Below are positions 1-64,000 of a stretch of 64,000 nucleotides of DNA, one piece after another. Origin of the DNA: Zeaxanthinibacter enoshimensis (GTDB taxonomy: Bacteria > Bacteroidota > Bacteroidia > Flavobacteriales > Flavobacteriaceae); assembly GCF_004362865.1 (NCBI RefSeq), contig NZ_SNYI01000001.1, positions 124,001-188,000 of the forward strand, written 5' to 3'. Below the pieces are notes generated by a model, which saw nothing but the letters and a program-made list of their open reading frames with translations, searched no databases and was not told where the DNA came from. Position numbers and translations under genes: made by a program. The number at the start of each line of letters is the position of its first letter. The first letter of the stretch is position 1.

Positions 1-19
1 TATGGTTCTCTTCATCTTA

Positions 20-1081
20 TTAGTGTTTTGCCGTCAGGACTGCAACATACCTGTCGGGTTCAAAATTTTGTGTCTCATTCATTTCCAGCAACGCGATCAA
101 CCCCGCAGTCGAGGCCGGTAAGATCCGCATTCCCTCCTTTTTCAGGAGGAAGGTGCTCATCTCCTTCATTTTCTTATCGCTGATATTAAATGCACTTCCT
201 CCTGACTGGCGGATGGCATACAGGGCTTCCTCCCCGTCAAAACTATGCCAGTTGACCAGGGGTTCGTTGTACTTGGTTTCCTTAATACTTTCCGGGTTCA
301 GGTCTTTGCAATAATCCAGCCCCGAGCGAAAGGAGGATACAATAGGATTCTTCCTGGTCGAGGAAGCGGCGATCATCTTTGGAATACGGGAGGTCTTTCC
401 CCTTTTGTATAGACTGACGAATCCCCTGTATATCCCTGCCAGCAGGGTGCCGTTAGAGACCGGGCAAGCGCAGTATTTGGGGGCATCCCCCAGGTCTTCG
501 ACCAGTTCAAAGGCCATCTGTGAGTATGCCGTGATCTGCAGGGGGGTATTGACCCCGCCGGGATTGGCATCGTACCATTGGTGCTGCTGGGCCAGCAGTG
601 TACTCTGCCGTACCACATCCTCGTAGCTGCCTTTCATCTGTACAATATCAGCACCCAATGCTTCCATTTCCTCGAATCGCTCCGTATTGTAGGAATCCGG
701 GATATAGATACGGCAGCCCAGGCCCGCCAGGTTTGCGGCAAGGGCCACAGCCACCCCGTAGTTTCCGCAGGTGGCCAGGGATACAGTGTCAAATTCCCGC
801 CTCAGGGCATCGTACACCTGTGCGAAAGCGATCCGGTCTTTCTGGGTCCCGGTAGGATTATCCCCTTCGTACTTAATATATAATTGCCGGATATTGAATT
901 CCCGTTCCAGGTTTTTGGCTCGGTTCAGCCCGGTATCCCCTACCTCGAGGTTAATGATATCTTCGTAGCATTCCAGCCGGTCGATTAGGCTTTTACTGGT
1001 ATCCCTGACAAAGACACTCAGTTTCCTGGCTTCCCCGGAGACCTTATTTTCCGCTGTTTTTACGCCGTCTTTTAAATTCAT
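20..1081 (-). CDS. PLP-dependent threonine synthase-like enzyme (fold type II)
   Basis: A 353-residue protein of the tryptophan-synthase-beta/threonine-synthase superfamily. The PLP lysine is most likely K81 in NPTGTQKDR, which corresponds to NPTGSFKDR of classical threonine synthases. A phosphate/substrate loop CGNYGVAVALAA follows at about residues 105-116, and a glycine-rich segment PVSNGTLLAGIYRG lies near 210. It is shorter than classical threonine synthases, and the usual SF before the catalytic lysine is TQ, so the substrate is uncertain; threonine synthase, cysteine-synthase-like or diaminopropionate-type chemistry are all possible. The start is an ATG. It is a single gene, with no operon partner visible inside the window. 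Superfamily assignment is firm; exact reaction is not. Confidence 0.8.
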   Translation of the reverse strand: MNLKDGVKTAENKVSGEARKLSVFVRDTSKSLIDRLECYEDIINLEVGDTGLNRAKNLEREFNIRQLYIKYEGDNPTGTQKDRIAFAQVYDALRREFDTVSLATCGNYGVAVALAANLAGLGCRIYIPDSYNTERFEEMEALGADIVQMKGSYEDVVRQSTLLAQQHQWYDANPGGVNTPLQITAYSQMAFELVEDLGDAPKYCACPVSNGTLLAGIYRGFVSLYKRGKTSRIPKMIAASSTRKNPIVSSFRSGLDYCKDLNPESIKETKYNEPLVNWHSFDGEEALYAIRQSGGSAFNISDKKMKEMSTFLLKKEGMRILPASTAGLIALLEMNETQNFEPDRYVAVLTAKH

Positions 1082-1185
1082 ATAATCATGGTAAATCTGA
1101 ATATGAAATTACCTTTTTTCTTTATGTTGAAGTTAGAAATTTTGAGTGCGATCAGACATTTTATTCCCGTATTCCCGGGACAGGA

Positions 1186-2010
1186 TCAGTTTCCCCGTTT
1201 GGTGAGTACTGATGAATCCCGGAAGGCACTGATAGAGATCACGGGAGACCCGTAGAGATAGGTTTTGGAAGAACCGCTGGAATCCAATTCAAAATCGCTG
1301 GAGACATTGATCTCTGCAGAAGGTGAGCCTGATAGTACGGCCCTCGCCACGCCGGCTTCCATTTTCTCCGCTTTAAGATCTGCGTTGTCCCGTAGGTTAG
1401 CCTGCAGGATCCCGGTACGGCCTTCCAGCCTGGCACGGGAATTCTCAGCCATGTCCAGGGCTATGGTTTCCCCGTTGGTATACAACTTAAGGTCGGCCTT
1501 ATCCTTGGCATACAGTTGGAGTGAATCGGAATCAATATTGAATTCCCCGGAACTATTTCCCTTCAGGTTAAGCTGTACCAACGATGCCCTTGCATCTATT
1601 TTCATTTTAGCGGATCCCTTTAACTGGAGCTCCACCAGGTCCGAGGCAACCACATCCTTGGAGGAGATATAACCATCCTCTGCACTGATGCTGTTCAGGC
1701 CATTGAATTTTACTATGATCTCCAGTTTCTTTTTTGACCTCACCTTGTAAAAGGACGTTATTACGAGGGTACTGTCTTCTACACGGAATTTAAAGATATC
1801 GACCAGGTTATCATCTGCCCGGATCACATAGCCAGGCTCAGAGGCTTTTTCGAGGGTAATTTCAATATCGTCTGCAAGAACCAGCCTGCTGAAGGGCAAA
1901 AGACTTTCACGAACTTCTATCACTTCCCTGCTGCCTTTGATCTTTGGCTTACGTTGCCCGTATACCGCGGCAACCGAAAATATCATGACCACTAATAAAA
2001 ACTTTCTCAC
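1186..2010 (-). CDS. Exported DUF2807 (GIN-domain) protein
   Basis: A 274-residue protein with an N-terminal signal peptide (MRKFLLVVMIFSVAAVYGQ, likely cleaved after the YGQ region). The rest is a repetitive beta-rich region of short strands alternating Asp, Ser and hydrophobic residues, as in the putative auto-transporter adhesin head GIN domain (DUF2807) common in Bacteroidota. These proteins are exported; their function is not established. The start is GTG; the only nearby ATG (residue 9) would delete the positively charged n-region of the signal peptide, so GTG is preferred. It is divergent from the DUF6503 gene at 2169. A perfect palindrome lies 24 bp upstream of the start. Confidence 0.75.
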   Translation of the reverse strand: MRKFLLVVMIFSVAAVYGQRKPKIKGSREVIEVRESLLPFSRLVLADDIEITLEKASEPGYVIRADDNLVDIFKFRVEDSTLVITSFYKVRSKKKLEIIVKFNGLNSISAEDGYISSKDVVASDLVELQLKGSAKMKIDARASLVQLNLKGNSSGEFNIDSDSLQLYAKDKADLKLYTNGETIALDMAENSRARLEGRTGILQANLRDNADLKAEKMEAGVARAVLSGSPSAEINVSSDFELDSSGSSKTYLYGSPVISISAFRDSSVLTKRGN

Positions 2011-2033
2011 ACTGAATAATTTTAGGCTTCCGG

Positions 2034-2047
2034 AACTCCCGGGAGTT
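2034..2047. promoter_or_regulatory. 14-bp perfect palindrome upstream of the DUF2807 gene
   Basis: AACTCCCGGGAGTT is an uninterrupted 14-bp palindrome in the 158-bp divergent intergenic region, close to the GTG start at 2010. The same region holds a 9-bp direct repeat AGCGATATA at 2070-2078 and 2147-2155, and an inverted repeat ATATATC/GATATAT around 2056-2078. It could be an operator or a hairpin in the leader. No regulator is identifiable. Confidence 0.35.
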
Positions 2048-2168
2048 ACCCTCTAATATATCATAAATAAGCGATATATGTATGCACCCCGCTGATTGTG
2101 GTTTGCTGCTTATTTGCTTTATATTAGCCTGACACGTATTACTAACAGCGATATAAATAGTATCAACT

Positions 2169-2891
2169 ATGATCAAACACCTCTTGACGGCAGTATTACT
2201 GCTCAGTGCATCAACCATGATGTCCCAGACCATTACCGCAACCGAGTTGCTGGATAAGGCCATTGCCTACCACGATCCTGATGGGGCATGGAGCAGCCTG
2301 CAGGAAAAACTTGTCATTAAGCTGAGTTATCCCGATGGCCGGGAAAGACTGAGCGAGGTTAAGATCGATATTCCCGGGCAATATTTCAGTTTAACTTCGC
2401 AGAGTGACGATGTTACCATTGAACAGACCTTGAATAAAGGGACGTGCACGTTAAAACTCAATGGCAGCACGGATATCTCCGCGGAGGATAAAGCAAAGCA
2501 TCGTATCAGCTGTGAAAGGGCAGAAAGCATGAAGAATTATTACCTGTACCTGTATGGTCTCCCGATGAAATTAAAGGATAAGGGAACGCAGTTGAGCCCG
2601 GTAGTAGAGACAAAGACCTTTAAAGGAAAGCAATACAAGGTATTGAAAGTAACCTATGATGAAACGGTAGGAAAAGATACCTGGTACTTTTATTTTGACC
2701 CGTCTACTTACGCTATGGAGGTCTACCAGTTCTATCACGATGAAAGCAAGAATGACGGGGAGTATATACTGCTGAGCGGGATAGAGGAAGTCTCCACCAT
2801 GAAGATTCCCAAGGTACGGGAATGGTATTATAACAAAGATGACAAATTCCTGGGCACAGATACCCTGATAAGATCCGAGCCTTTGAAATAA
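2169..2891 (+). CDS. Exported DUF6503 family protein
   Basis: A 240-residue protein with a clear signal peptide (MIKHLLTAVLLLSASTMMSQ). The mature part starts with TATELLDKAIAYHDPDGAW, a signature I associate with the DUF6503 family of Flavobacteriaceae, whose fold resembles periplasmic lipoprotein-sorting proteins (LolA/LolB-like beta half-barrel). It contains aromatic beta strands such as KDTWYFYFDPSTYAMEVYQFY. Its molecular function is unknown; an envelope location follows from the signal peptide. It is transcribed alone and ends at a strong terminator shared with the convergent coxA. The start is an ATG 30 bp after the end of the intergenic repeats. Confidence 0.7.
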   Translation: MIKHLLTAVLLLSASTMMSQTITATELLDKAIAYHDPDGAWSSLQEKLVIKLSYPDGRERLSEVKIDIPGQYFSLTSQSDDVTIEQTLNKGTCTLKLNGSTDISAEDKAKHRISCERAESMKNYYLYLYGLPMKLKDKGTQLSPVVETKTFKGKQYKVLKVTYDETVGKDTWYFYFDPSTYAMEVYQFYHDESKNDGEYILLSGIEEVSTMKIPKVREWYYNKDDKFLGTDTLIRSEPLK

Positions 2892-2938
2892 CCGCTTTTC
2901 GCCAGAAGAATACCTTTGAAGCCTGTCATCAGGAAAGC

Positions 2939-2970
2939 AAAAAGCCCGTCTGTGATGACGGGCTTTTTTA
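2939..2970. terminator. Convergent rho-independent terminator
   Basis: Stem AAAGCCCGTC / GACGGGCTTT with loop TGTGAT, flanked by A-rich sequence on one side and TTTTTTAT on the other. It can therefore end both the DUF6503 transcript (+) and the ACIII-cox operon (-). Confidence 0.85.
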
Positions 2971-2988
2971 TATTCTGCAGGAGGAGCA

Positions 2989-4809
2989 TCAGTGCTGAAG
3001 CTCTTCTTCATTTTCCTGTAAAGGAATATGCTGTGGTACATAATCCTGTCCGGGGATGATGTAATCTCCGTTATCCCAGGTCTTACTGTAATCGTAAGCC
3101 CAACGGTGAACCTCCGGGATCTCGCCTTCCCAGTTTCCGTGGAAATGCTTCACAGGAGCAGTCCATTCCAGTGTATTGGACTTCCATGGGTTTTGTTCTG
3201 CGGGTCTTCCGTAGAAGATACTGTGAACAAAGTTGTAAGCAAATACCAGCTGGGCAGCACCTGCGATCAGGGCAAATACAGTCATCAGTACCTGTACATC
3301 GGTAAGTTCATCGAACATTGGAAAAGCAGTGTTCTCGTAGTAACGTCTCGGCACCCCGGCCATTCCCACAAAGTGCATTGGGAAGAATACCCCGTAGGCA
3401 CATACAGCGGTCACCCAGAAATGGACGTATCCTAAGTTCTTGTTCATCATCTTCCCGAACATCTTAGGGAACCAGTGGTAAACACCGGCAAACAACCCGT
3501 AGAGCGCAGAGATTCCCATTACCAGGTGGAAGTGAGCCACTACAAAGTAAGTATCGTGAACGTTGATGTCCAGGGTACTGTCTCCAAGGATGATCCCGGT
3601 AAGACCTCCTGTAATAAAGGTTGAAACCAGCCCGATAGAGAACAACATAGCAGGGTTCAATTGCAGGTTCCCTTTCCAGAGGGTTGTGATATAGTTAAAT
3701 GCCTTAACCGCTGAAGGGATAGCGATCAGTAATGTTGTAAATGTAAATACAGATCCAAGGAATGGGTTCATCCCTGAAATGAACATATGGTGACCCCATA
3801 CGATGGTAGACAGGAATGCAATAGCCAGGATAGAGGCAACCATGGCCCGGTATCCGAAGATCGGCTTACGTGCGTTGGTAGACATTACCTCGGAAGTGAT
3901 TCCTAATGCAGGAAGTAATACGATATATACTTCCGGGTGTCCTAAGAACCAGAATAAGTGTTCAAAGAGTACAGGAGATCCACCCTGGTAGTGCAACACC
4001 TCGCCCTGGATAAAGATATCCGACAGGAAGAAAGATGTTCCAAAACTACGGTCCATGATCAGCAGCAGGGCTGCAGATAAAAGAACAGGGAAAGAAATCA
4101 CCCCGATGATAGCAGTTACGAAGAAGGCCCAGATCGTTAAAGGTAAACGGGTCATGGACATTCCCTTGGTCCGCAGGTTGATAACGGTTACGATATAGTT
4201 CAATGATCCCATCAGGGAAGAAGCGATAAAGACAGCCATAGAGACCAACCATAAGGTCATCCCAAGTCCTGAACCGGGTTGAGCCATTGGCAATGCACTA
4301 AGCGGAGGGTAGATCGTCCATCCGGCCGCTGCAGGTCCTGCTTCGATAAAGATGGAGGAGACCATAATGACACTGGAAATAAAGAACAACCAGTAAGAGA
4401 TCATGTTCAGGAAGCCGGAGGCCATATCCCTGGCACCGATCTGAAGCGGAATAAGGAGGTTACTGAAGGTACCACTCAGACCTGCTGTCAGTACAAAGAA
4501 TACCATGATAGTACCGTGAATGGTAACTAATGCAAGGTAGATATCAGCATCCATTACACCATCCGGAGCCCAGTCTCCCAGGAACCATTCGAATAATAAA
4601 AAGGATTCTCCCGGGAATGCAAGTTGCATCCGGAAAAGTAAGGACATCCCGATACCGATGAATCCCATGATCAGACCTGTGATCAGGTACTGCTTGGCAA
4701 TCATCTTGTGATCCTGGCTGAAGATGTACTTCGTAATGAAGGTCTCCTTGTGATGATGCCCGTGATCATGTGCATGATCCTCAGTATGCTCTTGAACTAT
4801 TGCTGACAT
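2989..4809 (-). CDS. coxA: Cytochrome c oxidase subunit I (haem-copper oxidase, type A)
   Basis: A 606-residue, 12-helix subunit carrying the low-spin haem, the high-spin haem and CuB. Visible signatures are GHPEVYIVLLP (CuB histidine, cross-linked tyrosine and the K/D-channel glutamate typical of A1 enzymes), WGHHMF (two CuB histidines) and HDTYFVVAHFHLVMG (haem ligands). The N-terminus is unusually histidine-rich (EHTEDHAHDHGHHHKET, residues 7-23). It is the last gene of the actABCDEF-coxB-coxA operon, so it should take electrons delivered by ACIII through a cytochrome c and reduce O2 at the inner membrane while pumping protons. It ends before the shared terminator at 2939-2970. Confidence 0.97.
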   Translation of the reverse strand: MSAIVQEHTEDHAHDHGHHHKETFITKYIFSQDHKMIAKQYLITGLIMGFIGIGMSLLFRMQLAFPGESFLLFEWFLGDWAPDGVMDADIYLALVTIHGTIMVFFVLTAGLSGTFSNLLIPLQIGARDMASGFLNMISYWLFFISSVIMVSSIFIEAGPAAAGWTIYPPLSALPMAQPGSGLGMTLWLVSMAVFIASSLMGSLNYIVTVINLRTKGMSMTRLPLTIWAFFVTAIIGVISFPVLLSAALLLIMDRSFGTSFFLSDIFIQGEVLHYQGGSPVLFEHLFWFLGHPEVYIVLLPALGITSEVMSTNARKPIFGYRAMVASILAIAFLSTIVWGHHMFISGMNPFLGSVFTFTTLLIAIPSAVKAFNYITTLWKGNLQLNPAMLFSIGLVSTFITGGLTGIILGDSTLDINVHDTYFVVAHFHLVMGISALYGLFAGVYHWFPKMFGKMMNKNLGYVHFWVTAVCAYGVFFPMHFVGMAGVPRRYYENTAFPMFDELTDVQVLMTVFALIAGAAQLVFAYNFVHSIFYGRPAEQNPWKSNTLEWTAPVKHFHGNWEGEIPEVHRWAYDYSKTWDNGDYIIPGQDYVPQHIPLQENEEELQH

Positions 4810-4856
4810 AATCAGATAATTTGTAAAATTTATAATTCTCTTTTAAATAGCCTTTT

Positions 4857-5915
4857 TTAATTCATGGAAGCCATAGTCTGTCCGAACGTCTGTTGTTCTT
4901 CCAGCCATTTCTGGTATTCCTCCTCTGTCTCCACGATGATCTTCATTTGCATGTTGTAGTGTGACTTTCCACAAATCTTGTTACAGAGTAGAACGTAATC
5001 AAATTCCCACGGGTCGCCATTAGGCTGACCTAAAGCTGCCCGCTCAGCACGGATCTTATTGGTTCGCTTTACCTTTTCTATTACCTCGGGGTTCTGCCTC
5101 ATCTCCTCGGTCGTTATAGTTGGAGTAAAGGAGAACTCGGTGATCATTCCTGGAACGCAGTTCATCTGTGCCCTGAAATGTGGCATATAGGCAGAGTGTA
5201 AAACATCCTGTGAACGGAACCTGAAATTCACTTTCCTGCCTACAGGAAGGTGCAGTTCCTTGGTAATAATATCATCACTGGCATAAGGATCAGATTCATC
5301 CAGACCAAGTACGTTAGCCTTATTGATATCGATCATACGAACATTAGCCATACCAAGCTCATTATCCTCTCCCCCGTACCGGGCGGTCCAGTTAAACTGC
5401 TGGGCATATAGCTCCACGATCAGTGGATCATCCTCATCATTCACATCCATGATATTGGTCCAGGTGTATAATCCCCAAAGGATCAGACCGGCCAGTACCA
5501 CAACAGGAATAATGGTCCAGATGAACTCCAGCTTGTCGTTATCCGCATAGAATAACGCTTTCTTCCCTTTTTCACCGCGGTACTTGTACCCGAAGTAATG
5601 CAGCAGCGCCTGGGTTATTGTCTGTACGATAAAGATGATCACAAAAGAGATATACATCAGTAAATCGTATTCCCCACCATGTTCGGAAGCAGCTTCCGGT
5701 AACAGGAACTTACTATACTTCGCAAAACTGAAGATTGTGATCCCGTAGATAAAGATCAGGAAGCCAAACAGCAGGTAGCCATTATACTTATTATCCTTAT
5801 CGTTGGCGATCTGTGAATTATCGGTCTTGATCTGTGACAATTCGAATATCTTGGTCATTTGCCAGATTGCAATTGCCACTAAAACTAATACCGCAATGGT
5901 CAATACTATAGTCAT
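4857..5915 (-). CDS. coxB: Cytochrome c oxidase subunit II
   Basis: A 352-residue membrane-anchored subunit with the periplasmic CuA domain. The CuA ligand set is complete: a histidine in VLHSAYMPHFRAQ, then CNKICGKSHYNM giving the CxxxCxxxHxxM pattern. There are hydrophobic helices at about residues 1-25, 48-68 and 80-105, one more than in the usual two-helix subunit II. No C-terminal haem c domain is present. It receives electrons from cytochrome c and passes them to subunit I. It lies 26 bp downstream of actF and 47 bp upstream of coxA, consistent with co-transcription and a possible ACIII-oxidase supercomplex. The pairing of these operons is known in Bacteroidota; the supercomplex here is inferred. 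Confidence 0.95.
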   Translation of the reverse strand: MTIVLTIAVLVLVAIAIWQMTKIFELSQIKTDNSQIANDKDNKYNGYLLFGFLIFIYGITIFSFAKYSKFLLPEAASEHGGEYDLLMYISFVIIFIVQTITQALLHYFGYKYRGEKGKKALFYADNDKLEFIWTIIPVVVLAGLILWGLYTWTNIMDVNDEDDPLIVELYAQQFNWTARYGGEDNELGMANVRMIDINKANVLGLDESDPYASDDIITKELHLPVGRKVNFRFRSQDVLHSAYMPHFRAQMNCVPGMITEFSFTPTITTEEMRQNPEVIEKVKRTNKIRAERAALGQPNGDPWEFDYVLLCNKICGKSHYNMQMKIIVETEEEYQKWLEEQQTFGQTMASMN

Positions 5916-5941
5916 CCTATGAACTGATATTAAACTTTATA

Positions 5942-7339
5942 TTAATAATGAAACTGCCTGCTTTCCTCTATGAATGGATTTCGTTTAGGCTGTAAAGGCA
6001 CGGTAGCCATTGCCCTGAAGATCCAGAAAGTAAACAATCCCATAAAAAACAATACTGAACTGATCTCCGGGATACCAATGTACCATTGGTCACCTACGGT
6101 AGCCGGCATGATCATATTGAAAACATCCAGGTAGTGCCCTAAGAGTATGATGATCCCCGCCATAACCACGAACCAGTTTACACGCTTGTAATCGCTGTTC
6201 ATCAGCACAAGTATCGGGAACAGGAAATTCATTACGATCATCCCAAAGAAGGGCAGTTTATAATCATCGATCCTGGTTACAAAATAGGTTACCTCTTCAG
6301 GGATATCTGCGTACCAGATAAGCATGAACTGGGCGAACCACAGGTAAGTCCAGAAGATACTGATCCCGAACATGAACTTGGCAAGGTCATGCAGGTGGCT
6401 GTCATTGACATCGGGAAGGTAGCCGCGAGATTTCAGGTAGATGACTACCATTGCGATGACCGTGATCCCGGATACGAACATACTTGCAAATACATACCAT
6501 CCGAAAAGTGTACTGAACCAGTGAGGATCAACACTCATGATCCAGTCCCAGGACATAATGGATTCAGTGACCAGGTAGAATACCAGGAAGGCCGCTGACC
6601 ATTTAAAGTTTTTTACAAAATTGGTATTGTCGGTTGCTTCGTCCTGGGCCAGTGATAGTTTTCGTGAATATTCACGGTAGAAAATCCACCCGGCCAGGAA
6701 TATTGCAGCTCGGATCAGGAAGAAAGTAGGGTTAAGATATCCCTGTTTTCCCTGTAGTAATTCGTCATGTGCCACTACCTCCGGATCCATCCATACAAAG
6801 ATATGGTTCAGATGAAGTACAGACAAGAGCAGGATCACAAAAACAATGATTCCACCGGGAACCAGGTAAGCTGTGATACCTTCCATTACCCGGAAGAGTA
6901 AAGGAGACCACCCTGCCTGGGCAGCGCGCTGAATGGCGTAGAATGCAAGTACCCCTAGCGCAATAAAGAAGAAGAACAATGCCGCTACGTAAAGAGCAGA
7001 CCAGGGCCTGTTCTGTAACTGGTGCAGCAGGTGCTCATCATGAGACATTTCATGTTCCTGGTCGTGGGCTAAAGCGTTACCGTGTTCTACCTCGGCACCC
7101 ATGCCAACCGTCGGATGTTGCATCCCGGCTTCATCCATATGGACCTCTCCTTCGGTTTCACCAGGAACTGCGTGACCATCTCCGTGATCGCCACCGTGAC
7201 CCTCAGCATGTGAAGCCACCATGGCCTTGGCTTCCTCAACCGTAGAAGGAGCTGATATAAAGCCGATGGCTATACCTATCAAACCTACGGCCATCAGGAT
7301 GAAAGAACCAATTTTTAATCTGTTTGAAAACGTGTACAT
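5942..7339 (-). CDS. actF: Alternative complex III quinol-oxidising membrane subunit ActF
   Basis: A 465-residue polytopic membrane protein matching the ActF subunit of alternative complex III (quinol:cytochrome c oxidoreductase quinone-binding subunit 2, related to ActC and NrfD/PsrC). After the first helix (residues about 10-30) comes a long soluble stretch, residues about 42-105, extremely rich in His, Glu and Asp (for example HAEGHGGDHGDGHAV and HDQEHEMSHDEHLLHQ). About ten membrane helices follow. It is the sixth act gene, 17 bp after actE. The core fold is assigned from position and helix pattern; the His-rich insertion is a local oddity that might bind metal. Confidence 0.9.
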   Translation of the reverse strand: MYTFSNRLKIGSFILMAVGLIGIAIGFISAPSTVEEAKAMVASHAEGHGGDHGDGHAVPGETEGEVHMDEAGMQHPTVGMGAEVEHGNALAHDQEHEMSHDEHLLHQLQNRPWSALYVAALFFFFIALGVLAFYAIQRAAQAGWSPLLFRVMEGITAYLVPGGIIVFVILLLSVLHLNHIFVWMDPEVVAHDELLQGKQGYLNPTFFLIRAAIFLAGWIFYREYSRKLSLAQDEATDNTNFVKNFKWSAAFLVFYLVTESIMSWDWIMSVDPHWFSTLFGWYVFASMFVSGITVIAMVVIYLKSRGYLPDVNDSHLHDLAKFMFGISIFWTYLWFAQFMLIWYADIPEEVTYFVTRIDDYKLPFFGMIVMNFLFPILVLMNSDYKRVNWFVVMAGIIILLGHYLDVFNMIMPATVGDQWYIGIPEISSVLFFMGLFTFWIFRAMATVPLQPKRNPFIEESRQFHY

Positions 7340-7355
7340 ATCTTAATTCCTGGTC

Positions 7356-7916
7356 TTATTTGGTTAAGTCTTCTTTCAGTTGCATCACATACTCGGATAC
7401 CATCCAGCGCTCTTCGTGGTTAAGCTGTCCTGCATAGGATCCCATGGAGTTCAACCCGTAATAAATTACGTGGTACACACCTCCAACCTGGATATCACGG
7501 GCCGGGTCTGCATAACTCGGAACCCCGAGTATTTTTTCCCTTTTTACCAGGGTTCCCTGTCCGTCACCCTTATCCCCATGGCAGATCGCACAATAAATGG
7601 TGTACAATTGCATTCCCTGGGCCAGGTTTTCATCGCGTTTCAGTGAATCTAACGGGCTGGTCGCTGCCAAAGACAGCTCTTTCCCTTCAGGAGTATTCTC
7701 AAATTCGTAAGGCATCCAACCCCTCATGATAGTGTTCTCAGCCGGCTGTAACGCCTCCTGGTCATCAGGAAGGAAATCCACCTTGTCATAGGTCTCGTAG
7801 CCTACAGATTCGTACATATTAGGCATATACTGGTAGTTAGGCACAGCGGTATCCTGACAACTGCTGACACTAACAATCAATCCTAAGAGGCAACCTATTT
7901 TGATAATATTGTTCAT
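7356..7916 (-). CDS. actE: Alternative complex III monohaem cytochrome c lipoprotein ActE
   Basis: A monohaem cytochrome c of 186 residues from the chosen ATG. The start used gives MNNIIKIGCLLGLIVSVSSC, a lipoprotein signal with the lipobox cysteine at position 20, so the protein should be anchored to the outer face of the inner membrane. The haem site is CAICHGDKGDGQG, and the likely distal methionine is in NSMGSYAGQL. A TTG codon 21 bp further upstream would also be in frame but would overlap actD and spoil the short n-region, so ATG at 7916 is preferred. It is probably the electron outlet or relay of ACIII toward coxB. Confidence 0.92.
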   Translation of the reverse strand: MNNIIKIGCLLGLIVSVSSCQDTAVPNYQYMPNMYESVGYETYDKVDFLPDDQEALQPAENTIMRGWMPYEFENTPEGKELSLAATSPLDSLKRDENLAQGMQLYTIYCAICHGDKGDGQGTLVKREKILGVPSYADPARDIQVGGVYHVIYYGLNSMGSYAGQLNHEERWMVSEYVMQLKEDLTK

Positions 7917-7926
7917 ATTTCCAAGA

Positions 7927-8448
7927 CTACTTTTCAATACTGTTTATTTCTACTGCACCGGTATCCACTAAAAGATCGTACAGTTCCTGTTCGTTTCCGT
8001 GTAATTCAATTTCCATCAGGAAGTGATCATCGGTTGTCCTGACGTCAGGGTTCTCCGCCTCTTTAAAGGGCCACAATTTACTTCTCATATAAAATGTGAT
8101 CACCATGAGGTGAGCTGCGAAGAAGACGGTCATCTCGAACATGATCGGAACAAAGGCCGGCATATTCTCGATGTAACTGAAACTCGGTTTTCCACCGATA
8201 TCCTGTGGCCAGTCTTCGATCATGATGTAATTCATCATCAGGATAGCCACTGTTAATCCCACACATCCATACAGGAATGAAGTTATGGCAATCCTTGTCG
8301 GTGCCAGTCCCATTGCCTTGTCCAGCCCGTGAACGGGGAACGGAGTGTAGACTTCCTCTATATGATGTTTAGCGGCACGCACCCTTTTAACCGCATGCAT
8401 CAGCACATCATCATCATTATAAAATGCTTGTATCACCTTAGATGCCAT
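7927..8448 (-). CDS. actD: Alternative complex III subunit ActD (DUF3341)
   Basis: A 173-residue protein of the DUF3341 family, which is the ActD subunit of alternative complex III. It has a soluble N-terminal part with a ferredoxin-like pattern (VIQAFYNDDDVLMHAVKRV) followed by two hydrophobic helices at about 55-80 and 100-120 and a charged C-terminal tail. The family has no cofactor; it packs against the quinone-site subunits. It sits 3 bp after actC and 10 bp before actE. Confidence 0.93.
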   Translation of the reverse strand: MASKVIQAFYNDDDVLMHAVKRVRAAKHHIEEVYTPFPVHGLDKAMGLAPTRIAITSFLYGCVGLTVAILMMNYIMIEDWPQDIGGKPSFSYIENMPAFVPIMFEMTVFFAAHLMVITFYMRSKLWPFKEAENPDVRTTDDHFLMEIELHGNEQELYDLLVDTGAVEINSIEK

Positions 8449-8451
8449 AAT

Positions 8452-10179
8452 CTAGCTTTTGTTGTTTAACCTACTGGCCTGTCCGGCCCAATCGTCGCGT
8501 TGTGCCCTTCCTGGGAAGGAACCGGTAATCTCGTCAAGGAGCCTGTATTCTTTTTCCGTCATGCGGCTAACCTGCTCGTATGTATAGATCCCTAATTGGT
8601 TCAGGGTCTCCTCCATCTGAGGGCCAATACCTTTTATCTTCTTCAGGTCGTCCTTGCTTTCCTTACTAGCATCAAAAGTTCCAAGTGCACTGAGCAGGGC
8701 TTCTTTTTCAGCCATCGGGGCTTTTTCCACTACGGTTTTTTCCACCACAACTTCCTGCGGACCTACTTTCATCCTGGTGACTTCGTAAAGAGGTTTACCT
8801 GCATCGCGAAGTAACTTGTAGCGCTCCCCTGATGATTTCAGGATCGATTTCACCTCTGCCTGGGCAATTACCGGGAAGGTCCTTGCATACAACAGGAACA
8901 GCACAAAGAAGAATCCAATGGTACCGATAAAGATCCCGATATCGACGAATGTCGGAGAGAACATGGTCCATGATGAGGGAAGGTAATCACGGTGTAACGA
9001 GGTTACAATGATCACGAATCGCTCAAACCACATTCCAATGTTTACCACGATAGAGATGATAAAAGATACGACAATACTTGTCCTGATCTTTTTAAACCAC
9101 ATTACCTGCGGGGAAACAACGTTACAGGTCATCATCAACAGGTAAGACCACCAGTAAGGTCCGGTCGCCCTGTTAAGGAAGGCGTACTGTTCGTATTCCA
9201 CTCCGGAGTACCAGGCTACGAAGAGCTCGGTAATATAAGCACAGCCTACGATAGAACCGGTGATCATGATCACGATGTTCATCAGCTCAATGTGCTGCAC
9301 GGTAATATAAGCTTCCATGTTGCTCACCTTTCTCATGATGATCAGCAGGGTGTTCACCATGGCGAAACCAGAGAAAATAGCACCCGCAACGAAATAAGGA
9401 GGGAAAATGGTGGTATGCCATCCGGGAATTACCGAGGTAGCAAAGTCAAATGATACGATAGTGTGTACAGAAAGTACCAGTGGGGTTGCCAGACCGGCAA
9501 GAACCAGGGACACTTCCTCAAAACGCTGCCAATCCTTGGCACGTCCGCTCCACCCGAAACTCACCAAGCTGTAGATCTTCTTCTGGAAAGGTTTTACAGC
9601 CCTGTCACGGATCATGGCGAAATCAGGTAAAAGTCCTGTCCACCAGAATACCAGGGACACCGATAAATATGTTGAGATCGCAAATACGTCCCACAGCAGG
9701 GGTGAATTAAAGTTTACCCAAAGAGATCCGAACTGGTTAGGAATCGGGAGTACCCAGTATGCCAACCAGGGGCGCCCCATGTGGATGATCGGGAAAAGTC
9801 CCGCCTGGATCACAGAGAAGATGGTCATCGCCTCTGCAGACCGGTTGATCGCCATTCTCCATTTCTGGCGGAACAGCAACAGTACCGCGGAGATCAGGGT
9901 CCCTGCGTGACCAATACCTACCCACCAAACGAAGTTGGTGATATCCCAGGCCCAGCCTACTGTTTTATTCAACCCCCAGGTTCCGATCCCGGTAGAGATG
10001 GTGTAAATTATACAGCCTACTCCCCATAAAAATGCCGCCAGGGCAATAGAAAAAACTATCCACCAGTGCTTATTGGCTTTACCCTCTATGGGTTTAGCAA
10101 TATCAACGGACACATCGTGATAGCCTTTATCTCCAAGAACTAAGGGTTTACGTATTGGTGCTTCGTAATGCGACGCCAT
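8452..10179 (-). CDS. actC: Alternative complex III quinone-binding subunit ActC with C-terminal helix-hairpin-helix module
   Basis: A 575-residue subunit. Residues about 1-465 are the NrfD/PsrC-like ten-helix membrane core of ActC (motifs GIGHAGTLISAVLLLFRQ, WVNFNSPLLWDVFAIS). Residues about 505-575 form a soluble extension KDDLKKIKGIGPQMEETL...DDWAGQA, a helix-hairpin-helix module of the flap-endonuclease-like type. This tail is not part of the catalytic core of the ACIII family and also appears at the end of S2 (34391-35533). A linker of EVVVEKTVVEKAP repeats precedes it. ActC carries one of the quinol sites and is thought to take part in proton translocation. It overlaps nothing; 31 bp separate it from actB. 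Confidence 0.93.
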   Translation of the reverse strand: MASHYEAPIRKPLVLGDKGYHDVSVDIAKPIEGKANKHWWIVFSIALAAFLWGVGCIIYTISTGIGTWGLNKTVGWAWDITNFVWWVGIGHAGTLISAVLLLFRQKWRMAINRSAEAMTIFSVIQAGLFPIIHMGRPWLAYWVLPIPNQFGSLWVNFNSPLLWDVFAISTYLSVSLVFWWTGLLPDFAMIRDRAVKPFQKKIYSLVSFGWSGRAKDWQRFEEVSLVLAGLATPLVLSVHTIVSFDFATSVIPGWHTTIFPPYFVAGAIFSGFAMVNTLLIIMRKVSNMEAYITVQHIELMNIVIMITGSIVGCAYITELFVAWYSGVEYEQYAFLNRATGPYWWSYLLMMTCNVVSPQVMWFKKIRTSIVVSFIISIVVNIGMWFERFVIIVTSLHRDYLPSSWTMFSPTFVDIGIFIGTIGFFFVLFLLYARTFPVIAQAEVKSILKSSGERYKLLRDAGKPLYEVTRMKVGPQEVVVEKTVVEKAPMAEKEALLSALGTFDASKESKDDLKKIKGIGPQMEETLNQLGIYTYEQVSRMTEKEYRLLDEITGSFPGRAQRDDWAGQASRLNNKS

Positions 10180-10210
10180 AAAATTCTATTATTGTTACGT
10201 TCTTCTTTTA

Positions 10211-13200
10211 TTAAGCCTTTTCTGTATTTCGCACTTTTACGTGGTAGAATACATTGGGTTTGGTTCCTACGCTCTCGAGCAGGTGATACATTCGGTCATT
10301 ATCTTTCAGCTCCGCTACCTGGCTGTTTTCATCATTGATGTCTCCAAAGACGATCGCTCCATTGTTACAGGCATTAGAACAAGCGGTCTGGAATTCGCCA
10401 TCCTTCACGGTTCTTCCTTCCCTCTTGGCATCCAGGATCACTTTCTGTGTCATCTGGATACACATAGAACATTTTTCCATCACCCCTCTTGAACGAACGG
10501 TAACATCCGGGTTGATCACCATCTTCCCAAGATCGTTGTTCATATGGTAATCAAACTCATCGTTGTTATTGTAGAGGAACCAGTTAAATCGTCGCACTTT
10601 ATAAGGACAGTTATTCGCACAGTAACGTGTACCTACGCAACGGTTATACGCCATATGGTTCTGACCCTGGCGACTGTGTGAAGTTGCCGCTACCGGGCAA
10701 ACTGTTTCACAAGGCGCGTGGTTACAGTGCTGGCACATTACCGGCTGGAAGGCTACCTGCGGGTTGACCGCCGGATCTTCCATCTCCTCGAAACCTACCT
10801 TAGAACCAATAGCCCCGGAAAGGTTATCTTTTTTCTCGTTGTCATCTTCGAAGGTGTCTTCAGAAGAGTAGTAACGGTCTATTCTTAACCAGTGCATATC
10901 CCTGGAAAGCCTTACTTCTTTTTTTCCAACAACAGGAACGTTGTTCTCTGCGTGGCAGGCAATAACACACGCCCCACAACCCGTACAGGCATTCAGGTCT
11001 ATAGACATGTTAAAGTGGTGCCCGATAGAACGGTCAAATCCTTCCCATAAGTCTACTGTAGTGGCCGGCACTTCCTGGTGGTTCAGAGAAACCTGAGGCA
11101 CATGGTTCCATTCTGCGTGATCCTTGGTATTAAAGATCTCCAGGGTGGTTTCCTTTATGATATCACCCCTACCCATCAGGGTCTTGTGCAACTGAACACA
11201 TGCAAACTCATGCATTCCGGCTGCTTTAGTCACTTTTGCTTCCTGAATCGTAGAGAAGTTCTGGTAAAGCGGGAACGCATTTACTCCCACCTGCATATCC
11301 TCCCGTACCCCGGTCTTTTTCCCGTAGCCGAAAGCCAGTCCGACAGTCCCCGGAGCCTGCCCCGGCTGTATAATCACCGGCACATCCTTTAATGTAATGT
11401 CGTTTACGGTAACAGTTGCATAGCTTCCATCCAGTCCGCCATTGGCAACATGCTCGTTCTCAAATCCTAATTTCGCAGCGTCTGCTTTAGAAACCGTCAG
11501 GTAGTTATCCCAGGATACCCTGGTGATCGGGTCAGGGAACTCCTGCAGCCATGGGTTGTTGGCCTGCTGGCCATCGCCCATTCCTACTTTAGAGTAAAGC
11601 ACCAGTTCCATGTCAGAGGACGGGCTGGAGGCAAGCGCTCTTAAGGCAGATGCGACGGGTACAACAGAAGAAGTCATTGCTTCCTCGGCTCCTTCAGCAG
11701 CATCAGCCGGAGCAGCAGTTGCTTCAGACGTCATATCCCCGGAAGCTACAAAGGCTCCATCGTGTAATGCCTGGTTCCAGTCTGATCCGTTCAGGATATT
11801 TTCATTCCAGGTTGCTTTTACGTATTCGTAATAAGACACGTCATTATCCATCCATTTCAGGAGGGCTGTCTGGAACTGCCTGGTATCAAATAATTCTTTT
11901 ATCGTTGGCTGCATCAGGCTGTAGTGCCCCTTTTTCAACTGTACGTCACCCCATGACTCAAGGTAATGGTTAGATGCACCGGTGAATTTAGACGCAGCGG
12001 TAGTATCGTTCCATAAGGTTGAGAAAGCGACAGACACATCTACTTTCGCAAGCCCTTCAAGGAATTCTGCTGCATTAGGCAGCGAGTAAACCGGGTTTAC
12101 ACCATCCATCAGCAAGGCACCTACCTTACCGGCATTCATGTCTGCGATCAACTCGTTCACCGCAGCAGTGCTCCCCTGGCGAATGTAGCGAGGCGCGGAA
12201 GGGTTAAAAGCCTTACTTCCTAACATCTCATTGATCTCCAGCACCACAGCCTGCGCATTGACGTCATCAATACCGGTAACCACAACGGCTCCACTGCGAT
12301 TCTTCGAGATCTCAGCAGCGATCTGGTCCAGGGCGCGCTCAGCAGCCTCGGGCAGTTCACCACCTACGGTAGTACCATTCAGTTTACCGTAAAGTTTTGC
12401 CAAAGCAATTTTCTGCTGGCTTGGCTTCAGCATAATACGTTTATCGGCATTTGCACCGGTCAGAGACATATTGGCCTCTATCTGTACATGCCTAGACATT
12501 TTTCCATTCTTAGGAACACGACCTTTGGAATAACCTGAATCAAAGTTTCCTCCCTGCCAGTCGGCCAGGAAATCAGCCCCGATCCCTACAATATAGTCGG
12601 CCTTCTCAAAGTCGTAATCTGCAAGGGCACGCTCACCGTAACGGGCTTCAAAAGCACTCAGCGCGGCATCCTCTGAAATGGTATCGTAAGTAACATGACT
12701 TACATTAGGGTATTTAGCCTGGAACTCAGAAATAAGTCGGTCTGTAGATGGACTAGCATACGTCTGGGTAAGCAGAACAACCTTCTTCCCTGAATTCTGT
12801 GTAGCATTAAGCGTGGCTTTTACCGTAGCATCCAGGGTATCCCAGTCTGTCTGCTCTTCCCCTGCCATAGGACCTTGCAGCCTGCTGCTGTCATATAAAG
12901 ACAACACAGAAGCCTGTATCCTGGCGTTTGCTCCATTATTAGATTTAGCATCCTTGTTATTTTCCACCTTAATCGGGCGACCTTCACGGGTCTTGATCAG
13001 GATGCTGGCAAAATCATATCCATTAGCTATAGTGGTAGCATAATAATTAGCCACCCCCGGGATGATCTGCTCTGGCTGAACCACGTAAGGAATAGAATAG
13101 TTCACCGGGCCTTCACAGGCTGCCAGTGATGCTGCCGCTGTACTGAACCCGACATACTTCAGGAAATCCCTTCGGTTGGTAGTGGTAGCCGCAAGTCCTT

Positions 13201-13327
13201 CTTTATCTCCAAGGAATTCGTCAACCGGCACTTCCTCCGGAAATTCGTTTTGTCTTAGCTGCTCAACAATGGAATTGTTCGGACTTAACTCCGCTTCACT
13301 CTTCCAATATTTCTTGTTTGATGCCAT
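10211..13327 (-). CDS. actB: Alternative complex III iron-sulfur subunit ActB (molybdopterin-oxidoreductase-like)
   Basis: A 1038-residue fusion typical of ActB. The N-terminal two thirds resembles molybdopterin oxidoreductases, although ACIII has no molybdenum cofactor. The C-terminal third is a four-cluster ferredoxin domain with visible cysteine sets CTGCGACVIACHAENN, CQHCNHAPCETVCPVAA, RYCANNCPYK and CSMCIQ with CSNACNNGA. A twin-arginine signal occurs internally after a soluble leader (NRRDFLKYVGFSTAAASLAAC, around residues 51-71), ending in a lipobox-like LAAC; this is the variant Tat arrangement seen in Bacteroidota ActB. It passes electrons from the quinol site to ActA. It is second in the operon, 34 bp after actA. 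Confidence 0.95.
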   Translation of the reverse strand: MASNKKYWKSEAELSPNNSIVEQLRQNEFPEEVPVDEFLGDKEGLAATTTNRRDFLKYVGFSTAAASLAACEGPVNYSIPYVVQPEQIIPGVANYYATTIANGYDFASILIKTREGRPIKVENNKDAKSNNGANARIQASVLSLYDSSRLQGPMAGEEQTDWDTLDATVKATLNATQNSGKKVVLLTQTYASPSTDRLISEFQAKYPNVSHVTYDTISEDAALSAFEARYGERALADYDFEKADYIVGIGADFLADWQGGNFDSGYSKGRVPKNGKMSRHVQIEANMSLTGANADKRIMLKPSQQKIALAKLYGKLNGTTVGGELPEAAERALDQIAAEISKNRSGAVVVTGIDDVNAQAVVLEINEMLGSKAFNPSAPRYIRQGSTAAVNELIADMNAGKVGALLMDGVNPVYSLPNAAEFLEGLAKVDVSVAFSTLWNDTTAASKFTGASNHYLESWGDVQLKKGHYSLMQPTIKELFDTRQFQTALLKWMDNDVSYYEYVKATWNENILNGSDWNQALHDGAFVASGDMTSEATAAPADAAEGAEEAMTSSVVPVASALRALASSPSSDMELVLYSKVGMGDGQQANNPWLQEFPDPITRVSWDNYLTVSKADAAKLGFENEHVANGGLDGSYATVTVNDITLKDVPVIIQPGQAPGTVGLAFGYGKKTGVREDMQVGVNAFPLYQNFSTIQEAKVTKAAGMHEFACVQLHKTLMGRGDIIKETTLEIFNTKDHAEWNHVPQVSLNHQEVPATTVDLWEGFDRSIGHHFNMSIDLNACTGCGACVIACHAENNVPVVGKKEVRLSRDMHWLRIDRYYSSEDTFEDDNEKKDNLSGAIGSKVGFEEMEDPAVNPQVAFQPVMCQHCNHAPCETVCPVAATSHSRQGQNHMAYNRCVGTRYCANNCPYKVRRFNWFLYNNNDEFDYHMNNDLGKMVINPDVTVRSRGVMEKCSMCIQMTQKVILDAKREGRTVKDGEFQTACSNACNNGAIVFGDINDENSQVAELKDNDRMYHLLESVGTKPNVFYHVKVRNTEKA

Positions 13328-13361
13328 ATGCTATTGATGAAATTAGCTGCTGCTTTTATAA

Positions 13362-14747
13362 TTAATAGTGACACTTCCCACATTCAAGACCACCTAATTG
13401 GGCCGCAGTGAGCTGATCAACTCCATATTTCTTTGATAGTTCCTCGTGGATCTTTTCGTAATATTCGTTCCCCTCAACCTTCACATTGGTCTCCCTGTGA
13501 CAGTTAATACACCATCCCATGGTAAGCGGTGAGTACTGGTACATGATCTCCATTTCCTCTACCGGGCCATGGCAGGTCTGACATTCGATCCCCGCTACAG
13601 AAACGTGCTGGGAGTGGTTGAAGTAAGCAAAATCAGGAAGGTTGTGAATACGAACCCATTCCACAGGCTGGGTCTCCCCGGTATACCTCTGGTTGGTCTC
13701 ATCCCACCCGACTGCCTTGTATAATTTCTTGATCTCCTTGGTGTAGAACTCATTGGTATACCCGTTTGCCAGATCCTCAGGACTTGGTCCTTCCGGGTTA
13801 CCCTTGTATTCGTAGATAGATTTATGACAGTTCATACAGACATTCAGCGAAGGAATACCTGAGTGTTTGGAAACACGCGCTGAAGAGTGACAGTACTTAC
13901 ACTCAATCTTGTTATCACCCGCGTGGATCTTGTGCGAATAATGGATCGGCTGCACCGGAGCATATCCCTGGTCCACACCCACCTGCATCATCCAGCCGTA
14001 AGCATAGTATGCAGCGACAAGCATCAGGAAGATCACGGAAACCAATACCAGGAACTGGTTCTGGGCAAAAGCCTTCCAGATCGGTGTACGCTTCTCTGTC
14101 TTTTCTTTTTCTATCACCACCCCGCTGGCCTCGGCAATACGCTTTAGCGTGCTGTTCACCAGGAACAACATCACCACCAGGATTCCAAATACCAGGACAA
14201 GTGCTCCAAGGATCAGGTCATTAGAGATCCCCGATCCACCACCGGTGCCGGTCTCTCCACCTGTAGGCACTGCAGTTGTTTGTGGCGGAGCAGGAGGCGG
14301 AGCTGAAGTATACGCCAGGATATTATCGATATCTTCATTGGAAAGGGTCGGGAAAGCGGTCATCGCCGCCTGGTTGTATTCGTTGTATATTTCGTTGGCG
14401 TAAGCATCCCCTGACGCGATCATCGCGGGACTGTTCTTGATCCATGCATACAACCAATCCTTACCCAGGCCTTCTTCTTCAGCCAGCCTGCTTTCTACGT
14501 TAGCCAGGGCAGGCCCCGTCATCTTGCGGTTCAGGGCGTGACATGCCGCACAGTTCTGGTTGAACAATTGCTTCCCCTTAGCTGGATCACCCGCACTTTC
14601 GTCAGATGCCTGGCTAGCGGTCTCAGTCTCCGCAGCGGCCGGTTCAGCGGCTTCCTGGGCACTAAGAGGTGCAGAAAATAGTAATGTTACGAAGAGGCTG
14701 ATGCCTAATACAGTAGCGATTTGATGGCGGTTTAGAACCTTTTTCAT
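13362..14747 (-). CDS. actA: Alternative complex III multihaem cytochrome ActA with N-terminal monohaem domain
   Basis: A membrane-anchored multihaem cytochrome of 461 residues from the chosen start. Six CxxCH motifs are visible: CAACH in a monohaem cytochrome c domain near residues 66-70, then a helix at about 175-200, another at about 230-250, and a pentahaem region with CKYCH, CMNCH, CQTCH, CINCH and CGKCH. The ATG at 14747 gives a classical signal peptide MKKVLNRHQIATVLGISLFV; an in-frame ATG at 14777 would add ten residues before it. ActA is the periplasmic electron conduit of ACIII and the first gene of the operon. The five-haem part is standard; the extra N-terminal haem domain is found in Bacteroidota forms. 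Confidence 0.93.
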   Translation of the reverse strand: MKKVLNRHQIATVLGISLFVTLLFSAPLSAQEAAEPAAAETETASQASDESAGDPAKGKQLFNQNCAACHALNRKMTGPALANVESRLAEEEGLGKDWLYAWIKNSPAMIASGDAYANEIYNEYNQAAMTAFPTLSNEDIDNILAYTSAPPPAPPQTTAVPTGGETGTGGGSGISNDLILGALVLVFGILVVMLFLVNSTLKRIAEASGVVIEKEKTEKRTPIWKAFAQNQFLVLVSVIFLMLVAAYYAYGWMMQVGVDQGYAPVQPIHYSHKIHAGDNKIECKYCHSSARVSKHSGIPSLNVCMNCHKSIYEYKGNPEGPSPEDLANGYTNEFYTKEIKKLYKAVGWDETNQRYTGETQPVEWVRIHNLPDFAYFNHSQHVSVAGIECQTCHGPVEEMEIMYQYSPLTMGWCINCHRETNVKVEGNEYYEKIHEELSKKYGVDQLTAAQLGGLECGKCHY

Positions 14748-14886
14748 GTGTTGCTTTTCAATATTTTCAACGGTCATACGAAGCTGGATACACCCGAACT
14801 GTTATAAGATCTACCTCTTGATCAACACTCCGGATTTACCTGTTTCATACATAAAATAGTACTATCGAAATCTTGGCACGATTATT

Positions 14887-14900
14887 CCTAATGTATTAGG
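14887..14900. promoter_or_regulatory. Inverted repeat in the actA leader region
   Basis: CCTAATGTATTAGG is a 6-2-6 perfect inverted repeat, 140 bp upstream of the actA start and downstream of a candidate -7 element. Its size and symmetry fit a dimeric regulator site. No cognate regulator is in the window. Confidence 0.35.
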
Positions 14901-14935
14901 ACGGATGGGGAATTCACGGCCATTAAAATTGACAG

Positions 14936-14943
14936 CAAAAATA
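14936..14943 (-). promoter_or_regulatory. Candidate promoter of the actABCDEF-coxBA operon
   Basis: On the minus strand the sequence reads TATTTTTG, matching the Bacteroidota -7 element TAnnTTTG. No clear TTTG lies at the -33 distance, so the assignment is moderate. The implied 5' leader is about 180 nt. Confidence 0.4.
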
Positions 14944-14975
14944 CGACATAGACTTTATTTTGGAAATGTTAAGGT

Positions 14976-14999
14976 ATTTATAATTCTCAATTTATAATT
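14976..14999. repeat. Tandem 10-bp direct repeat between actA and the SPOR gene
   Basis: ATTTATAATT occurs twice in the same orientation, separated by CTCA, giving a 14-bp period. It sits upstream of both divergent genes, in the -33 to -70 zone of each candidate promoter. It could be an activator or UP-like element, or simply AT-rich sequence. The rest of the 322-bp gene-free stretch 14748-15069 holds only the elements listed here. Confidence 0.35.
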
Positions 15000-15042
15000 A
15001 TTCTAAATAAGCCGGGAAAGTACCGTATACTAAGCAATAAAT

Positions 15043-15050
15043 TACCTTTG
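15043..15050 (+). promoter_or_regulatory. Candidate promoter of the SPOR-domain gene
   Basis: TACCTTTG matches the Bacteroidota -7 element TAnnTTTG, 20 bp before the ATG at 15070. No exact -33 TTTG is visible. Confidence 0.45.
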
Positions 15051-15069
15051 TAATAATTAAAATGATATT

Positions 15070-15432
15070 ATGAAAACTGCATTTTTAACCCTTGTTCTTC
15101 TCTGTACTTCAGGGATTTCAATTGCCCAGCAGGGCACGGTACAGGTAAAACAGGACCGCGAATTGTCCCAATTGCTGAACCTTTATAAGAAAGCCAATGA
15201 AAGTGCCGATTTCTATACCATACAAATAGGTTTTGGGTCTTATGACAAGGCACAAAAGCTGAAATCGGATGCCGAAGTGGACTTCCCCGGGTGGTATACC
15301 AAGATCATATTTGACTCCCCTACTTACCGCGTGCACGTAGGTAAATTCAGCACAAAACTGGAGGGAGAGCGGCATTTTACCGAGGTCCGGAAAAAGTACC
15401 CCGAATCGCTATTATTGTCTCCTAAAAATTAA
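15070..15432 (+). CDS. Exported SPOR-domain protein
   Basis: A 120-residue protein: signal peptide MKTAFLTLVLLCTSGISIAQ followed by a short helical linker and one SPOR domain at about residues 45-118 (FYTIQIGFGSYDKAQKLKSD ... YRVHVGKFSTKLEGERHFTE). SPOR domains bind peptidoglycan strands lacking stem peptides, often at division sites. Here no membrane anchor or catalytic domain is fused, so it is a free periplasmic SPOR protein. It is transcribed alone and convergent with infB; the shared terminator follows at 15476-15507. Confidence 0.85.
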   Translation: MKTAFLTLVLLCTSGISIAQQGTVQVKQDRELSQLLNLYKKANESADFYTIQIGFGSYDKAQKLKSDAEVDFPGWYTKIIFDSPTYRVHVGKFSTKLEGERHFTEVRKKYPESLLLSPKN

Positions 15433-15475
15433 AACATTCCCCGGCACAACCTTAGAAAGCGGGGAATACAAAACA

Positions 15476-15507
15476 AAAAAAGGGCCATCATCTGATGGCC
15501 CTTTTTT
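15476..15507. terminator. Convergent rho-independent terminator
   Basis: AAAAAGGGCCATCA pairs with TGATGGCCCTTTTT around a very short loop, with A-tract on one side and T-tract on the other; it serves the SPOR gene (+) and infB (-). A weaker hairpin ATTCCCC/GGGGAAT lies just upstream at 15436-15468. Confidence 0.85.
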
Positions 15508-15525
15508 CATATTATATAATAACTC

Positions 15526-18270
15526 TTAAAGAGTCTTCTTCACAGCTACTTCCTGGAATGCTTCCACGATATCGCTTTCCTGTATGTCGTTGTAGTTCTT
15601 GATCTGCAGACCACAATCGTAGCCTTTAGATACTTCCTTAACGTCATCCTTGAATCGCTTCAGCGAGGCCAGGGTTCCGGTGTAGATCACCACCCCGTCA
15701 CGGATAAGCCTGATATTGGACGAGCGGTAGATCTTACCACTGGTCACCATACACCCGGCAATAGTTCCAACTTTAGAGATCTTGAAGGTTTCTCGGATCT
15801 CGGCAGTACCGGTGATCTCTTCCTTCATCTCAGGTGAAAGCATACCTTCCATCGCATCCTTCAGGTCGTTGATGGCGTCGTAGATGATAGAGTACATCCT
15901 GATATCAATCTCTTCCTTATCGGCGATATCACGTGCATTACCCATCGGCCTTACGTTAAACCCGATCACGATCGCGTCAGAAGCTGATGCCAGCAAGACA
16001 TCGGATTCGGTGATCGCACCCACTCCTTTATGAATGATGTTTACTTGTATCTCGTCTGTAGACAACTTCTGGAAGGAATCGGTAAGTGCCTCTACGGAAC
16101 CATCCACATCTCCTTTCAGGATAATATTAAGCTCCTTGAAGTCACCTAGCGCAATTCGCCTTCCAATTTCATCAAGCGTAATATGACGTTGCGTCCTTAC
16201 AGACTGTTCACGCTGCAACTGCGCTCTCTTAGCTGCAATCTGCTTCGCCTCTTTCTCATCTTCCATGACATTGAACTTGTCACCAGCCTGTGGCGCACCG
16301 TCCAGTCCAAGAATAGAGATAGGTGTAGAAGGCCCTGCTTTTTTCACGGCGTTACCGCGTTCATCCTGCATGGCTTTGATCTTACCACTGCAAGTACCTG
16401 CAAGGACATAGTCCCCGATAGAAAGGGTACCGGACTGAACCAGGATAGTAGATACGTATCCACGTCCTTTATCCAGGAATGCCTCTACTACTGTACCGCT
16501 GGCCAGCCTGTCCGGGTTAGCTTTCAGGTCGAGCATTTCTGCTTCCAGCAATACCTTTTCCAGTAATTCTTTTACACCTGTCCCGGTCTTAGCCGAGATG
16601 TCGTGCGATTGTATTTTTCCACCCCAGTCCTCAACGAGGAGGTTCATCTGCGCAAGTCCTTCCTTGATCTTATCAGGGTTTGCTGTCGGGCGGTCAATTT
16701 TGTTGATAGCGAAGATCATGGGAACGCCTGCCGCTTGTGCGTGGCTAATAGCTTCCTTGGTCTGTGGCATGATATCATCATCCGCAGCGATCACAACGAT
16801 CGCTATATCGGTGACCTGGGCACCACGAGCCCGCATGGCGGTAAACGCCTCGTGACCGGGTGTATCCAGGAATGTGATCTTGTTTCCATTTTCCAGGCTT
16901 ACCCCGTATGCCCCGATGTGCTGGGTAATACCCCCACTCTCACCGGCGATCACGTTTTCCTTACGGACATAATCAAGCAAGGATGTTTTACCGTGGTCTA
17001 CGTGACCCATTACGGTTACGATCGGAGCTCTTGGCTTAAGATCCTCTGGTTTATCCTCAACTTCTTCAAAAGATTCTTCCAGCTCAGCAGTAACAAACTC
17101 CACTTCGTAACCAAATTCGTCGGCCACGATAGAAAGGGTTTCCGCATCCAGTCGCTGGTTCATGGTTACCATGATCCCGAGAGACATACAGGCTGAGATG
17201 ATATCCGTTGTTGATACATTCATCATGGTTGCAACCTCTCCTACAGTAACGAACTCGGTTACCTTCAGGATCTTGCTTTCCAATTCCTGCTGCTCCAGGT
17301 CGCGCTCGGTCTGCTGGCGGTGCTGGTCTCGTTTATCTCTACGGTACTTTGCCCCTTTTCCACGCTTGGATTTTCCTTGCAGTTTCTCCAGGGTTTCCCG
17401 CACTTGTTTTTGCACTTCCTCCTCGGTAGGCTCTACCTTAGGAGCAGAAGAGAATCGCTGCCCGCGTTTTGCCCCAGGCTTACCTCTGCCGGCACCGGGA
17501 GCATTATTGCTGACGATCCTTCGGCGTCTTTTCTTCTTATCGCTGGAATCGCTGCCTTTAGCTTCTTCCTTCTTCTTCTTGGGTTTCTTGAACTGGGAGA
17601 GGTCTATCTTATCCTTAATATTAGGACCGGATAGTTTCTGGTAGTTGGTTTTGATAGTATCAGAGTCCGCCGATTTTTCCTCGGCTTCTTCTTTCTTGGC
17701 CGGTTCTTCCTTGGCGGCTGAGGGCTTCTCTTCAGCTTTAGGAGCTTCCTCTGCCTTAGGAGCTTCCTCTGCCTTTTTCTCGGCCTTGGGAGCTTCAACC
17801 GGCTCAGCTTTAGGCTGTTCTGCAGGTTCCTCTTTGGCAGCCACAGGCTTCTCTTCAGCTTTGGGTGCTTCTTCCTGCTCTTTCGGAGCTTCTTTCTTAC
17901 CGAGGTTATCCAGGTCTATCTTCCCAACGGTTTTAGGACCCGATAATTCAGCTTTGGCGGAAACCACTTCTTTTTCAGCGGCGCGCTTTTCCCGTGCAAG
18001 ACGTTTTTCTTCCTGCTCCTGCTCCATCTGAAGCCTCAGGGCTTCTTTCTCCTTACGCTTTTCTTCACCAACCTCCTTAGATGCAACTTTCTTGCTCATA
18101 TCGGTCTGGAACTCATCTAGGAGAACCTGATATACATCATTGGAGATCTTAGTGGTAGGGCGTGCTTCGACCTGGTGTCCTTTCGACGCCAAAAAATCGA
18201 CTGCCCTATCCAGTGATATATTAAGTTCTCGCAAGACTTTGTTAAGCCTTATTGTTGCATTTCCTGCCAT
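15526..18270 (-). CDS. infB: Translation initiation factor IF-2
   Basis: A 914-residue IF-2. The GTPase domain begins near residue 421 with [12 protein letters not shown] (G1), then DTPGHEAF (G3) and NKIDRP (G4), followed by domains II, III and the C-terminal fMet-tRNA-binding domain. The N-terminus has an IF2_N helix ([19 protein letters not shown]) and a long low-complexity linker of Ala, Glu, Pro and Lys with repeated PKAEE/AAKEEPA units (about residues 120-200). A short motif occurs twice in it: [12 protein letters not shown] near 108 and [12 protein letters not shown] near 211. It brings initiator tRNA to the 30S subunit. It is last in rimP-nusA-infB, 43 bp after nusA. Confidence 0.97.
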
Positions 18271-18313
18271 ATAATCTATTTACCTCTCTTTAAATACGCT
18301 GCTAATATAGAGC

Positions 18314-19546
18314 TTAATCTTCAAATTCCTCTTTCAGGATACGCATCACATCGGAAATTGTTTCCTCTTCCAGATCCGTCCTTTTTACGAGGTCTTCGAT
18401 GTCCTGCTCCAGGACACTACGCGCTGTATCCAGCCCGATTTTCTTAAATTCTTCTATCACCCAGCTGTCGATCTCATCAGAGAATTCAGTTAGTTCCACA
18501 TCCTCCTCAACACCTTCACGGAAGACATCGATCTCGTAGCCGGTTAACTGGCCTGCCAGTCTTATATTGTGACCTCCTCTACCGATAGCCTTGGATACTT
18601 CCTCTGGCCTAAGGTAAACCTGGGCGGTCATTTTCTCGTCATTCAGTTTCACAGTAGAAACACGTGCCGGGCTTAAAGCCCTGGTCACCATCAGCTGCGG
18701 GTTACTGGTCCAGTTGATAACATCTATGTTCTCATTACCCAGCTCTCTTACAATCCCGTGAATCCGGGATCCTTTCATACCCACACATGCCCCGACAGGA
18801 TCGATCCTGTCATCGTAAGAATCAACGGCAACTTTTGCTTTCTCACCTGGGATCCTTACTGCTTTCTTAATAGTGATCAGGCCGTCAAAAACTTCCGGGA
18901 TCTCCTGGTGGAACAATTGCTCAAGGAATACCGGGGAAGTCCGGGACATGATGATCATAGGCTTATTGCCTTTCAGCTCAACGCTTTCAATGATCCCACG
19001 CACATTATCCCCTTTCCTGAAGAAATCTGATGGGATCTGCTTATCCTTAGGCAAGATGATCTCGTTCCCTTCGTCGTCCAGCAAAATGATTGCTTTATGA
19101 CGGATATGGTGCACCTCTGCGGTGTAGATCTCTCCTTCCAGGTCCTTGAACTGCTTGTAGATCGTCGTATTGTCGTGCTCGTGGATCTTTGAGATCAGGT
19201 TCTGGCGCAAGGCCAGGATCGCTCTTCGTCCCAGGTCGATCAGCTTCACTTCTTCAGAAACATCCTCTCCAACCTCGAAATCGGGCTCGATCTTACGGGC
19301 ATCGCTCAGCGAGATCTGCTCGTTAGGCTCCTCAACTTCACCATCCTCCACAACTACGCGATTTCTCCAGATCTCCAAATCCCCTTTGTCCGGGTTGATG
19401 ATAATATCAAAGTTATCGTCCGAGCCAAATTTCTTTTTCAACGCATTTCTGAATACATCTTCCAAAATTGCCATCAGCGTTACCCTGTCTATGAATTTAT
19501 CATCCTTAAATTCGGAGAAAGATTCGATCAACGCAATATTTTCCAT
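18314..19546 (-). CDS. nusA: Transcription termination/antitermination factor NusA
   Basis: A 410-residue NusA with the N-terminal RNA-polymerase-binding domain (ALIESFSEFKDDKFIDRVTL), an S1 domain at about 130-200, and two KH domains with GMKGSRIHGIVRELG near 255 and GRGGHNIRLAGQLTGYEI near 320. It lacks the two acidic C-terminal repeats of the E. coli protein, as is usual outside Proteobacteria, and ends in an acidic tail. It modulates pausing, termination and antitermination. It is in the conserved order rimP-nusA-infB, 12 bp after rimP, and may regulate this operon through the leader hairpin at 20121-20153. Confidence 0.96.
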   Translation of the reverse strand: MENIALIESFSEFKDDKFIDRVTLMAILEDVFRNALKKKFGSDDNFDIIINPDKGDLEIWRNRVVVEDGEVEEPNEQISLSDARKIEPDFEVGEDVSEEVKLIDLGRRAILALRQNLISKIHEHDNTTIYKQFKDLEGEIYTAEVHHIRHKAIILLDDEGNEIILPKDKQIPSDFFRKGDNVRGIIESVELKGNKPMIIMSRTSPVFLEQLFHQEIPEVFDGLITIKKAVRIPGEKAKVAVDSYDDRIDPVGACVGMKGSRIHGIVRELGNENIDVINWTSNPQLMVTRALSPARVSTVKLNDEKMTAQVYLRPEEVSKAIGRGGHNIRLAGQLTGYEIDVFREGVEEDVELTEFSDEIDSWVIEEFKKIGLDTARSVLEQDIEDLVKRTDLEEETISDVMRILKEEFED

Positions 19547-19558
19547 TTTGATCTACAA

Positions 19559-20020
19559 TTAAAATATTAACTTAACTTTTGCTTCTTCGATATCTGAAAA
19601 AGGAACTTCCTGTTTCTTTTCCACGGTTACTTTTCCCTTACCAACCGGTTTCGGCTCCCTAGCTTTCCACTCCAGGGTTATGGCCTTATCGGTTACCTCG
19701 GTAAGTGTCCCTTCAAAAGACTCTCCTGCTGTTTTCACCTGCAGTTTACGCCCAATATTCTTCGGGTATTGCCTTGCGTTCACCAGGGGGGCTGTAGCGC
19801 CTGCCGAGGTTACTTCCAGGGCAAAATCCTGTTCTTCACGGTCCAGGGAAAATTCAATAGCCCTGCTCACCTTCATACAATCTTCCAGGTTGATCCCTTC
19901 ATCACCATCGAGGATGATCCTGATCTGGTTATCCGTTCCCACATAGAGGTCTATAAGGAAGATGGAAGGATTTTCTTCCAGCACCTTGTCCAGCAATGTG
20001 GTCACTTTTTCTTTCAACAT
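19559..20020 (-). CDS. rimP: Ribosome maturation factor RimP
   Basis: A 153-residue RimP needed for 30S subunit assembly. Visible features are the N-terminal alpha/beta domain (LLDKVLEENPSIFLIDLYVG, DGDEGINLEDCMKVSRAIEF, then FALEVTSAGATAPLV, corresponding to the family's LEVSSPG motif) and the C-terminal SH3-like beta domain. ATG at 20020 gives the normal family length; an in-frame extension to 20110 would run through hairpins and add 30 residues not typical of RimP, so it is rejected. It is the first gene of rimP-nusA-infB. Confidence 0.93.
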   Translation of the reverse strand: MLKEKVTTLLDKVLEENPSIFLIDLYVGTDNQIRIILDGDEGINLEDCMKVSRAIEFSLDREEQDFALEVTSAGATAPLVNARQYPKNIGRKLQVKTAGESFEGTLTEVTDKAITLEWKAREPKPVGKGKVTVEKKQEVPFSDIEEAKVKLIF

Positions 20021-20120
20021 AGTCCTATAATCTTCAATTCTGACCCCGGGTAGAAACTGGCCGGTGAACCGGGCAGTGCCCGTAAATCCACCAGGTTTTC
20101 CCGGTGACAATGATTAAATA

Positions 20121-20153
20121 CCTTTAATAAAAGAGGGGACAAATTGTCCCCTC
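20121..20153 (-). terminator. Attenuator-like hairpin in the rimP-nusA-infB leader
   Basis: On the minus strand an 8-10 bp stem (arms GAGGGGAC and GTCCCCTC, loop AATTT) is followed by TTTTATTAAAGG. It lies about 100 nt upstream of the rimP start and about 23 nt downstream of the inferred transcription start. That position suggests premature termination rather than end-of-gene termination. The T-tract is imperfect. Confidence 0.5.
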
Positions 20154-20182
20154 ATGAATACTTTGATATCCTTTCAGTGCCG

Positions 20183-20190
20183 CAAATATA
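20183..20190 (-). promoter_or_regulatory. Candidate promoter of rimP-nusA-infB
   Basis: Minus strand TATATTTG matches TAnnTTTG. No exact -33 TTTG is seen at 17-20 nt. The implied leader is about 155 nt and contains the hairpin at 20121-20153. Confidence 0.45.
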
Positions 20191-20332
20191 CAAATTAAAT
20201 TTGATTCCGGCTTCGCAGTTTCACCAAGCTGAACACAGTTTTCATAAAGGGCTCATAAATTTACAAAGAATAGCCTAATTTCCATTTCCCGCGAGCCTCA
20301 AATTATCCTGCGTTTTACGTTAAGCCGGGAGC

Positions 20333-20367
20333 AAAAAAAATCCCGGACCTGTACCGGACCGGGATTG
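20333..20367 (-). terminator. Rho-independent terminator of tRNA-Gln
   Basis: On the minus strand AATCCCGG pairs with CCGGGATT, followed by a run of eight T. It lies 15 bp after the tRNA 3' end, so the tRNA is a monocistronic unit. The 598-bp stretch without a coding gene, 20021-20618, contains this terminator, the tRNA with its promoter, and the rimP leader; nothing else was recognised. Confidence 0.9.
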
Positions 20368-20381
20368 TGAAGGTTCTCTGT

Positions 20382-20452
20382 TGGCCTACTAGGACTCGAA
20401 CCTAGAACGACTGGACCAAAACCAGCTGTGTTGCCAATTACACCATAGGCCA
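20382..20452 (-). tRNA. tRNA-Gln (anticodon UUG)
   Basis: The reverse complement folds as a 71-nt tRNA. The acceptor stem is TGGCCTA with TAGGCCA, the D arm GTGTAATTGGCAACAC, the anticodon arm GCTGG-TTTTGGT-CCAGT (anticodon TTG), and the T arm TAGGTTCGAGTCCTA. CCA is partly encoded by the acceptor end. A strong promoter precedes it and a strong terminator follows. Confidence 0.95.
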
Positions 20453-20470
20453 GAATCACCTAAGCGGGTG

Positions 20471-20501
20471 CAAATTTAAAACAATCTTTGTTATGCGCAA
20501 A
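20471..20501 (-). promoter_or_regulatory. Promoter of tRNA-Gln (complete -33/-7 match)
   Basis: On the minus strand TTTG (20501-20498), a 19-nt spacer, then TAAATTTG (20478-20471): an exact match to the Bacteroidota consensus TTTG-N19-TAnnTTTG. The inferred start is about 12 nt before the tRNA. Confidence 0.85.
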
Positions 20502-20618
20502 TTATTTAAACACAATCCTACAAAAATTTCAGGTGCCCATCCTAAAGGATTGATAAAAAGGACTGCCAAGTTTTATTTAAATTAGTAAATTCGCCCCCAT
20601 CGGTAAACTTCGAATTGC

Positions 20619-23600
20619 ATGTTTTCAAAGAACTTCGAGAAATGGGACACCATCCTGGGATGGGTTGTTTTTTTTATAGCACTTATCACTTACGGTATCA
20701 CGGTAGAACCCACGGGAAGTTTCTGGGATTCCGGTGAGTATATTGCCACTTCGGCCAAACTGCAGGTTGGGCACCCCCCGGGAGCTCCGCTACTGCAGAT
20801 GATCGGGGCCTTTTTCGCGATGTTCGCGCCTAATGCCAACGAAGTGGCGCGGATGGTTAACTACGTATCCGGGGTATCCAGCGCATTCACCATCCTGTTC
20901 ATGTTCTGGACCATAACCAACCTTTGCCGAAAACTCATTATAAAGGAGGGTGAACTAACCGATTACAAAGCTATGGCCGTATTAGGCAGTGGACTTGTCG
21001 GTTCCCTGGCCTTTACTTATTCTGACAGCTTCTGGTTCAATGCCGTGGAAACCGAGGTTTACGCAATGGCCAGTTTTATCATGGCACTACTGCTGTGGAT
21101 GGGACTCAAGTGGGTGGATAACCTGGATGACCCCAGGGGGAACCGCTGGCTGATCCTGATCTCTTTCGTGGTAGGACTTACCTTCGGAGTACAGTTCATG
21201 GGATTCCTGGTGATCCCGACCATCGGCCTGCTTTATTACTTTAAAAAATACCCTACCGTAACTGCCAAGAATTTCCTGCTGGCGAATGTTATTGTCGTCG
21301 CGATCCTGATGCTCGTCTACAAATTCTCCCTCACCTACGTACTGAAACTATTCGGATGGGGCGAGGTTTTCTTTATCAACAGTATCGGTTTACCCTTTAA
21401 TTCGGGCACCATCATCATCGGCCTGCTATTCGCCGCTGCCTTCTATTTCGGGCTCCGGTATACGAGGAAGAATAACTACCTGTTTGCAAACACTCTGGTG
21501 CTGTGTGCTTTATTTATCTTCCTTGGATTCTCATCCTGGCTGATGCTCCCGATCCGCGCAAATGCCAACGTACTGATCAATGAAAACAACCCGGCCGACG
21601 CCCGTGCCTTACTGGCGTATTACAACAGGGAACAGTATCCCGGCGTAGACAGCCCTGTATACGGAACCTATTATTCCAATGCTTTTGCTCCTCCCGGAGA
21701 GGACCAGGATGAAAAGCCTAAATACGAAAAAGACGAAGCCCTGGGCAAATACGTGATCACCAACAATTACAAAGGTGCCATCCAGGGACCAAACGAGGAC
21801 CATGTGGGTGTACTGCCCAGGCTGTGGAGCGAACAGCACGCGGAGAATTATATGAAATACTTCGGGCCATTGGATTTCCGGATGACCACCTCTAACGAAG
21901 AGCTCCGCCGGGCTGTCAACCAGCTGAAGGCAGGCTATGCAAACGGGGAGATCGATGAAGAGCAGTACATAGGATTCCTGAGGCAATTCAATGAATATAT
22001 AGAAGTAGAACCCCCATCGGTTTGGCAGAATATAAAATACATGTTCCAGTTCCAGTTTGGTTATATGTACTGGAGGTACTTTATGTGGAACTTTGTAGGG
22101 AAATCTGATGACCTGCAGGGACGCTATAATGGCAACGGGGAGTGGCTCAGCGGAATTAAGTTCATAGACAGCATCAGGCTGGGAAGCCAGGACAACCTGC
22201 CACAGGATGTACTGGACAACAAGGGCAGGAATACCTACTTCTTTCTCCCGCTTATCCTTGGTCTCATAGGCCTGGTATTCCAGGTCAGCAGGAATCCCAA
22301 ACAATTCTGGGCCCTCTTGGTCTTCTTCCTGTTCACGGGTATCGCCATACAGTTTTACACCAACCCATATATTTTCCAGCCCAGGGAAAGGGATTACTCC
22401 CTGGTTGGATCGTTTTACGTGTTCGCCTTATGGATAGGGCTGGGTGTTTACGGGCTCTTTGACGAATTCAGGAAAAGGATCAACCCGAAGATACTGGCCC
22501 CTGCCCTCACCCTGGTGTGCCTTTTAGCGGTACCTACCGTTATGGCCTACCAGAACTGGGACGACCACGACCGGTCTAACCGCTACACCGCCGAAGCCAG
22601 CGCCAAGGCCTATCTCTCTTCTTGCCAGGAAGATGCTGGGGCGATGATATTCACCATTGGGGATAACGATACTTTCCCGCTCTGGTATGCACAGGAGATA
22701 GAAGGCTTCAGGACCGATGTTCGGGTTATCTGTACCAGCTTATTCGCGACAGACTGGTACGTAGACCAGATGAAACGGAAGGCTTATGAAAGTGATCCTA
22801 TTCCATCACAGCTGACCCATGACCTCTATCGTTACGGGAACCGGGATGTGATCTACTACCAGGGAATCACAGAGAATCGCTGGGATGTAAAAGATTTTAT
22901 CAACTGGGTTGGAAGTGATAAGCCGCAGACCAAATTCCGGTATATCCTGGAAAAACAGGGTGCAGACCTCAGCGCTTATTCAGAGAATACCCTTAACCTG
23001 GTCTATTACCCGACCAATAAGATCCGCATACCTGTTAACAAGGAGAATGTGCTGGCAAGCGGACTCGTCAAACCTGAGGATGCAGACCTGATCGTGGACT
23101 ATATTGATATAGACCTGCCTCAGGCATTACCCAAGAACCGAATCATGATGCTCGACATCATTGCTAACAATGACTGGAAGCGGCCTCTCTACTTCTCCGG
23201 CGGAAGTTTTGACAAGGCAGAATACATCTGGATGAAGGATTACCTGCAACTGGATGGACTAGCTTACAAACTTGTCCCTATCAAGACTCAAAACAGGAGT
23301 CCTTTTGAAATGGGAAGGATAGACAGTGAACTGATGTACGATATCGTCATGAACTGGGACTGGGGCAATATGGGCAGCGATAAGATCTACCACGACCCAC
23401 AGACCAGGACCCAGGGATTATCTTTCCGTAGTAACCTGGCCCGGCTAATGGAACAGCTAATCGATGAAAATAAGATCGATAAAGCTAAAGACATTATTGA
23501 ACTGGCCATGACCAATATGCCTGTGAAGTACTACGGGTTCTACACCTTTGTGGAGCCATTCGTGGACGGGTATTACAAGGTGGGGGAAGCCAGGAAAGCC

Positions 23601-23978
23601 AGGGAGCTGTATACCCAGCTTAAGAATATTTACCAGGACAGGCTGGATTATTACGCATCTCTTCCTTTAGATGAGCAATATGACCAGATAGAAGAGATCA
23701 TCGCGGATATGGAAGGATACCGCCGTAACATTGACATCCTGATCGCCAATGATGATCGCGCGCTGGTAGAGAAAGAGACCATGATCTTCAATGAACAGAT
23801 AGACCAGTTCAGTCACTTCTATAAGGAAGACCTGTTAGAAGAAGCTGAAGTACCGGCAGACCTTGATCCGGAAGAGATCATAGATTCCATGCCCGTACAG
23901 GATACCACCGCAAGGGATAATACCAGTGCCGTAACCACCCCGGACACTACCCTTTCGAGGGAAATGATCGATCAATAA
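20619..23978 (+). CDS. DUF2723 large membrane protein (protein O-mannosyltransferase-like)
   Basis: A 1119-residue protein. Residues about 1-330 and 520-650 contain some twelve membrane helices. The N-terminal DUF2723 core includes EPTGSFWDSGEYIATSAKLQ and GHPPGAPLLQMIG, where acidic and histidine residues after the first helix recall GT-C glycosyltransferases. A large soluble periplasmic C-terminal part follows (residues about 660-1119), with a region of helical repeats at 960-1060 that may be TPR-like. It has been suggested that DUF2723 proteins act on protein glycosylation; the reaction here is inferred. It is transcribed alone and ends at a strong terminator. It is a conserved single-copy gene in Flavobacteriaceae. 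Confidence 0.82.
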   Translation: MFSKNFEKWDTILGWVVFFIALITYGITVEPTGSFWDSGEYIATSAKLQVGHPPGAPLLQMIGAFFAMFAPNANEVARMVNYVSGVSSAFTILFMFWTITNLCRKLIIKEGELTDYKAMAVLGSGLVGSLAFTYSDSFWFNAVETEVYAMASFIMALLLWMGLKWVDNLDDPRGNRWLILISFVVGLTFGVQFMGFLVIPTIGLLYYFKKYPTVTAKNFLLANVIVVAILMLVYKFSLTYVLKLFGWGEVFFINSIGLPFNSGTIIIGLLFAAAFYFGLRYTRKNNYLFANTLVLCALFIFLGFSSWLMLPIRANANVLINENNPADARALLAYYNREQYPGVDSPVYGTYYSNAFAPPGEDQDEKPKYEKDEALGKYVITNNYKGAIQGPNEDHVGVLPRLWSEQHAENYMKYFGPLDFRMTTSNEELRRAVNQLKAGYANGEIDEEQYIGFLRQFNEYIEVEPPSVWQNIKYMFQFQFGYMYWRYFMWNFVGKSDDLQGRYNGNGEWLSGIKFIDSIRLGSQDNLPQDVLDNKGRNTYFFLPLILGLIGLVFQVSRNPKQFWALLVFFLFTGIAIQFYTNPYIFQPRERDYSLVGSFYVFALWIGLGVYGLFDEFRKRINPKILAPALTLVCLLAVPTVMAYQNWDDHDRSNRYTAEASAKAYLSSCQEDAGAMIFTIGDNDTFPLWYAQEIEGFRTDVRVICTSLFATDWYVDQMKRKAYESDPIPSQLTHDLYRYGNRDVIYYQGITENRWDVKDFINWVGSDKPQTKFRYILEKQGADLSAYSENTLNLVYYPTNKIRIPVNKENVLASGLVKPEDADLIVDYIDIDLPQALPKNRIMMLDIIANNDWKRPLYFSGGSFDKAEYIWMKDYLQLDGLAYKLVPIKTQNRSPFEMGRIDSELMYDIVMNWDWGNMGSDKIYHDPQTRTQGLSFRSNLARLMEQLIDENKIDKAKDIIELAMTNMPVKYYGFYTFVEPFVDGYYKVGEARKARELYTQLKNIYQDRLDYYASLPLDEQYDQIEEIIADMEGYRRNIDILIANDDRALVEKETMIFNEQIDQFSHFYKEDLLEEAEVPADLDPEEIIDSMPVQDTTARDNTSAVTTPDTTLSREMIDQ

Positions 23979-24007
23979 AAAAAGTCCCCGACCGGGGACT
24001 TTTTTAT
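23978..24007. terminator. Convergent rho-independent terminator
   Basis: Stem AAGTCCCCG / CGGGGACTT with an A-tract before and a T-tract after, between the DUF2723 gene (+) and the thioredoxin-fold gene (-). Confidence 0.85.
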
Positions 24008-24031
24008 TTATTTCCTGTAAATACCAGGACT

Positions 24032-24328
24032 CTAAATATATTCGTTTAAGATTCCTATCAGCGTATTCGCGTCCTGCTCTCCGCTTTGCCGCCATACCAT
24101 TTCCCCTTTCTTGTAGATCATCAGGGTAGGCAAACCTTTTATCCGCAGGGCCTGGGAAAGCTCTTTATTCTTGTCCACATCAATCTTGATCACTTTACCC
24201 TTATCGCCCAGGGCTGCGGCAACATCGCGTAAGACAGGATGCATCGCAGTAGATTGCTCGTTCCACTCGGCGTAGAAATCCAGTAGTACCGGAACATTCA
24301 GATCTATGAGTTCACCGAATTTAGACAT
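24032..24328 (-). CDS. Thioredoxin-fold protein lacking the CxxC active site
   Basis: A 98-residue protein with the whole thioredoxin fold: VPVLLDFYAEW at 12-22, IKIDVDKN at about 47-54, and the cis-proline motif GLPTLMIYK near 65-73. The position of the WCGPC active site reads W22-N-E-Q-S26, and no cysteine occurs anywhere in the protein. It therefore cannot do thiol-disulfide exchange and is probably a binding or structural protein. From memory, similar cysteine-less forms occur in other Flavobacteriaceae, so this is probably a conserved state rather than a recent mutation. It has its own candidate promoter just upstream. No signal peptide, so cytoplasmic. Confidence 0.88.
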   Translation of the reverse strand: MSKFGELIDLNVPVLLDFYAEWNEQSTAMHPVLRDVAAALGDKGKVIKIDVDKNKELSQALRIKGLPTLMIYKKGEMVWRQSGEQDANTLIGILNEYI

Positions 24329-24351
24329 ATGCGGGTCTTTAGGTTATTAAC

Positions 24352-24359
24352 CAAATGTA
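24352..24359 (-). promoter_or_regulatory. Candidate promoter of the thioredoxin-fold gene
   Basis: Minus strand TACATTTG matches TAnnTTTG, 24 bp before the ATG. A CTTG sits at -33 spacing (17 nt), one base off consensus. Confidence 0.5.
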
Positions 24360-24421
24360 ATAAAAATTAACAAAAACAAGATAACCGCCCACAATTTGTT
24401 AAATGCCTGGCCATTGGGAGA

Positions 24422-25651
24422 TCAGGCCACTCCCTTCTTCTTCAAGGTGATCACGGTGATCTCCGGCCAGATACCCACCCTGCCGGGATATCCCAGGAAA
24501 CCGAAGCCGCGGTTTACATTGATGAATTGCCCGAGTTCCTCGTAGATCCCTGCCCAGTACTTATACCGCCACTTTACAGGACTCCATTTAATAAAGCCGG
24601 GAATCTCAATGCCGTACTGCATGCCGTGGGTGTGCCCGCTCAGGGTCAGGTGGTAATGCAGATCATCTTTGATCACCACATCTTCCCAATGGGACGGATC
24701 ATGACTGAGCAGAATTTTAAAATCATTCTTGTCAACTTTTCCTGCGGCTTTCTCCAGGTCACCTGCCTTCTTGAAACCTCCTCTACCCCAGTTTTCAACC
24801 CCGATCAGGGCCAGGCGGTCGGTTCCTCTTTGCAAGTAGCGACTCTCATTGAGTAAAAGATCAAAGCCCATATCCCGCTGCAGCTTTTTCAGTGATTCAA
24901 GATTCTCACTTTTCTCCTCCTCTGTATCCCACTCTACGTAATCGCCGTAATCGTGGTTACCGAGCACGGAGTACTTGCCATCCTTTGCGGTAAGACTGGA
25001 AAAGAGATCGGCCCAGGGGTACATCTCTTCAGCTTTATTATTCACCATATCCCCGGTGAAGAAAATAACATCGCTCTGCTGTTGATTGATGAGATTCACC
25101 GCGTATTCTATTTTTTTCCGGTTGTCAAAACTCCCGCTATGTACATCCGATATCTGGGTGATCTGGTAGCCGTCAAAAGCATCGGGCAGATCTTCGAATT
25201 CAAGGTTGTATTTCAGAACCTTGAAATTATATTTACCCCGGTACATCCCGTATAACAATGCACTAAATGGGAGGGCCGCTATTCCCAGGGCCACCAGGCT
25301 AAGGAAGCGCCGGCGGGAAGGGAGGCTGAATTCTTTAGAATCTCCCGAGAAGCGGGAGTAAGCCCCGCTTAGCAGCCGAATCAGGTCTTCGGAGGCCAGG
25401 AACAGTATTGTGATCAGTTTAAAGGATAACATAGCCACCAGGAAACCAAAGGCGTAACTTTTAGGCTTACTAAGCACCCTGCCGTCAGCTTCGGATAACG
25501 TAAACTGGTAGATGAAATTCCCAAGTACCAGGAGGGAAACAGCAATAAAAAGATAATAGACCCAGGGGTAGCGGGTTGCCGTTTTAAGCGCCTGCAAAGC
25601 ATAAAAGCTCAGCACAGCATACACGACAACAAAAATGATCCATCTAAGCAT
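24422..25651 (-). CDS. Membrane-anchored metallophosphoesterase
   Basis: A 409-residue calcineurin-like phosphoesterase. Residues 1-140 hold about four membrane helices; the catalytic domain follows at about 155-400. All metal-site motifs are present: ISDVHSG (D-x-H), FFTGDMVNNK (GD), VLGNHDYGDY (GNHD), ILLSHDPSHW and LTLSGHTHGMQYG (GHTH). This matches the YaeI/YkuE-like family that may act on lipid or nucleotide phosphates at the membrane; the substrate is unknown. Transcribed alone. Confidence 0.88.
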   Translation of the reverse strand: MLRWIIFVVVYAVLSFYALQALKTATRYPWVYYLFIAVSLLVLGNFIYQFTLSEADGRVLSKPKSYAFGFLVAMLSFKLITILFLASEDLIRLLSGAYSRFSGDSKEFSLPSRRRFLSLVALGIAALPFSALLYGMYRGKYNFKVLKYNLEFEDLPDAFDGYQITQISDVHSGSFDNRKKIEYAVNLINQQQSDVIFFTGDMVNNKAEEMYPWADLFSSLTAKDGKYSVLGNHDYGDYVEWDTEEEKSENLESLKKLQRDMGFDLLLNESRYLQRGTDRLALIGVENWGRGGFKKAGDLEKAAGKVDKNDFKILLSHDPSHWEDVVIKDDLHYHLTLSGHTHGMQYGIEIPGFIKWSPVKWRYKYWAGIYEELGQFINVNRGFGFLGYPGRVGIWPEITVITLKKKGVA

Positions 25652-25709
25652 AGGGGTGTTTTCTGCAAATATATTTCTTTAACAAGGGTTTAGCGGGTCC
25701 ATTAACAAT

Positions 25710-26432
25710 TTATTTAACGCTATGAACCACGGCCGAAATGATTTCCGGATCGCTTTGCCAAACATATTCATCCCCTATCATAGCGGGGGAGATCATACTG
25801 ACACCCGGGGTGTTGTCCAGTTGTCGCTGTTGCTTAACCGCTGACAGGTGGAGTGCCCGGAAACCCAGGGATTTCAGCTGCCTCGCTTCTTCTTCCCGTA
25901 CGCCACCCCCCGGCATGACCACCACTTTTGACAGCCTGTTCTTTAACTGCTGTAGTAATTCGATCCCTTCCATAGCCTTACGCTTCTGCCCGGAACTCAA
26001 TAAGCAATCAACCCCCATTGCATCCAGGGCTTCTGCACTGGCCAAAGGATCGGGCACCCAATCAAAGGCCCTGTGAAAGGTGAAAGACATACCCTCTGAC
26101 TGCTGTATCAGCATCGCCGTGCGCAATCGGTCTATAGAGCCATCTTTTAAGAGCGCCCCGGATACCACTCCCGCAACTCCCAGGGACTTGCATAAAGCTA
26201 TATCCGCAAGCATAACATCGAACTCCTCGGATGTATAAGTGAAATCCCCGGAACGCGGCCTTATAAGGACATGTAAAGATATATTCAAAGTTGCTACAGC
26301 TGTTTTAAGAAAACCATAAGACGGAGTAATACCACCCAGCCCGAGTTCCGAACAGAGCTCCACCCTGTCTGCCCCGGCCTGCTCAGCAGCGAGGGCAGAA
26401 CTGATAGAATTGGCACAAACTTCTACGATCAT
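25710..26432 (-). CDS. cutC: CutC family protein
   Basis: A 240-residue TIM-barrel protein with family motifs MIVEVCANS, GADRVELCSELGLGG, HVLIRPRSGDF, FHRAFDWV and KVVVMPGGGVRE. CutC was first described in copper homeostasis; a direct role in copper handling is disputed, so the cellular function is not settled. Cytoplasmic. The gene is divergent from the asparaginase-family gene at 26473, with only 40 bp between the start codons. Confidence 0.9.
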   Translation of the reverse strand: MIVEVCANSISSALAAEQAGADRVELCSELGLGGITPSYGFLKTAVATLNISLHVLIRPRSGDFTYTSEEFDVMLADIALCKSLGVAGVVSGALLKDGSIDRLRTAMLIQQSEGMSFTFHRAFDWVPDPLASAEALDAMGVDCLLSSGQKRKAMEGIELLQQLKNRLSKVVVMPGGGVREEEARQLKSLGFRALHLSAVKQQRQLDNTPGVSMISPAMIGDEYVWQSDPEIISAVVHSVK

Positions 26433-26472
26433 ATTAACTATATTTAGAAACTAAAGTAAACATCAACCAGTA

Positions 26473-27462
26473 ATGCAAAGAAGAAAATTCCTTAAAAATT
26501 CTACCCTGGGAACCGCGGGGATCTTAAGTACACCACTCATAGCTGCACAAGCAGGATTAAATTCAGAATCCTTAAATAGTTTAACCCGGGAAACTAAACC
26601 CATTGTTCTTGCCACCTGGGATGTTGCCAATGCCACCTCCCGTGCCTGGGAGGTATTAAAAGAGGGTGCGACATCCCTGGATGCTGTGGAACAGGGGGTG
26701 ATGGTAGAAGAGGCCGATGAAAACAACCAGACCGTTGGCAAAGGCGGCAGGCCGGACCGTGACGGACAGGTTACCCTGGATGCCTGCATCATGGATAAGG
26801 ATGGAAATTGCGGGTCTGTGGTCTATCTCAGGAATATAGTACACGCCGTATCCGTGGCCCGGAAAGTAATGGAAGAAACTCCACACGTGATGCTGGCCGG
26901 AGACGGGGCTGAAAAGTTCGCTTATGAACAAGGATTTCCAAAAGAAGATCTGCTGACCGCCAGGTCACGGCAGGAATGGGAAGAATGGAAAAAAACCTCC
27001 CAATATAAACCTATTATCAATATCGAGAACCACGATACTATCGGGATGCTGGCCATCGACAGAAAGGGAGACATTTCCGGAGCCTGCACCACCAGCGGGA
27101 TGGCGTATAAAATAGCCGGACGGGTCGGGGATTCTCCCATCATCGGGGCCGGGCTCTTCATCGATAACGAGGTAGGCGGCGCCACTGCCACCGGGGTGGG
27201 TGAAGAAGTAGTCCGCACTGTTGGCAGTTTCCTTATCGTAGAATTGATGCGCCAGGGAAAGAGTCCACAGGAAGCCTGCGAAATAGCCGTAAAACGGATC
27301 GTTGCGAAAAACCCCGGGTACCGCGATTTCCAGGTCGGGTTCATTGCCCTTAACAAGAAAGGAGAAACTGGCGGCTACTGTATACAGCCGGGTTTCAGTT
27401 ACCGCACCTATTCCGAAGAAGGACACAGCCTTACCCCTGCCGGAAGCTATATAAACCAATAA
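26473..27462 (+). CDS. Exported N4-(beta-N-acetylglucosaminyl)-L-asparaginase (Ntn hydrolase)
   Basis: A 329-residue glycosylasparaginase family protein with a twin-arginine-like export signal (MQRRKFLKNSTLGTAGILST). The autocatalytic cleavage site is at HD-TIGM near residue 188, giving the nucleophilic threonine; the downstream GACTTSGMAYKIAGRVGDSP and GGATATGVGEEVVR segments are the substrate-binding and oxyanion parts of the beta chain. It hydrolyses the GlcNAc-Asn link of degraded glycoproteins. The periplasmic location suits a bacterium that degrades external glycoproteins, which is inference. Isoaspartyl peptidase activity is a less likely alternative. Confidence 0.88.
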   Translation: MQRRKFLKNSTLGTAGILSTPLIAAQAGLNSESLNSLTRETKPIVLATWDVANATSRAWEVLKEGATSLDAVEQGVMVEEADENNQTVGKGGRPDRDGQVTLDACIMDKDGNCGSVVYLRNIVHAVSVARKVMEETPHVMLAGDGAEKFAYEQGFPKEDLLTARSRQEWEEWKKTSQYKPIINIENHDTIGMLAIDRKGDISGACTTSGMAYKIAGRVGDSPIIGAGLFIDNEVGGATATGVGEEVVRTVGSFLIVELMRQGKSPQEACEIAVKRIVAKNPGYRDFQVGFIALNKKGETGGYCIQPGFSYRTYSEEGHSLTPAGSYINQ

Positions 27463-27488
27463 TCCTTCTCCGTAGCGACAGAAGTTCG

Positions 27489-27496
27489 TAAATTTG
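27489..27496 (+). promoter_or_regulatory. Candidate promoter of polA
   Basis: TAAATTTG matches TAnnTTTG, 24 bp before the polA ATG. No exact -33 element. Confidence 0.45.
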
Positions 27497-27519
27497 AAAT
27501 CTTTTCTAGCAGACTAACA

Positions 27520-30351
27520 ATGGCAGACCAAAAACGACTTTTTTTACTCGATGCTTACGCATTGATCTTCCGTGGCTATTACGCCCTGATAAAAAATCCC
27601 AGGATCAACTCGAAAGGAATGGATACCTCGGCCATCATGGGGTTCATGAATTCTCTTTTCGATGTCATAAAGCGGGAAAAACCGGATCACCTGGCAGTCT
27701 GCTTTGACAAGGACGGAAGTGCGGAGCGAACCGAGTTATTCCCAGAGTATAAAGCCAACCGGGATGAGACCCCGGATGCTATCAGGATTGCCATTCCCTA
27801 CATACAGAAGATCCTTAAGGCAATGCACATCCCCTGTGTGGAAGTATCGGGCCTGGAGGCCGATGATATCATCGGCACCCTGGCAAAGCAGGCCGAAAAA
27901 GAAGGGTACAAAGTATTTATGGTCACCCCCGATAAGGATTTCGGGCAATTGGTCTCGGAAAACATATTTATGTACCGCCCGGCACGAATGGGGAACGGGA
28001 TAGAGATCTGGGGCATCCCGGAAGTCCAGAAACGTTTTGGCGTGGAGAGACCGGAACAGGTGATCGACTACCTGGGGATGATGGGCGATGCCAGTGATAA
28101 TATCCCCGGTTTGCCGGGAGTCGGCGATAAGACCGCGAAAAAGTTTATTACACAGTTCGGCTCCATGGAAGGTCTGCTCGAAAACACAGACCAGCTGAAA
28201 GGCAAAATGAAGGAACGGGTGGAGGAGAATGCAGAACTGGGCCGGCTTTCGAAACAACTGGCCACCATCTGTATCACCTGTGATGTCACTTTTGACGCCA
28301 CGGATTACGAACTCTCCATGCCCGACAGCGAAAAGGTTCAGGAACTATTTGAAGAACTGGAATTCCGCCGTCTGAAAGACCAGTTTTTAAAGATCTTCAG
28401 CGGGGAAACTGAAGCCCAGGCCCAGGTAAGCAGTACCCATACAGCCAAAGAACATGCCCGGGAAGCAGGGAGCGGGCAGTTCTCGCTTTTTGGCGCAGAG
28501 GGCGAAGCACCAGCCACCCTGAAGGAGATCTCGGGCAGGAAAACCCTGAAAGACGTGCCCCATTCCTACCAGAGTGTAGCACCCGGGATGGCGATGAAAC
28601 TTTTTATGCAGAAGCTGATGAAGCAGCAGAGTGTCTGTTTTGACACGGAAACCACCTCCCTGAATCCCCTCGAGGCCGAATTGGTTGGCATCGCATTCAG
28701 CTGGGAGCCGGGCAAAGGTTTCTATGTCCCTATGCCCGAAGACCGGGAACAGACCGAAGCCTTACTGGAAGAACTCAGACCGTTTTTCGAATCCGAGGTG
28801 ATAGAGAAGATAGGGCAGAACCTGAAATACGACATTAAGGTTATGGATCGATACGGGGTGAACGTCAACGGCCCCTTGTTTGACACCATGCTGGCACATT
28901 ACCTGATCAACCCGGACATGAGGCACAATATGGATGTGCTGGCCGAGACCTATCTCAACTACAGCCCCATCCCTATTTCAGACCTGATCGGGAAGAAGGG
29001 CAAGAACCAGTTGAGTATGCGGGAGGTACCTGTGGAGGAACAGACAGAGTACGCGGTGGAAGACGCCGATGTAACCTACCAGCTGGCCCAGTTTTTCCGG
29101 CCGGAACTGAAAGAAGCCAATACAGAGCAACTTTTCAGTGACATCGAGGTTCCCCTGCTGAGGGTACTGGCCGATATGGAGCTGGAGGGAATACGACTGG
29201 ACAAGGATTTTCTTCAATCCCTGACCGAAGAACTTAATTCGGATATCCGGAAGCTGGAGCAGCAGATCTATGCCGAAGCGGGAACCGAGTTTAATATTTC
29301 ATCCCCCAAACAATTAGGCGAAATACTCTTTGACCAGATGAAACTGGTCGACAAACCAAAAAAGACCAGGACGGGCCAGTATTCCACAGCGGAAGACGTG
29401 CTCTCTACCCTGGCCAAGGATCACCAGATCATCAGGGATGTCCTGGAATACCGTGGACTCAGCAAGCTTAAGAGCACCTATGTGGAAGCCCTGCCCGAAC
29501 AGGTACAGCCCAATACAGGGAGGGTACATACGGATTATATGCAGACCGTTGCAGCCACGGGACGCTTAAGCAGCAATAACCCTAACCTGCAGAATATCCC
29601 CATACGGACAGAGCGCGGCAGGCAGGTCAGGAAAGCATTTGTACCCAGGAACGAAGATTATATCTTACTGGCAGCAGATTACTCCCAGATCGAACTAAGG
29701 GTTATCGCTTCATTAAGTGAGGAGACCAACATGATAGAAGCTTTTAAAAAGGGAGAAGATATCCATGCCGCTACGGCCGCCAGGGTATTCGACGTTCCGC
29801 TGGAGGAAGTCACACGGGAACAAAGAGGTAATGCCAAGACCGTGAATTTCGGAATCATTTACGGGGTGTCTGCTTTCGGACTCAGTAACCAGACAGACCT
29901 GTCCCGGACCGAGGCCAAAGAACTGATAGACACTTATTACAAGACCTACCCGAAACTCCGGAATTATATCAGTGAGCAGATAGATTTTGCCAGGGAACAC
30001 GGCTATGTGCAGACAGTGATGGGAAGACGGCGATACCTAAAAGATATCAACGGCAGTAATGCGGTAGTAAGGGGAGCCGCAGAAAGGAATGCAGTCAATG
30101 CTCCCATCCAGGGAAGTGCAGCCGATATCATAAAGGTCGCGATGATCAACATCCATAAAAAACTGGAAGCCGGGAATTATAAGACCAAGATGCTGTTGCA
30201 GGTACATGATGAATTGGTATTTGACGTCTATAAACCCGAATTGGAAAAAGTGAGCGAAATGATAAGGTCAGAAATGGAAGCAGCCTACACCTTAAAAGTT
30301 CCCCTGGTCGTAGATATAGGGACCGGCGAGAACTGGCTGGAAGCCCACTAG
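27520..30351 (+). CDS. polA: DNA polymerase I
   Basis: A 943-residue three-domain polymerase. Residues 1-290 are the 5'-3' exonuclease (LLDAYALIFRGYYAL, AVCFDKDGS, GLEADDIIGTLA, GDASDNIPGLPGVGDKTA). Residues about 350-530 are the 3'-5' proofreading domain with DTET near 374 and NLKYDIKVMD, so the metal-binding acidic residues appear intact. The polymerase domain has ADYSQIELR near 720, NFGIIYGVSAFGLS near 777 and QVHDELVFDV near 893. It acts in Okazaki fragment processing and repair. Transcribed alone with its own promoter and terminator. Confidence 0.97.
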   Translation: MADQKRLFLLDAYALIFRGYYALIKNPRINSKGMDTSAIMGFMNSLFDVIKREKPDHLAVCFDKDGSAERTELFPEYKANRDETPDAIRIAIPYIQKILKAMHIPCVEVSGLEADDIIGTLAKQAEKEGYKVFMVTPDKDFGQLVSENIFMYRPARMGNGIEIWGIPEVQKRFGVERPEQVIDYLGMMGDASDNIPGLPGVGDKTAKKFITQFGSMEGLLENTDQLKGKMKERVEENAELGRLSKQLATICITCDVTFDATDYELSMPDSEKVQELFEELEFRRLKDQFLKIFSGETEAQAQVSSTHTAKEHAREAGSGQFSLFGAEGEAPATLKEISGRKTLKDVPHSYQSVAPGMAMKLFMQKLMKQQSVCFDTETTSLNPLEAELVGIAFSWEPGKGFYVPMPEDREQTEALLEELRPFFESEVIEKIGQNLKYDIKVMDRYGVNVNGPLFDTMLAHYLINPDMRHNMDVLAETYLNYSPIPISDLIGKKGKNQLSMREVPVEEQTEYAVEDADVTYQLAQFFRPELKEANTEQLFSDIEVPLLRVLADMELEGIRLDKDFLQSLTEELNSDIRKLEQQIYAEAGTEFNISSPKQLGEILFDQMKLVDKPKKTRTGQYSTAEDVLSTLAKDHQIIRDVLEYRGLSKLKSTYVEALPEQVQPNTGRVHTDYMQTVAATGRLSSNNPNLQNIPIRTERGRQVRKAFVPRNEDYILLAADYSQIELRVIASLSEETNMIEAFKKGEDIHAATAARVFDVPLEEVTREQRGNAKTVNFGIIYGVSAFGLSNQTDLSRTEAKELIDTYYKTYPKLRNYISEQIDFAREHGYVQTVMGRRRYLKDINGSNAVVRGAAERNAVNAPIQGSAADIIKVAMINIHKKLEAGNYKTKMLLQVHDELVFDVYKPELEKVSEMIRSEMEAAYTLKVPLVVDIGTGENWLEAH

Positions 30352-30374
30352 GCCGAATAACATAAAATTTAAAT

Positions 30375-30410
30375 AAGCGTACAACCGTCAGGGCTGTACG
30401 CTTTTTCTTT
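30375..30410 (+). terminator. Terminator of polA
   Basis: Stem AAGCGTACA / TGTACGCTT followed by TTTCTTTT; it sits at the junction with the convergent DUF5916 gene. Confidence 0.82.
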
Positions 30411-33046
30411 TAGAGGATGAAGCGGTAAGTGGCCTTGATCAGGAAGGTGTTATCCGGTTTCTGCCCAAGGATCTGGCGGTCGAGGTTACTTCCCAGGGAT
30501 CCCATAGGGTCACCGAAGCCGGTGACTCCCTGCGACCAGACAAAGAAGAGTTCTGAGCCGGGAATATATTCCCAACGCACAACCAGGTTAGAGCGGAACT
30601 GCACGAAGGCGAAATCAGGATCGGAGAACGAGTAATCGGTCTGGCCGTCAAGATTTTCATCCACCAGGTAACTGCCCGAATCATTCTTGGCTATCTGGCT
30701 GTCCGAGAACAGGCTGACCCGCTCATACAGGTCGTCTGCCACGGGATTTACCACCCGGTTAAAGTTGGTGTACTGCCCCCTGGAGATAAACGGCTCCCCG
30801 TAGAACTGTATACTCAGGTTTGGATTGATACTGTAATTAAAACGCAGTGCCGTACTCAGGGTTCTCTGGTCTATCTCCCCCATGATGTAGCGGGCGTCTC
30901 CATTGAAATCTGAAGTTGTTACGTACTGGGTCTTATTCGGGTTGTAGTTCATAAAGGTGAACCATGAAAGGTTAAACGCAGAGAATGGCTGGTAACCAAA
31001 CCTGAGCACATACCGCCTGAACTTGAAATTATCCTGGGTGGCATCGCTGTGCACGTAACCCATGGTAAAATTGAATTTCTTGCTCTGGTCCGAACCGAAG
31101 AACAGGAAACCGTAATTCTCTTCGTTATACCTGTACCTTGGACCGCCTCTCAGGATGTTATTACTAAATATCCTGGGTTTATGCGCCCCGCCGATTTCGG
31201 TCCACCAGTTGTTGGCCCAACTGATATTCCCATTCAGCTCATATTGAATGCGGTTATAGTTCCCCTCAAAATCATAGGTGGTGAATTGTTCCACACCCAC
31301 GCGTATCTGCCGGTACCAGTCTGTAGGTTTCAGGAATAAACGATTCACTTCTGCGAACTGTATGATCTCATCAGCCTGCCTAAGGAAGCCGACATCATTG
31401 AGCTCTAACCCAGGGGACCGCCATATAAATCCGCCCTGGTATCTCCAGTTGCCGCCTCCTGCTTTTCCAGCTTCCAGTTTCCCCCCTGTTCCGGAAAGGG
31501 AAGTTCGCTCAGGATCGACAGACACATGCCCGGCATCGGTTCGCTGGAAAAGGTGCGTTATACTGCGCTGGGTATTCTCTATAGCCTCAGGAGAACCCTG
31601 CACCTGGCTTAACACCATATTTCCCTCCACATAATACTGCCTGTCTTTCCAGTTATGCCGGAAATCTATTCCCCCGGTATAAGCTGATTCATGAAGAAAA
31701 CTGAGTTCCTCGGAAAGGTTCCGGTTCGTAGCGGTAAACATTCCCCCTATATAGGTATTCCGGTTATTGAAATCTTTCTGGACCCTGCCGACCAGGTAAT
31801 TGGTCAGGGGTTCCACGATCTCCTTGCGTTCTTCACCTCCTGCATCGATAACCCGCGCATACATATTCGCGGTTACACTTTCCAGCAAACCGACAGACCA
31901 GCCATCCTTGGTCTTCCCGGAAAATTTTGCGGCACCCAGGATGGTAGTATTATTCGGGGCATCGACAAATTCCCCTGCTGCCGAATTGACAAAACCTTGC
32001 GGGCTCCGGCCAATTCGACGGCTATAAAAGAGGTTGTCATTGCCATTCGCAAACTCAAAATCGAATATATTCTTGTTCTCCACGAAGAAAGGACGACGCT
32101 CCTGGAAAAAGATCTGGAAACCATCCAGGGCTATCGCACCGGGGTCAGCATCTACCTGCCCGAAATCGGGGTTTACGGTGAGATCCAGGGTCAGGTCATT
32201 GGTGATCCCGATCTTGGCATCGAGCCCGACGTTAAAAGGATAGTCGCTCCCGTCACGGAAAGGGTTGCCCTCTTCTTCCGGGTAAGACTCGTATTGGCTT
32301 ACCGCAAAGGGTTGTATCTCGAGTTGCTTCTGGGGGGCGATGTCCTCCAGCCCACGGAGCAAACCGAACTCACTGGTAAAGCCGGCTACATCCCGGGGAA
32401 TACGCTGCCAGACCGAACGCTCGTTTTCCCGGAAGAGAGTCCGGAAAACCTGTAATCCCCACACCTGTTCTTTCGCCTTCCCGAATTTCAGCTGGCTGAA
32501 CGGGATCTTCATCTCTACGGTATATCCAGCATCATTCACCTTGGCATCTGTATACCAGATAGGGTTCCAGCTTTCGTCCCAGTTTCTGCCGTTGTCAGAC
32601 ATGAACTCCTCTCCCTTGACTCCCGCGGCCGTAGTGGTAAATGCAAATGCCGTTCTTTTATCGTGATAGCTATCTATCATTACGGTTACCCTATCCCCTT
32701 CAAAAGAATCCCGGCGTGCTAAGCGTCGTTCAATTTTCCGGGGAACAGAGTCAAAACAACGAATAGCGACGTAGAGGAATTTATCATCGTATATCATTTT
32801 GAAATCGGTAGGTTGCCCGGGGGGCGTATTCTCGGCAGGCTGCCATTCCACGAAATTTCCATCCCAGGAAGCGAGTTCCCAGGCAGGATCGTCCAGGTGC
32901 CCGTCAATTTCCGGGGCTTTATGTTCAATTATCTTTGATGCAGTATAGGTGCGCTGAATGACCTCGTCGCTGTCTGGCCTGTATTGCGACCAGCAAAAAG
33001 AGGTTAATAAAAGGAAGCATCCGACGGTCCATCCGGAAGGGCTCAT
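30410..33046 (-). CDS. DUF5916 outer-membrane protein with CBM9-like domain
   Basis: An 878-residue protein: signal peptide (MSPSGWTVGCFLLLTSFCWS), then a carbohydrate-binding-family-9-like beta sandwich at about residues 40-220 (IDGHLDDPAWELASWDGNF, DDKFLYVAIRCFD), then a DUF5916 region predicted to form an outer-membrane beta-barrel, ending in the typical C-terminal aromatic strand ATYRFIL. Such proteins are common in Bacteroidota and are thought to sit in the outer membrane; substrate unknown. Transcribed alone. The 259-bp region upstream (33047-33305) holds the rplM promoter on the other strand. Confidence 0.85.
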   Translation of the reverse strand: MSPSGWTVGCFLLLTSFCWSQYRPDSDEVIQRTYTASKIIEHKAPEIDGHLDDPAWELASWDGNFVEWQPAENTPPGQPTDFKMIYDDKFLYVAIRCFDSVPRKIERRLARRDSFEGDRVTVMIDSYHDKRTAFAFTTTAAGVKGEEFMSDNGRNWDESWNPIWYTDAKVNDAGYTVEMKIPFSQLKFGKAKEQVWGLQVFRTLFRENERSVWQRIPRDVAGFTSEFGLLRGLEDIAPQKQLEIQPFAVSQYESYPEEEGNPFRDGSDYPFNVGLDAKIGITNDLTLDLTVNPDFGQVDADPGAIALDGFQIFFQERRPFFVENKNIFDFEFANGNDNLFYSRRIGRSPQGFVNSAAGEFVDAPNNTTILGAAKFSGKTKDGWSVGLLESVTANMYARVIDAGGEERKEIVEPLTNYLVGRVQKDFNNRNTYIGGMFTATNRNLSEELSFLHESAYTGGIDFRHNWKDRQYYVEGNMVLSQVQGSPEAIENTQRSITHLFQRTDAGHVSVDPERTSLSGTGGKLEAGKAGGGNWRYQGGFIWRSPGLELNDVGFLRQADEIIQFAEVNRLFLKPTDWYRQIRVGVEQFTTYDFEGNYNRIQYELNGNISWANNWWTEIGGAHKPRIFSNNILRGGPRYRYNEENYGFLFFGSDQSKKFNFTMGYVHSDATQDNFKFRRYVLRFGYQPFSAFNLSWFTFMNYNPNKTQYVTTSDFNGDARYIMGEIDQRTLSTALRFNYSINPNLSIQFYGEPFISRGQYTNFNRVVNPVADDLYERVSLFSDSQIAKNDSGSYLVDENLDGQTDYSFSDPDFAFVQFRSNLVVRWEYIPGSELFFVWSQGVTGFGDPMGSLGSNLDRQILGQKPDNTFLIKATYRFIL

Positions 33047-33226
33047 AAATGGTAGGTTTGTGATTGATGTATAAGAAAGACGACCAATCTAAGGATACGT
33101 TACAGTAAAGAGCTTTTTTTTAAAGCTTTTTTAACATACTTTTGCAGATGGCCGGGAAATTGCCCATCCTGTACTCCGGCTTTCACTTTTGTGGAAATAA
33201 TTGATAAAAAAATAGGCAAACAACGG

Positions 33227-33257
33227 TTTGTAATTCAACTTAATAGTTGTACATTTG
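33227..33257 (+). promoter_or_regulatory. Promoter of rplM-rpsI (complete -33/-7 match)
   Basis: TTTG (33227-33230), 19-nt spacer, TACATTTG (33250-33257), an exact consensus match. The predicted start is near 33264, at a small hairpin CCCG-CTAAA-CGGG (33261-33273), leaving a leader of about 42 nt. Confidence 0.85.
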
Positions 33258-33305
33258 CAGCCCGCTAAACGGGATTGAAGTGTTTAATTTATAAAAATAT
33301 AGGTA

Positions 33306-33761
33306 GTGGATACATTAAGCTACAAGACAGTTTCGGCCAATAAAGCCACAGTAGACAAGCAATGGTTGTTGGTGGATGCCGAAGGACAGACGCTAGGAAG
33401 GTTAGCTTCCAAAGTGGCTAAGTTACTCAGGGGAAAACACAAGCCTAATTTCACCCCTCACGTGGATTGTGGTGACAATGTTATCGTGATCAACGCTGAG
33501 AAAATAGAAATGACAGGGAACAAGTGGACCGAGAAGGTTTACCTGCGTTACACAGGATATCCTGGTGGGCAGCGTTCTCAGACAGCCCAGGAGTTGTTGG
33601 AAAAGAAGCCTGAGGCGGTTATCGAGAGAGCCGTCAAGGGAATGCTTCCTAAGAACAAATTAGGAGCAGATCTTTTCAGGAACCTGAAAGTGTATGTCGG
33701 TGCTGAACACCAGCAAGAAGCTCAAAAACCAACTGCAATTAACTTAAACGACCTTAAATAA
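33306..33761 (+). CDS. rplM: 50S ribosomal protein L13
   Basis: A 151-residue L13 with the family signatures [24 protein letters not shown] and the C-terminal [20 protein letters not shown]. The start is GTG (MDTLSYKT); no in-frame ATG upstream or close downstream preserves the family N-terminus. The start follows the A/T-rich leader without a Shine-Dalgarno site. It overlaps rpsI by one base (TAATG). Confidence 0.97.
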
Positions 33762-34147
33762 TGGACGTGATTCATAAAATCGGTAGAAGAAAGACAGCCG
33801 TTGCCCGTGTATACCTGTCTGAAGGTAAAGGTAACATCACCATCAATAAAAAGGATCTTGCTGAGTATTTCCCAACTGCTACACTGCAGTACAAGGTTAC
33901 ACAGCCATTTACACTGACCGGAACTGATGATACTTTTGATGTTAAGGTGAACGTATACGGAGGTGGAATAACAGGACAGGCGGAAGCTGTAAGACTTGCC
34001 CTTTCACGTGCACTTTGTGAACTGGATGCTGAACACAGGGGAACCCTGAAGCCGGAAGGTCTTCTGACCCGTGATCCAAGAATGGTAGAACGTAAGAAAT
34101 TCGGACAGAAGAAAGCCCGTAAGAAATTCCAGTTCTCTAAACGTTAA
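33761..34147 (+). CDS. rpsI: 30S ribosomal protein S9
   Basis: A 128-residue S9: N-terminal IGRRKTAVARVYL, GGGITGQAEAVRLALSRAL in the middle and the basic C-terminus KKFGQKKARKKFQFSKR, which reaches the P site tRNA. It is translationally coupled to rplM (stop and start share a base) and followed by a terminator. Confidence 0.97.
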   Translation: MDVIHKIGRRKTAVARVYLSEGKGNITINKKDLAEYFPTATLQYKVTQPFTLTGTDDTFDVKVNVYGGGITGQAEAVRLALSRALCELDAEHRGTLKPEGLLTRDPRMVERKKFGQKKARKKFQFSKR

Positions 34148-34155
34148 GAATCAAC

Positions 34156-34187
34156 TTCGCCGGTTTACCGGCGAATTCTTATTTTAT
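34156..34187 (+). terminator. Terminator after rplM-rpsI
   Basis: Stem TTCGCCGG / CCGGCGAA with loop TTTA followed by TTCTTATTTTAT, starting 9 bp after the rpsI stop. The T-tract is interrupted, so read-through into rpsB is possible. Confidence 0.75.
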
Positions 34188-34211
34188 ATTAATAACCCAA
34201 GTTCATTGAAA

Positions 34212-34381
34212 GTCTACTCCCCTGAAACGGGAGAGACATCAAGGCATCCTGATCAGCAAACCTGCACCCCTCCCGGGGCGCATCTGCACATCAGGATTCC
34301 CTTAGTTTAGCATCTAAATGCTCAAGGCATCCCCCAGGGATACCACTTGGGCATTGCTAATTCAACGGAACGTAAACTAAG
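34212..34381 (+). ncRNA. Structured rpsB leader RNA (three hairpins)
   Basis: Three consecutive strong hairpins fill the space between the rpsI terminator and rpsB. Hairpin 1 (34212-34237): GTCT-A-CTCCC with GGGAG-AGAC, loop CTGAAAC. Hairpin 2 (34246-34297): ATCCTGAT with ATCAGGAT, enclosing GCACCCC/GGGGCGC. Hairpin 3 (34301-34381): outer CTTAGTTTA with TAAACTAAG, middle AATGCTCAAG with CTTGGGCATT, inner ATCCC-CCA-GGGAT. The outer stem ends 9 nt before the rpsB ATG, so it could control ribosome access. This resembles a ribosomal-protein leader; I do not recognise a named family and no TAnnTTTG promoter is seen in it. Confidence 0.65.
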
Positions 34382-34390
34382 TACATTAAA

Positions 34391-35533
34391 ATGGCTAAAA
34401 AAGCTGAAGTAAAAGAATTACTAGAAGCAGGTGTGCATTTCGGCCACCTGACCCGGAAATGGAATCCAAACATGGCTCCTTACATCTACATGGAGCGTAA
34501 CGGGATCCACGTCATCAACCTTTACAAGACTGTTGCAAAACTGGACGAAGCTAACGAAGCACTTCGCAAGATTGCTGCTTCCGGCAGGAAGATCCTTTTT
34601 GTTGCAACAAAGAAACAAGCTAAAGACATCGTTGCCGATAAGGTAGCAGAAGTAAACATGCCATACATCACCGAAAGGTGGCCAGGTGGGATGCTGACTA
34701 ACTTTGTCACTATCCGTAAGGCTGTAAAGAAAATGGCATCTATTGACCGTATGAAAAAAGACGGTACTTTTAATACCCTGTCAAAGAAAGAACGTCTGCA
34801 GGTAGACCGTCTGCGTGCTAAGTTAGAAAAGAACTTAGGATCTATCGCAGATATGACCCGTCTGCCAGGTGCACTGTTCATCGTGGATACCATGCGTGAG
34901 CACATTGCGGTGAAGGAAGCTCAGAAACTGAACATCCCGATTTTCGCTATGGTGGATACCAACTCTGATCCACGTCCTATCGATTACGTTATCCCGGCTA
35001 ATGATGATGCTTCCAAGTCTATCGAAGTGATCATGAGCGAAGTTACCAAGGCAGTTGCCGAAGGACTTGCCGAGAGAAAATCTGAAAAGCAGGGAGATAA
35101 TGAAGGTGACGATAACGAGCAGACAAAAGCAGCTACTCCAAAGAAAAAGAAAGTAGTTACTGAAGCTCCTGAAGTTGCAAAGACCGAGAAAGAACCAGAA
35201 GCAGCTAAGCGTACCAAGACTATCGAAGAGGCGCCGGTTGTTGAGGAGAAAGCTCCAAAAGCAAAGAAAGAAGAGGCTAAAGCTGACGATCTTACCAAGA
35301 TTGAAGGAATTGGACCAAAAGCAGCTGAGGCACTTGTTAACGCAGGTATCAGCAGCTATGCTAAACTGGCCGATTCTGATGCTGACTCCGTTAAGGAGAT
35401 CCTGACCGAAGCCAGCTCTAACCTGGCTCACCTTGACCCGGGATCATGGGCCAAGCAGGCTAAGATGGCTGCAGATGGTAAGTGGGACGAGCTGAAGGAA
35501 TGGCAAGACCAGGCCAAAGGTGGCGTTGAGTAA
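34391..35533 (+). CDS. rpsB: 30S ribosomal protein S2 with long C-terminal extension
   Basis: A 380-residue S2. Residues 1-230 are the normal S2 (LLEAGVHFGHLTRKWNPNM, ERWPGGMLTNF, IPIFAMVDTNSDP). Residues about 235-295 are a charged Lys/Glu/Ala linker, and 299-380 carry a helix-hairpin-helix module (DDLTKIEGIGPKAAEAL) ending in SWAKQA and a tail. Standard S2 is about 230-260 residues. The module resembles the C-terminus of ActC in this window. It is preceded by the structured leader and followed by tsf after 65 bp. Confidence 0.97.
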   Translation: MAKKAEVKELLEAGVHFGHLTRKWNPNMAPYIYMERNGIHVINLYKTVAKLDEANEALRKIAASGRKILFVATKKQAKDIVADKVAEVNMPYITERWPGGMLTNFVTIRKAVKKMASIDRMKKDGTFNTLSKKERLQVDRLRAKLEKNLGSIADMTRLPGALFIVDTMREHIAVKEAQKLNIPIFAMVDTNSDPRPIDYVIPANDDASKSIEVIMSEVTKAVAEGLAERKSEKQGDNEGDDNEQTKAATPKKKKVVTEAPEVAKTEKEPEAAKRTKTIEEAPVVEEKAPKAKKEEAKADDLTKIEGIGPKAAEALVNAGISSYAKLADSDADSVKEILTEASSNLAHLDPGSWAKQAKMAADGKWDELKEWQDQAKGGVE

Positions 35534-35598
35534 TCTCAGATCATAATATATTTTTTATAACAGGGGTCATTAAAGACCTCCACTAAAAAGAACAACAG

Positions 35599-36426
35599 AT
35601 GATGGTAAAAGTTACCGCTTCAGAAGTCAATAAATTAAGAAAAACTACCGGTGCAGGTATGATGGATTGTAAAAATGCATTGGTAGAAGCCGAAGGTGAT
35701 TTTGATAAGGCAATAGAAATCCTTCGTAAGAAAGGACAGAAAGTTGCTGCCAAGAGAGCTGACCGCGAGTCTTCAGAAGGTGCAGCCATTGCTAAAGTAA
35801 ATGGCGATAACACGAAAGGGATCATTATCTCCCTGAACTGTGAAACTGATTTCGTAGCTAAGAACGACTCATTCGTGACCTTAGCAAATGATCTTGCTGA
35901 CCTGGCATTGTCTTTTGATAACAAAGAGGCATTCCTTGAGGCAGATTTCAACGGGATCTCTGTACAGGATAAACTGACAGAGCAGACCGGTGTGATCGGT
36001 GAGAAGATCGAGATCGGAAGTTTCAGAACACTGGAAGCTCCTTTCGTAGGATCTTACATCCACGCAGGGAACAAGATTGCTACCCTGGTAGGTTTATCTG
36101 CCAATGTTGACGGTGCTGCAGATGCTGCTAAAGATGTAGCAATGCAGGCTGCCGCCATGAACCCGGTAGCCCTTGACCAGGATGGTGTAGACCAGGAGGT
36201 CATTGAAAAAGAGATCGAGATCGCTAAAGACCAGTTAAGGCAAGAAGGAAAACCAGAGGAAATGCTTGACAAGATCGCACAAGGTAAACTTGGACGTTTC
36301 TTCAAGGACAACACCCTGGTAAACCAGGATTTCATCAAAGACAGTAAAATGAGCGTTGCTCAGTACGTTAAGTCTGTTAATTCAGATCTGAAAGTAACCG
36401 GATTTGAAAGAGTAGCCCTGGGATAA
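35599..36426 (+). CDS. tsf: Elongation factor Ts
   Basis: A 275-residue EF-Ts, the nucleotide exchange factor of EF-Tu. Signatures: N-terminal UBA-like domain with LRKTTGAGMMDCKNALVEA and the conserved core LNCETDFVAKNDSF. Two consecutive ATGs mark the start (35599 and 35602); the second gives the family N-terminus MVKVTASEV. It is in the usual rpsB-tsf order and ends at a strong terminator. Confidence 0.97.
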   Translation: MMVKVTASEVNKLRKTTGAGMMDCKNALVEAEGDFDKAIEILRKKGQKVAAKRADRESSEGAAIAKVNGDNTKGIIISLNCETDFVAKNDSFVTLANDLADLALSFDNKEAFLEADFNGISVQDKLTEQTGVIGEKIEIGSFRTLEAPFVGSYIHAGNKIATLVGLSANVDGAADAAKDVAMQAAAMNPVALDQDGVDQEVIEKEIEIAKDQLRQEGKPEEMLDKIAQGKLGRFFKDNTLVNQDFIKDSKMSVAQYVKSVNSDLKVTGFERVALG

Positions 36427-36451
36427 TCACTTTCCTTTAAGGATTTATATC

Positions 36452-36487
36452 AAAAGCCATTTGTCTGCTGACAAATGGCTTTTTTAA
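36452..36487. terminator. Convergent terminator of tsf and the XRE gene
   Basis: AAAAGCCATTTGTC pairs with GACAAATGGCTTTT, loop TGCT, followed by TTT; it overlaps the end of the minus-strand XRE gene. Confidence 0.88.
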
Positions 36488-36690
36488 TTCAGGTCATCCT
36501 CATCCAGCGCAAAAAGTTCGTTTACGGATTTATCAAAGACTAAAGACAAGCGTAATGCCAGGATGGTCGAAGGACCGTATTTCCCCTGCTCTATGGCATT
36601 AATAGTTTGCCGGCTCACCCCCACCTTCGCGGCCAGATCTGCCTGGGTCATTTTTAATCGTGCCCTTTCCATTTTCAGGTTATTCTGCAT
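36484..36690 (-). CDS. Small XRE-family transcriptional regulator
   Basis: A 68-residue single-domain HTH protein: RARLKMTQADLAAKVGVSRQ followed by TINAIEQGKYGPSTILALRL, a complete five-helix XRE/HTH_3 fold, with a short tail VNELFALDEDDLN. Such YozG-type regulators are often paired with a membrane protein. Here its start overlaps the end of the upstream membrane-protein gene by 11 bp, so the two are co-translated. Ligand and targets unknown; self-regulation is plausible. Confidence 0.9.
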   Translation of the reverse strand: MQNNLKMERARLKMTQADLAAKVGVSRQTINAIEQGKYGPSTILALRLSLVFDKSVNELFALDEDDLN

Positions 36691-37156
36691 AGGATAGCGA
36701 TTGTTTCAGTTTCCACAGGTCCCAGTGAAATTTGAGTATAAATAGCAGCAAGACGGTAAACATATTAAACAACATTACCCAGAAGAAGCCAAAATCATAA
36801 ACGAAAACAAAACCCAGGATAAGGATGATATAATTACCGTAGGTAGCCCATACGAGAGACTCTAAGCGAAGTTTCTGTATGAATTCATCCTCTTCCTGTT
36901 GTTTTGAAAATGCAACCAACAGACCTCCCAGGATCAGCAATATTCCACAGATTTCATTCATGAGGTTATTGTCGAGATATCCACTCTCAGAACCCTCACC
37001 ACTATAATCTGTAATAAATGGGCCATACATCTCGATATCCAGCAATGCCGGTTCCCAGTCTGTGATCACTGTAAATAACCCCAGTAAAATAGCGGGGATC
37101 AGGATGATCCACCCCCACTTTTTCCATTTCGGATCAAATAAATACCTGGTTTTCAT
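36680..37156 (-). CDS. Small membrane protein partner of XRE regulator
   Basis: A 158-residue protein with four likely membrane helices: about residues 17-35 (WGWIILIPAILLGLFTVIT), 65-85, 107-125 and 128-148. A soluble acidic loop, about residues 40-60, contains YSGEGSESGYLDNN. The start at 37156 (MKTRYLFDP) is preferred; the open frame extends 31 codons further upstream, but through AT-rich promoter-like DNA. I do not recognise the family. It overlaps the XRE gene and is probably functionally linked to it. Confidence 0.72.
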   Translation of the reverse strand: MKTRYLFDPKWKKWGWIILIPAILLGLFTVITDWEPALLDIEMYGPFITDYSGEGSESGYLDNNLMNEICGILLILGGLLVAFSKQQEEDEFIQKLRLESLVWATYGNYIILILGFVFVYDFGFFWVMLFNMFTVLLLFILKFHWDLWKLKQSLSYAE

Positions 37157-37175
37157 GACTATACTTTTTATAAAT

Positions 37176-37191
37176 GTAAAGTTTATTTTAC
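37176..37191. promoter_or_regulatory. Possible operator upstream of the membrane protein/XRE pair
   Basis: GTAAA, 6-bp spacer, TTTAC: a short inverted repeat 20 bp upstream of the start, in an A/T-rich promoter region. A plausible XRE binding site by position only. Confidence 0.25.
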
Positions 37192-37228
37192 TTTTTGTCA
37201 AGTATTTTTTACAATTCAATTCATTTCC

Positions 37229-37266
37229 ATGAAAAAGGGCAACCTGCACGGTTGCCCTTTTTTATT
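37229..37266. terminator. Terminator of the M61 peptidase gene
   Basis: AAAAGGGCAACC pairs with GGTTGCCCTTTT, loop TGCAC, flanked by A- and T-tracts. On the minus strand it ends the M61 transcript; the plus side faces no gene. Confidence 0.85.
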
Positions 37267-37279
37267 TTCTCTAAAAGTA

Positions 37280-39154
37280 TCAGCCCTTCAGCCAGGCCTC
37301 CCTGAGGGCCAGTTCTTCTGCTGTGGCATCCCCGGAAGCCATTATTTTTTCTACCATTACTGTCGGGGTCCCGGCCACTCCTTTAAGCTGCAGCTGCTGC
37401 CCGTCCCTGGTGATGGTCATGGTAATTTCCTTATCCGCATCCCAGCCAAAGCTCTCCCCTATGATGGGCCGAATGCTTTCGAGAGAAATAGCCACCCCGT
37501 TGATCTCGTCGATCACATCTCCACCCTGCAGACCCAGGTCTTTCATAAAACTGTTCAGGGTGATTCCCTTCCGGACAAAAATAGCGTTGTCATTCTGCTG
37601 ATCTACATCAATATACGGGATCTGTCCACGAAGGAAATACCCACTCTCTTCTTTGACCGAAGTTAAGGTTAGACCGACCTTAGCCAGGAAGTCCTCGTAA
37701 GCTATAGGAGTATCCCCTGTTACATATTTTTCGAAGAACTCCCCTACTTCAGGATAGGTCATTGCCACGATCTCCCCGATGAGCGAGTCGTCTTTAAAAG
37801 GAGTGTTATTCCCATATTTACCGGAAAGTGATTTCATCAGCCCAAGCACCCCTTTTTCACCCCCGCTAAGCTCCCTGAGCAATAGGTCCAAGGACATGTT
37901 GATCAATGCTCCTTTCTCGTAAACGTTAGCATAATTCTCTTTGTAAGGAGATTCCAGTATATTCTCACTCATAACCGTAAAGGACATGTCGTCGTCATAA
38001 GCGCGCGAGTTACTGATCTTATCCACCATTCGCTGGTAGAACTCGTCTTCATCGATCAGGCCCTGGTTGATCTGGAAGAGATTGGCAAAATACTCCGTTG
38101 TTCCTTCGTACATCCAGAGATGTTTAGACATTTCAGGAGCATTGAAATCGAAAAACTGGATCTCTTCCGAATGTACATTCAGTGGGGTGACTATGTGGAA
38201 GAATTCGTGCGAAACCACGTCCACCATCGCCTGCTCCAGGTTTTCTTTGGGCATCTGCTCAGGCAGTACCACCACCGTAGAAGTATGGTGTTCCAGTGCA
38301 CCGAACCCATTGGGATCTGTCGGCCCCATCGGGGACAGGTGCAACAATATGTTGTATTCCTTTGTTCCGTCTATCGGCCCAAGGAATGCTTTCTGTGCTC
38401 CCATCATTTCTTTCATACGGCCTTCAAGTGCTACGGCATCATACACTCCATTCGGAGAATACACTGCCAGGTTTACCGTGATGCCCTGCACTTCAAAACT
38501 GATATTGTTAGGTTTGGCATACATGATCGGGTTGTCTATGACCTCGAAGTAACGGTCGGCCTTAAAGACATCTTTTCCCGCGATCTTTTCCTGGCTCGCC
38601 CTTTTTAATGAAGTAGTTGCAACCAGGTCTCCCGGAACCGCGATACTGAGTTCGTAAGGAACTTCCTTGTAGCCATCAAAATACCCCACGAACCCGTGCA
38701 GGTTCAGCATGTAGGTGTTTCCTTTATCAATATTTGTTCCTGCAGGAGAGAAGACCGCATCGTCTCTTTCAGATTCAGTGTCATAGGTGTCGTTTACAAA
38801 GTAAACAACCTTATCCAGGTCCTTTGCACCGGCAATGCTCCAGCTGTTCTCATCGACCCGGGTAACAGGAATCTCATTGCCCTTGTAATCGATAGCTTTT
38901 AACATCTCTATATACTGCCCGTAATTGTCCACACTGTATGTTCCGGGAACAGTTTTAGGAATGTAAAAGGTGACAGCATCTGTGCTGAAAGCACCCGGAT
39001 CCACGGTAACGCTAACTTTATCGTCTTCAACATTCACCAGGTCCAGCGTAGCTATCACGGGGGAAGAAGAAGCGGTATTCAGAGATTTGGATGCCCCGCA
39101 CCCACTTAAAATAAGGCATAAGAGGAGCAGGTAATATACAGATAGTCTTTTCAT
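37280..39154 (-). CDS. M61 family metallopeptidase lipoprotein with PDZ domain
   Basis: A 624-residue lipoprotein (lipobox LILSGC, cysteine at residue 19). An N-terminal beta-sandwich is followed by the gluzincin catalytic domain with VVSHEFFHIV near residue 313 (HExxH), with the third ligand probably in the following LWMYEGTTEYFANL. A PDZ domain lies near 525-590 (GITLNSFMKDLGLQGGDVID). M61 enzymes are glycyl aminopeptidases related to M1. The lipobox suggests an envelope location. Transcribed alone; separated from the XRE pair by a terminator. Confidence 0.93.
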   Translation of the reverse strand: MKRLSVYYLLLLCLILSGCGASKSLNTASSSPVIATLDLVNVEDDKVSVTVDPGAFSTDAVTFYIPKTVPGTYSVDNYGQYIEMLKAIDYKGNEIPVTRVDENSWSIAGAKDLDKVVYFVNDTYDTESERDDAVFSPAGTNIDKGNTYMLNLHGFVGYFDGYKEVPYELSIAVPGDLVATTSLKRASQEKIAGKDVFKADRYFEVIDNPIMYAKPNNISFEVQGITVNLAVYSPNGVYDAVALEGRMKEMMGAQKAFLGPIDGTKEYNILLHLSPMGPTDPNGFGALEHHTSTVVVLPEQMPKENLEQAMVDVVSHEFFHIVTPLNVHSEEIQFFDFNAPEMSKHLWMYEGTTEYFANLFQINQGLIDEDEFYQRMVDKISNSRAYDDDMSFTVMSENILESPYKENYANVYEKGALINMSLDLLLRELSGGEKGVLGLMKSLSGKYGNNTPFKDDSLIGEIVAMTYPEVGEFFEKYVTGDTPIAYEDFLAKVGLTLTSVKEESGYFLRGQIPYIDVDQQNDNAIFVRKGITLNSFMKDLGLQGGDVIDEINGVAISLESIRPIIGESFGWDADKEITMTITRDGQQLQLKGVAGTPTVMVEKIMASGDATAEELALREAWLKG

Positions 39155-39204
39155 TTGGATATTGGATTAATTGCACAAGATTATTAAATAATTTCGGCTT
39201 GTGA

Positions 39205-40014
<810 letters not shown>

Positions 40015-40052
40015 GAGAAATAAATTCGCGTTTAAAAAATAAGTAGTATCCC

Positions 40053-40060
40053 TATATTTG
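40053..40060 (+). promoter_or_regulatory. Candidate promoter of frr
   Basis: TATATTTG with TTTA at the -33 distance (18-nt spacer), one base off consensus, in the 106-bp gap between pyrH and frr. Confidence 0.55.
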
Positions 40061-40120
40061 TCATACAGACGAGGTAAACCAAGAATAATAACCAATCGCC
40101 ATTACCATTAATATTACGAT

Positions 40121-40675
40121 ATGAACGAGGATGTAAAATTTGTATTGGATAGCGCAGAAGAAAGTATGCAGGGAGCTATCGCTCACTTATTAAAAGAATT
40201 CGTTAAAATCAGGGCCGGAAAGGCAAGCCCGTCCATGTTATCCTCGGTAATGGTCGAGTACTACGGTAACATGACCCCGCTTTCACAGGTCTCGAATATC
40301 AATACCCCTGATGGCCGCACCATATCGGTTCAGCCATGGGAAAAGAACCTGCTGCAGGAAATAGAAAAGAGTATCATGAACGCCAACCTGGGCTTTAACC
40401 CGATGAACAACGGCGACCTGATCATCATCAATGTCCCACCCCTGACCGAAGAGCGAAGGGTGCAATTAGTAAAGCAAGCTAAGGCAGAGGCAGAAGATGC
40501 CAAGGTGAGTATCCGAAACGCCCGGCAGGACGCAAATAAGGAACTTCGCGACATGGACATCTCCGAGGACTTGTTGAAGAACGCTGAGGCAGACGTACAG
40601 GAGCTGACCGATAAATACAGTAAAAAAGTCGACGCTTCCCTGGCGACCAAAGAGGCCGAGATCATGAAGGTCTGA
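40121..40675 (+). CDS. frr: Ribosome recycling factor
   Basis: A 184-residue RRF: the alpha-helical domain and the beta domain carry VKIRAGKASPSMLSSVMVEY, TISVQPWEKNLLQEIEKSI and LTEERRVQLVKQAKAEAEDA. It splits post-termination ribosomes with EF-G. It follows pyrH as usual and is convergent with the cytochrome gene at 40687 (11-bp gap). Confidence 0.97.
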   Translation: MNEDVKFVLDSAEESMQGAIAHLLKEFVKIRAGKASPSMLSSVMVEYYGNMTPLSQVSNINTPDGRTISVQPWEKNLLQEIEKSIMNANLGFNPMNNGDLIIINVPPLTEERRVQLVKQAKAEAEDAKVSIRNARQDANKELRDMDISEDLLKNAEADVQELTDKYSKKVDASLATKEAEIMKV

Positions 40676-40686
40676 TCCCCCCGGGA

Positions 40687-41148
40687 TCAGGGGTTCTGCC
40701 CATCCAGACTATACCATTCTATATTTTTCAATGCCTGCCGGCGTCCTTTGGATTCCACCGGATATTCCCGGGTGAGATAACGGACCACCAGTTCATGGTC
40801 CTCCCCGAGGTCCCATAGATTCTGGGTTTCCTGCATCCAGCGAATGGTAGATTCCCAGCCGGCAGCATCCATCCGGTTCTGGGTAACAAGGCTGGCGGAA
40901 TGACAGGGGGTGCAATGTCTTATCACTGCCTCCATACCCTCCCCCGCTTTCAGACCGGTTCTCAGGTGAATTCCATTCTCAATTCTTTCAGGATCCCTGA
41001 CCAATACTTCTTGTGGCTGGGATTCCTCCAGAGCATCCATAGTTAATATAACTAGGATAGACAGGAAAGTGAATATTACGATAAAACCGGCCAGGATCAT
41101 CATCCTGTACTGGCTGTTACCCTCTTTCTTAGACGATCTTTTCTTCAT
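40687..41148 (-). CDS. Membrane-anchored monohaem cytochrome c (sulfite dehydrogenase partner)
   Basis: A 153-residue protein with one membrane helix at about residues 16-37 and one haem site HCTPCHSA near residue 80. No further cysteines. It begins directly after the stop of the sulfite-oxidase-family gene (TAA immediately followed by ATG), so they are translationally coupled. By analogy with SorA/SorB it should accept electrons from the molybdenum enzyme and pass them to the respiratory chain; the pairing is inferred. Confidence 0.85.
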   Translation of the reverse strand: MKKRSSKKEGNSQYRMMILAGFIVIFTFLSILVILTMDALEESQPQEVLVRDPERIENGIHLRTGLKAGEGMEAVIRHCTPCHSASLVTQNRMDAAGWESTIRWMQETQNLWDLGEDHELVVRYLTREYPVESKGRRQALKNIEWYSLDGQNP

Positions 41149-42369
41149 TTACACAACCTTTACTGCAATGCGATGGCAGGCATTATTCAGGTATCCTTTG
41201 GGGTTCCATCCCGGCAGCACCATGGGCTGCGAAACCCCACGGCTATCCGTAGCCCGGGCCCATATTTCATAATAACCTTCTGAAGGGAATGTTACAGCGG
41301 CTCTGAAATTCTGCCAGGCGAGTCGATTCACCGGTTTATCCAGGGTACACTCTTGCCAGGTGGCCCCAAAATCTATAGAATAAGATACTTCTTTCACCTG
41401 CAGTTCCCCGGCCCAGGCGTGCCCGTTGATGCGAAGGGAGCGACCGGTTTCCAGGACGGCACCGGTACGCGGATAAGTGATCAGCGACTTCACCGGCATG
41501 GATTCTATGATACACATATTTTCATCTGCAACTTCAGTTCCCGGTGCCACCGGGTCACAGGGAACCCGGTAAGACGGCGATTCCATTTTAGGTCCGTCGT
41601 GAACCTGGTTCCTTACGCTTAACCCTTTCAGCCATTTCCCGGAGACCGAGGCCGGCCAACCACCCGCTACCAGCCTGAGGGGAAAACCGTGGATCTCAGG
41701 AATGGGTTTTCCATTCATTTCAAAGGCCAGGAGGGTTTCCTCCTGCATTGCTTTTGCCATGGGGATCCCCCTGGAAATAACCTCTTTCCGGGGATCCCCA
41801 CTGAGATGGAGGTCTGCGGCATGATAGCCAACATAAACGGCATCTTGCTTAATTCCAACTTCCCGAAGTACGTCCCTGAGCCGCACCCCGGTCCAGGTTG
41901 CACAGCTGACAGCACCAACTGTCCACTGGTTTCCTTTTGCAGGCGGATCAAATTCACTCCGGCCATTACCACCACATTCTAATGTGAGGTTATAAGAATA
42001 ATGTGGAAATGTGGTCTTCAGTTCTTCAAGGCTAAAACTCCTGCCCTGGCGGACAGATTCGCCATCGATCAGCAGTTCCCAGTTTTCAGCTTGCAGCTCC
42101 ACAGGTACCTTCCCGTTATTCCTGACGAACATGCACCGTTCCGGGGTCACATCGTCATTGAGCAGGTGCGCCCTGGCCTCGATATTGATCGGTCGCTTAT
42201 TCAGTATAACCATGTCCCTGTCCTTATGATACCTTGCAAAAAGATCAGGATCCTGTTCGGCTATCAGCCGGTAGCCCGCGGGAATCTGGGCACCATAAAA
42301 TATTTCTGTTCCTATAGCGGCGCTCAGGGCTGCCAGGGAAGTTTTTGAAAGAAAGCCACGTCTGTTCAT
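41149..42369 (-). CDS. Sulfite oxidase family molybdopterin enzyme (SorA-like)
   Basis: A 406-residue protein with an export signal (MNRRGFLSKTSLAALSAAIG, twin-arginine type), an oxidoreductase molybdopterin domain and a C-terminal Mo-co dimerisation domain. LTLECGGNGRSEF near residue 132 holds the probable molybdenum-ligating cysteine, in place of the CAGNRR motif of sulfite oxidases. It has no haem domain itself; the following gene provides one. Likely a periplasmic sulfite dehydrogenase; nitrate-reductase or YedY-like substrates are less likely. Confidence 0.85.
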   Translation of the reverse strand: MNRRGFLSKTSLAALSAAIGTEIFYGAQIPAGYRLIAEQDPDLFARYHKDRDMVILNKRPINIEARAHLLNDDVTPERCMFVRNNGKVPVELQAENWELLIDGESVRQGRSFSLEELKTTFPHYSYNLTLECGGNGRSEFDPPAKGNQWTVGAVSCATWTGVRLRDVLREVGIKQDAVYVGYHAADLHLSGDPRKEVISRGIPMAKAMQEETLLAFEMNGKPIPEIHGFPLRLVAGGWPASVSGKWLKGLSVRNQVHDGPKMESPSYRVPCDPVAPGTEVADENMCIIESMPVKSLITYPRTGAVLETGRSLRINGHAWAGELQVKEVSYSIDFGATWQECTLDKPVNRLAWQNFRAAVTFPSEGYYEIWARATDSRGVSQPMVLPGWNPKGYLNNACHRIAVKVV

Positions 42370-42492
42370 ATGGTGTGATCTGAAGCAGTTTCTAAATTAC
42401 ATAAAATATCACAGCAGCCACCTGCTTTAATGACCCCTGGTAACACCAGTTAATATCAAAGCTGTGCATTAGGAACAGAACGCTGCGTTTTC

Positions 42493-42500
42493 TACCTTTG
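42493..42500 (+). promoter_or_regulatory. Candidate promoter of the MMPL transporter gene
   Basis: TACCTTTG matches TAnnTTTG, 113 bp before the start codon at 42613; no -33 element seen. Confidence 0.4.
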
Positions 42501-42612
42501 CCGCTGAATTTTAACAGCGCATCGTAAAGAGACCGGGGCATCGCTGCAGGAAAAGCCTTTCCGGGTTACCCGGGATCCCTCCAGTTTCAAACGATGTGGA
42601 GCAATACCTGAT

Positions 42613-45015
42613 ATGGGAGCAAAGCTTACGCAAGGCATTTGGGCCAGGATCGCAAGGATCATCCTGAGGAATCGTATCCTGATCCTTCTGGCTATCGCAT
42701 CCGTAACGGTATTTATGGGTTTCCAATGGCAGAACATGCGTTTTTCCAATTCGGAAGCCAACTTACTTCCCGACGACCACCCGATCAACCTGGAATACCA
42801 GGAATTTGTAAAAAGATTTGGAGAGGAGGGAAATGCGATCGTACTTGCTGTAAGGGATTCGGCTCTTTTTGAACCCGGGAATTTCAGAAGGTGGAATACC
42901 TTGAGCAAACAACTTGATGCATTCCCCGAGGTCGATTTTGTTATCTCTACAGATAACCTGCAGCAGCTTGTACGCGACCAGGAAAAGAACGAATTCGTAT
43001 TGAAGCCATTCCTGGAACGCCCCCCGGAATCCAGACAGGAAGTAGACAGCCTCGCCAACCAGTTATTCAATAACCTGCCGTTTTACGACAATCTTCTTTT
43101 TAATAAAGACAGCCGTACGATCCGGACGGTGGTCTATATGGACAAAGATATTATCAACACTTCGGTCCGGAAAGATTTCGTCTTAAGGGATCTCACCAAC
43201 CTGGTGAACGACTTTGAAGAAGAGACCGGGCTCAATGTCCGGGTTTCCGGGATGCCCTATATCCGGACCATGAGTTCGCAGAGCATCATAGACGAGATCG
43301 GGAAATTCATCTTTGCCGCCCTGGCGGTAACCTCCCTGATCTTTTTCTTCTTCTTCCGCAGTATCCGGGCTACGGTGATCTCTATCGTTGTGGTCATCAT
43401 CGGGGTGATGTGGGCTTTCGGGACGCTGGGTCTTCTCCAGTACGAGATTACGGTACTCACCGCGCTGATTCCTCCCTTGATCATCGTTATTGGTATTCCT
43501 AACTGTATCTTCCTGATCAATAAATACCAGCAGGAAGTAAAGAAGCACGGGAACCAGGCATTGTCCTTACAACGGGTGATCTCCAAGATCGGTAATGCCA
43601 CCCTTATGACCAATGTCACCACGGCCTCGGGGTTTGCCACCTTTATTATCACGGACAGTACGCTGCTCAAGGAATTCGGGATCGTGGCATCTATCAATAT
43701 CCTGTTCATCTTCATTCTTTCGCTGCTCATCATTCCGATCATCTACAGCTTTATGTCGCTTCCGAAGACGAAGCACCTGAAGCATTTGAATAAAAAGTGG
43801 ATAGACACTTTTGTGAACTGGATGGAGCGCATGGTACGGGAAAGGAGGATAGCCGTATACCTGGTTTCTATTTCCGCCCTGGTAGTCAGCATTATAGGTA
43901 TCTACCAGATCAATATCTCCGGCAGCCCGATCGAGGATATGCCGAAGAAGGCAGAGTTCTTCAAAGATATCCGGTTCTTTGAAGCGGAGTTTGACGGGAT
44001 CATGCCGCTGGAGATCGTCATAAACACCAAGCGGGAAAAAGGGGTTATGAAACCTGCCACCCTGAAAAGAATGGAGCGGCTGAGCGAGGTAATACGGGAA
44101 ACTCCCGAACTCTCGGAACCTGTTTCCATGGTCAACCTGGTCAAGTATTCCAAACAAGCCTTTTACAACGGTATTCCAAAATACTACCAGCTGCCCACCT
44201 CCCAGGAGAATACTTTTATCATGGACGTGGCCAAGAATTCGCGAGGCAACAGCAACCTGCTCTCAACTTTCGTGGACAGCACCGGGCAGTACGCGAGGAT
44301 AACCACCTACATCCAGGATGTTAAAACAGACCGGATGGAAGCGATTGAACAGGACCTGGTGGAAAATGCAGCTAAGATCTTCCCCGAAGAACGTTACGAG
44401 GTGAGCTTTACCGGGAAAGCCCTCTTGTTCCTTAAGGGCACCAAATACCTGGTTAAGAACCTGATCATGTCCCTGGCCCTGGCCATCGGCCTGATCGCCC
44501 TATTCATCGCCTACTTGTTCCGTTCATTCCGGATGGTTGTTATTTCCTTGGTTCCAAACCTGCTCCCCCTGGTGATCACTGCCGGGGTTATGGGATACGT
44601 GGGAGTACCCATAAAGCCTTCCACTATTCTCGTCTTTAGTGTCGCTTTTGGTATCTCGGTAGATGATACTATTCACTTCCTGGCCAAATACCGGCAGGAA
44701 CTTATCGCCAATCGCTGGCGCATCCAGAAATCGGTCTATGCTGCCCTGAGGGAAACCGGGGTAAGTATGTTCTACACATCCATAGTACTCTTCTTTGGTT
44801 TCTCCGTTTTCATCATTTCCAGTTTTGGAGGAACGGTTGCCCTGGGTGCACTGGTATCGGCAACACTGCTCTTTGCCATGCTCGCTAACCTTATCCTGCT
44901 TCCTTCCCTCCTGCTATCCCTGGAGCGAAGTATTGCTAACAAAGAAGTGCTGAAAAAACCACAGATAGACATTCTTCCCAAGGAAGAGACTCCCAAGAAG
45001 CCAAAACAGAAGTGA
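42613..45015 (+). CDS. MMPL/RND family transporter
   Basis: An 800-residue protein with two repeats, each one helix, a periplasmic domain of about 190 residues, then five helices. The second repeat has the proton-relay pair in VAFGISVDDTIHFLAKYR near residue 686. The single-polypeptide MMPL form often exports lipids or hydrophobic molecules; there is no adaptor or outer-membrane factor beside it, so cargo is unknown. Lys-rich C-terminal tail. Transcribed with its own promoter. Confidence 0.9.
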   Translation: MGAKLTQGIWARIARIILRNRILILLAIASVTVFMGFQWQNMRFSNSEANLLPDDHPINLEYQEFVKRFGEEGNAIVLAVRDSALFEPGNFRRWNTLSKQLDAFPEVDFVISTDNLQQLVRDQEKNEFVLKPFLERPPESRQEVDSLANQLFNNLPFYDNLLFNKDSRTIRTVVYMDKDIINTSVRKDFVLRDLTNLVNDFEEETGLNVRVSGMPYIRTMSSQSIIDEIGKFIFAALAVTSLIFFFFFRSIRATVISIVVVIIGVMWAFGTLGLLQYEITVLTALIPPLIIVIGIPNCIFLINKYQQEVKKHGNQALSLQRVISKIGNATLMTNVTTASGFATFIITDSTLLKEFGIVASINILFIFILSLLIIPIIYSFMSLPKTKHLKHLNKKWIDTFVNWMERMVRERRIAVYLVSISALVVSIIGIYQINISGSPIEDMPKKAEFFKDIRFFEAEFDGIMPLEIVINTKREKGVMKPATLKRMERLSEVIRETPELSEPVSMVNLVKYSKQAFYNGIPKYYQLPTSQENTFIMDVAKNSRGNSNLLSTFVDSTGQYARITTYIQDVKTDRMEAIEQDLVENAAKIFPEERYEVSFTGKALLFLKGTKYLVKNLIMSLALAIGLIALFIAYLFRSFRMVVISLVPNLLPLVITAGVMGYVGVPIKPSTILVFSVAFGISVDDTIHFLAKYRQELIANRWRIQKSVYAALRETGVSMFYTSIVLFFGFSVFIISSFGGTVALGALVSATLLFAMLANLILLPSLLLSLERSIANKEVLKKPQIDILPKEETPKKPKQK

Positions 45016-45076
45016 TCTGCGGCGGAATACAGTCAGAATTCTGCCCGAAACATCTCCCATAATTTTTGCAATCGCT

Positions 45077-45084
45077 TATCTTTG
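45077..45084 (+). promoter_or_regulatory. Candidate promoter of asnS
   Basis: TATCTTTG matches TAnnTTTG, 27 bp before the asnS start; no exact -33 element. Confidence 0.5.
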
Positions 45085-45110
45085 CCTTTCATATTTAGAA
45101 GCGAATACCC

Positions 45111-46544
45111 ATGAACGAATTTAGTGTTAAGCAGTTACTTACCCAGCAACCATTATCGCAGCCTGTCACCGTAAAAGGATGGGTGCGAACCTTTAGGAGT
45201 AACCGCTTTATCGCCCTTAATGACGGTTCTACTATTGACAACATTCAATGTGTCGTAGACTTCGAGAAACTGGACGAATCTTTATTGCGTAAAATATCCA
45301 CGGGAGCAGCAGTGGAGATTTCCGGTACGCTGGTCGAGAGCCAGGGTCGCGGACAGAGCGTGGAGATCCAGGCTGAGGAACTCATCGTGCACGGCACAGC
45401 AGACCCGGAAACTTATCCTATCCAGCCGAAAAAACACTCGCTCGAATTCCTGAGGGAAAAGGCCCATTTAAGGGTACGGACAAATACATTTTCCGCGGTA
45501 ATGAGAGTCCGGTCGGCTTTATCTTTTGCCATCCATGAGTATTTCCAGAAGAATGGCTTCTATTACATGCACGCGCCTATTATTACCGGTTCTGATGCCG
45601 AAGGGGCGGGAGAAATGTTCCGGGTGACAACACTGGATCCCGTGAACCCTCCAAAGAATGAATCCGGTGAGGTAGACTACAAGGAGGATTTCTTCGGGAA
45701 AGAAACCAACCTGACCGTATCCGGGCAGCTAGAGGCAGAAGCGTATGCCATGGGGCTCGGTAAGGTATATACCTTTGGACCTACTTTCAGGGCAGAGAAC
45801 TCTAATACTTCACGGCACCTGGCCGAGTTCTGGATGATAGAACCGGAAATGGCGTTCTTTGATCTGGATGACAATATGGACCTGGCCGAGGATTTTATCA
45901 AATACGTATTGCGGTACATCCTCGAGAACTGCCAGTCTGACCTGCAATTCCTGGAAAAAAGATTACAGGACGAAGAAAAAACCAAACCGCAGAAAGAGCG
46001 TAGTGATATGTCACTGCTCGATAAACTGCGATTTGTAGTAGATAACAATTTTGTCCGGGTAAGTTATACCGAGGCCATTGATATCCTGAAGAACAGTACC
46101 CCCAACAAGAAGAAAAAATTCCAGTACCCCATAGAAGAATGGGGTGCAGACTTGCAGAGTGAACACGAGCGCTACCTGGTGGAAAAGCATTTTAAATGCC
46201 CGGTTATCCTGTTCGATTACCCGGCCAAGATCAAAGCGTTCTATATGCGCCTGAACGAGGATGGGAAAACGGTACGCGCCATGGATATCCTGTTTCCCGG
46301 GATCGGAGAGATCGTCGGAGGATCCCAGCGAGAAGAGCGGCTGGATGTATTGCGCGGGAAGATCGAAGAATTAGGTATTGACGAGGAAGAACTCTGGTGG
46401 TATATGGACCTGAGGAAATTTGGCACAGCCGTACACAGTGGTTTTGGCCTTGGCTTTGAACGCCTTGTACTTTTTGCAACAGGAATGGGTAATATCCGGG
46501 ACGTAATCCCGTTTCCAAGAACACCACAGAATGCAGAATTCTGA
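45111..46544 (+). CDS. asnS: Asparaginyl-tRNA synthetase
   Basis: A 477-residue class II synthetase. An OB-fold anticodon domain ([19 protein letters not shown]) precedes the catalytic domain with motif 2 [16 protein letters not shown] and motif 3 [16 protein letters not shown]. It charges tRNA-Asn directly. It carries a lysine/glutamate-rich insertion ([18 protein letters not shown]) near residue 285. Upstream of rpoN with a 44-bp gap; possibly co-transcribed. Confidence 0.97.
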
Positions 46545-46588
46545 TATGATTTATTTAAATTTATAACTGTCGCTTCAAGGCACACCTT

Positions 46589-48046
46589 ATGTTAAAACAA
46601 CACCTACAGTTCAAATTATCCCAAAAGCTGTCACCGCAGCAGATACAGTTGATGAAACTGATCCAGCTGCCTACACAAGCTTTTGAACAGCGCCTGAAAC
46701 AGGAGCTGGAGGAGAACCCTGCACTGGAGAGTGGAAAAGAGGAAAGCAGCGCCCTGGATGATGATTTCGGTGACAATTACGAGGAGGAAATGGACCACGA
46801 GACCGTGGCTACCGACGATATCAACATAGACGAATACCTGAGTGACGACGAGGTCCCGGATTACCGCACCAAGGCCAATAACTACAGCAGTGATGATGAA
46901 GAGAAAAACGTGCCCTACGCCGCCGGTATTTCTTTTAACCAGTACCTCCTGAACCAGCTGAACACTGTTTACCTAAGTGACGAGGAATGGGCAATTGCAG
47001 AATTCCTTGTGGGCAGTGTGGACGAGAGCGGCTATATCAGGCGTCCCCTGGCCGATATCATGGACGATCTCGCCTTTACCCAGAATATCTACGTTGAGGA
47101 AGAGACCATCAAAAAGGTGCTGGCTATTGTCCAGGAACTGGATCCTCCTGGCGTTGGAGCCCGTTCCCTTGATGAATGCCTTGTGATACAGTTAGAGCGG
47201 AAAGAACCCACCCCTTCTGTTGAGCTCGCTATAGATATCCTGCAGAAATCCTTTGAGCATTTTACCAAGAAGCATTACAAGCAGCTGCTGCAGAAACACG
47301 ATATCACCGAGGAGCAACTACGGGATGCCATCAGTGAAATAGAAAAACTGAACCCAAAACCGGGAGGCAGTTATTCCGGGAGTAACCGAATCGTGGAACA
47401 TGTAGTTCCTGATTTCTCCATCCGCATCGTGGACGGAGAACTCGAGCTTACCCTGAATGGGCGGAATGCTCCCGAACTACACGTATCAAGGGAGTACAGC
47501 AATATGCTGGCCGGTTATAAGAATGCCAAGGACAAGTCTAAGAGCCAGAAAGATGCTGTAATGTTCATCAAGCAAAAACTGGATGCGGCAAAATGGTTTA
47601 TCGATGCTATCCGGCAGCGGCAGCAGACCTTGTACATCACTATGAATGCCATCATGCAGTACCAGAAAGAATATTTCCTTACGGGTGATGAGCGCAACCT
47701 GAGGCCAATGATCCTGAAAGATATTGCCGATGCCATAGACATGGATGTTTCCACAGTATCCCGTGTAGCCAACAGCAAATATGTGGACACCCCTTACGGC
47801 ACCAAACTGATCAAGGAATACTTTTCAGAGTCCATGAAAAACGAGCAGGGCGAGGATGTATCAACGAAGGAGATCAAAAAGATACTGGAGACGGTGATCG
47901 GGGAAGAGGATAAGAAGAAACCCCTTACCGATGATAAGCTGGCCAAAATACTGAAAGAAAAAGGATACCCCATTGCCCGCAGAACCGTAGCCAAATACCG
48001 GGAACAATCAGGATTACCGGTAGCCCGCCTGAGAAAACAGATCTGA
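46589..48046 (+). CDS. rpoN: RNA polymerase sigma-54 factor
   Basis: A 485-residue sigma-54. Region I (LSQKLSPQQIQLMKLIQLPT) binds enhancer-binding proteins, region II is acidic (residues about 45-110), then the core-binding domain, an HTH, and the RpoN box ARRTVAKYREQSGLPVARLR near the C-terminus. Its activators are not in this window, and none of the promoters found here has the -24/-12 pattern. It overlaps the next gene by one base (TGATG). Confidence 0.96.
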   Translation: MLKQHLQFKLSQKLSPQQIQLMKLIQLPTQAFEQRLKQELEENPALESGKEESSALDDDFGDNYEEEMDHETVATDDINIDEYLSDDEVPDYRTKANNYSSDDEEKNVPYAAGISFNQYLLNQLNTVYLSDEEWAIAEFLVGSVDESGYIRRPLADIMDDLAFTQNIYVEEETIKKVLAIVQELDPPGVGARSLDECLVIQLERKEPTPSVELAIDILQKSFEHFTKKHYKQLLQKHDITEEQLRDAISEIEKLNPKPGGSYSGSNRIVEHVVPDFSIRIVDGELELTLNGRNAPELHVSREYSNMLAGYKNAKDKSKSQKDAVMFIKQKLDAAKWFIDAIRQRQQTLYITMNAIMQYQKEYFLTGDERNLRPMILKDIADAIDMDVSTVSRVANSKYVDTPYGTKLIKEYFSESMKNEQGEDVSTKEIKKILETVIGEEDKKKPLTDDKLAKILKEKGYPIARRTVAKYREQSGLPVARLRKQI

Positions 48047-48651
48047 TGCGGTCACTTTCGGTCTTTCTTTCCTACCTTTTTCATCCCTTGCTGATCCCGA
48101 TGGCAGGAACCCTGAGTTACTTCCTGGTAACTCCAAAATACAGCCCGCTGGAGGAGCAGGGCGGCAACCTTTTACCCATATTTATCCTTACTATAGTTAT
48201 TCCCGTCATCACGTACCTGATCCTGCGAAACCTCGGGTTAGCCTCGTCGGTATTCCTTACTCCTTCCAGGGAAAGGTTTTATCCCCTGCTGATCAGTATC
48301 GGTTTATTGATGATGGTTTTGTTCAAGGTTATTCCCAATAATTACACGGCAGAACTTTATTACTATTTCGTGGGACTGATCGCGGCCACGGCAGCCTGCC
48401 TGCTGGCCTTGATCCTGAAAGTTCGCTGCAGTCTCCACATGATGGGATTAGGCAGCCTGCTGATGTACCTGATCGCTCTCAGCATCCATTTTGAGATCAA
48501 TATCACCATAGCCATCAGTGTCTGTACCCTCATTTGTGGTTTGGCAGCCTCTGCGCGAATTTACCTGAAGGCGCACAACAAGGCCGAGATAGCTATAGGG
48601 TTTATGATCGGTTTTCTATCCCAGCTGATGACTATAAAATACTGGTTATAG
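48046..48651 (+). CDS. PAP2-like membrane protein
   Basis: A 201-residue protein with six likely helices. The segments KVRCSLHMMGLGSL and ARIYLKAHNKAEIAIGFMIG resemble the second and third motifs of membrane PAP2 (lipid phosphatase) proteins, where a serine-histidine pair and an Arg...His pair act. The first motif (K-x6-RP) is only loosely visible as SRERFYP. Activity is therefore uncertain. It is translationally coupled to rpoN and convergent with the beta-barrel gene, overlapping its end by 6 bp. Confidence 0.6.
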   Translation: MRSLSVFLSYLFHPLLIPMAGTLSYFLVTPKYSPLEEQGGNLLPIFILTIVIPVITYLILRNLGLASSVFLTPSRERFYPLLISIGLLMMVLFKVIPNNYTAELYYYFVGLIAATAACLLALILKVRCSLHMMGLGSLLMYLIALSIHFEINITIAISVCTLICGLAASARIYLKAHNKAEIAIGFMIGFLSQLMTIKYWL

Positions 48652-49335
48652 AATATAGAAGATCAGTCCTATCCTTAAGGGGGTCATCCCGATCTCTTCC
48701 CCTTCCAGGTTTGCCTTCCCAGGCTCAAAGAGCTTGTTTAGTGCGTAGTAGGCATGTATGGTGAAGGTGTTATAACCCATGTTTACCATAAGCCCGTAAC
48801 GGAAGTTATCCGTATCCGTATTATAAAATGAGTCTTTCAGGTTTTTGCTCACGAATTTGGATCTGCTGCCTACGATATACCCCAGCTTCATCCCCGCGTA
48901 AAAGCGCCAGAATTTATAATCTACTGGATTTGAGTTGCGCAACCGGAATTCGATCGGGAGCTCTACCAGGTGGGTTTCTATCTTGTTCCGTTTATAGGAG
49001 AAGTCATCAGGGATCACTGCATAGGCAAACTCCTCCCCGTTCTCTACGGCCCTCAGGTTAGTGTAATAAGAATTCACGGCGTAACCCAGGCCCAGACCGA
49101 TAGCGACGTTGCGATTTATATTCAGGGGAATATCCTTTATAAACCCGGCTTGAAACCCGTAAGAGAGATTGCGTTGTTTAACCCCTTCCGGCTTGTTGAG
49201 TAGCAGGTTATAGGTTACACCGACATAGAACTGATCTTCCAGGTAATCCGGGTCGGGGATCAGGGTATCCTGTACTGTCTGTGCAGACAGGGTGAAACCA
49301 AAGCAGATCAGGAGCAGCAGGAAACAGTTTCTCAT
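48646..49335 (-). CDS. Outer-membrane beta-barrel protein (PorT/OMP_b-brl family-like)
   Basis: A 229-residue protein with a signal peptide (MRNCFLLLLICFGFTLSAQ) and about eight amphipathic strands with aromatic girdles (VGVTYNLLL, YGFQAGFIKDI, VAIGLGLGYAVNSYY, ETHLVELPIEFRL, WRFYAGMKLGYI, LRIGLIFYIL). It is close to the PorT-like barrels of Bacteroidota. PorT itself belongs to the type IX secretion system, but the known PorT neighbour (ubiE) is absent, so the role is open. It lies downstream of the ExbB cluster, behind a terminator. Confidence 0.8.
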   Translation of the reverse strand: MRNCFLLLLICFGFTLSAQTVQDTLIPDPDYLEDQFYVGVTYNLLLNKPEGVKQRNLSYGFQAGFIKDIPLNINRNVAIGLGLGYAVNSYYTNLRAVENGEEFAYAVIPDDFSYKRNKIETHLVELPIEFRLRNSNPVDYKFWRFYAGMKLGYIVGSRSKFVSKNLKDSFYNTDTDNFRYGLMVNMGYNTFTIHAYYALNKLFEPGKANLEGEEIGMTPLRIGLIFYIL

Positions 49336-49369
49336 ACCCTAAAAATAGTCATTAGTTCTGTTCCCGTAC

Positions 49370-49408
49370 AAAATAAAAGCGCTCCAAATATCAATTTGGA
49401 GCGCTTAA
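49370..49408 (-). terminator. Terminator of the ExbB-ExbD cluster
   Basis: Minus strand AAGCGCTCCAAAT pairs with ATTTGGAGCGCTT, followed by TTATTTTG. It separates the cluster from the beta-barrel gene. Confidence 0.8.
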
Positions 49409-49433
49409 TTTATGTTCCCCTTTGGGTGCTATC

Positions 49434-49919
49434 TTACTTATCAATATTCCCGAAGGCGTCACCTTCAAAAGTTGTGTAGTTAACTTTCAGGGCGTTTACT
49501 TTACGAAGTTCCTGCTTGATATCTGAGATCAGGCCCATATTGGCATCCTTATCTACTTTTAAGGCAGTGGTTAGAACATTCTGCAGTTCCTGAGGCTTTT
49601 TAGCCCTTTCTTGCAGTATGAAATCACCAACCTCGGAAACATCAGCAAATTTATCGTTTAACTGGATCTTAGGCTCTGTACCATAGGTCTTCTGGAATTC
49701 CCTGGTAGGCTTTCCGACATAGATATAAAGAACCCGGTCTTTCTTTTCCAGTTTCTTGGTCTCACTAGCATTAGGCAGGGTATTCTCTACCATAATAGAG
49801 CTATCCTTCATCGTTGTTACGGTCATAAAGAAGAACAACAACATGAATACGATATCGGGCAATGAGGCCGTAGATACTGCAGGGGTTTCCCCACTCTTTT
49901 TCTTATTAAATTTTGCCAT
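49434..49919 (-). CDS. exbD: ExbD/TolR family biopolymer transport protein (second copy)
   Basis: A 161-residue ExbD: N-terminal KKSGETPAVSTASLPDIVFM then one helix with the proton-relay aspartate in the LPDIVF segment, and a periplasmic domain. The start at 49919 (MAKFNKKKSG) is preferred; the frame extends upstream across the adjacent gene end. Last gene of exbB-membrane protein-exbD-exbD. It works with ExbB and TonB to power outer-membrane transport. Confidence 0.92.
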   Translation of the reverse strand: MAKFNKKKSGETPAVSTASLPDIVFMLLFFFMTVTTMKDSSIMVENTLPNASETKKLEKKDRVLYIYVGKPTREFQKTYGTEPKIQLNDKFADVSEVGDFILQERAKKPQELQNVLTTALKVDKDANMGLISDIKQELRKVNALKVNYTTFEGDAFGNIDK

Positions 49920-49935
49920 AATAGTCCGGTTCTCG

Positions 49936-50556
49936 TTAGTTAGTTGAAGTTTCTGCTTCAGATAATTTCTGCGGGAACAAGTCCTGGACACGCTGGACCT
50001 TATCCTTTAGTTCCTCTCTTACCTCATCGGGAGTTTCAGGGTTAAGGTATTCAGCTTCCATATCCGTAAAGTCTCTTCCGAATAAACGTTGAGCCTCGCG
50101 GTTTCTTAACTCGTTATAAGCCCCTACGAGTTCGTTCTGAACTGTGATGTAGGTAGCATATTTGGTTTCCCTGTCGTTCTTCAACGAGATAATGGCTTTG
50201 CTTGGGTTATCCGATGAATCGGGATCCCTTTTTCCTTTACAATAGCTGCAGTATTCAGGTGATCCTGAAGGCGCTCCCCCATTGTCCAGGAAAGCCATGG
50301 CTTTACTCCTGAGGTCTCTCAGGTCTGTAAGCTCTTCCTCTACAAGCAACTGGCCATTCTTGTTGATGTTTACAGTAAAGATATTCTTCTGCTTAATAAC
50401 CACGTTATCTTCTGGCGGTTCAATCGGCGGTAACATTCGATCCAGTCCTGAATCCGTTTCAATAGTGGTAGTCACTAGGAAAAAGATCAGCAGTAAGAAT
50501 GCGATGTCTGCCATGGAACCTGCGTTAACTTCCGGTGGTGCTCCTCTTCTAGGCAT
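49936..50556 (-). CDS. exbD: ExbD/TolR family biopolymer transport protein (first copy)
   Basis: A 206-residue ExbD with MPRRGAPPEVNAGSMADIAF and the helix LLLIFFLVTTTIETDSG, aspartate in MADIAF. Its periplasmic domain is longer than the neighbour's because of an insertion of about 30 residues near 95-120 that contains the pair C-S-Y-C (EYCSYCKGK). Two ExbD copies side by side are common in Bacteroidota. Confidence 0.92.
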   Translation of the reverse strand: MPRRGAPPEVNAGSMADIAFLLLIFFLVTTTIETDSGLDRMLPPIEPPEDNVVIKQKNIFTVNINKNGQLLVEEELTDLRDLRSKAMAFLDNGGAPSGSPEYCSYCKGKRDPDSSDNPSKAIISLKNDRETKYATYITVQNELVGAYNELRNREAQRLFGRDFTDMEAEYLNPETPDEVREELKDKVQRVQDLFPQKLSEAETSTN

Positions 50557-50572
50557 AATAGTTCTTTTTAGG

Positions 50573-51013
50573 TTATTTTGTCATTTTCCGTACTCCACCC
50601 CATAACATGGCGCCAACGGCGATTATGGTCAGGAGGAAGAAGACATTGAGACCCATTCCGATCAACTTAACGGTTGATTCGGTAGTAGCTACGCCTCTTC
50701 TTGCCATTTCATCGATATTCACATCAGTTCCGCTGGAGATCCCGTATGCGATCCCTACCACCACCAGGAAACCAACCACTACGATCAGGGTACGTTTCAA
50801 GCTTTGTGGATTAGAAAATAATGCGACCAGTGAAAAGACCAAGCTGAACAGAACAGCGATAGCTAATAACAGGTACGTAATAATGAACATGAAGTTCATT
50901 GCCCCGCTGTCCACGGCCTCAGAAGCTGGTACATCTGAGCTTGGAAGCTGGAACCACAGGACGGCACCTATCACTCCCAATACAACCAATATAATTTTTA
51001 CAATCTTGTGCAT
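50573..51013 (-). CDS. Small membrane protein between exbB and exbD
   Basis: A 146-residue protein with four likely helices: about 5-21, 42-68, 74-92 and 118-138. A periplasmic or cytoplasmic loop near 93-115 is charged (GTDVNIDEMARRGVATTEST). It is not ExbB or ExbD and I do not recognise the family. It is placed 25 bp after exbB and 16 bp before exbD, so it is part of this energiser operon. Confidence 0.75.
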   Translation of the reverse strand: MHKIVKIILVVLGVIGAVLWFQLPSSDVPASEAVDSGAMNFMFIITYLLLAIAVLFSLVFSLVALFSNPQSLKRTLIVVVGFLVVVGIAYGISSGTDVNIDEMARRGVATTESTVKLIGMGLNVFFLLTIIAVGAMLWGGVRKMTK

Positions 51014-51038
51014 AATGCTTTTGGTTTAGGAGTGTTAC

Positions 51039-51824
51039 TTATTTTTTGTGGTCTACCAACATATCGATCAGAACGATTGACGAATCTTCCATATCGTTAA
51101 CGATACTGTCAATCTTAGCGATGATATAGTTGTAGAAAATCTGAAGGATGATCGCAGTAATAAGACCAAATACAGTTGTCAATAACGCAACCTGGATATC
51201 ACCTGCAATCAGGGAAGCACTAAGGTTACCTACCGCACTAATTTTCTGGAAGGCCTGGATCATACCGATTACCGTACCCATGAACCCAAGCATCGGCGCA
51301 ACAGCGATAAATAAAGACAACCAGGAAACGTTCTTTTCTAATTGACCCATTTGAACTCCTCCGTAAGCAACAACAGCCTTCTCAGCAGACTCGATGCTTT
51401 CCCCGGCGCGATCCAATCCCTGGTAGTAGATAGAAGCAACAGGGCCTTTGGTGTTACGACATACTTCTTTAGCAGCCTCGATCCCACCTGAAGCAAGAGC
51501 ATCTTCTACTTTCTGCTTAAGCTTAGTAGTGTTGGTGCTAGCCATGTTTAAATAAATGATTCTTTCAATAGCGACCGCAAGTCCTAAGATCAAACACAGT
51601 AATACGATTCCCATAAAGCCTGCACCCCCTTGGATGAACTGCTCCTTTAATACTTGGGTAAATCCTTTTTCTGCTTCAACGGCTGCCTCATCCTGCAACA
51701 TCACTGTAGCTGTAGCCACGGTTGAAGAAAGACTCGACACTATCGCGTTCGCTTTCGCGCTTACTGTATTTGTACTAAGGACAAATAGCCCAGCCATGGC
51801 CAGGATGGAGAATAATTTTTTCAT
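51039..51824 (-). CDS. exbB: ExbB/TolQ/MotA proton-channel protein
   Basis: A 261-residue protein: an N-terminal signal-like segment MKKLFSILAMAGLFVLSTNT, then three helices with the MotA/TolQ/ExbB core (LYGGVQMGQLEKN region, then LFIAVAPMLGFMGTVIGMIQ and the VALLTTVFGLITAIILQ helix). The ATG at 51824 is used; a TTG three codons upstream is rejected. It forms the stator with the ExbD copies downstream. The cluster runs to the terminator at 49370-49408. Confidence 0.93.
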   Translation of the reverse strand: MKKLFSILAMAGLFVLSTNTVSAKANAIVSSLSSTVATATVMLQDEAAVEAEKGFTQVLKEQFIQGGAGFMGIVLLCLILGLAVAIERIIYLNMASTNTTKLKQKVEDALASGGIEAAKEVCRNTKGPVASIYYQGLDRAGESIESAEKAVVAYGGVQMGQLEKNVSWLSLFIAVAPMLGFMGTVIGMIQAFQKISAVGNLSASLIAGDIQVALLTTVFGLITAIILQIFYNYIIAKIDSIVNDMEDSSIVLIDMLVDHKK

Positions 51825-51947
51825 TTTGTTCAAACTTAAAATTAGTTAGTTAATAGGTTAAAGATAAAAAAAAATTACAATTAAAAAATTAATTCTTTTT
51901 CAGCGCAGCAGTCGGTTTTTAAGTATTTCCGGGCTATTCACTGAATG

Positions 51948-51976
51948 ATAACCGGCCGGTTACTCCAGCCGGTTAT
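51948..51976 (-). terminator. Hairpin downstream of tRNA-Ser
   Basis: Minus strand ATAACCGGC pairs with GCCGGTTAT over a 10-nt loop, 4 bp after the tRNA. No T-tract follows, so it may be a processing or weak termination hairpin. Confidence 0.45.
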
Positions 51977-51979
51977 TTG

Positions 51980-52067
51980 CAGAGAGGAAGGGATTCGAAC
52001 CCTCGATGCACTTTTGGTGCATACACACTTTCCAGGCGTGCGCCTTCGACCACTCGGCCACCTCTCT
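51980..52067 (-). tRNA. tRNA-Ser (anticodon GGA)
   Basis: Reverse complement folds as a class II tRNA of 88 nt: acceptor AGAGAGG/CCTCTCT with G discriminator, D arm, anticodon arm CACGCCTGGAAAGTGTG (anticodon GGA) and the long variable arm TGCACCAAAAGTGCA, then the T arm GAGGGTTCGAATCCCTTC. The variable arm is diagnostic for tRNA-Ser. Confidence 0.93.
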
Positions 52068-52136
52068 AAGGGTACTAAATTAAGGGGTTCAATAAACGAA
52101 AAATTTATTATTCCACGAAATTTGACAGGTTAATTT

Positions 52137-53168
52137 TTAGCTCATCTCACCTCTCAGAGATGTTTCGAATATGGTTTTAAAGGACTTAGCTGAAACCTTA
52201 TTTCCGAGGAGGTACATCAATTTCGTAATTGCAGCCTCCGTAGTGATGTCGGCACCACTGATAATTTGTATTTTCCTCAGGGCTTCACTGGTCTCATATT
52301 GACCCATCAGCACACTCCCTCCTGAACACTGGGTGACATTGACCACTTTAATTCCCCGGGTCATAGCATCCTTCAGGGCACTGACAAACCAGTCCTGGGT
52401 GGGCGCGTTCCCGGCACCATAGGTTTCAAGCACCAAACCTTTCAGCCCGGGGATGTTCAGTACACTTGTCAGCACTTCCTTGTTCAGGCCCGGGAAGAGC
52501 TTTAGTATTGCAACATTGGTATCAAGTTCTTTATGTACCAGCAGGGCCTTTCTCCTGGACCCCCTGTAAAGCGCCTCGTAATTCACTTTCAGGTGCACTC
52601 CTGATTCGGCCAGGGGCGGGTAGTTCAGGGAAGCAAAGGCCTCAAAATGTTCCGCGTTGATCTTAGTGGTCCTGTTGCCACGGTACAGTTTATACTCAAA
52701 GTAGAGGCAAACCTCCTGTATGACCGGACGACCTCTTTCCTGCAGTGACGCTACCTGTATTGCCGTGATCAGGTTTTCCTTGGCATCCGTACGCAGGTCC
52801 CCGATAGGCAATTGCGATCCTGTAAGTACTACGGGTTTCCTGAGATGTTCCAGCATATAACTAAGGGCAGATGCGGTATAACTCATGGTATCACTGCCGT
52901 GTAAAACCACGAAACCTTCGTAGGTCTCGTAATGTTCTTCGATCAGACCGGCGATCTTCACCCAATGCCCGGGATCCATATTCGAAGAGTCCAGCGGCTC
53001 TTCGAAGGATACCGTATCAATGGAACAATCCAGCTGACCAAGCTCCGGGATCTTCTTTTCCAGCTTATTAAAATTGAACGCTTTCAGGGCCCCTGTATCG
53101 TAATCCTTGATCATCCCGATAGTTCCACCGGTATAGATCAGCAATATTCTTGTCGGACTGTTTGCCAT
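52137..53168 (-). CDS. ansA: Type I (cytoplasmic) L-asparaginase
   Basis: A 343-residue asparaginase: catalytic threonine in LLIYTGGTIGMI near residue 15, second threonine in VLHGSDTMSYTAS near 94, lysine in the following TDAKENL. No signal peptide, so cytoplasmic. The C-terminal domain ends in LMYLLGNKVSA. It follows tatD with a 9-bp gap and is probably co-transcribed. Confidence 0.95.
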   Translation of the reverse strand: MANSPTRILLIYTGGTIGMIKDYDTGALKAFNFNKLEKKIPELGQLDCSIDTVSFEEPLDSSNMDPGHWVKIAGLIEEHYETYEGFVVLHGSDTMSYTASALSYMLEHLRKPVVLTGSQLPIGDLRTDAKENLITAIQVASLQERGRPVIQEVCLYFEYKLYRGNRTTKINAEHFEAFASLNYPPLAESGVHLKVNYEALYRGSRRKALLVHKELDTNVAILKLFPGLNKEVLTSVLNIPGLKGLVLETYGAGNAPTQDWFVSALKDAMTRGIKVVNVTQCSGGSVLMGQYETSEALRKIQIISGADITTEAAITKLMYLLGNKVSAKSFKTIFETSLRGEMS

Positions 53169-53177
53169 AACCTTATA

Positions 53178-53945
53178 TTATATACCAAAAATGTCTTTTG
53201 AATTCCCGGTAGTGATCTCAGCTATCTCCTCCTTGCTCTTTCCGTATATCTCTGATAACTTCCCGAGTATATTAAGCAGGTAAAGACTTTCATTTCTTTT
53301 ACCCCTGTAAGGTACAGGCGCCAGGTAGGGAGCATCTGTCTCCAGCACTATATGTTCCAGGTCTACCTTGCCGAGGAAGGTATCTAGTTTACCATTTTTA
53401 AAAGTTACCACACCCCCGATCCCCAGCTTCATATTAAAGCTGATCGCCCTTAATGCCTGCTCATATGTTCCTGTGAAACAGTGGAAGATACCAAAAAGCC
53501 CCTCCCGACCCTCAGCTTCGAGCACCTCGAAGATCTCATCAAATGCCTCCCGGCAATGGATTACAATGGGCAGTTTGTGCTGTTTAGCCAAACGGATCTG
53601 CCTGGCGAAAGCCTCTTTCTGTTCCCGGATAAAGGTCTTATCCCAGTATAGGTCTATCCCGGTCTCACCGATGGCATATACCTGATGTTCGGCAAGCATT
53701 TGCCGGACCAGATCCAACTCCTTTTCAAAATCTTCTTTTACATGGGTAGGATGCAGTCCCGTCATCAGGAAAATATTCTCGGGATACTGCTTCTGCAACT
53801 GCAGCATGGAAGGGATGTAGGCTGAATCTATAGCCGGCAGGAAGAACCGGCTTATTCCTGCTTCTATCGCCCGGTCTATCACCTCGCTCCTGTCCTCTTC
53901 AAAAGCTTCACTATATAAATGGGTGTGGGTATCTGTCAAAATCAT
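53178..53945 (-). CDS. TatD family metal-dependent hydrolase
   Basis: A 255-residue TIM-barrel hydrolase with the metal ligands TDTHTHLYSEAFEED, AIGETGIDLYWD, IVIHCREAF, GIFHCFTGTYEQAL and LETDAPYLAP. TatD proteins are DNases in repair and apoptosis-like clearance and are also found as D-aminoacyl-tRNA deacylases; the activity here is unresolved. Start ATG at 53945. Confidence 0.93.
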   Translation of the reverse strand: MILTDTHTHLYSEAFEEDRSEVIDRAIEAGISRFFLPAIDSAYIPSMLQLQKQYPENIFLMTGLHPTHVKEDFEKELDLVRQMLAEHQVYAIGETGIDLYWDKTFIREQKEAFARQIRLAKQHKLPIVIHCREAFDEIFEVLEAEGREGLFGIFHCFTGTYEQALRAISFNMKLGIGGVVTFKNGKLDTFLGKVDLEHIVLETDAPYLAPVPYRGKRNESLYLLNILGKLSEIYGKSKEEIAEITTGNSKDIFGI

Positions 53946-53949
53946 GGAA

Positions 53950-53969
53950 CAAAAATAGGACTATCTTTG
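53950..53969. promoter_or_regulatory. Back-to-back -7 elements for tatD and the retropepsin-like gene
   Basis: Minus strand TATTTTTG (53957-53950) points to tatD and plus strand TATCTTTG (53962-53969) points to the retropepsin-like gene; only 4 bp separate them. The minus element is 5 bp before the tatD ATG, implying a leaderless or nearly leaderless transcript. Neither has an exact -33. Confidence 0.4.
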
Positions 53970-53987
53970 ACATTAAAAGAAGTACGA

Positions 53988-54431
53988 ATGTCCAGTCTTA
54001 AAAAGTTTTTGAAATCGAAGAAATACCTGAGGGTACCTATGAAACTGACGGCTACCAACCACCTTGAGGTAAAGGCAGAGATCAACGGGCTGCCCGGCAG
54101 GTTTATCCTGGACACCGGCGCTTCTAGTACCTGTGTGGGCCTGGAGCAGGCCGACAGGTTCCAACTCGATTCCGAAGTCTCCGAAGTCCTGGCAGCGGGT
54201 GCCGGAGCCTCTGACCTGGCCACGAGAATCTCGGAAAAGAACCATATCTGCCTTGGCAAGTGGGAAGATAAGGAAGCACAGATTGTGATCCTTGACCTGG
54301 TGCATGTTAACCAGGCACTGCTGTTACATGAAGCTGAAGAAGTAGACGGTATCATCGGCGCTGACCTGCTGGAGAACGGTCGGGCCGTCATCGATTACCA
54401 TAAAAAGGTATTATACCTCCGAAAAAAATAA
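53988..54431 (+). CDS. Retropepsin-like aspartic protease domain protein
   Basis: A 147-residue protein (from the ATG at 53988, MSSLKKFLKSKKYLRVPMKL) with one pepsin-like half: the catalytic-type DTGASS in GRFILDTGASSTCVGL near residues 45-55 and the flap GADLLENGRAVIDY near the end. Single-domain retropepsins must dimerise. No signal peptide. Function is unknown; the family is widespread in bacteria. Confidence 0.85.
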   Translation: MSSLKKFLKSKKYLRVPMKLTATNHLEVKAEINGLPGRFILDTGASSTCVGLEQADRFQLDSEVSEVLAAGAGASDLATRISEKNHICLGKWEDKEAQIVILDLVHVNQALLLHEAEEVDGIIGADLLENGRAVIDYHKKVLYLRKK

Positions 54432-54552
54432 GCACGAAAGGATGCTTTCAGCCTGAAAATCAGACCTTTTATCGAAGTTTTTCTATAATCGACTGATTCG
54501 TCATCCCTCTTTTTTAAATTGTTTCCGGGCCTCCACAACCAAACCACAACCG

Positions 54553-55887
54553 ATGAAATTTTTAAGACCGATACTGGGCGGTCTGCTGGTATTTATTACG
54601 ATCAGTTGTCAGAGAGACGGCGATCTGCAGACGCTACACCCATCTGACGAACTTGCGGAACAGATCCGGCTGCAGTTCGGCACAGTAAATGCCCTGAGAA
54701 TGCCCAATAGTAACGATTACTCCAGGATCCCATCTGACCCGAATAATCCCTTAACCGCAGAGAAGATCCGCCTGGGCCAGTTCCTCTTCCACGAGACAGG
54801 GATCGCCCTGAACCCCGTACAGGAAGTCGGCAGGGGAACGTATTCCTGTGCGAGTTGCCATAATGCCGGGGCCGCTATGCAAAGTGGGAGGTTGCAAGGT
54901 ATTGCCGAGGGAGGTGAAGGATTCGGAATTAGCGGGGAAGCACGGAAAATATCTGCATCTTATGACGAGACCAACGTGGATGTACAACCCATTCGCGTAC
55001 CCTCTGTTCTGAATACAGCTTACCAGGAAGTTGTTCTCTGGAACGGGCAGTTCGGTTCTTTTGGCCCCAATAGTAATACCCAGAGTCAATGGACTGCAGG
55101 CACTGTGAAAGAAACCAACCACTTGGGTTTCCAGGGATTAGAGATACAAGCCATAGCCGGGCTGGGCATGCACCGAATGCTGATAGATGAAGCCTTTATA
55201 CGAGAAACTCCCTATCAAGCCCTTTTTGATGAGGCCTTCCCGGATGTGGATCCGACCATACGATATACTAAAAGAACTGGTGGACTGGCCATAGCTGCCT
55301 ACGTAAGGTCCTTGCTGGCAAACCGATCACCTTTCCAGAAATGGTTACGGGGTATTGACGAAGCCATGACAGAAGAGCAGATCAAAGGGGGAATATTATT
55401 CTTTGGAAAGGCCAGATGTTACCAATGCCATAGCGGCCCCGGTCTGAACGGGATGGGATTTCACGCCCTTGGCATGAAAGACCTCGATAGCGGGGCGATG
55501 ATCGGCAGCGTTGACGAGGCGACCAGGAAAGGAAGAGGCGGCTTTACCGGGAGATCCGGAGATGACTACACTTTTAAAACCCCGACCCTTTACAACCTTA
55601 AGGATGTAAATCATCTGGGGCACGGCGGAAGTTTCAGAACTATCCGGGAAGTACTTAACTATAAGAACCTGGCTGTACCTGAAAACGAGGGTGTACCGGA
55701 AAGCAGCATTTCCACAAATTTCATCCCTCTAAACCTCTCGCAAAAAGAGATAGACCAATTGGAAAAATTTATTGCGGAAGCACTTTACGACCCGGATATT
55801 GAACGGTATATACCCCTCAGCACCCCGCTCAACAGCTGCTTCCCGAATGCGGACCCCCAATCAAAAATAGACCTTGGATGTGATTAA
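54553..55887 (+). CDS. Dihaem cytochrome c peroxidase/MauG family lipoprotein
   Basis: A 444-residue protein with a lipoprotein signal (LLVFITISC, cysteine near residue 19) and two haem sites, CASCHNAG near 98 and CYQCHSGPG near 289. The two-domain dihaem architecture is that of bacterial cytochrome c peroxidases and MauG. It would reduce H2O2 or oxidise a protein partner in the periplasm. Transcribed alone, ending at a strong terminator. Confidence 0.9.
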   Translation: MKFLRPILGGLLVFITISCQRDGDLQTLHPSDELAEQIRLQFGTVNALRMPNSNDYSRIPSDPNNPLTAEKIRLGQFLFHETGIALNPVQEVGRGTYSCASCHNAGAAMQSGRLQGIAEGGEGFGISGEARKISASYDETNVDVQPIRVPSVLNTAYQEVVLWNGQFGSFGPNSNTQSQWTAGTVKETNHLGFQGLEIQAIAGLGMHRMLIDEAFIRETPYQALFDEAFPDVDPTIRYTKRTGGLAIAAYVRSLLANRSPFQKWLRGIDEAMTEEQIKGGILFFGKARCYQCHSGPGLNGMGFHALGMKDLDSGAMIGSVDEATRKGRGGFTGRSGDDYTFKTPTLYNLKDVNHLGHGGSFRTIREVLNYKNLAVPENEGVPESSISTNFIPLNLSQKEIDQLEKFIAEALYDPDIERYIPLSTPLNSCFPNADPQSKIDLGCD

Positions 55888-55913
55888 TGCTACATTATTC
55901 AGCATATCAAAAT

Positions 55914-55943
55914 AAAAAAGCTGCCAGGAAGGGCAGCTTTTTT
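55914..55943. terminator. Convergent rho-independent terminator
   Basis: AAAAAAGCTGCC pairs with GGCAGCTTTTTT, loop AGGAA; serves the MauG-type gene (+) and sucAB (-). Confidence 0.88.
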
Positions 55944-55967
55944 ATTAATTATGGTGATAATTCAGGA

Positions 55968-57239
55968 TTAAAGCTCCAGCGCTTTTTTCACATTACCATC
56001 CATTAATAATTCGGTCGGATCTTCCAGGGCCTCCTTTACGGCTACCAGGAATCCTACGGACTCTTTTCCGTCAATTATACGGTGGTCATAAGATAAGGCT
56101 ACGTACATGATTGGCGCAATGGCAATAGCACCATCCCTTACGATAGGTCTTTCCACGATATTATGCATCCCCAGGATCCCACTTTGTGGCGGGTTAATGA
56201 TAGGGGTAGAAAGCATGGAACCAAAGACACCACCATTAGATATGGTAAAGGTACCACCCGTCATTTCGTCTACGGTGATCTGCCCATCCCTGGCACGTAT
56301 AGCGAGGCGTTTTACCTCGGCCTCAATACCACGGAAGGTCAGATTTTCGGCATTCCTTATGATAGGTACCATCAGGCCTTTGGGCCCGGATACCGCGATA
56401 CTGATATCACAGAAATCATAGGAGATCATTTCCTTGCCGTCTATCATAGAGTTCACGGCAGGGTACATCTGCAGGGCCCGGATCACAGCCTTTGTAAAGA
56501 AGGACATGAAACCAAGACCTACTCCATGCTTTTCTTTGAATTGCTCCTTATACTCATTCCTTAATTCAAAGATCGCAGACATATCTACCTCGTTGAACGT
56601 GGTAAGCATGGCCGTTTCGTTCTTAGCTGATACCAGGCGTTCCGCAACTTTTCTCCTGAGCATGGAAAGTTTGGTGCGCGACTCTCCGCGGCTTCCCCCG
56701 GTTGGAGAACCCATAGAGGGAACTGCCTGTACGGCATCTTCCTTGGTAACACGACCATCTCTCCCGGTACCTTTTACTGATGAAGCTGCAAGTCCCTTCT
56801 CTTCAAGGATCTTTCGTGCCGCCGGCGAAGCAGTCCCCGAGGCATATGTTTCCTTAGCTTCGGCAGGTTGAGGAGCTTTTGCATCCTGCTTTTTCTCTGC
56901 TTCCTGTTTTTGTTTTGCCAGGTCTTTTTCTGCATCGCTGCCGGAGCCTTCATCACCACCAGAAACGGTATCGGCACCTTTACTGGCTCCTTCCGGTTTT
57001 TCGGCACTGGTATCGATCAGGCAAACCACTTCTCCTACCCCGACTGCATCTCCTACCTCAGCCTTGAGGGTAATAACACCGCTCTCTTCGGCAGGTAATT
57101 CCAGCGTAGCTTTATCTGAATCAACTTCCGCGATGGCCTGGTCCTTTTCTACATAGTCCCCATCTTTCACCAACCATTCCGCTATTTCTACTTCGGTAAT
57201 AGATTCCCCGGGTGAGGGGACCTTCATTTCTAATATCAT
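55968..57239 (-). CDS. sucB: 2-oxoglutarate dehydrogenase E2 (dihydrolipoyl succinyltransferase)
   Basis: A 423-residue E2: lipoyl domain with the lipoylated lysine in [12 protein letters not shown] near residue 43, Lys/Ala-rich linkers, a peripheral-subunit-binding domain [17 protein letters not shown] near 135, and the acyltransferase core ending with [15 protein letters not shown] (catalytic histidine near 389). It is 6 bp downstream of sucA, forming the TCA-cycle 2-oxoglutarate dehydrogenase complex. Confidence 0.96.
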
Positions 57240-57245
57240 GCTGTG

Positions 57246-60062
57246 TTAATTTGTTGTACTGGTTCTTGATATGTTAGACCGCATATTGTCTTTAGTCTTG
57301 TCAAAGACGTAATCTATAACTTGCTGGTGTCGCATTTTTGAACGAACGGCGCTTCCCGCGGCAGGTGAAGCATACATTCTCCTGGAGGCTACCCTGAGCT
57401 TATGTGCATCTTCAAAATGCATCATCATATGACTCCAGGCCCCCATATTCCTGGGTTCCTCCTGGGCCCAAACCAAGTCTTCCACATGCGAATACTTTTC
57501 CATAATGGCCTTCATCTGTTCGGTTGGAAGTGGAAAAAGTTGTTCGATGCGGACCAATGCCACATCTTCTCTCCCGTGTTCCTCCCTTGCAGCCAGTAGA
57601 TCATAATAGAATTTACCCGTGCAGAAAACAAGTGATTTTACCTTAGACACCTCAGCAGAAGTATCATCGATCACTTCCTGGAATTGACCATCAGCCAGTT
57701 CCTCTACCGTGGACACCGCTTTAGGATGCCTTAACAGGCTTTTAGGGGTAAAGATTATCAGTGGCTTCCGGTAATTGACCATCATTTGTCTCCTCAACAG
57801 ATGAAATAAATTGGCAGGAGTGGTACAATCGGCCACGAACATATTATCCCTGGCGCAAAGCTGGAGGTAACGTTCCATCCTGGCCGAAGAATGTTCGGCT
57901 CCCTGGCCTTCATAGCCATGTGGCAGGAACATCACGAGCCCGTTCTGCAATTTCCACTTATCCTCAGCAGCAGAAATGTACTGATCTATCATGATCTGGG
58001 CTCCGTTGCTGAAATCCCCAAATTGGGCTTCCCAAATAGTGAGGGTATTCGGGCTTGCCATGGCATAACCATAGTCAAAACCTACAACCCCGTATTCTGA
58101 GAGCAGGGAATTATAGATCTGGAATTTTCCCTGGTCCTCCGAGATATGATTCAGAAGCATTACTTCCTCCTCGCTCTCTTCTACCTTCATAACCGCGTGG
58201 CGGTGAGAAAAGGTTCCCCTTTCCACATCCTGACCGGACATGCGAACTCCGTACCCCGAATCGAGCAGGGTTCCGTAAGCCAGTAATTCTCCCATGGCCC
58301 AGTCCAGCGAATTCTTTTCGAAATACATCTTCTTCCGGTCGTTGACCAGCTTTTCTACTTTCCTGAGGAATTTTTTTCCTTTTGGCAGTTCTGTAATGGT
58401 TTTGGCTACCTTATCCAGTTGTTTCCTGTCACAACTGGTATCCACCTTTTCCATCATTTCCCATTCCCGGACGTTATCAAATCCACTCCACTCGTCCGCC
58501 ATAAAAGGAGTGATCTCGGTTTTATCTATTTTCCTGGAATCTTCCAGGTCCTCTTCAAGACTGGCTTTGTATTCCTGTTCCAGTTTAGCAACATAGCCGT
58601 CATCTATGATCCCTTCTTCTATGAGTTTCTTGGCGTAGATATCTCTTGGATTCTCATGTTTGGCGATGGCCTTATAAAGCTTCGGTTGGGTAAACCTGGG
58701 CTCATCCCCTTCGTTGTGACCGTATTTCCTGTACCCCAGCAGGTCCAGGAAGATATCGCGCTTAAAGCGCATACGGTATTCAAGGGCAAAGATCGCAGCG
58801 TGTACCACGGCCTCCGCATCATCAGAGTTAATATGAAGTACAGGACTGAGCGTAACTTTAGCCACGTCCGTACAGTAGGTAGAGCTTCTTGCATCCAGGT
58901 AGTTGGTGGTAAAACCTATCTGGTTGTTGACCACTATATGTATGGTACCATTGGTTTTATACCCGTCCAGGTTAGCCATCTGCACCACTTCGTAAACGAT
59001 TCCCTGACCGGCAATCGCGGCATCTCCATGAACTACGATCGGCAGCACTTTAGAGAAATCGTCCGGGTAATGCACATCCTGCTTAGCCCGGGTAATTCCT
59101 TCAACGACCGCCCCTACCGTTTCCAGGTGAGAAGGGTTGGGCGCTATATTCATATTGATCTGGCTACCGGAATCCGTAGCACGCAGGGAGGTCCACCCCA
59201 GGTGGTATTTCACATCGCCGTCGAAGATCTCCTGTTCGTAATCCTTTCCATCGAACTCGCTAAAAATATCCTTGGCCGATTTCCCGAATATATTGGTAAG
59301 CACATTGAGACGACCACGGTGGGCCATTCCCATCACAAACTGTTTTACCCCCATGCCTGCAGCATGCTCCACTATGGCATCAAGAGCCGGGATCAGAGAT
59401 TCATTTCCCTCCAGGGAGAAACGTTTCTGACCTACGTACTTGGTATGAAGGAAGGCTTCAAAAGATACGGCTTCATTCAGTTTTTTCAGGATCTGTTTTT
59501 TCTTATCCGGGCTGAATTTTGGGTGGTTGTCATTTACATTCAGTTGTTCCTGTATCCATTTAACACGCTCAGGACTGCGGATATACATATATTCCACGCC
59601 AATAGCGTCACAATAAATATTCTGGAGATGTTTAATGATCTCTCTCAGCGTATTCCTGCCGATACCAATAATTTCTCCTGCACTGAATTCGGTGTCAAGA
59701 TCGGCCTGGGACAGCCCAAAATTATCGATATCAAGGGTCGGGGTATATTTCCTTCTCTCGCGGACAGGGTTAGTCCTGGTGAACAGGTGACCCCTGCTGC
59801 GATAACCATCTATCAGGCGGATTACCTGGAATTCTTTCTGAAGCGATTCGGGCATAACAACCTCCTGGCCGTTACCCAGAACAGCAGTTCCGGAACCCGC
59901 ATCAATACCCACTTCGTCCAATGCACTTTCCATACCAAAGTCGAACCCCTGGAAGAAGGCGCGCCAACTCGGCTCTACACTATCCGGATTTACTAAGTAT
60001 TTATCGTATAAATCTGCAAAGAAAGAGGTGTGCGCAGTATTTAAAAAAGAATATTTATCCAT
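57246..60062 (-). CDS. sucA: 2-oxoglutarate dehydrogenase E1
   Basis: A 938-residue thiamine-diphosphate enzyme. N-terminal ADLYDKYLVNPDSVEPSWRA is the E2-anchoring segment of SucA; MGMAHRGRLNVLTN, GDAAIAGQGIVYEVVQMANL and VVNNQIGFTTNY mark the ThDP site; AEDKWKLQNGLVMFLPHGYE is the C-terminal transketolase-like part. First gene of sucA-sucB with its own promoter. A long antisense frame exists opposite but is a shadow. Confidence 0.96.
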   Translation of the reverse strand: MDKYSFLNTAHTSFFADLYDKYLVNPDSVEPSWRAFFQGFDFGMESALDEVGIDAGSGTAVLGNGQEVVMPESLQKEFQVIRLIDGYRSRGHLFTRTNPVRERRKYTPTLDIDNFGLSQADLDTEFSAGEIIGIGRNTLREIIKHLQNIYCDAIGVEYMYIRSPERVKWIQEQLNVNDNHPKFSPDKKKQILKKLNEAVSFEAFLHTKYVGQKRFSLEGNESLIPALDAIVEHAAGMGVKQFVMGMAHRGRLNVLTNIFGKSAKDIFSEFDGKDYEQEIFDGDVKYHLGWTSLRATDSGSQINMNIAPNPSHLETVGAVVEGITRAKQDVHYPDDFSKVLPIVVHGDAAIAGQGIVYEVVQMANLDGYKTNGTIHIVVNNQIGFTTNYLDARSSTYCTDVAKVTLSPVLHINSDDAEAVVHAAIFALEYRMRFKRDIFLDLLGYRKYGHNEGDEPRFTQPKLYKAIAKHENPRDIYAKKLIEEGIIDDGYVAKLEQEYKASLEEDLEDSRKIDKTEITPFMADEWSGFDNVREWEMMEKVDTSCDRKQLDKVAKTITELPKGKKFLRKVEKLVNDRKKMYFEKNSLDWAMGELLAYGTLLDSGYGVRMSGQDVERGTFSHRHAVMKVEESEEEVMLLNHISEDQGKFQIYNSLLSEYGVVGFDYGYAMASPNTLTIWEAQFGDFSNGAQIMIDQYISAAEDKWKLQNGLVMFLPHGYEGQGAEHSSARMERYLQLCARDNMFVADCTTPANLFHLLRRQMMVNYRKPLIIFTPKSLLRHPKAVSTVEELADGQFQEVIDDTSAEVSKVKSLVFCTGKFYYDLLAAREEHGREDVALVRIEQLFPLPTEQMKAIMEKYSHVEDLVWAQEEPRNMGAWSHMMMHFEDAHKLRVASRRMYASPAAGSAVRSKMRHQQVIDYVFDKTKDNMRSNISRTSTTN

Positions 60063-60100
60063 GAAAGCTGTCGCTGATGTTTCTAAACTGAATATTAGAT

Positions 60101-60108
60101 CAAAAATA
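60101..60108 (-). promoter_or_regulatory. Candidate promoter of sucAB
   Basis: Minus strand TATTTTTG matches TAnnTTTG, 38 bp before the sucA start; no exact -33 element. Confidence 0.5.
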
Positions 60109-60240
60109 CAACATTTAATACATTCCGAAATATAGGTCTAGGTGAATCTTAACAAAATCGGGGAGGATTGATATTATTTCTTCAGATATGCCATACCCAT
60201 GGGATAAAAAAGATCATTCTCCGCACTTCTCTAACTGGAA

Positions 60241-60597
60241 TCAGCCACTCATCTGGGATCGCAGCCATACCTTCTGCCATTCCCTTTTCAATACCAGGTA
60301 GGTAATTTCCCTGGAAACCTCAACCGCATCTGATGCCCTGATCTCTTTGACTGCTTTCTCAGGAACATCGATGACATATAATAAGTTCAGGTAATCGGCG
60401 AATTTTTCGAGCAGCAAGACATAGATCTTTTCATGGATGGCCGCAGTTAAGGTCGCGGCATCCTGTTTGTCATTCAGCTGGATTGGAATATTTGCCCGCT
60501 CAAAATCCTTGAGCAGTTGAGCCACGGTCTTACTGTACAGGTTATGCAAAGCAGCATTCTCCAGCAGGGCTATGGCTCGATCGTTTGGTTGACTCAT
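60241..60597 (-). CDS. Small conserved hypothetical protein
   Basis: A 118-residue soluble protein rich in helix-forming residues (RAIALLENAALHNLYSKTVA, ILRAS-type segments, SREITYLVLKREWQKVWL). No signal peptide, membrane helix or recognisable motif. It is 24 bp after the amidohydrolase gene and may be co-transcribed with it. I do not recognise it. Confidence 0.65.
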   Translation of the reverse strand: MSQPNDRAIALLENAALHNLYSKTVAQLLKDFERANIPIQLNDKQDAATLTAAIHEKIYVLLLEKFADYLNLLYVIDVPEKAVKEIRASDAVEVSREITYLVLKREWQKVWLRSQMSG

Positions 60598-60621
60598 TAT
60601 TATATTGCAGTATACACCGGG

Positions 60622-61896
60622 TTACTGTTTTATCACCTCACCATCCTTCATCACGAATGTGACCTCCTTAAGCAGGTTTACATTTTCAAGAGGGTTCCCA
60701 TCAACGGCTATAATATCAGCTAAAAAATCCTTGCTGAGCTGCCCGAGGGAATCCTGCATCCCAAGCAGCCTGGCATTGGTCAGCGTAGCCGACTGAATCG
60801 CTTTCAGAACCGGCATTCCTGCCTCAACCATGTAGACGAACTCCCTGGCATTCTCCCCATGTGGGAATACACCGGCATCAGTACCAAAGGCGATAGGCAC
60901 CCCAAGTTCATAGGCTTTTTTAAAGGTATCCTGGATCTTGGGACCGATCTCCAAGGCTTTTTTAGCGATGACAGCCGGGAAGTACCCTTCTATCCTGGCA
61001 TTTTCGGTCACCTCTTTCCCTGCAGTTATGGTAGGAACCAGGTAAGCATCATATTCTTTCATAAGCCGCATTGTTTCCTCGCTCATCAGCGTTCCATGCT
61101 CTATAGTCTTTACCCCGCCTTTTACCGCTCTCTGCATTCCTTCATCTCCATGGGCATGGGCGGCAACGTGATACCCGTAATCCGCTGCAGTCTGGGTGAT
61201 CGCCTTTATTTCTTCCAGGGTGAATTGTGGATTCTGGCCGTTCTTTGCCACACTCAGTACCCCTCCTGTTGCCGTGATCTTGATGAGATCAGCCCCGTTT
61301 TTATACCGTTGCCTGACCGCTTTCCTCGCATCATCCACACTGTTGACCACCCCCTCTTTTGGTCCCGGATCACCTACCAGGTCTTCACGGTACCCATTCG
61401 TGGGGTCTGCATGTCCCCCGGTTGTCCCTATCGCCTTCCCGGCGGTAAAAACCCTGGGACCTTTGATCTTCCCGGCCGCTATGGCATCACGAATAGCAAT
61501 GTTAACCCCGCTGCCCCCTAGGTCCCGTACTGTAGTAAATCCTGCCCTAAGGGTGGTTTCGGCAAACCCGACGGAATTAAACGCGATATCTGCTTCGTTA
61601 AGGGTATAGGTCTGTAAGTACGCCTTCGGGTTACTTTCACTTTCTATATGCACATGCATATCGATAAACCCCGGCATCACAGTTTTAGCCCTGAGGTCAA
61701 TAATTCTGGCCGAGGCCTTATCACCAACATATCCCTCCCTGATCTCACTGATCTTATTCCCATTTACCACAATGGTTCTTTCCGGAAAAAGTTTCCCGGT
61801 CTTAGTATCCAATATAGCCCCGCATTGCAGGTAAGTTGTCTGTGCACTGAGCGTAAGGCTTGCCAGCATCACCAGTAAAAAGATCAGTTTTTTCAT
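60622..61896 (-). CDS. Exported amidohydrolase (imidazolonepropionase/Xaa-Pro dipeptidase-like)
   Basis: A 424-residue amidohydrolase with signal peptide MKKLIFLLVMLASLTLSAQ. Metal ligands: FIDMHVHIESE, a carboxylated-lysine-type KITATGG, HAHGDEGM, IEHGTLM and FGTDAGVFPHG near the end. Members act on imidazolones or proline peptides; the substrate here is not determined. Periplasmic. It lies 16 bp downstream of galE. Confidence 0.88.
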   Translation of the reverse strand: MKKLIFLLVMLASLTLSAQTTYLQCGAILDTKTGKLFPERTIVVNGNKISEIREGYVGDKASARIIDLRAKTVMPGFIDMHVHIESESNPKAYLQTYTLNEADIAFNSVGFAETTLRAGFTTVRDLGGSGVNIAIRDAIAAGKIKGPRVFTAGKAIGTTGGHADPTNGYREDLVGDPGPKEGVVNSVDDARKAVRQRYKNGADLIKITATGGVLSVAKNGQNPQFTLEEIKAITQTAADYGYHVAAHAHGDEGMQRAVKGGVKTIEHGTLMSEETMRLMKEYDAYLVPTITAGKEVTENARIEGYFPAVIAKKALEIGPKIQDTFKKAYELGVPIAFGTDAGVFPHGENAREFVYMVEAGMPVLKAIQSATLTNARLLGMQDSLGQLSKDFLADIIAVDGNPLENVNLLKEVTFVMKDGEVIKQ

Positions 61897-61912
61897 TTGT
61901 TCAGGTGTTAGG

Positions 61913-62938
61913 TTATTCTCTTATTTTCTGTTCCCATTTCCAGGCAGAAGCCATGGCGTGGTCAAGGGTTGATTGGGCCTTCCAGCCCAGGACCTTGTTT
62001 GCTTTATCAGTATCTGCATAGGCCCTGATAACATCTCCCGGCCTCCTGTCAACAACTTTGTAGTTGAGTTCTTTCCCGGCTACCCGTTCAAAACTGTTTA
62101 TCACTTCAAGGACAGAACTCCCGGTACCGGTACCTATGTTAAATACCTCGTAATTAGTATCGTTTTTATCCTCGAGCAGTCGTTGTAATGCAACCACGTG
62201 TGCCTTTGCAAGGTCTACCACATGGATGTAATCGCGGATACAAGTACCGTCTTCCGTGGGATAATCATCCCCGAAAACAGATAACTGTTCTCTTAATCCC
62301 ACTCCGGTCTGAGTGATAAACGGGACCAGGTTCTGCGGCACCCCTATGGGTAGTTCGCCGATCTCCGCGGAGGGATGCGCCCCTATAGGATTAAAATAGC
62401 GCAGTGAAATAGCTTTCAGCTGGCTGTAAACGCGGCAGCTGTCCCGTATAATTTCCTCCCCGATCTGCTTGGTATTCCCATACGGAGATTCCGCGGGTTT
62501 AACCGGGGCTTCTTCCGTGATAGGCATCTGGTCTGCCTGGCCATAAACCGTACAGGAGGAGCTGAAAATAAAATTAGCACTCTTCAACCCCGACAACTGT
62601 TGCAGGATATAAACCAGGGTATTCAGGTTATTCTCGTAGTACAAAAGTGGTTTTTCCACACTCTCCCCTACTGCCTTCGAGGCCGCAAAATGAATGACCC
62701 CTGAGATATCCTGGTGAGCGCTGAAAAATTCTCCGACTGCATTTTTATCCCTGAGATCCATTTTTACGAATTCAGGAGTTTGCCCGGTTATGGCCTTTAT
62801 TCCCTCGAGCACATTTTCACTGGAATTAGAACAGTTATCAATAATAACCACCTCAAAACCGGCCTGTTGTAATTCTACCACGGTATGGGAGCCAATAAAT
62901 CCCAGCCCGCCGGTTACTAATATCTTCATATTATTCAT
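61913..62938 (-). CDS. galE: UDP-glucose 4-epimerase
   Basis: A 341-residue extended short-chain dehydrogenase. NAD site ILVTGGLGFIGSH at 5-17, FSSSCTVYG (serine of the catalytic triad), SPYGNTKQIGEE (tyrosine and lysine), DGTCIRDYIHVVDLA and the C-terminal VRAYADTD-type region (DVIRAYADTDKANKVLGW). Start overlaps the degT end by 8 bp; ATG at 62929 is an alternative. Makes UDP-galactose for polysaccharides. Confidence 0.96.
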   Translation of the reverse strand: MNNMKILVTGGLGFIGSHTVVELQQAGFEVVIIDNCSNSSENVLEGIKAITGQTPEFVKMDLRDKNAVGEFFSAHQDISGVIHFAASKAVGESVEKPLLYYENNLNTLVYILQQLSGLKSANFIFSSSCTVYGQADQMPITEEAPVKPAESPYGNTKQIGEEIIRDSCRVYSQLKAISLRYFNPIGAHPSAEIGELPIGVPQNLVPFITQTGVGLREQLSVFGDDYPTEDGTCIRDYIHVVDLAKAHVVALQRLLEDKNDTNYEVFNIGTGTGSSVLEVINSFERVAGKELNYKVVDRRPGDVIRAYADTDKANKVLGWKAQSTLDHAMASAWKWEQKIRE

Positions 62939-64000
62939 TGATAAATTGGATCACGGTATTCGTGATATGATCGATTTGTTCCCGGTCGAGCTCTGTGTGC
63001 ATTGGAAGTGAAATAACTTCTTTCACCAATTGGTTGGTTACCGGGAAATCTTCCTCTTTATAACGGGAGTCTGCATAAGCTTTTTGTAAATGCAGGGGAA
63101 TAGGGTAATATATACCAAAGGGAATTCCGGCCTGTCCTAAATGCGCTGCCAGGGCATCTCTCTTCCCGTTGGTTACCCTCAGGGTGTATTGGTGAAACAC
63201 GTGACAGTCACATGTATCACAGATACCCTCGCAATTATTTACTGTTTTTGGAGTGACCAGGTGTTCCTGTTCTTTAAATGCCCGGGAGTAAAGTCGGGCG
63301 GCTTGCCTCCTACTTTCACAATACTCATCAAGGTGAGGAAGTTTGGCCCTGAGCACAGCGGCCTGGATAGTATCCAAACGCGAATTCACTCCGACCACAT
63401 CGTGGTGGTAACGTTCGTACATACCGTGGTTCACTATACCCCTGATGGTATGTGCCAGGGCATCATCATCTGTAAAGATGGCGCCTCCATCCCCGTAACA
63501 CCCTAAATTCTTAGAAGGAAAAAATGAAGTTGTACCTACATGACCCATCGTACCCGCTTTCTTCTTACTGCCATCACGGAAAGTGTGGTTGGCCCCTATG
63601 GCCTGGGCATTATCCTCGATTACGTAAAGGTTGTGTTTTTTAGCTATAGCCAGGATCTCGTCCATATCCGCACATTGCCCGAATAGATGAACAGGTACGA
63701 TAGCCTTGGTTTTCGGGGTGATTGCAGCTTCTATGGCCTTTGGATCAATATTAAAAGTTTCCGGGTCCACATCTACCAGCACCGGGGTTAATTGCAACAG
63801 TGCGATAACTTCTACAGTTGCGGCAAATGTAAAATCTGCTGTGATCACCTCGTCACCAGGCTTTAAGTCCAACCCCATCATAGCGATCTGCAGAGCATCT
63901 GTTCCATTAGCACAAGGGATCACGTGTTTCACCCCCAGGTAAGATTCCAGGTCGGCCTGGAATTCATGAACATCCGGCCCGTTAATAAATGCCGCGCTTT
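62931..64000 (-). CDS. DegT/DnrJ/EryC1/StrS sugar aminotransferase (5' end cut by the window)
   Basis: Partial: the frame is open to the window edge and the N-terminus is missing. The visible start of the frame reads SAAFINGPDVHEFQADLESY, the typical 5' region of this family, so it is truncated by the window, not internally started at residue MKHVIPC. PLP lysine is in TTSFFPSKNLGCYGDGGA. An unusual cysteine cluster C-E-G-I-C-D-T-C-D-C is near the C-terminal third. With galE it suggests a nucleotide-sugar locus continuing beyond the window. Confidence 0.9.
   Translation of the reverse strand, partial: SAAFINGPDVHEFQADLESYLGVKHVIPCANGTDALQIAMMGLDLKPGDEVITADFTFAATVEVIALLQLTPVLVDVDPETFNIDPKAIEAAITPKTKAIVPVHLFGQCADMDEILAIAKKHNLYVIEDNAQAIGANHTFRDGSKKKAGTMGHVGTTSFFPSKNLGCYGDGGAIFTDDDALAHTIRGIVNHGMYERYHHDVVGVNSRLDTIQAAVLRAKLPHLDEYCESRRQAARLYSRAFKEQEHLVTPKTVNNCEGICDTCDCHVFHQYTLRVTNGKRDALAAHLGQAGIPFGIYYPIPLHLQKAYADSRYKEEDFPVTNQLVKEVISLPMHTELDREQIDHITNTVIQFINE

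Follow-up and report, generated by a model that had tools for sequence, protein, structure and literature searches.

A conserved RNA structure, made up of a hairpin (P3), an internal loop that is itself conserved and the outer stem around them, lies directly 5' of rpsB (which encodes ribosomal protein S2) in many members of the Flavobacteriales and Bacteroidales, and also in some further Bacteroidota of the class. In the DNA from Zeaxanthinibacter enoshimensis analysed here, a stretch of 64,000 nucleotides referred to as the window (G000:C1:124001-188000, from a genome of 3.34 Mb), this conserved unit spans positions 34301-34381, and the two hairpins on its 5' side are lineage-variable. By its conserved structure, its covariation and its consistent placement 5' of a ribosomal protein gene, the element is placed in the class of ribosomal protein leaders. 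It is a real leader, found here in Bacteroidota only and unlisted in Rfam 15, and S2 is most likely the protein that it serves. We consider it probable that it acts in cis as an autoregulatory leader controlling rpsB, with S2 as the ligand and the outer stem occluding the initiation region; tsf is probably controlled by the leader as well.

Matches to NCBIfam profiles gave the gene order rplM-rpsI-rpsB-tsf at the locus (Table 1). Of the S2 proteins compared, those of Eudoraea, Flagellimonas and Allomuricauda share 92-94% identity with the S2 encoded in the window. The latter has a long C-terminal extension, consisting of a Lys/Glu-rich linker and a domain (window 35080-35530), and the 'sunset' variant of S2 and extended L21 models are among its whole-protein matches under the cut-off. 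Upstream of rplM a TTG-N19-TACATTTG site is present that resembles a promoter of the Bacteroidota type, and one would expect the L13 leader published for Bacteroidia immediately 3' of this site. The terminator-like hairpin between rpsI and the leader may represent an attenuator, or a separator of rpsB-tsf transcription.

Table 1. Genes, flanking signals and RNA features at the rpsB locus (window coordinates)
Feature	Position	Strand	Basis
Promoter-like site TTG-N19-TACATTTG 5' of rplM, possible operon promoter	33228..33257	+	pattern scan
rplM (L13)	33306..33761	+	NCBIfam TIGR01066
rpsI (S9), stop codon 34145-34147	33761..34147	+	NCBIfam NF001099
Terminator/attenuator-like hairpin (34156-34175) with T-rich tail, between rpsI and leader	34156..34185	+	similar hairpins in family leaders
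Putative P1, 5' strand GUUCAUUGAA	34201..34210	+	MFE fold; strand conserved
P2 domain, two lineage-specific hairpins (34212-34237, 34243-34300)	34212..34300	+	fold, alignments
Outer (basal) stem, 5' strand CTTAGTTTA	34301..34309	+	fold, covariation
P3 hairpin with conserved GCATCTAAA loop strand	34310..34357	+	covariation, 99 sequences
Putative P1, 3' strand UUCAACGGAAC, containing the conserved RGAAN segment	34361..34371	+	MFE fold, alignment
Outer stem, 3' strand TAAACTAAG	34373..34381	+	fold, covariation
rpsB (S2), ATG at 34391; presumed regulated gene and ligand	34391..35533	+	NCBIfam TIGR01011
tsf (EF-Ts), co-regulation likely	35599..36426	+	NCBIfam TIGR00116

The region 34188-34400 (213 nt) has a minimum free energy (MFE) of -70.3 kcal/mol compared with -46.8 +/- 4.6 kcal/mol for 200 shuffles (z -5.1), none of which reached the native fold energy. 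An earlier note on this DNA had described three strong hairpins before rpsB, an outermost stem closing 9 nt before the ATG and a possible TAGCA/TGCTA rearrangement, and all of these were recovered: the hairpins are located at 34212-34237, at 34243-34300 and within 34310-34357, CTTAGTTTA can pair with TAAACTAAG to end 9 nt short of the rpsB start codon, and the TAGCA/TGCTA alternative is used by the MFE fold. The stems thus stand as described, and to them is added a pairing that the note had not listed, GUUC.UUGAA (34201-34210) with UUCAA..GAAC (34361-34371), here called P1, which also forms part of the MFE fold. P1 with the extended P3 (-70.3 kcal/mol) and the outer stem with P3 (-68.7 kcal/mol) are competing nested folds, the outer-stem fold of the window being the weaker by 1.6 kcal/mol. 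The same note had seen no promoter inside the leader and had recognised no named family; two simple pattern scans of the rpsI-rpsB gap (sigma-70 and TTG-N-TANNTTTG) indeed yielded no full promoter, the sole promoter-like match being one loose -7-like TAGTTTAG at 34303, and Rfam 15 contains no family for the element at gathering or at lax thresholds.

P3 and the outer stem are both supported by compensatory changes. In an alignment of 99 sequences (A7; 100 loci picked to thin near-duplicates, L121 being unmatched) that was fitted, as was alignment A5, to the model structure, 91.8% of the cells were paired compared with 31-45% in slid controls. Two-sided changes occurred at 17 of 21 pairs, with 392 such cells relative to 131 +/- 9 in shuffles, in counts that ignore the tree connecting these related sequences, and for none of five measures did any of 500 shuffles reach the observed value. 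A false hit, L094, was retained in both alignments, and the paired share is still 91.8% without it. The pairs of P3 vary freely, one of them occurring as GC (31), UA (21), CG (18) and AU (8). Considered alone, the outer stem was 88.1% paired compared with 78.9 +/- 0.9% in shuffles, with two-sided changes in 76 cells relative to 34 +/- 4; for four of the five measures at most one of 500 shuffles reached the observed value, and further pair types were not above shuffles (209/500). Five of its eight pairs are nearly invariant, pair 4-176 was found as AU (43), UA (24), CG (5) and GC (4), and pair 8-170 as UA (93) and CG (5) with no one-sided standard pairs. Moreover, in some GC-rich genomes GGGUUCA/UGAACCC replaces the UUAGUUUA/UAAACUAA of the window.

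The element is widespread among relatives. A DNA search, whose query included the rpsI and rpsB ends, matched 49 of 60 relatives, and in 35 of the 60 the match ranges extend beyond query position 200, into the 3' part of the leader; a near-invariant core, GUUUAGCAUCYAAA ... UUGC ... RGAACGUAAAC, was present in the 30 loci read. Whole-genome searches at E 0.001 with R1, a covariance model that comprises the outer stem and P3, matched at least 51 of 396 class genomes and at least 117 of 246 order genomes, with a single match each except for two genomes with two. A broader model (R2), applied to a phylum sample of 394 genomes, matched at least 45; these counts are lower bounds, since only few first-look candidates were scored per genome. 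Among the loci examined, an rpsB start lies downstream in 114 of 116, the exceptions being a contig end (L082) and L094, a false hit 5' of a thioredoxin-like gene (false hits of the model at E 0.001 thus numbering one or more). Likewise, a pattern scan of named genomes gave at least 119 stretches, and among the matches listed 79 of 80 precede rpsB (77 rpsB starts by script and, by eye, the S2 of L283 and L287; L337 is a contig end). The titles of the matches listed are all from Bacteroidota, including Bacteroides, Prevotella, Parabacteroides, Chryseobacterium, Capnocytophaga, Myroides, Tenacibaculum, a Chitinophaga MAG and others, bar one Chlorobiota MAG. Neither E. coli nor any of 40 genomes representing 24 families of other classes gave a model match even at E 10, and viral contigs contained no match to the leader pattern.

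The check by covariation that the earlier note had proposed came out in its favour, as the same stems with compensatory changes were found in homologous rpsI-rpsB regions; the retention of the stems wherever rpsB stays in place held in part. Among 22 genomes that had given no match before, rpsB could be found in 20, and a direct R2 search of these 20 loci returned E <0.001 in 10, weak matches in two (L400, L401) and none in eight, three of which are in genomes of 300-600 kb. In a set of 97 class genomes, with mostly one or two representatives of each family, R2 matched the rpsB region in 17 (13 at E <0.001, four at E 0.0018-0.019); the rpsI-rpsB gap is 3-101 nt in the 69 measurable cases among the 80 unmatched genomes, and the gaps of matching genomes start at 87 nt.

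The distance from the GUAAAC 3' strand to the start codon was 0-45 nt with a median of 10 in the 111 of 114 loci in which both anchors were found, and it was within 30 nt in 105. Nine loci have this strand immediately next to the ATG (0-1 nt), and four of the nine allow an extension of the stem over two to three start-codon bases. S2 is favoured as the ligand because the element is constantly placed directly before rpsB. In gammaproteobacteria S2 is reported to be an autogenous repressor of rpsB-tsf (PMC10931766). Bacteroidia ribosomes, as reported, do not recognise Shine-Dalgarno (SD) sequences, and the rpsB of F. johnsoniae is given as lacking one (PMC9976891); what the outer stem would thus conceal when closed is the region of initiation as such. 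However, rpsB in certain Bacteroidia is reported to carry an SD (PMC9976891), so that occlusion of an SD-less site would not be the whole story. We propose that S2 in surplus over 16S rRNA would bind the core formed by P3 and the internal loop and would stabilise the outer stem in its shut form, which in some members of the window's family may form a pseudoknot together with P1. The shut stem would then keep the 30S subunit off the rpsB initiation region and lower rpsB translation, and tsf translation would fall in turn through coupling or mRNA decay. Speaking against this reading, the primary sequence of the leader shows no mimicry of 16S rRNA from the same genome, the local score being 11 with a shuffle mean of 12.

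That these stems are a functionless by-product of a terminator and a GC-rich spacer is hardly credible: the GC-rich hairpins 1 and 2, which show no sequence conservation in the alignments, would suit such an origin, but the occurrence in more than 100 relatives at a constant position and the compensatory changes do not, and the covariation contradicts it. An element working without a protein ligand is unlikely, whether it would serve translation efficiency, would affect mRNA processing or stability (as a standby site, or as an RNase barrier after the terminator-like hairpin of rpsI) or would switch its fold with temperature or transcription. Two nested folds only 1.6 kcal/mol apart would lend themselves to a switch, and a terminator-like hairpin is indeed present 5' of the leader in the window's group (in all 11 family leaders with GTTC[A/C]TTGA in the gap, its sequence varying). 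This hairpin, however, is not general, as it was found in 15 of the 51 family leaders without GTTC[A/C]TTGA in the gap (such hairpins arise in shuffles at a rate of 0.6%), and the unpaired loop letters GUUUAGYAUCYAAA and GAANGUAAAC are strongly conserved, which suggests a specific binding surface.

Such a surface could be occupied by another product of the operon or by a partner, i.e. by EF-Ts, L13 or S9, or by S1 together with S2, although we regard this as rather improbable. The operon has the gene order rplM-rpsI-rpsB-tsf, a Bacteroidia L13 leader is tabulated as regulating rplM, rpsI and rpsB (Eckert et al., 2020; PMC7247131), and effective repression by S2 in E. coli is reported to require S1 (PMC10931766). 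Yet in the loci examined the element adjoins rpsB, not rplM or tsf, in some lineages the start codon of rpsB lies within reach of its stem, and in the gene order of the table of Eckert et al. rplM comes first among the regulated genes (PMC7247131). The L13 leader shares operon, phylum and kind with the present element, but the latter lies between rpsI and rpsB and not 5' of rplM; any overlap between the two was judged from the published table and text. Similarly, the S4, S15 and S16 leaders of Flavobacteria or Bacteroidia listed by Eckert et al. (2020) are of the same kind and phylum but belong to other genes, and no S2 leader appears among the 20 new motifs as tabulated there (PMC7247131). 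In the literature searched no Bacteroidota S2 leader is described, an earlier description, e.g. in supplementary data, being possible. An autoregulatory leader with S2 as the ligand is the reading that we favour.

The nearest counterpart by position is the rpsB motif (t44, RF00127), which is likewise located directly 5' of rpsB and which the earlier note did not bring up. As described by Meyer et al. (2009), this motif consists of P1, P2 and P3 with a pseudoknot from J2/3 to a 3' extension after P1, with reported representatives in Proteobacteria, Cyanobacteria and Firmicutes (PMC2704228). The possible strand order in the window would equal its P1-P2-J2/3-P3-P1' layout, and the E. coli leader contains complementary strands of the rpsB-motif kind, but the conserved letters of the Bacteroidota leader differ. 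The t44 model was over its cut-off in none of 60 order genomes, compared with an E. coli control that was over it; it gave one weak match elsewhere in a single genome (G044; E 0.32) and nothing in the tested leader loci. Conversely, the Bacteroidota model had no hit in E. coli, so that neither model finds the other. On present tests the Bacteroidota leader is thus not a member of t44/the rpsB motif, although it may well work like one.

Since the outer stem encloses the loop in which the 3' strand of P1 is situated, P1 and the outer stem together would constitute a pseudoknot. In those leaders of the family that fall outside the window's group, GUU-N-U[U/C]GUUG can pair with CAAC[A/G]GAAC. A first test covered 39 of 62 family leaders, leaving out nine from the window's group and 14 others (four without a visible P1), and gave T-A 31, C-G 6 and T-G 2 at the middle pair (Fisher p 8.6e-6, ignoring the tree), with whole-strand shuffles equalling the observed pairing in 6 of 1000. 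For all 53 leaders outside the window's group the middle pair was T-A 44, C-G 6, T-G 2 and A-G 1, and the paired fraction was 0.870 versus 0.850, one of 1000 shuffles being as high. A contiguous P1 helix was above shuffles (p 0.05) in 11 of 52 sister-group leaders and in none of nine leaders of the window's group; outside the window's family it was not above chance in 23 of 25 leaders (the two exceptions being L103 and L111), by eye none was seen in those families, whose outer stem is simply nested. These sequence comparisons indicate that P1 likely exists in the sister group, and the MFE fold and the conserved GUUCAUUGAA strand suggest it for the window itself. The common core is the outer stem with P3, and in the window's family P1 may cross the outer stem in the layout of the published proteobacterial rpsB motif. 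That a single, ancient S2-binding pseudoknot fold is represented by both the Bacteroidota leader and the rpsB motif, its letters having diverged past recognition, with the outer stem/pseudoknot helix as the oldest part and P1 gained or lost by lineage, is a quite doubtful proposition, which we rated lower because P1 is unsupported in the window's own group.

Feedback by S2 in E. coli is a classic but poorly understood circuit. A widespread and compact S2 leader would make this circuit accessible to study in a new model, in bacteria related to Flavobacterium, Bacteroides and Prevotella, which mostly initiate without Shine-Dalgarno pairing, and would fill a gap in the RNA-family annotation of gut and marine bacteria. 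In addition, it would allow the convergence of leaders for the same protein on one layout to be tested, and the alignment supplies a usable covariance model as well as specific bases for mutation. If an ancient common fold were true, it would be among the few ribosomal protein leaders common to several phyla, and it would show the S2 switch working without Shine-Dalgarno pairing.

Several minor observations concern individual loci. The match titled Chlorobiota bacterium (L318) has an S2 that is 83% identical to that of a Bacteroidales MAG, in a comparison that did not include S2 of other classes, and a mislabelled bin is possible. In L401, L055, L061 and L121 the tip of P3 carries long AT-rich or repeat-like inserts with the core strands intact, as in the long AT-rich P3 insert between normal core strands at 1360-1465 of L401; because of such inserts in several family genomes, the AAGGC/CCACTT part of P3 is not universal. 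The leaderless loci L170, L171, L179, L226, L230 and L231 have a Shine-Dalgarno sequence of the GGAGG type in a short rpsI-rpsB gap, as though initiation led by an SD accompanied the loss or absence of the leader.
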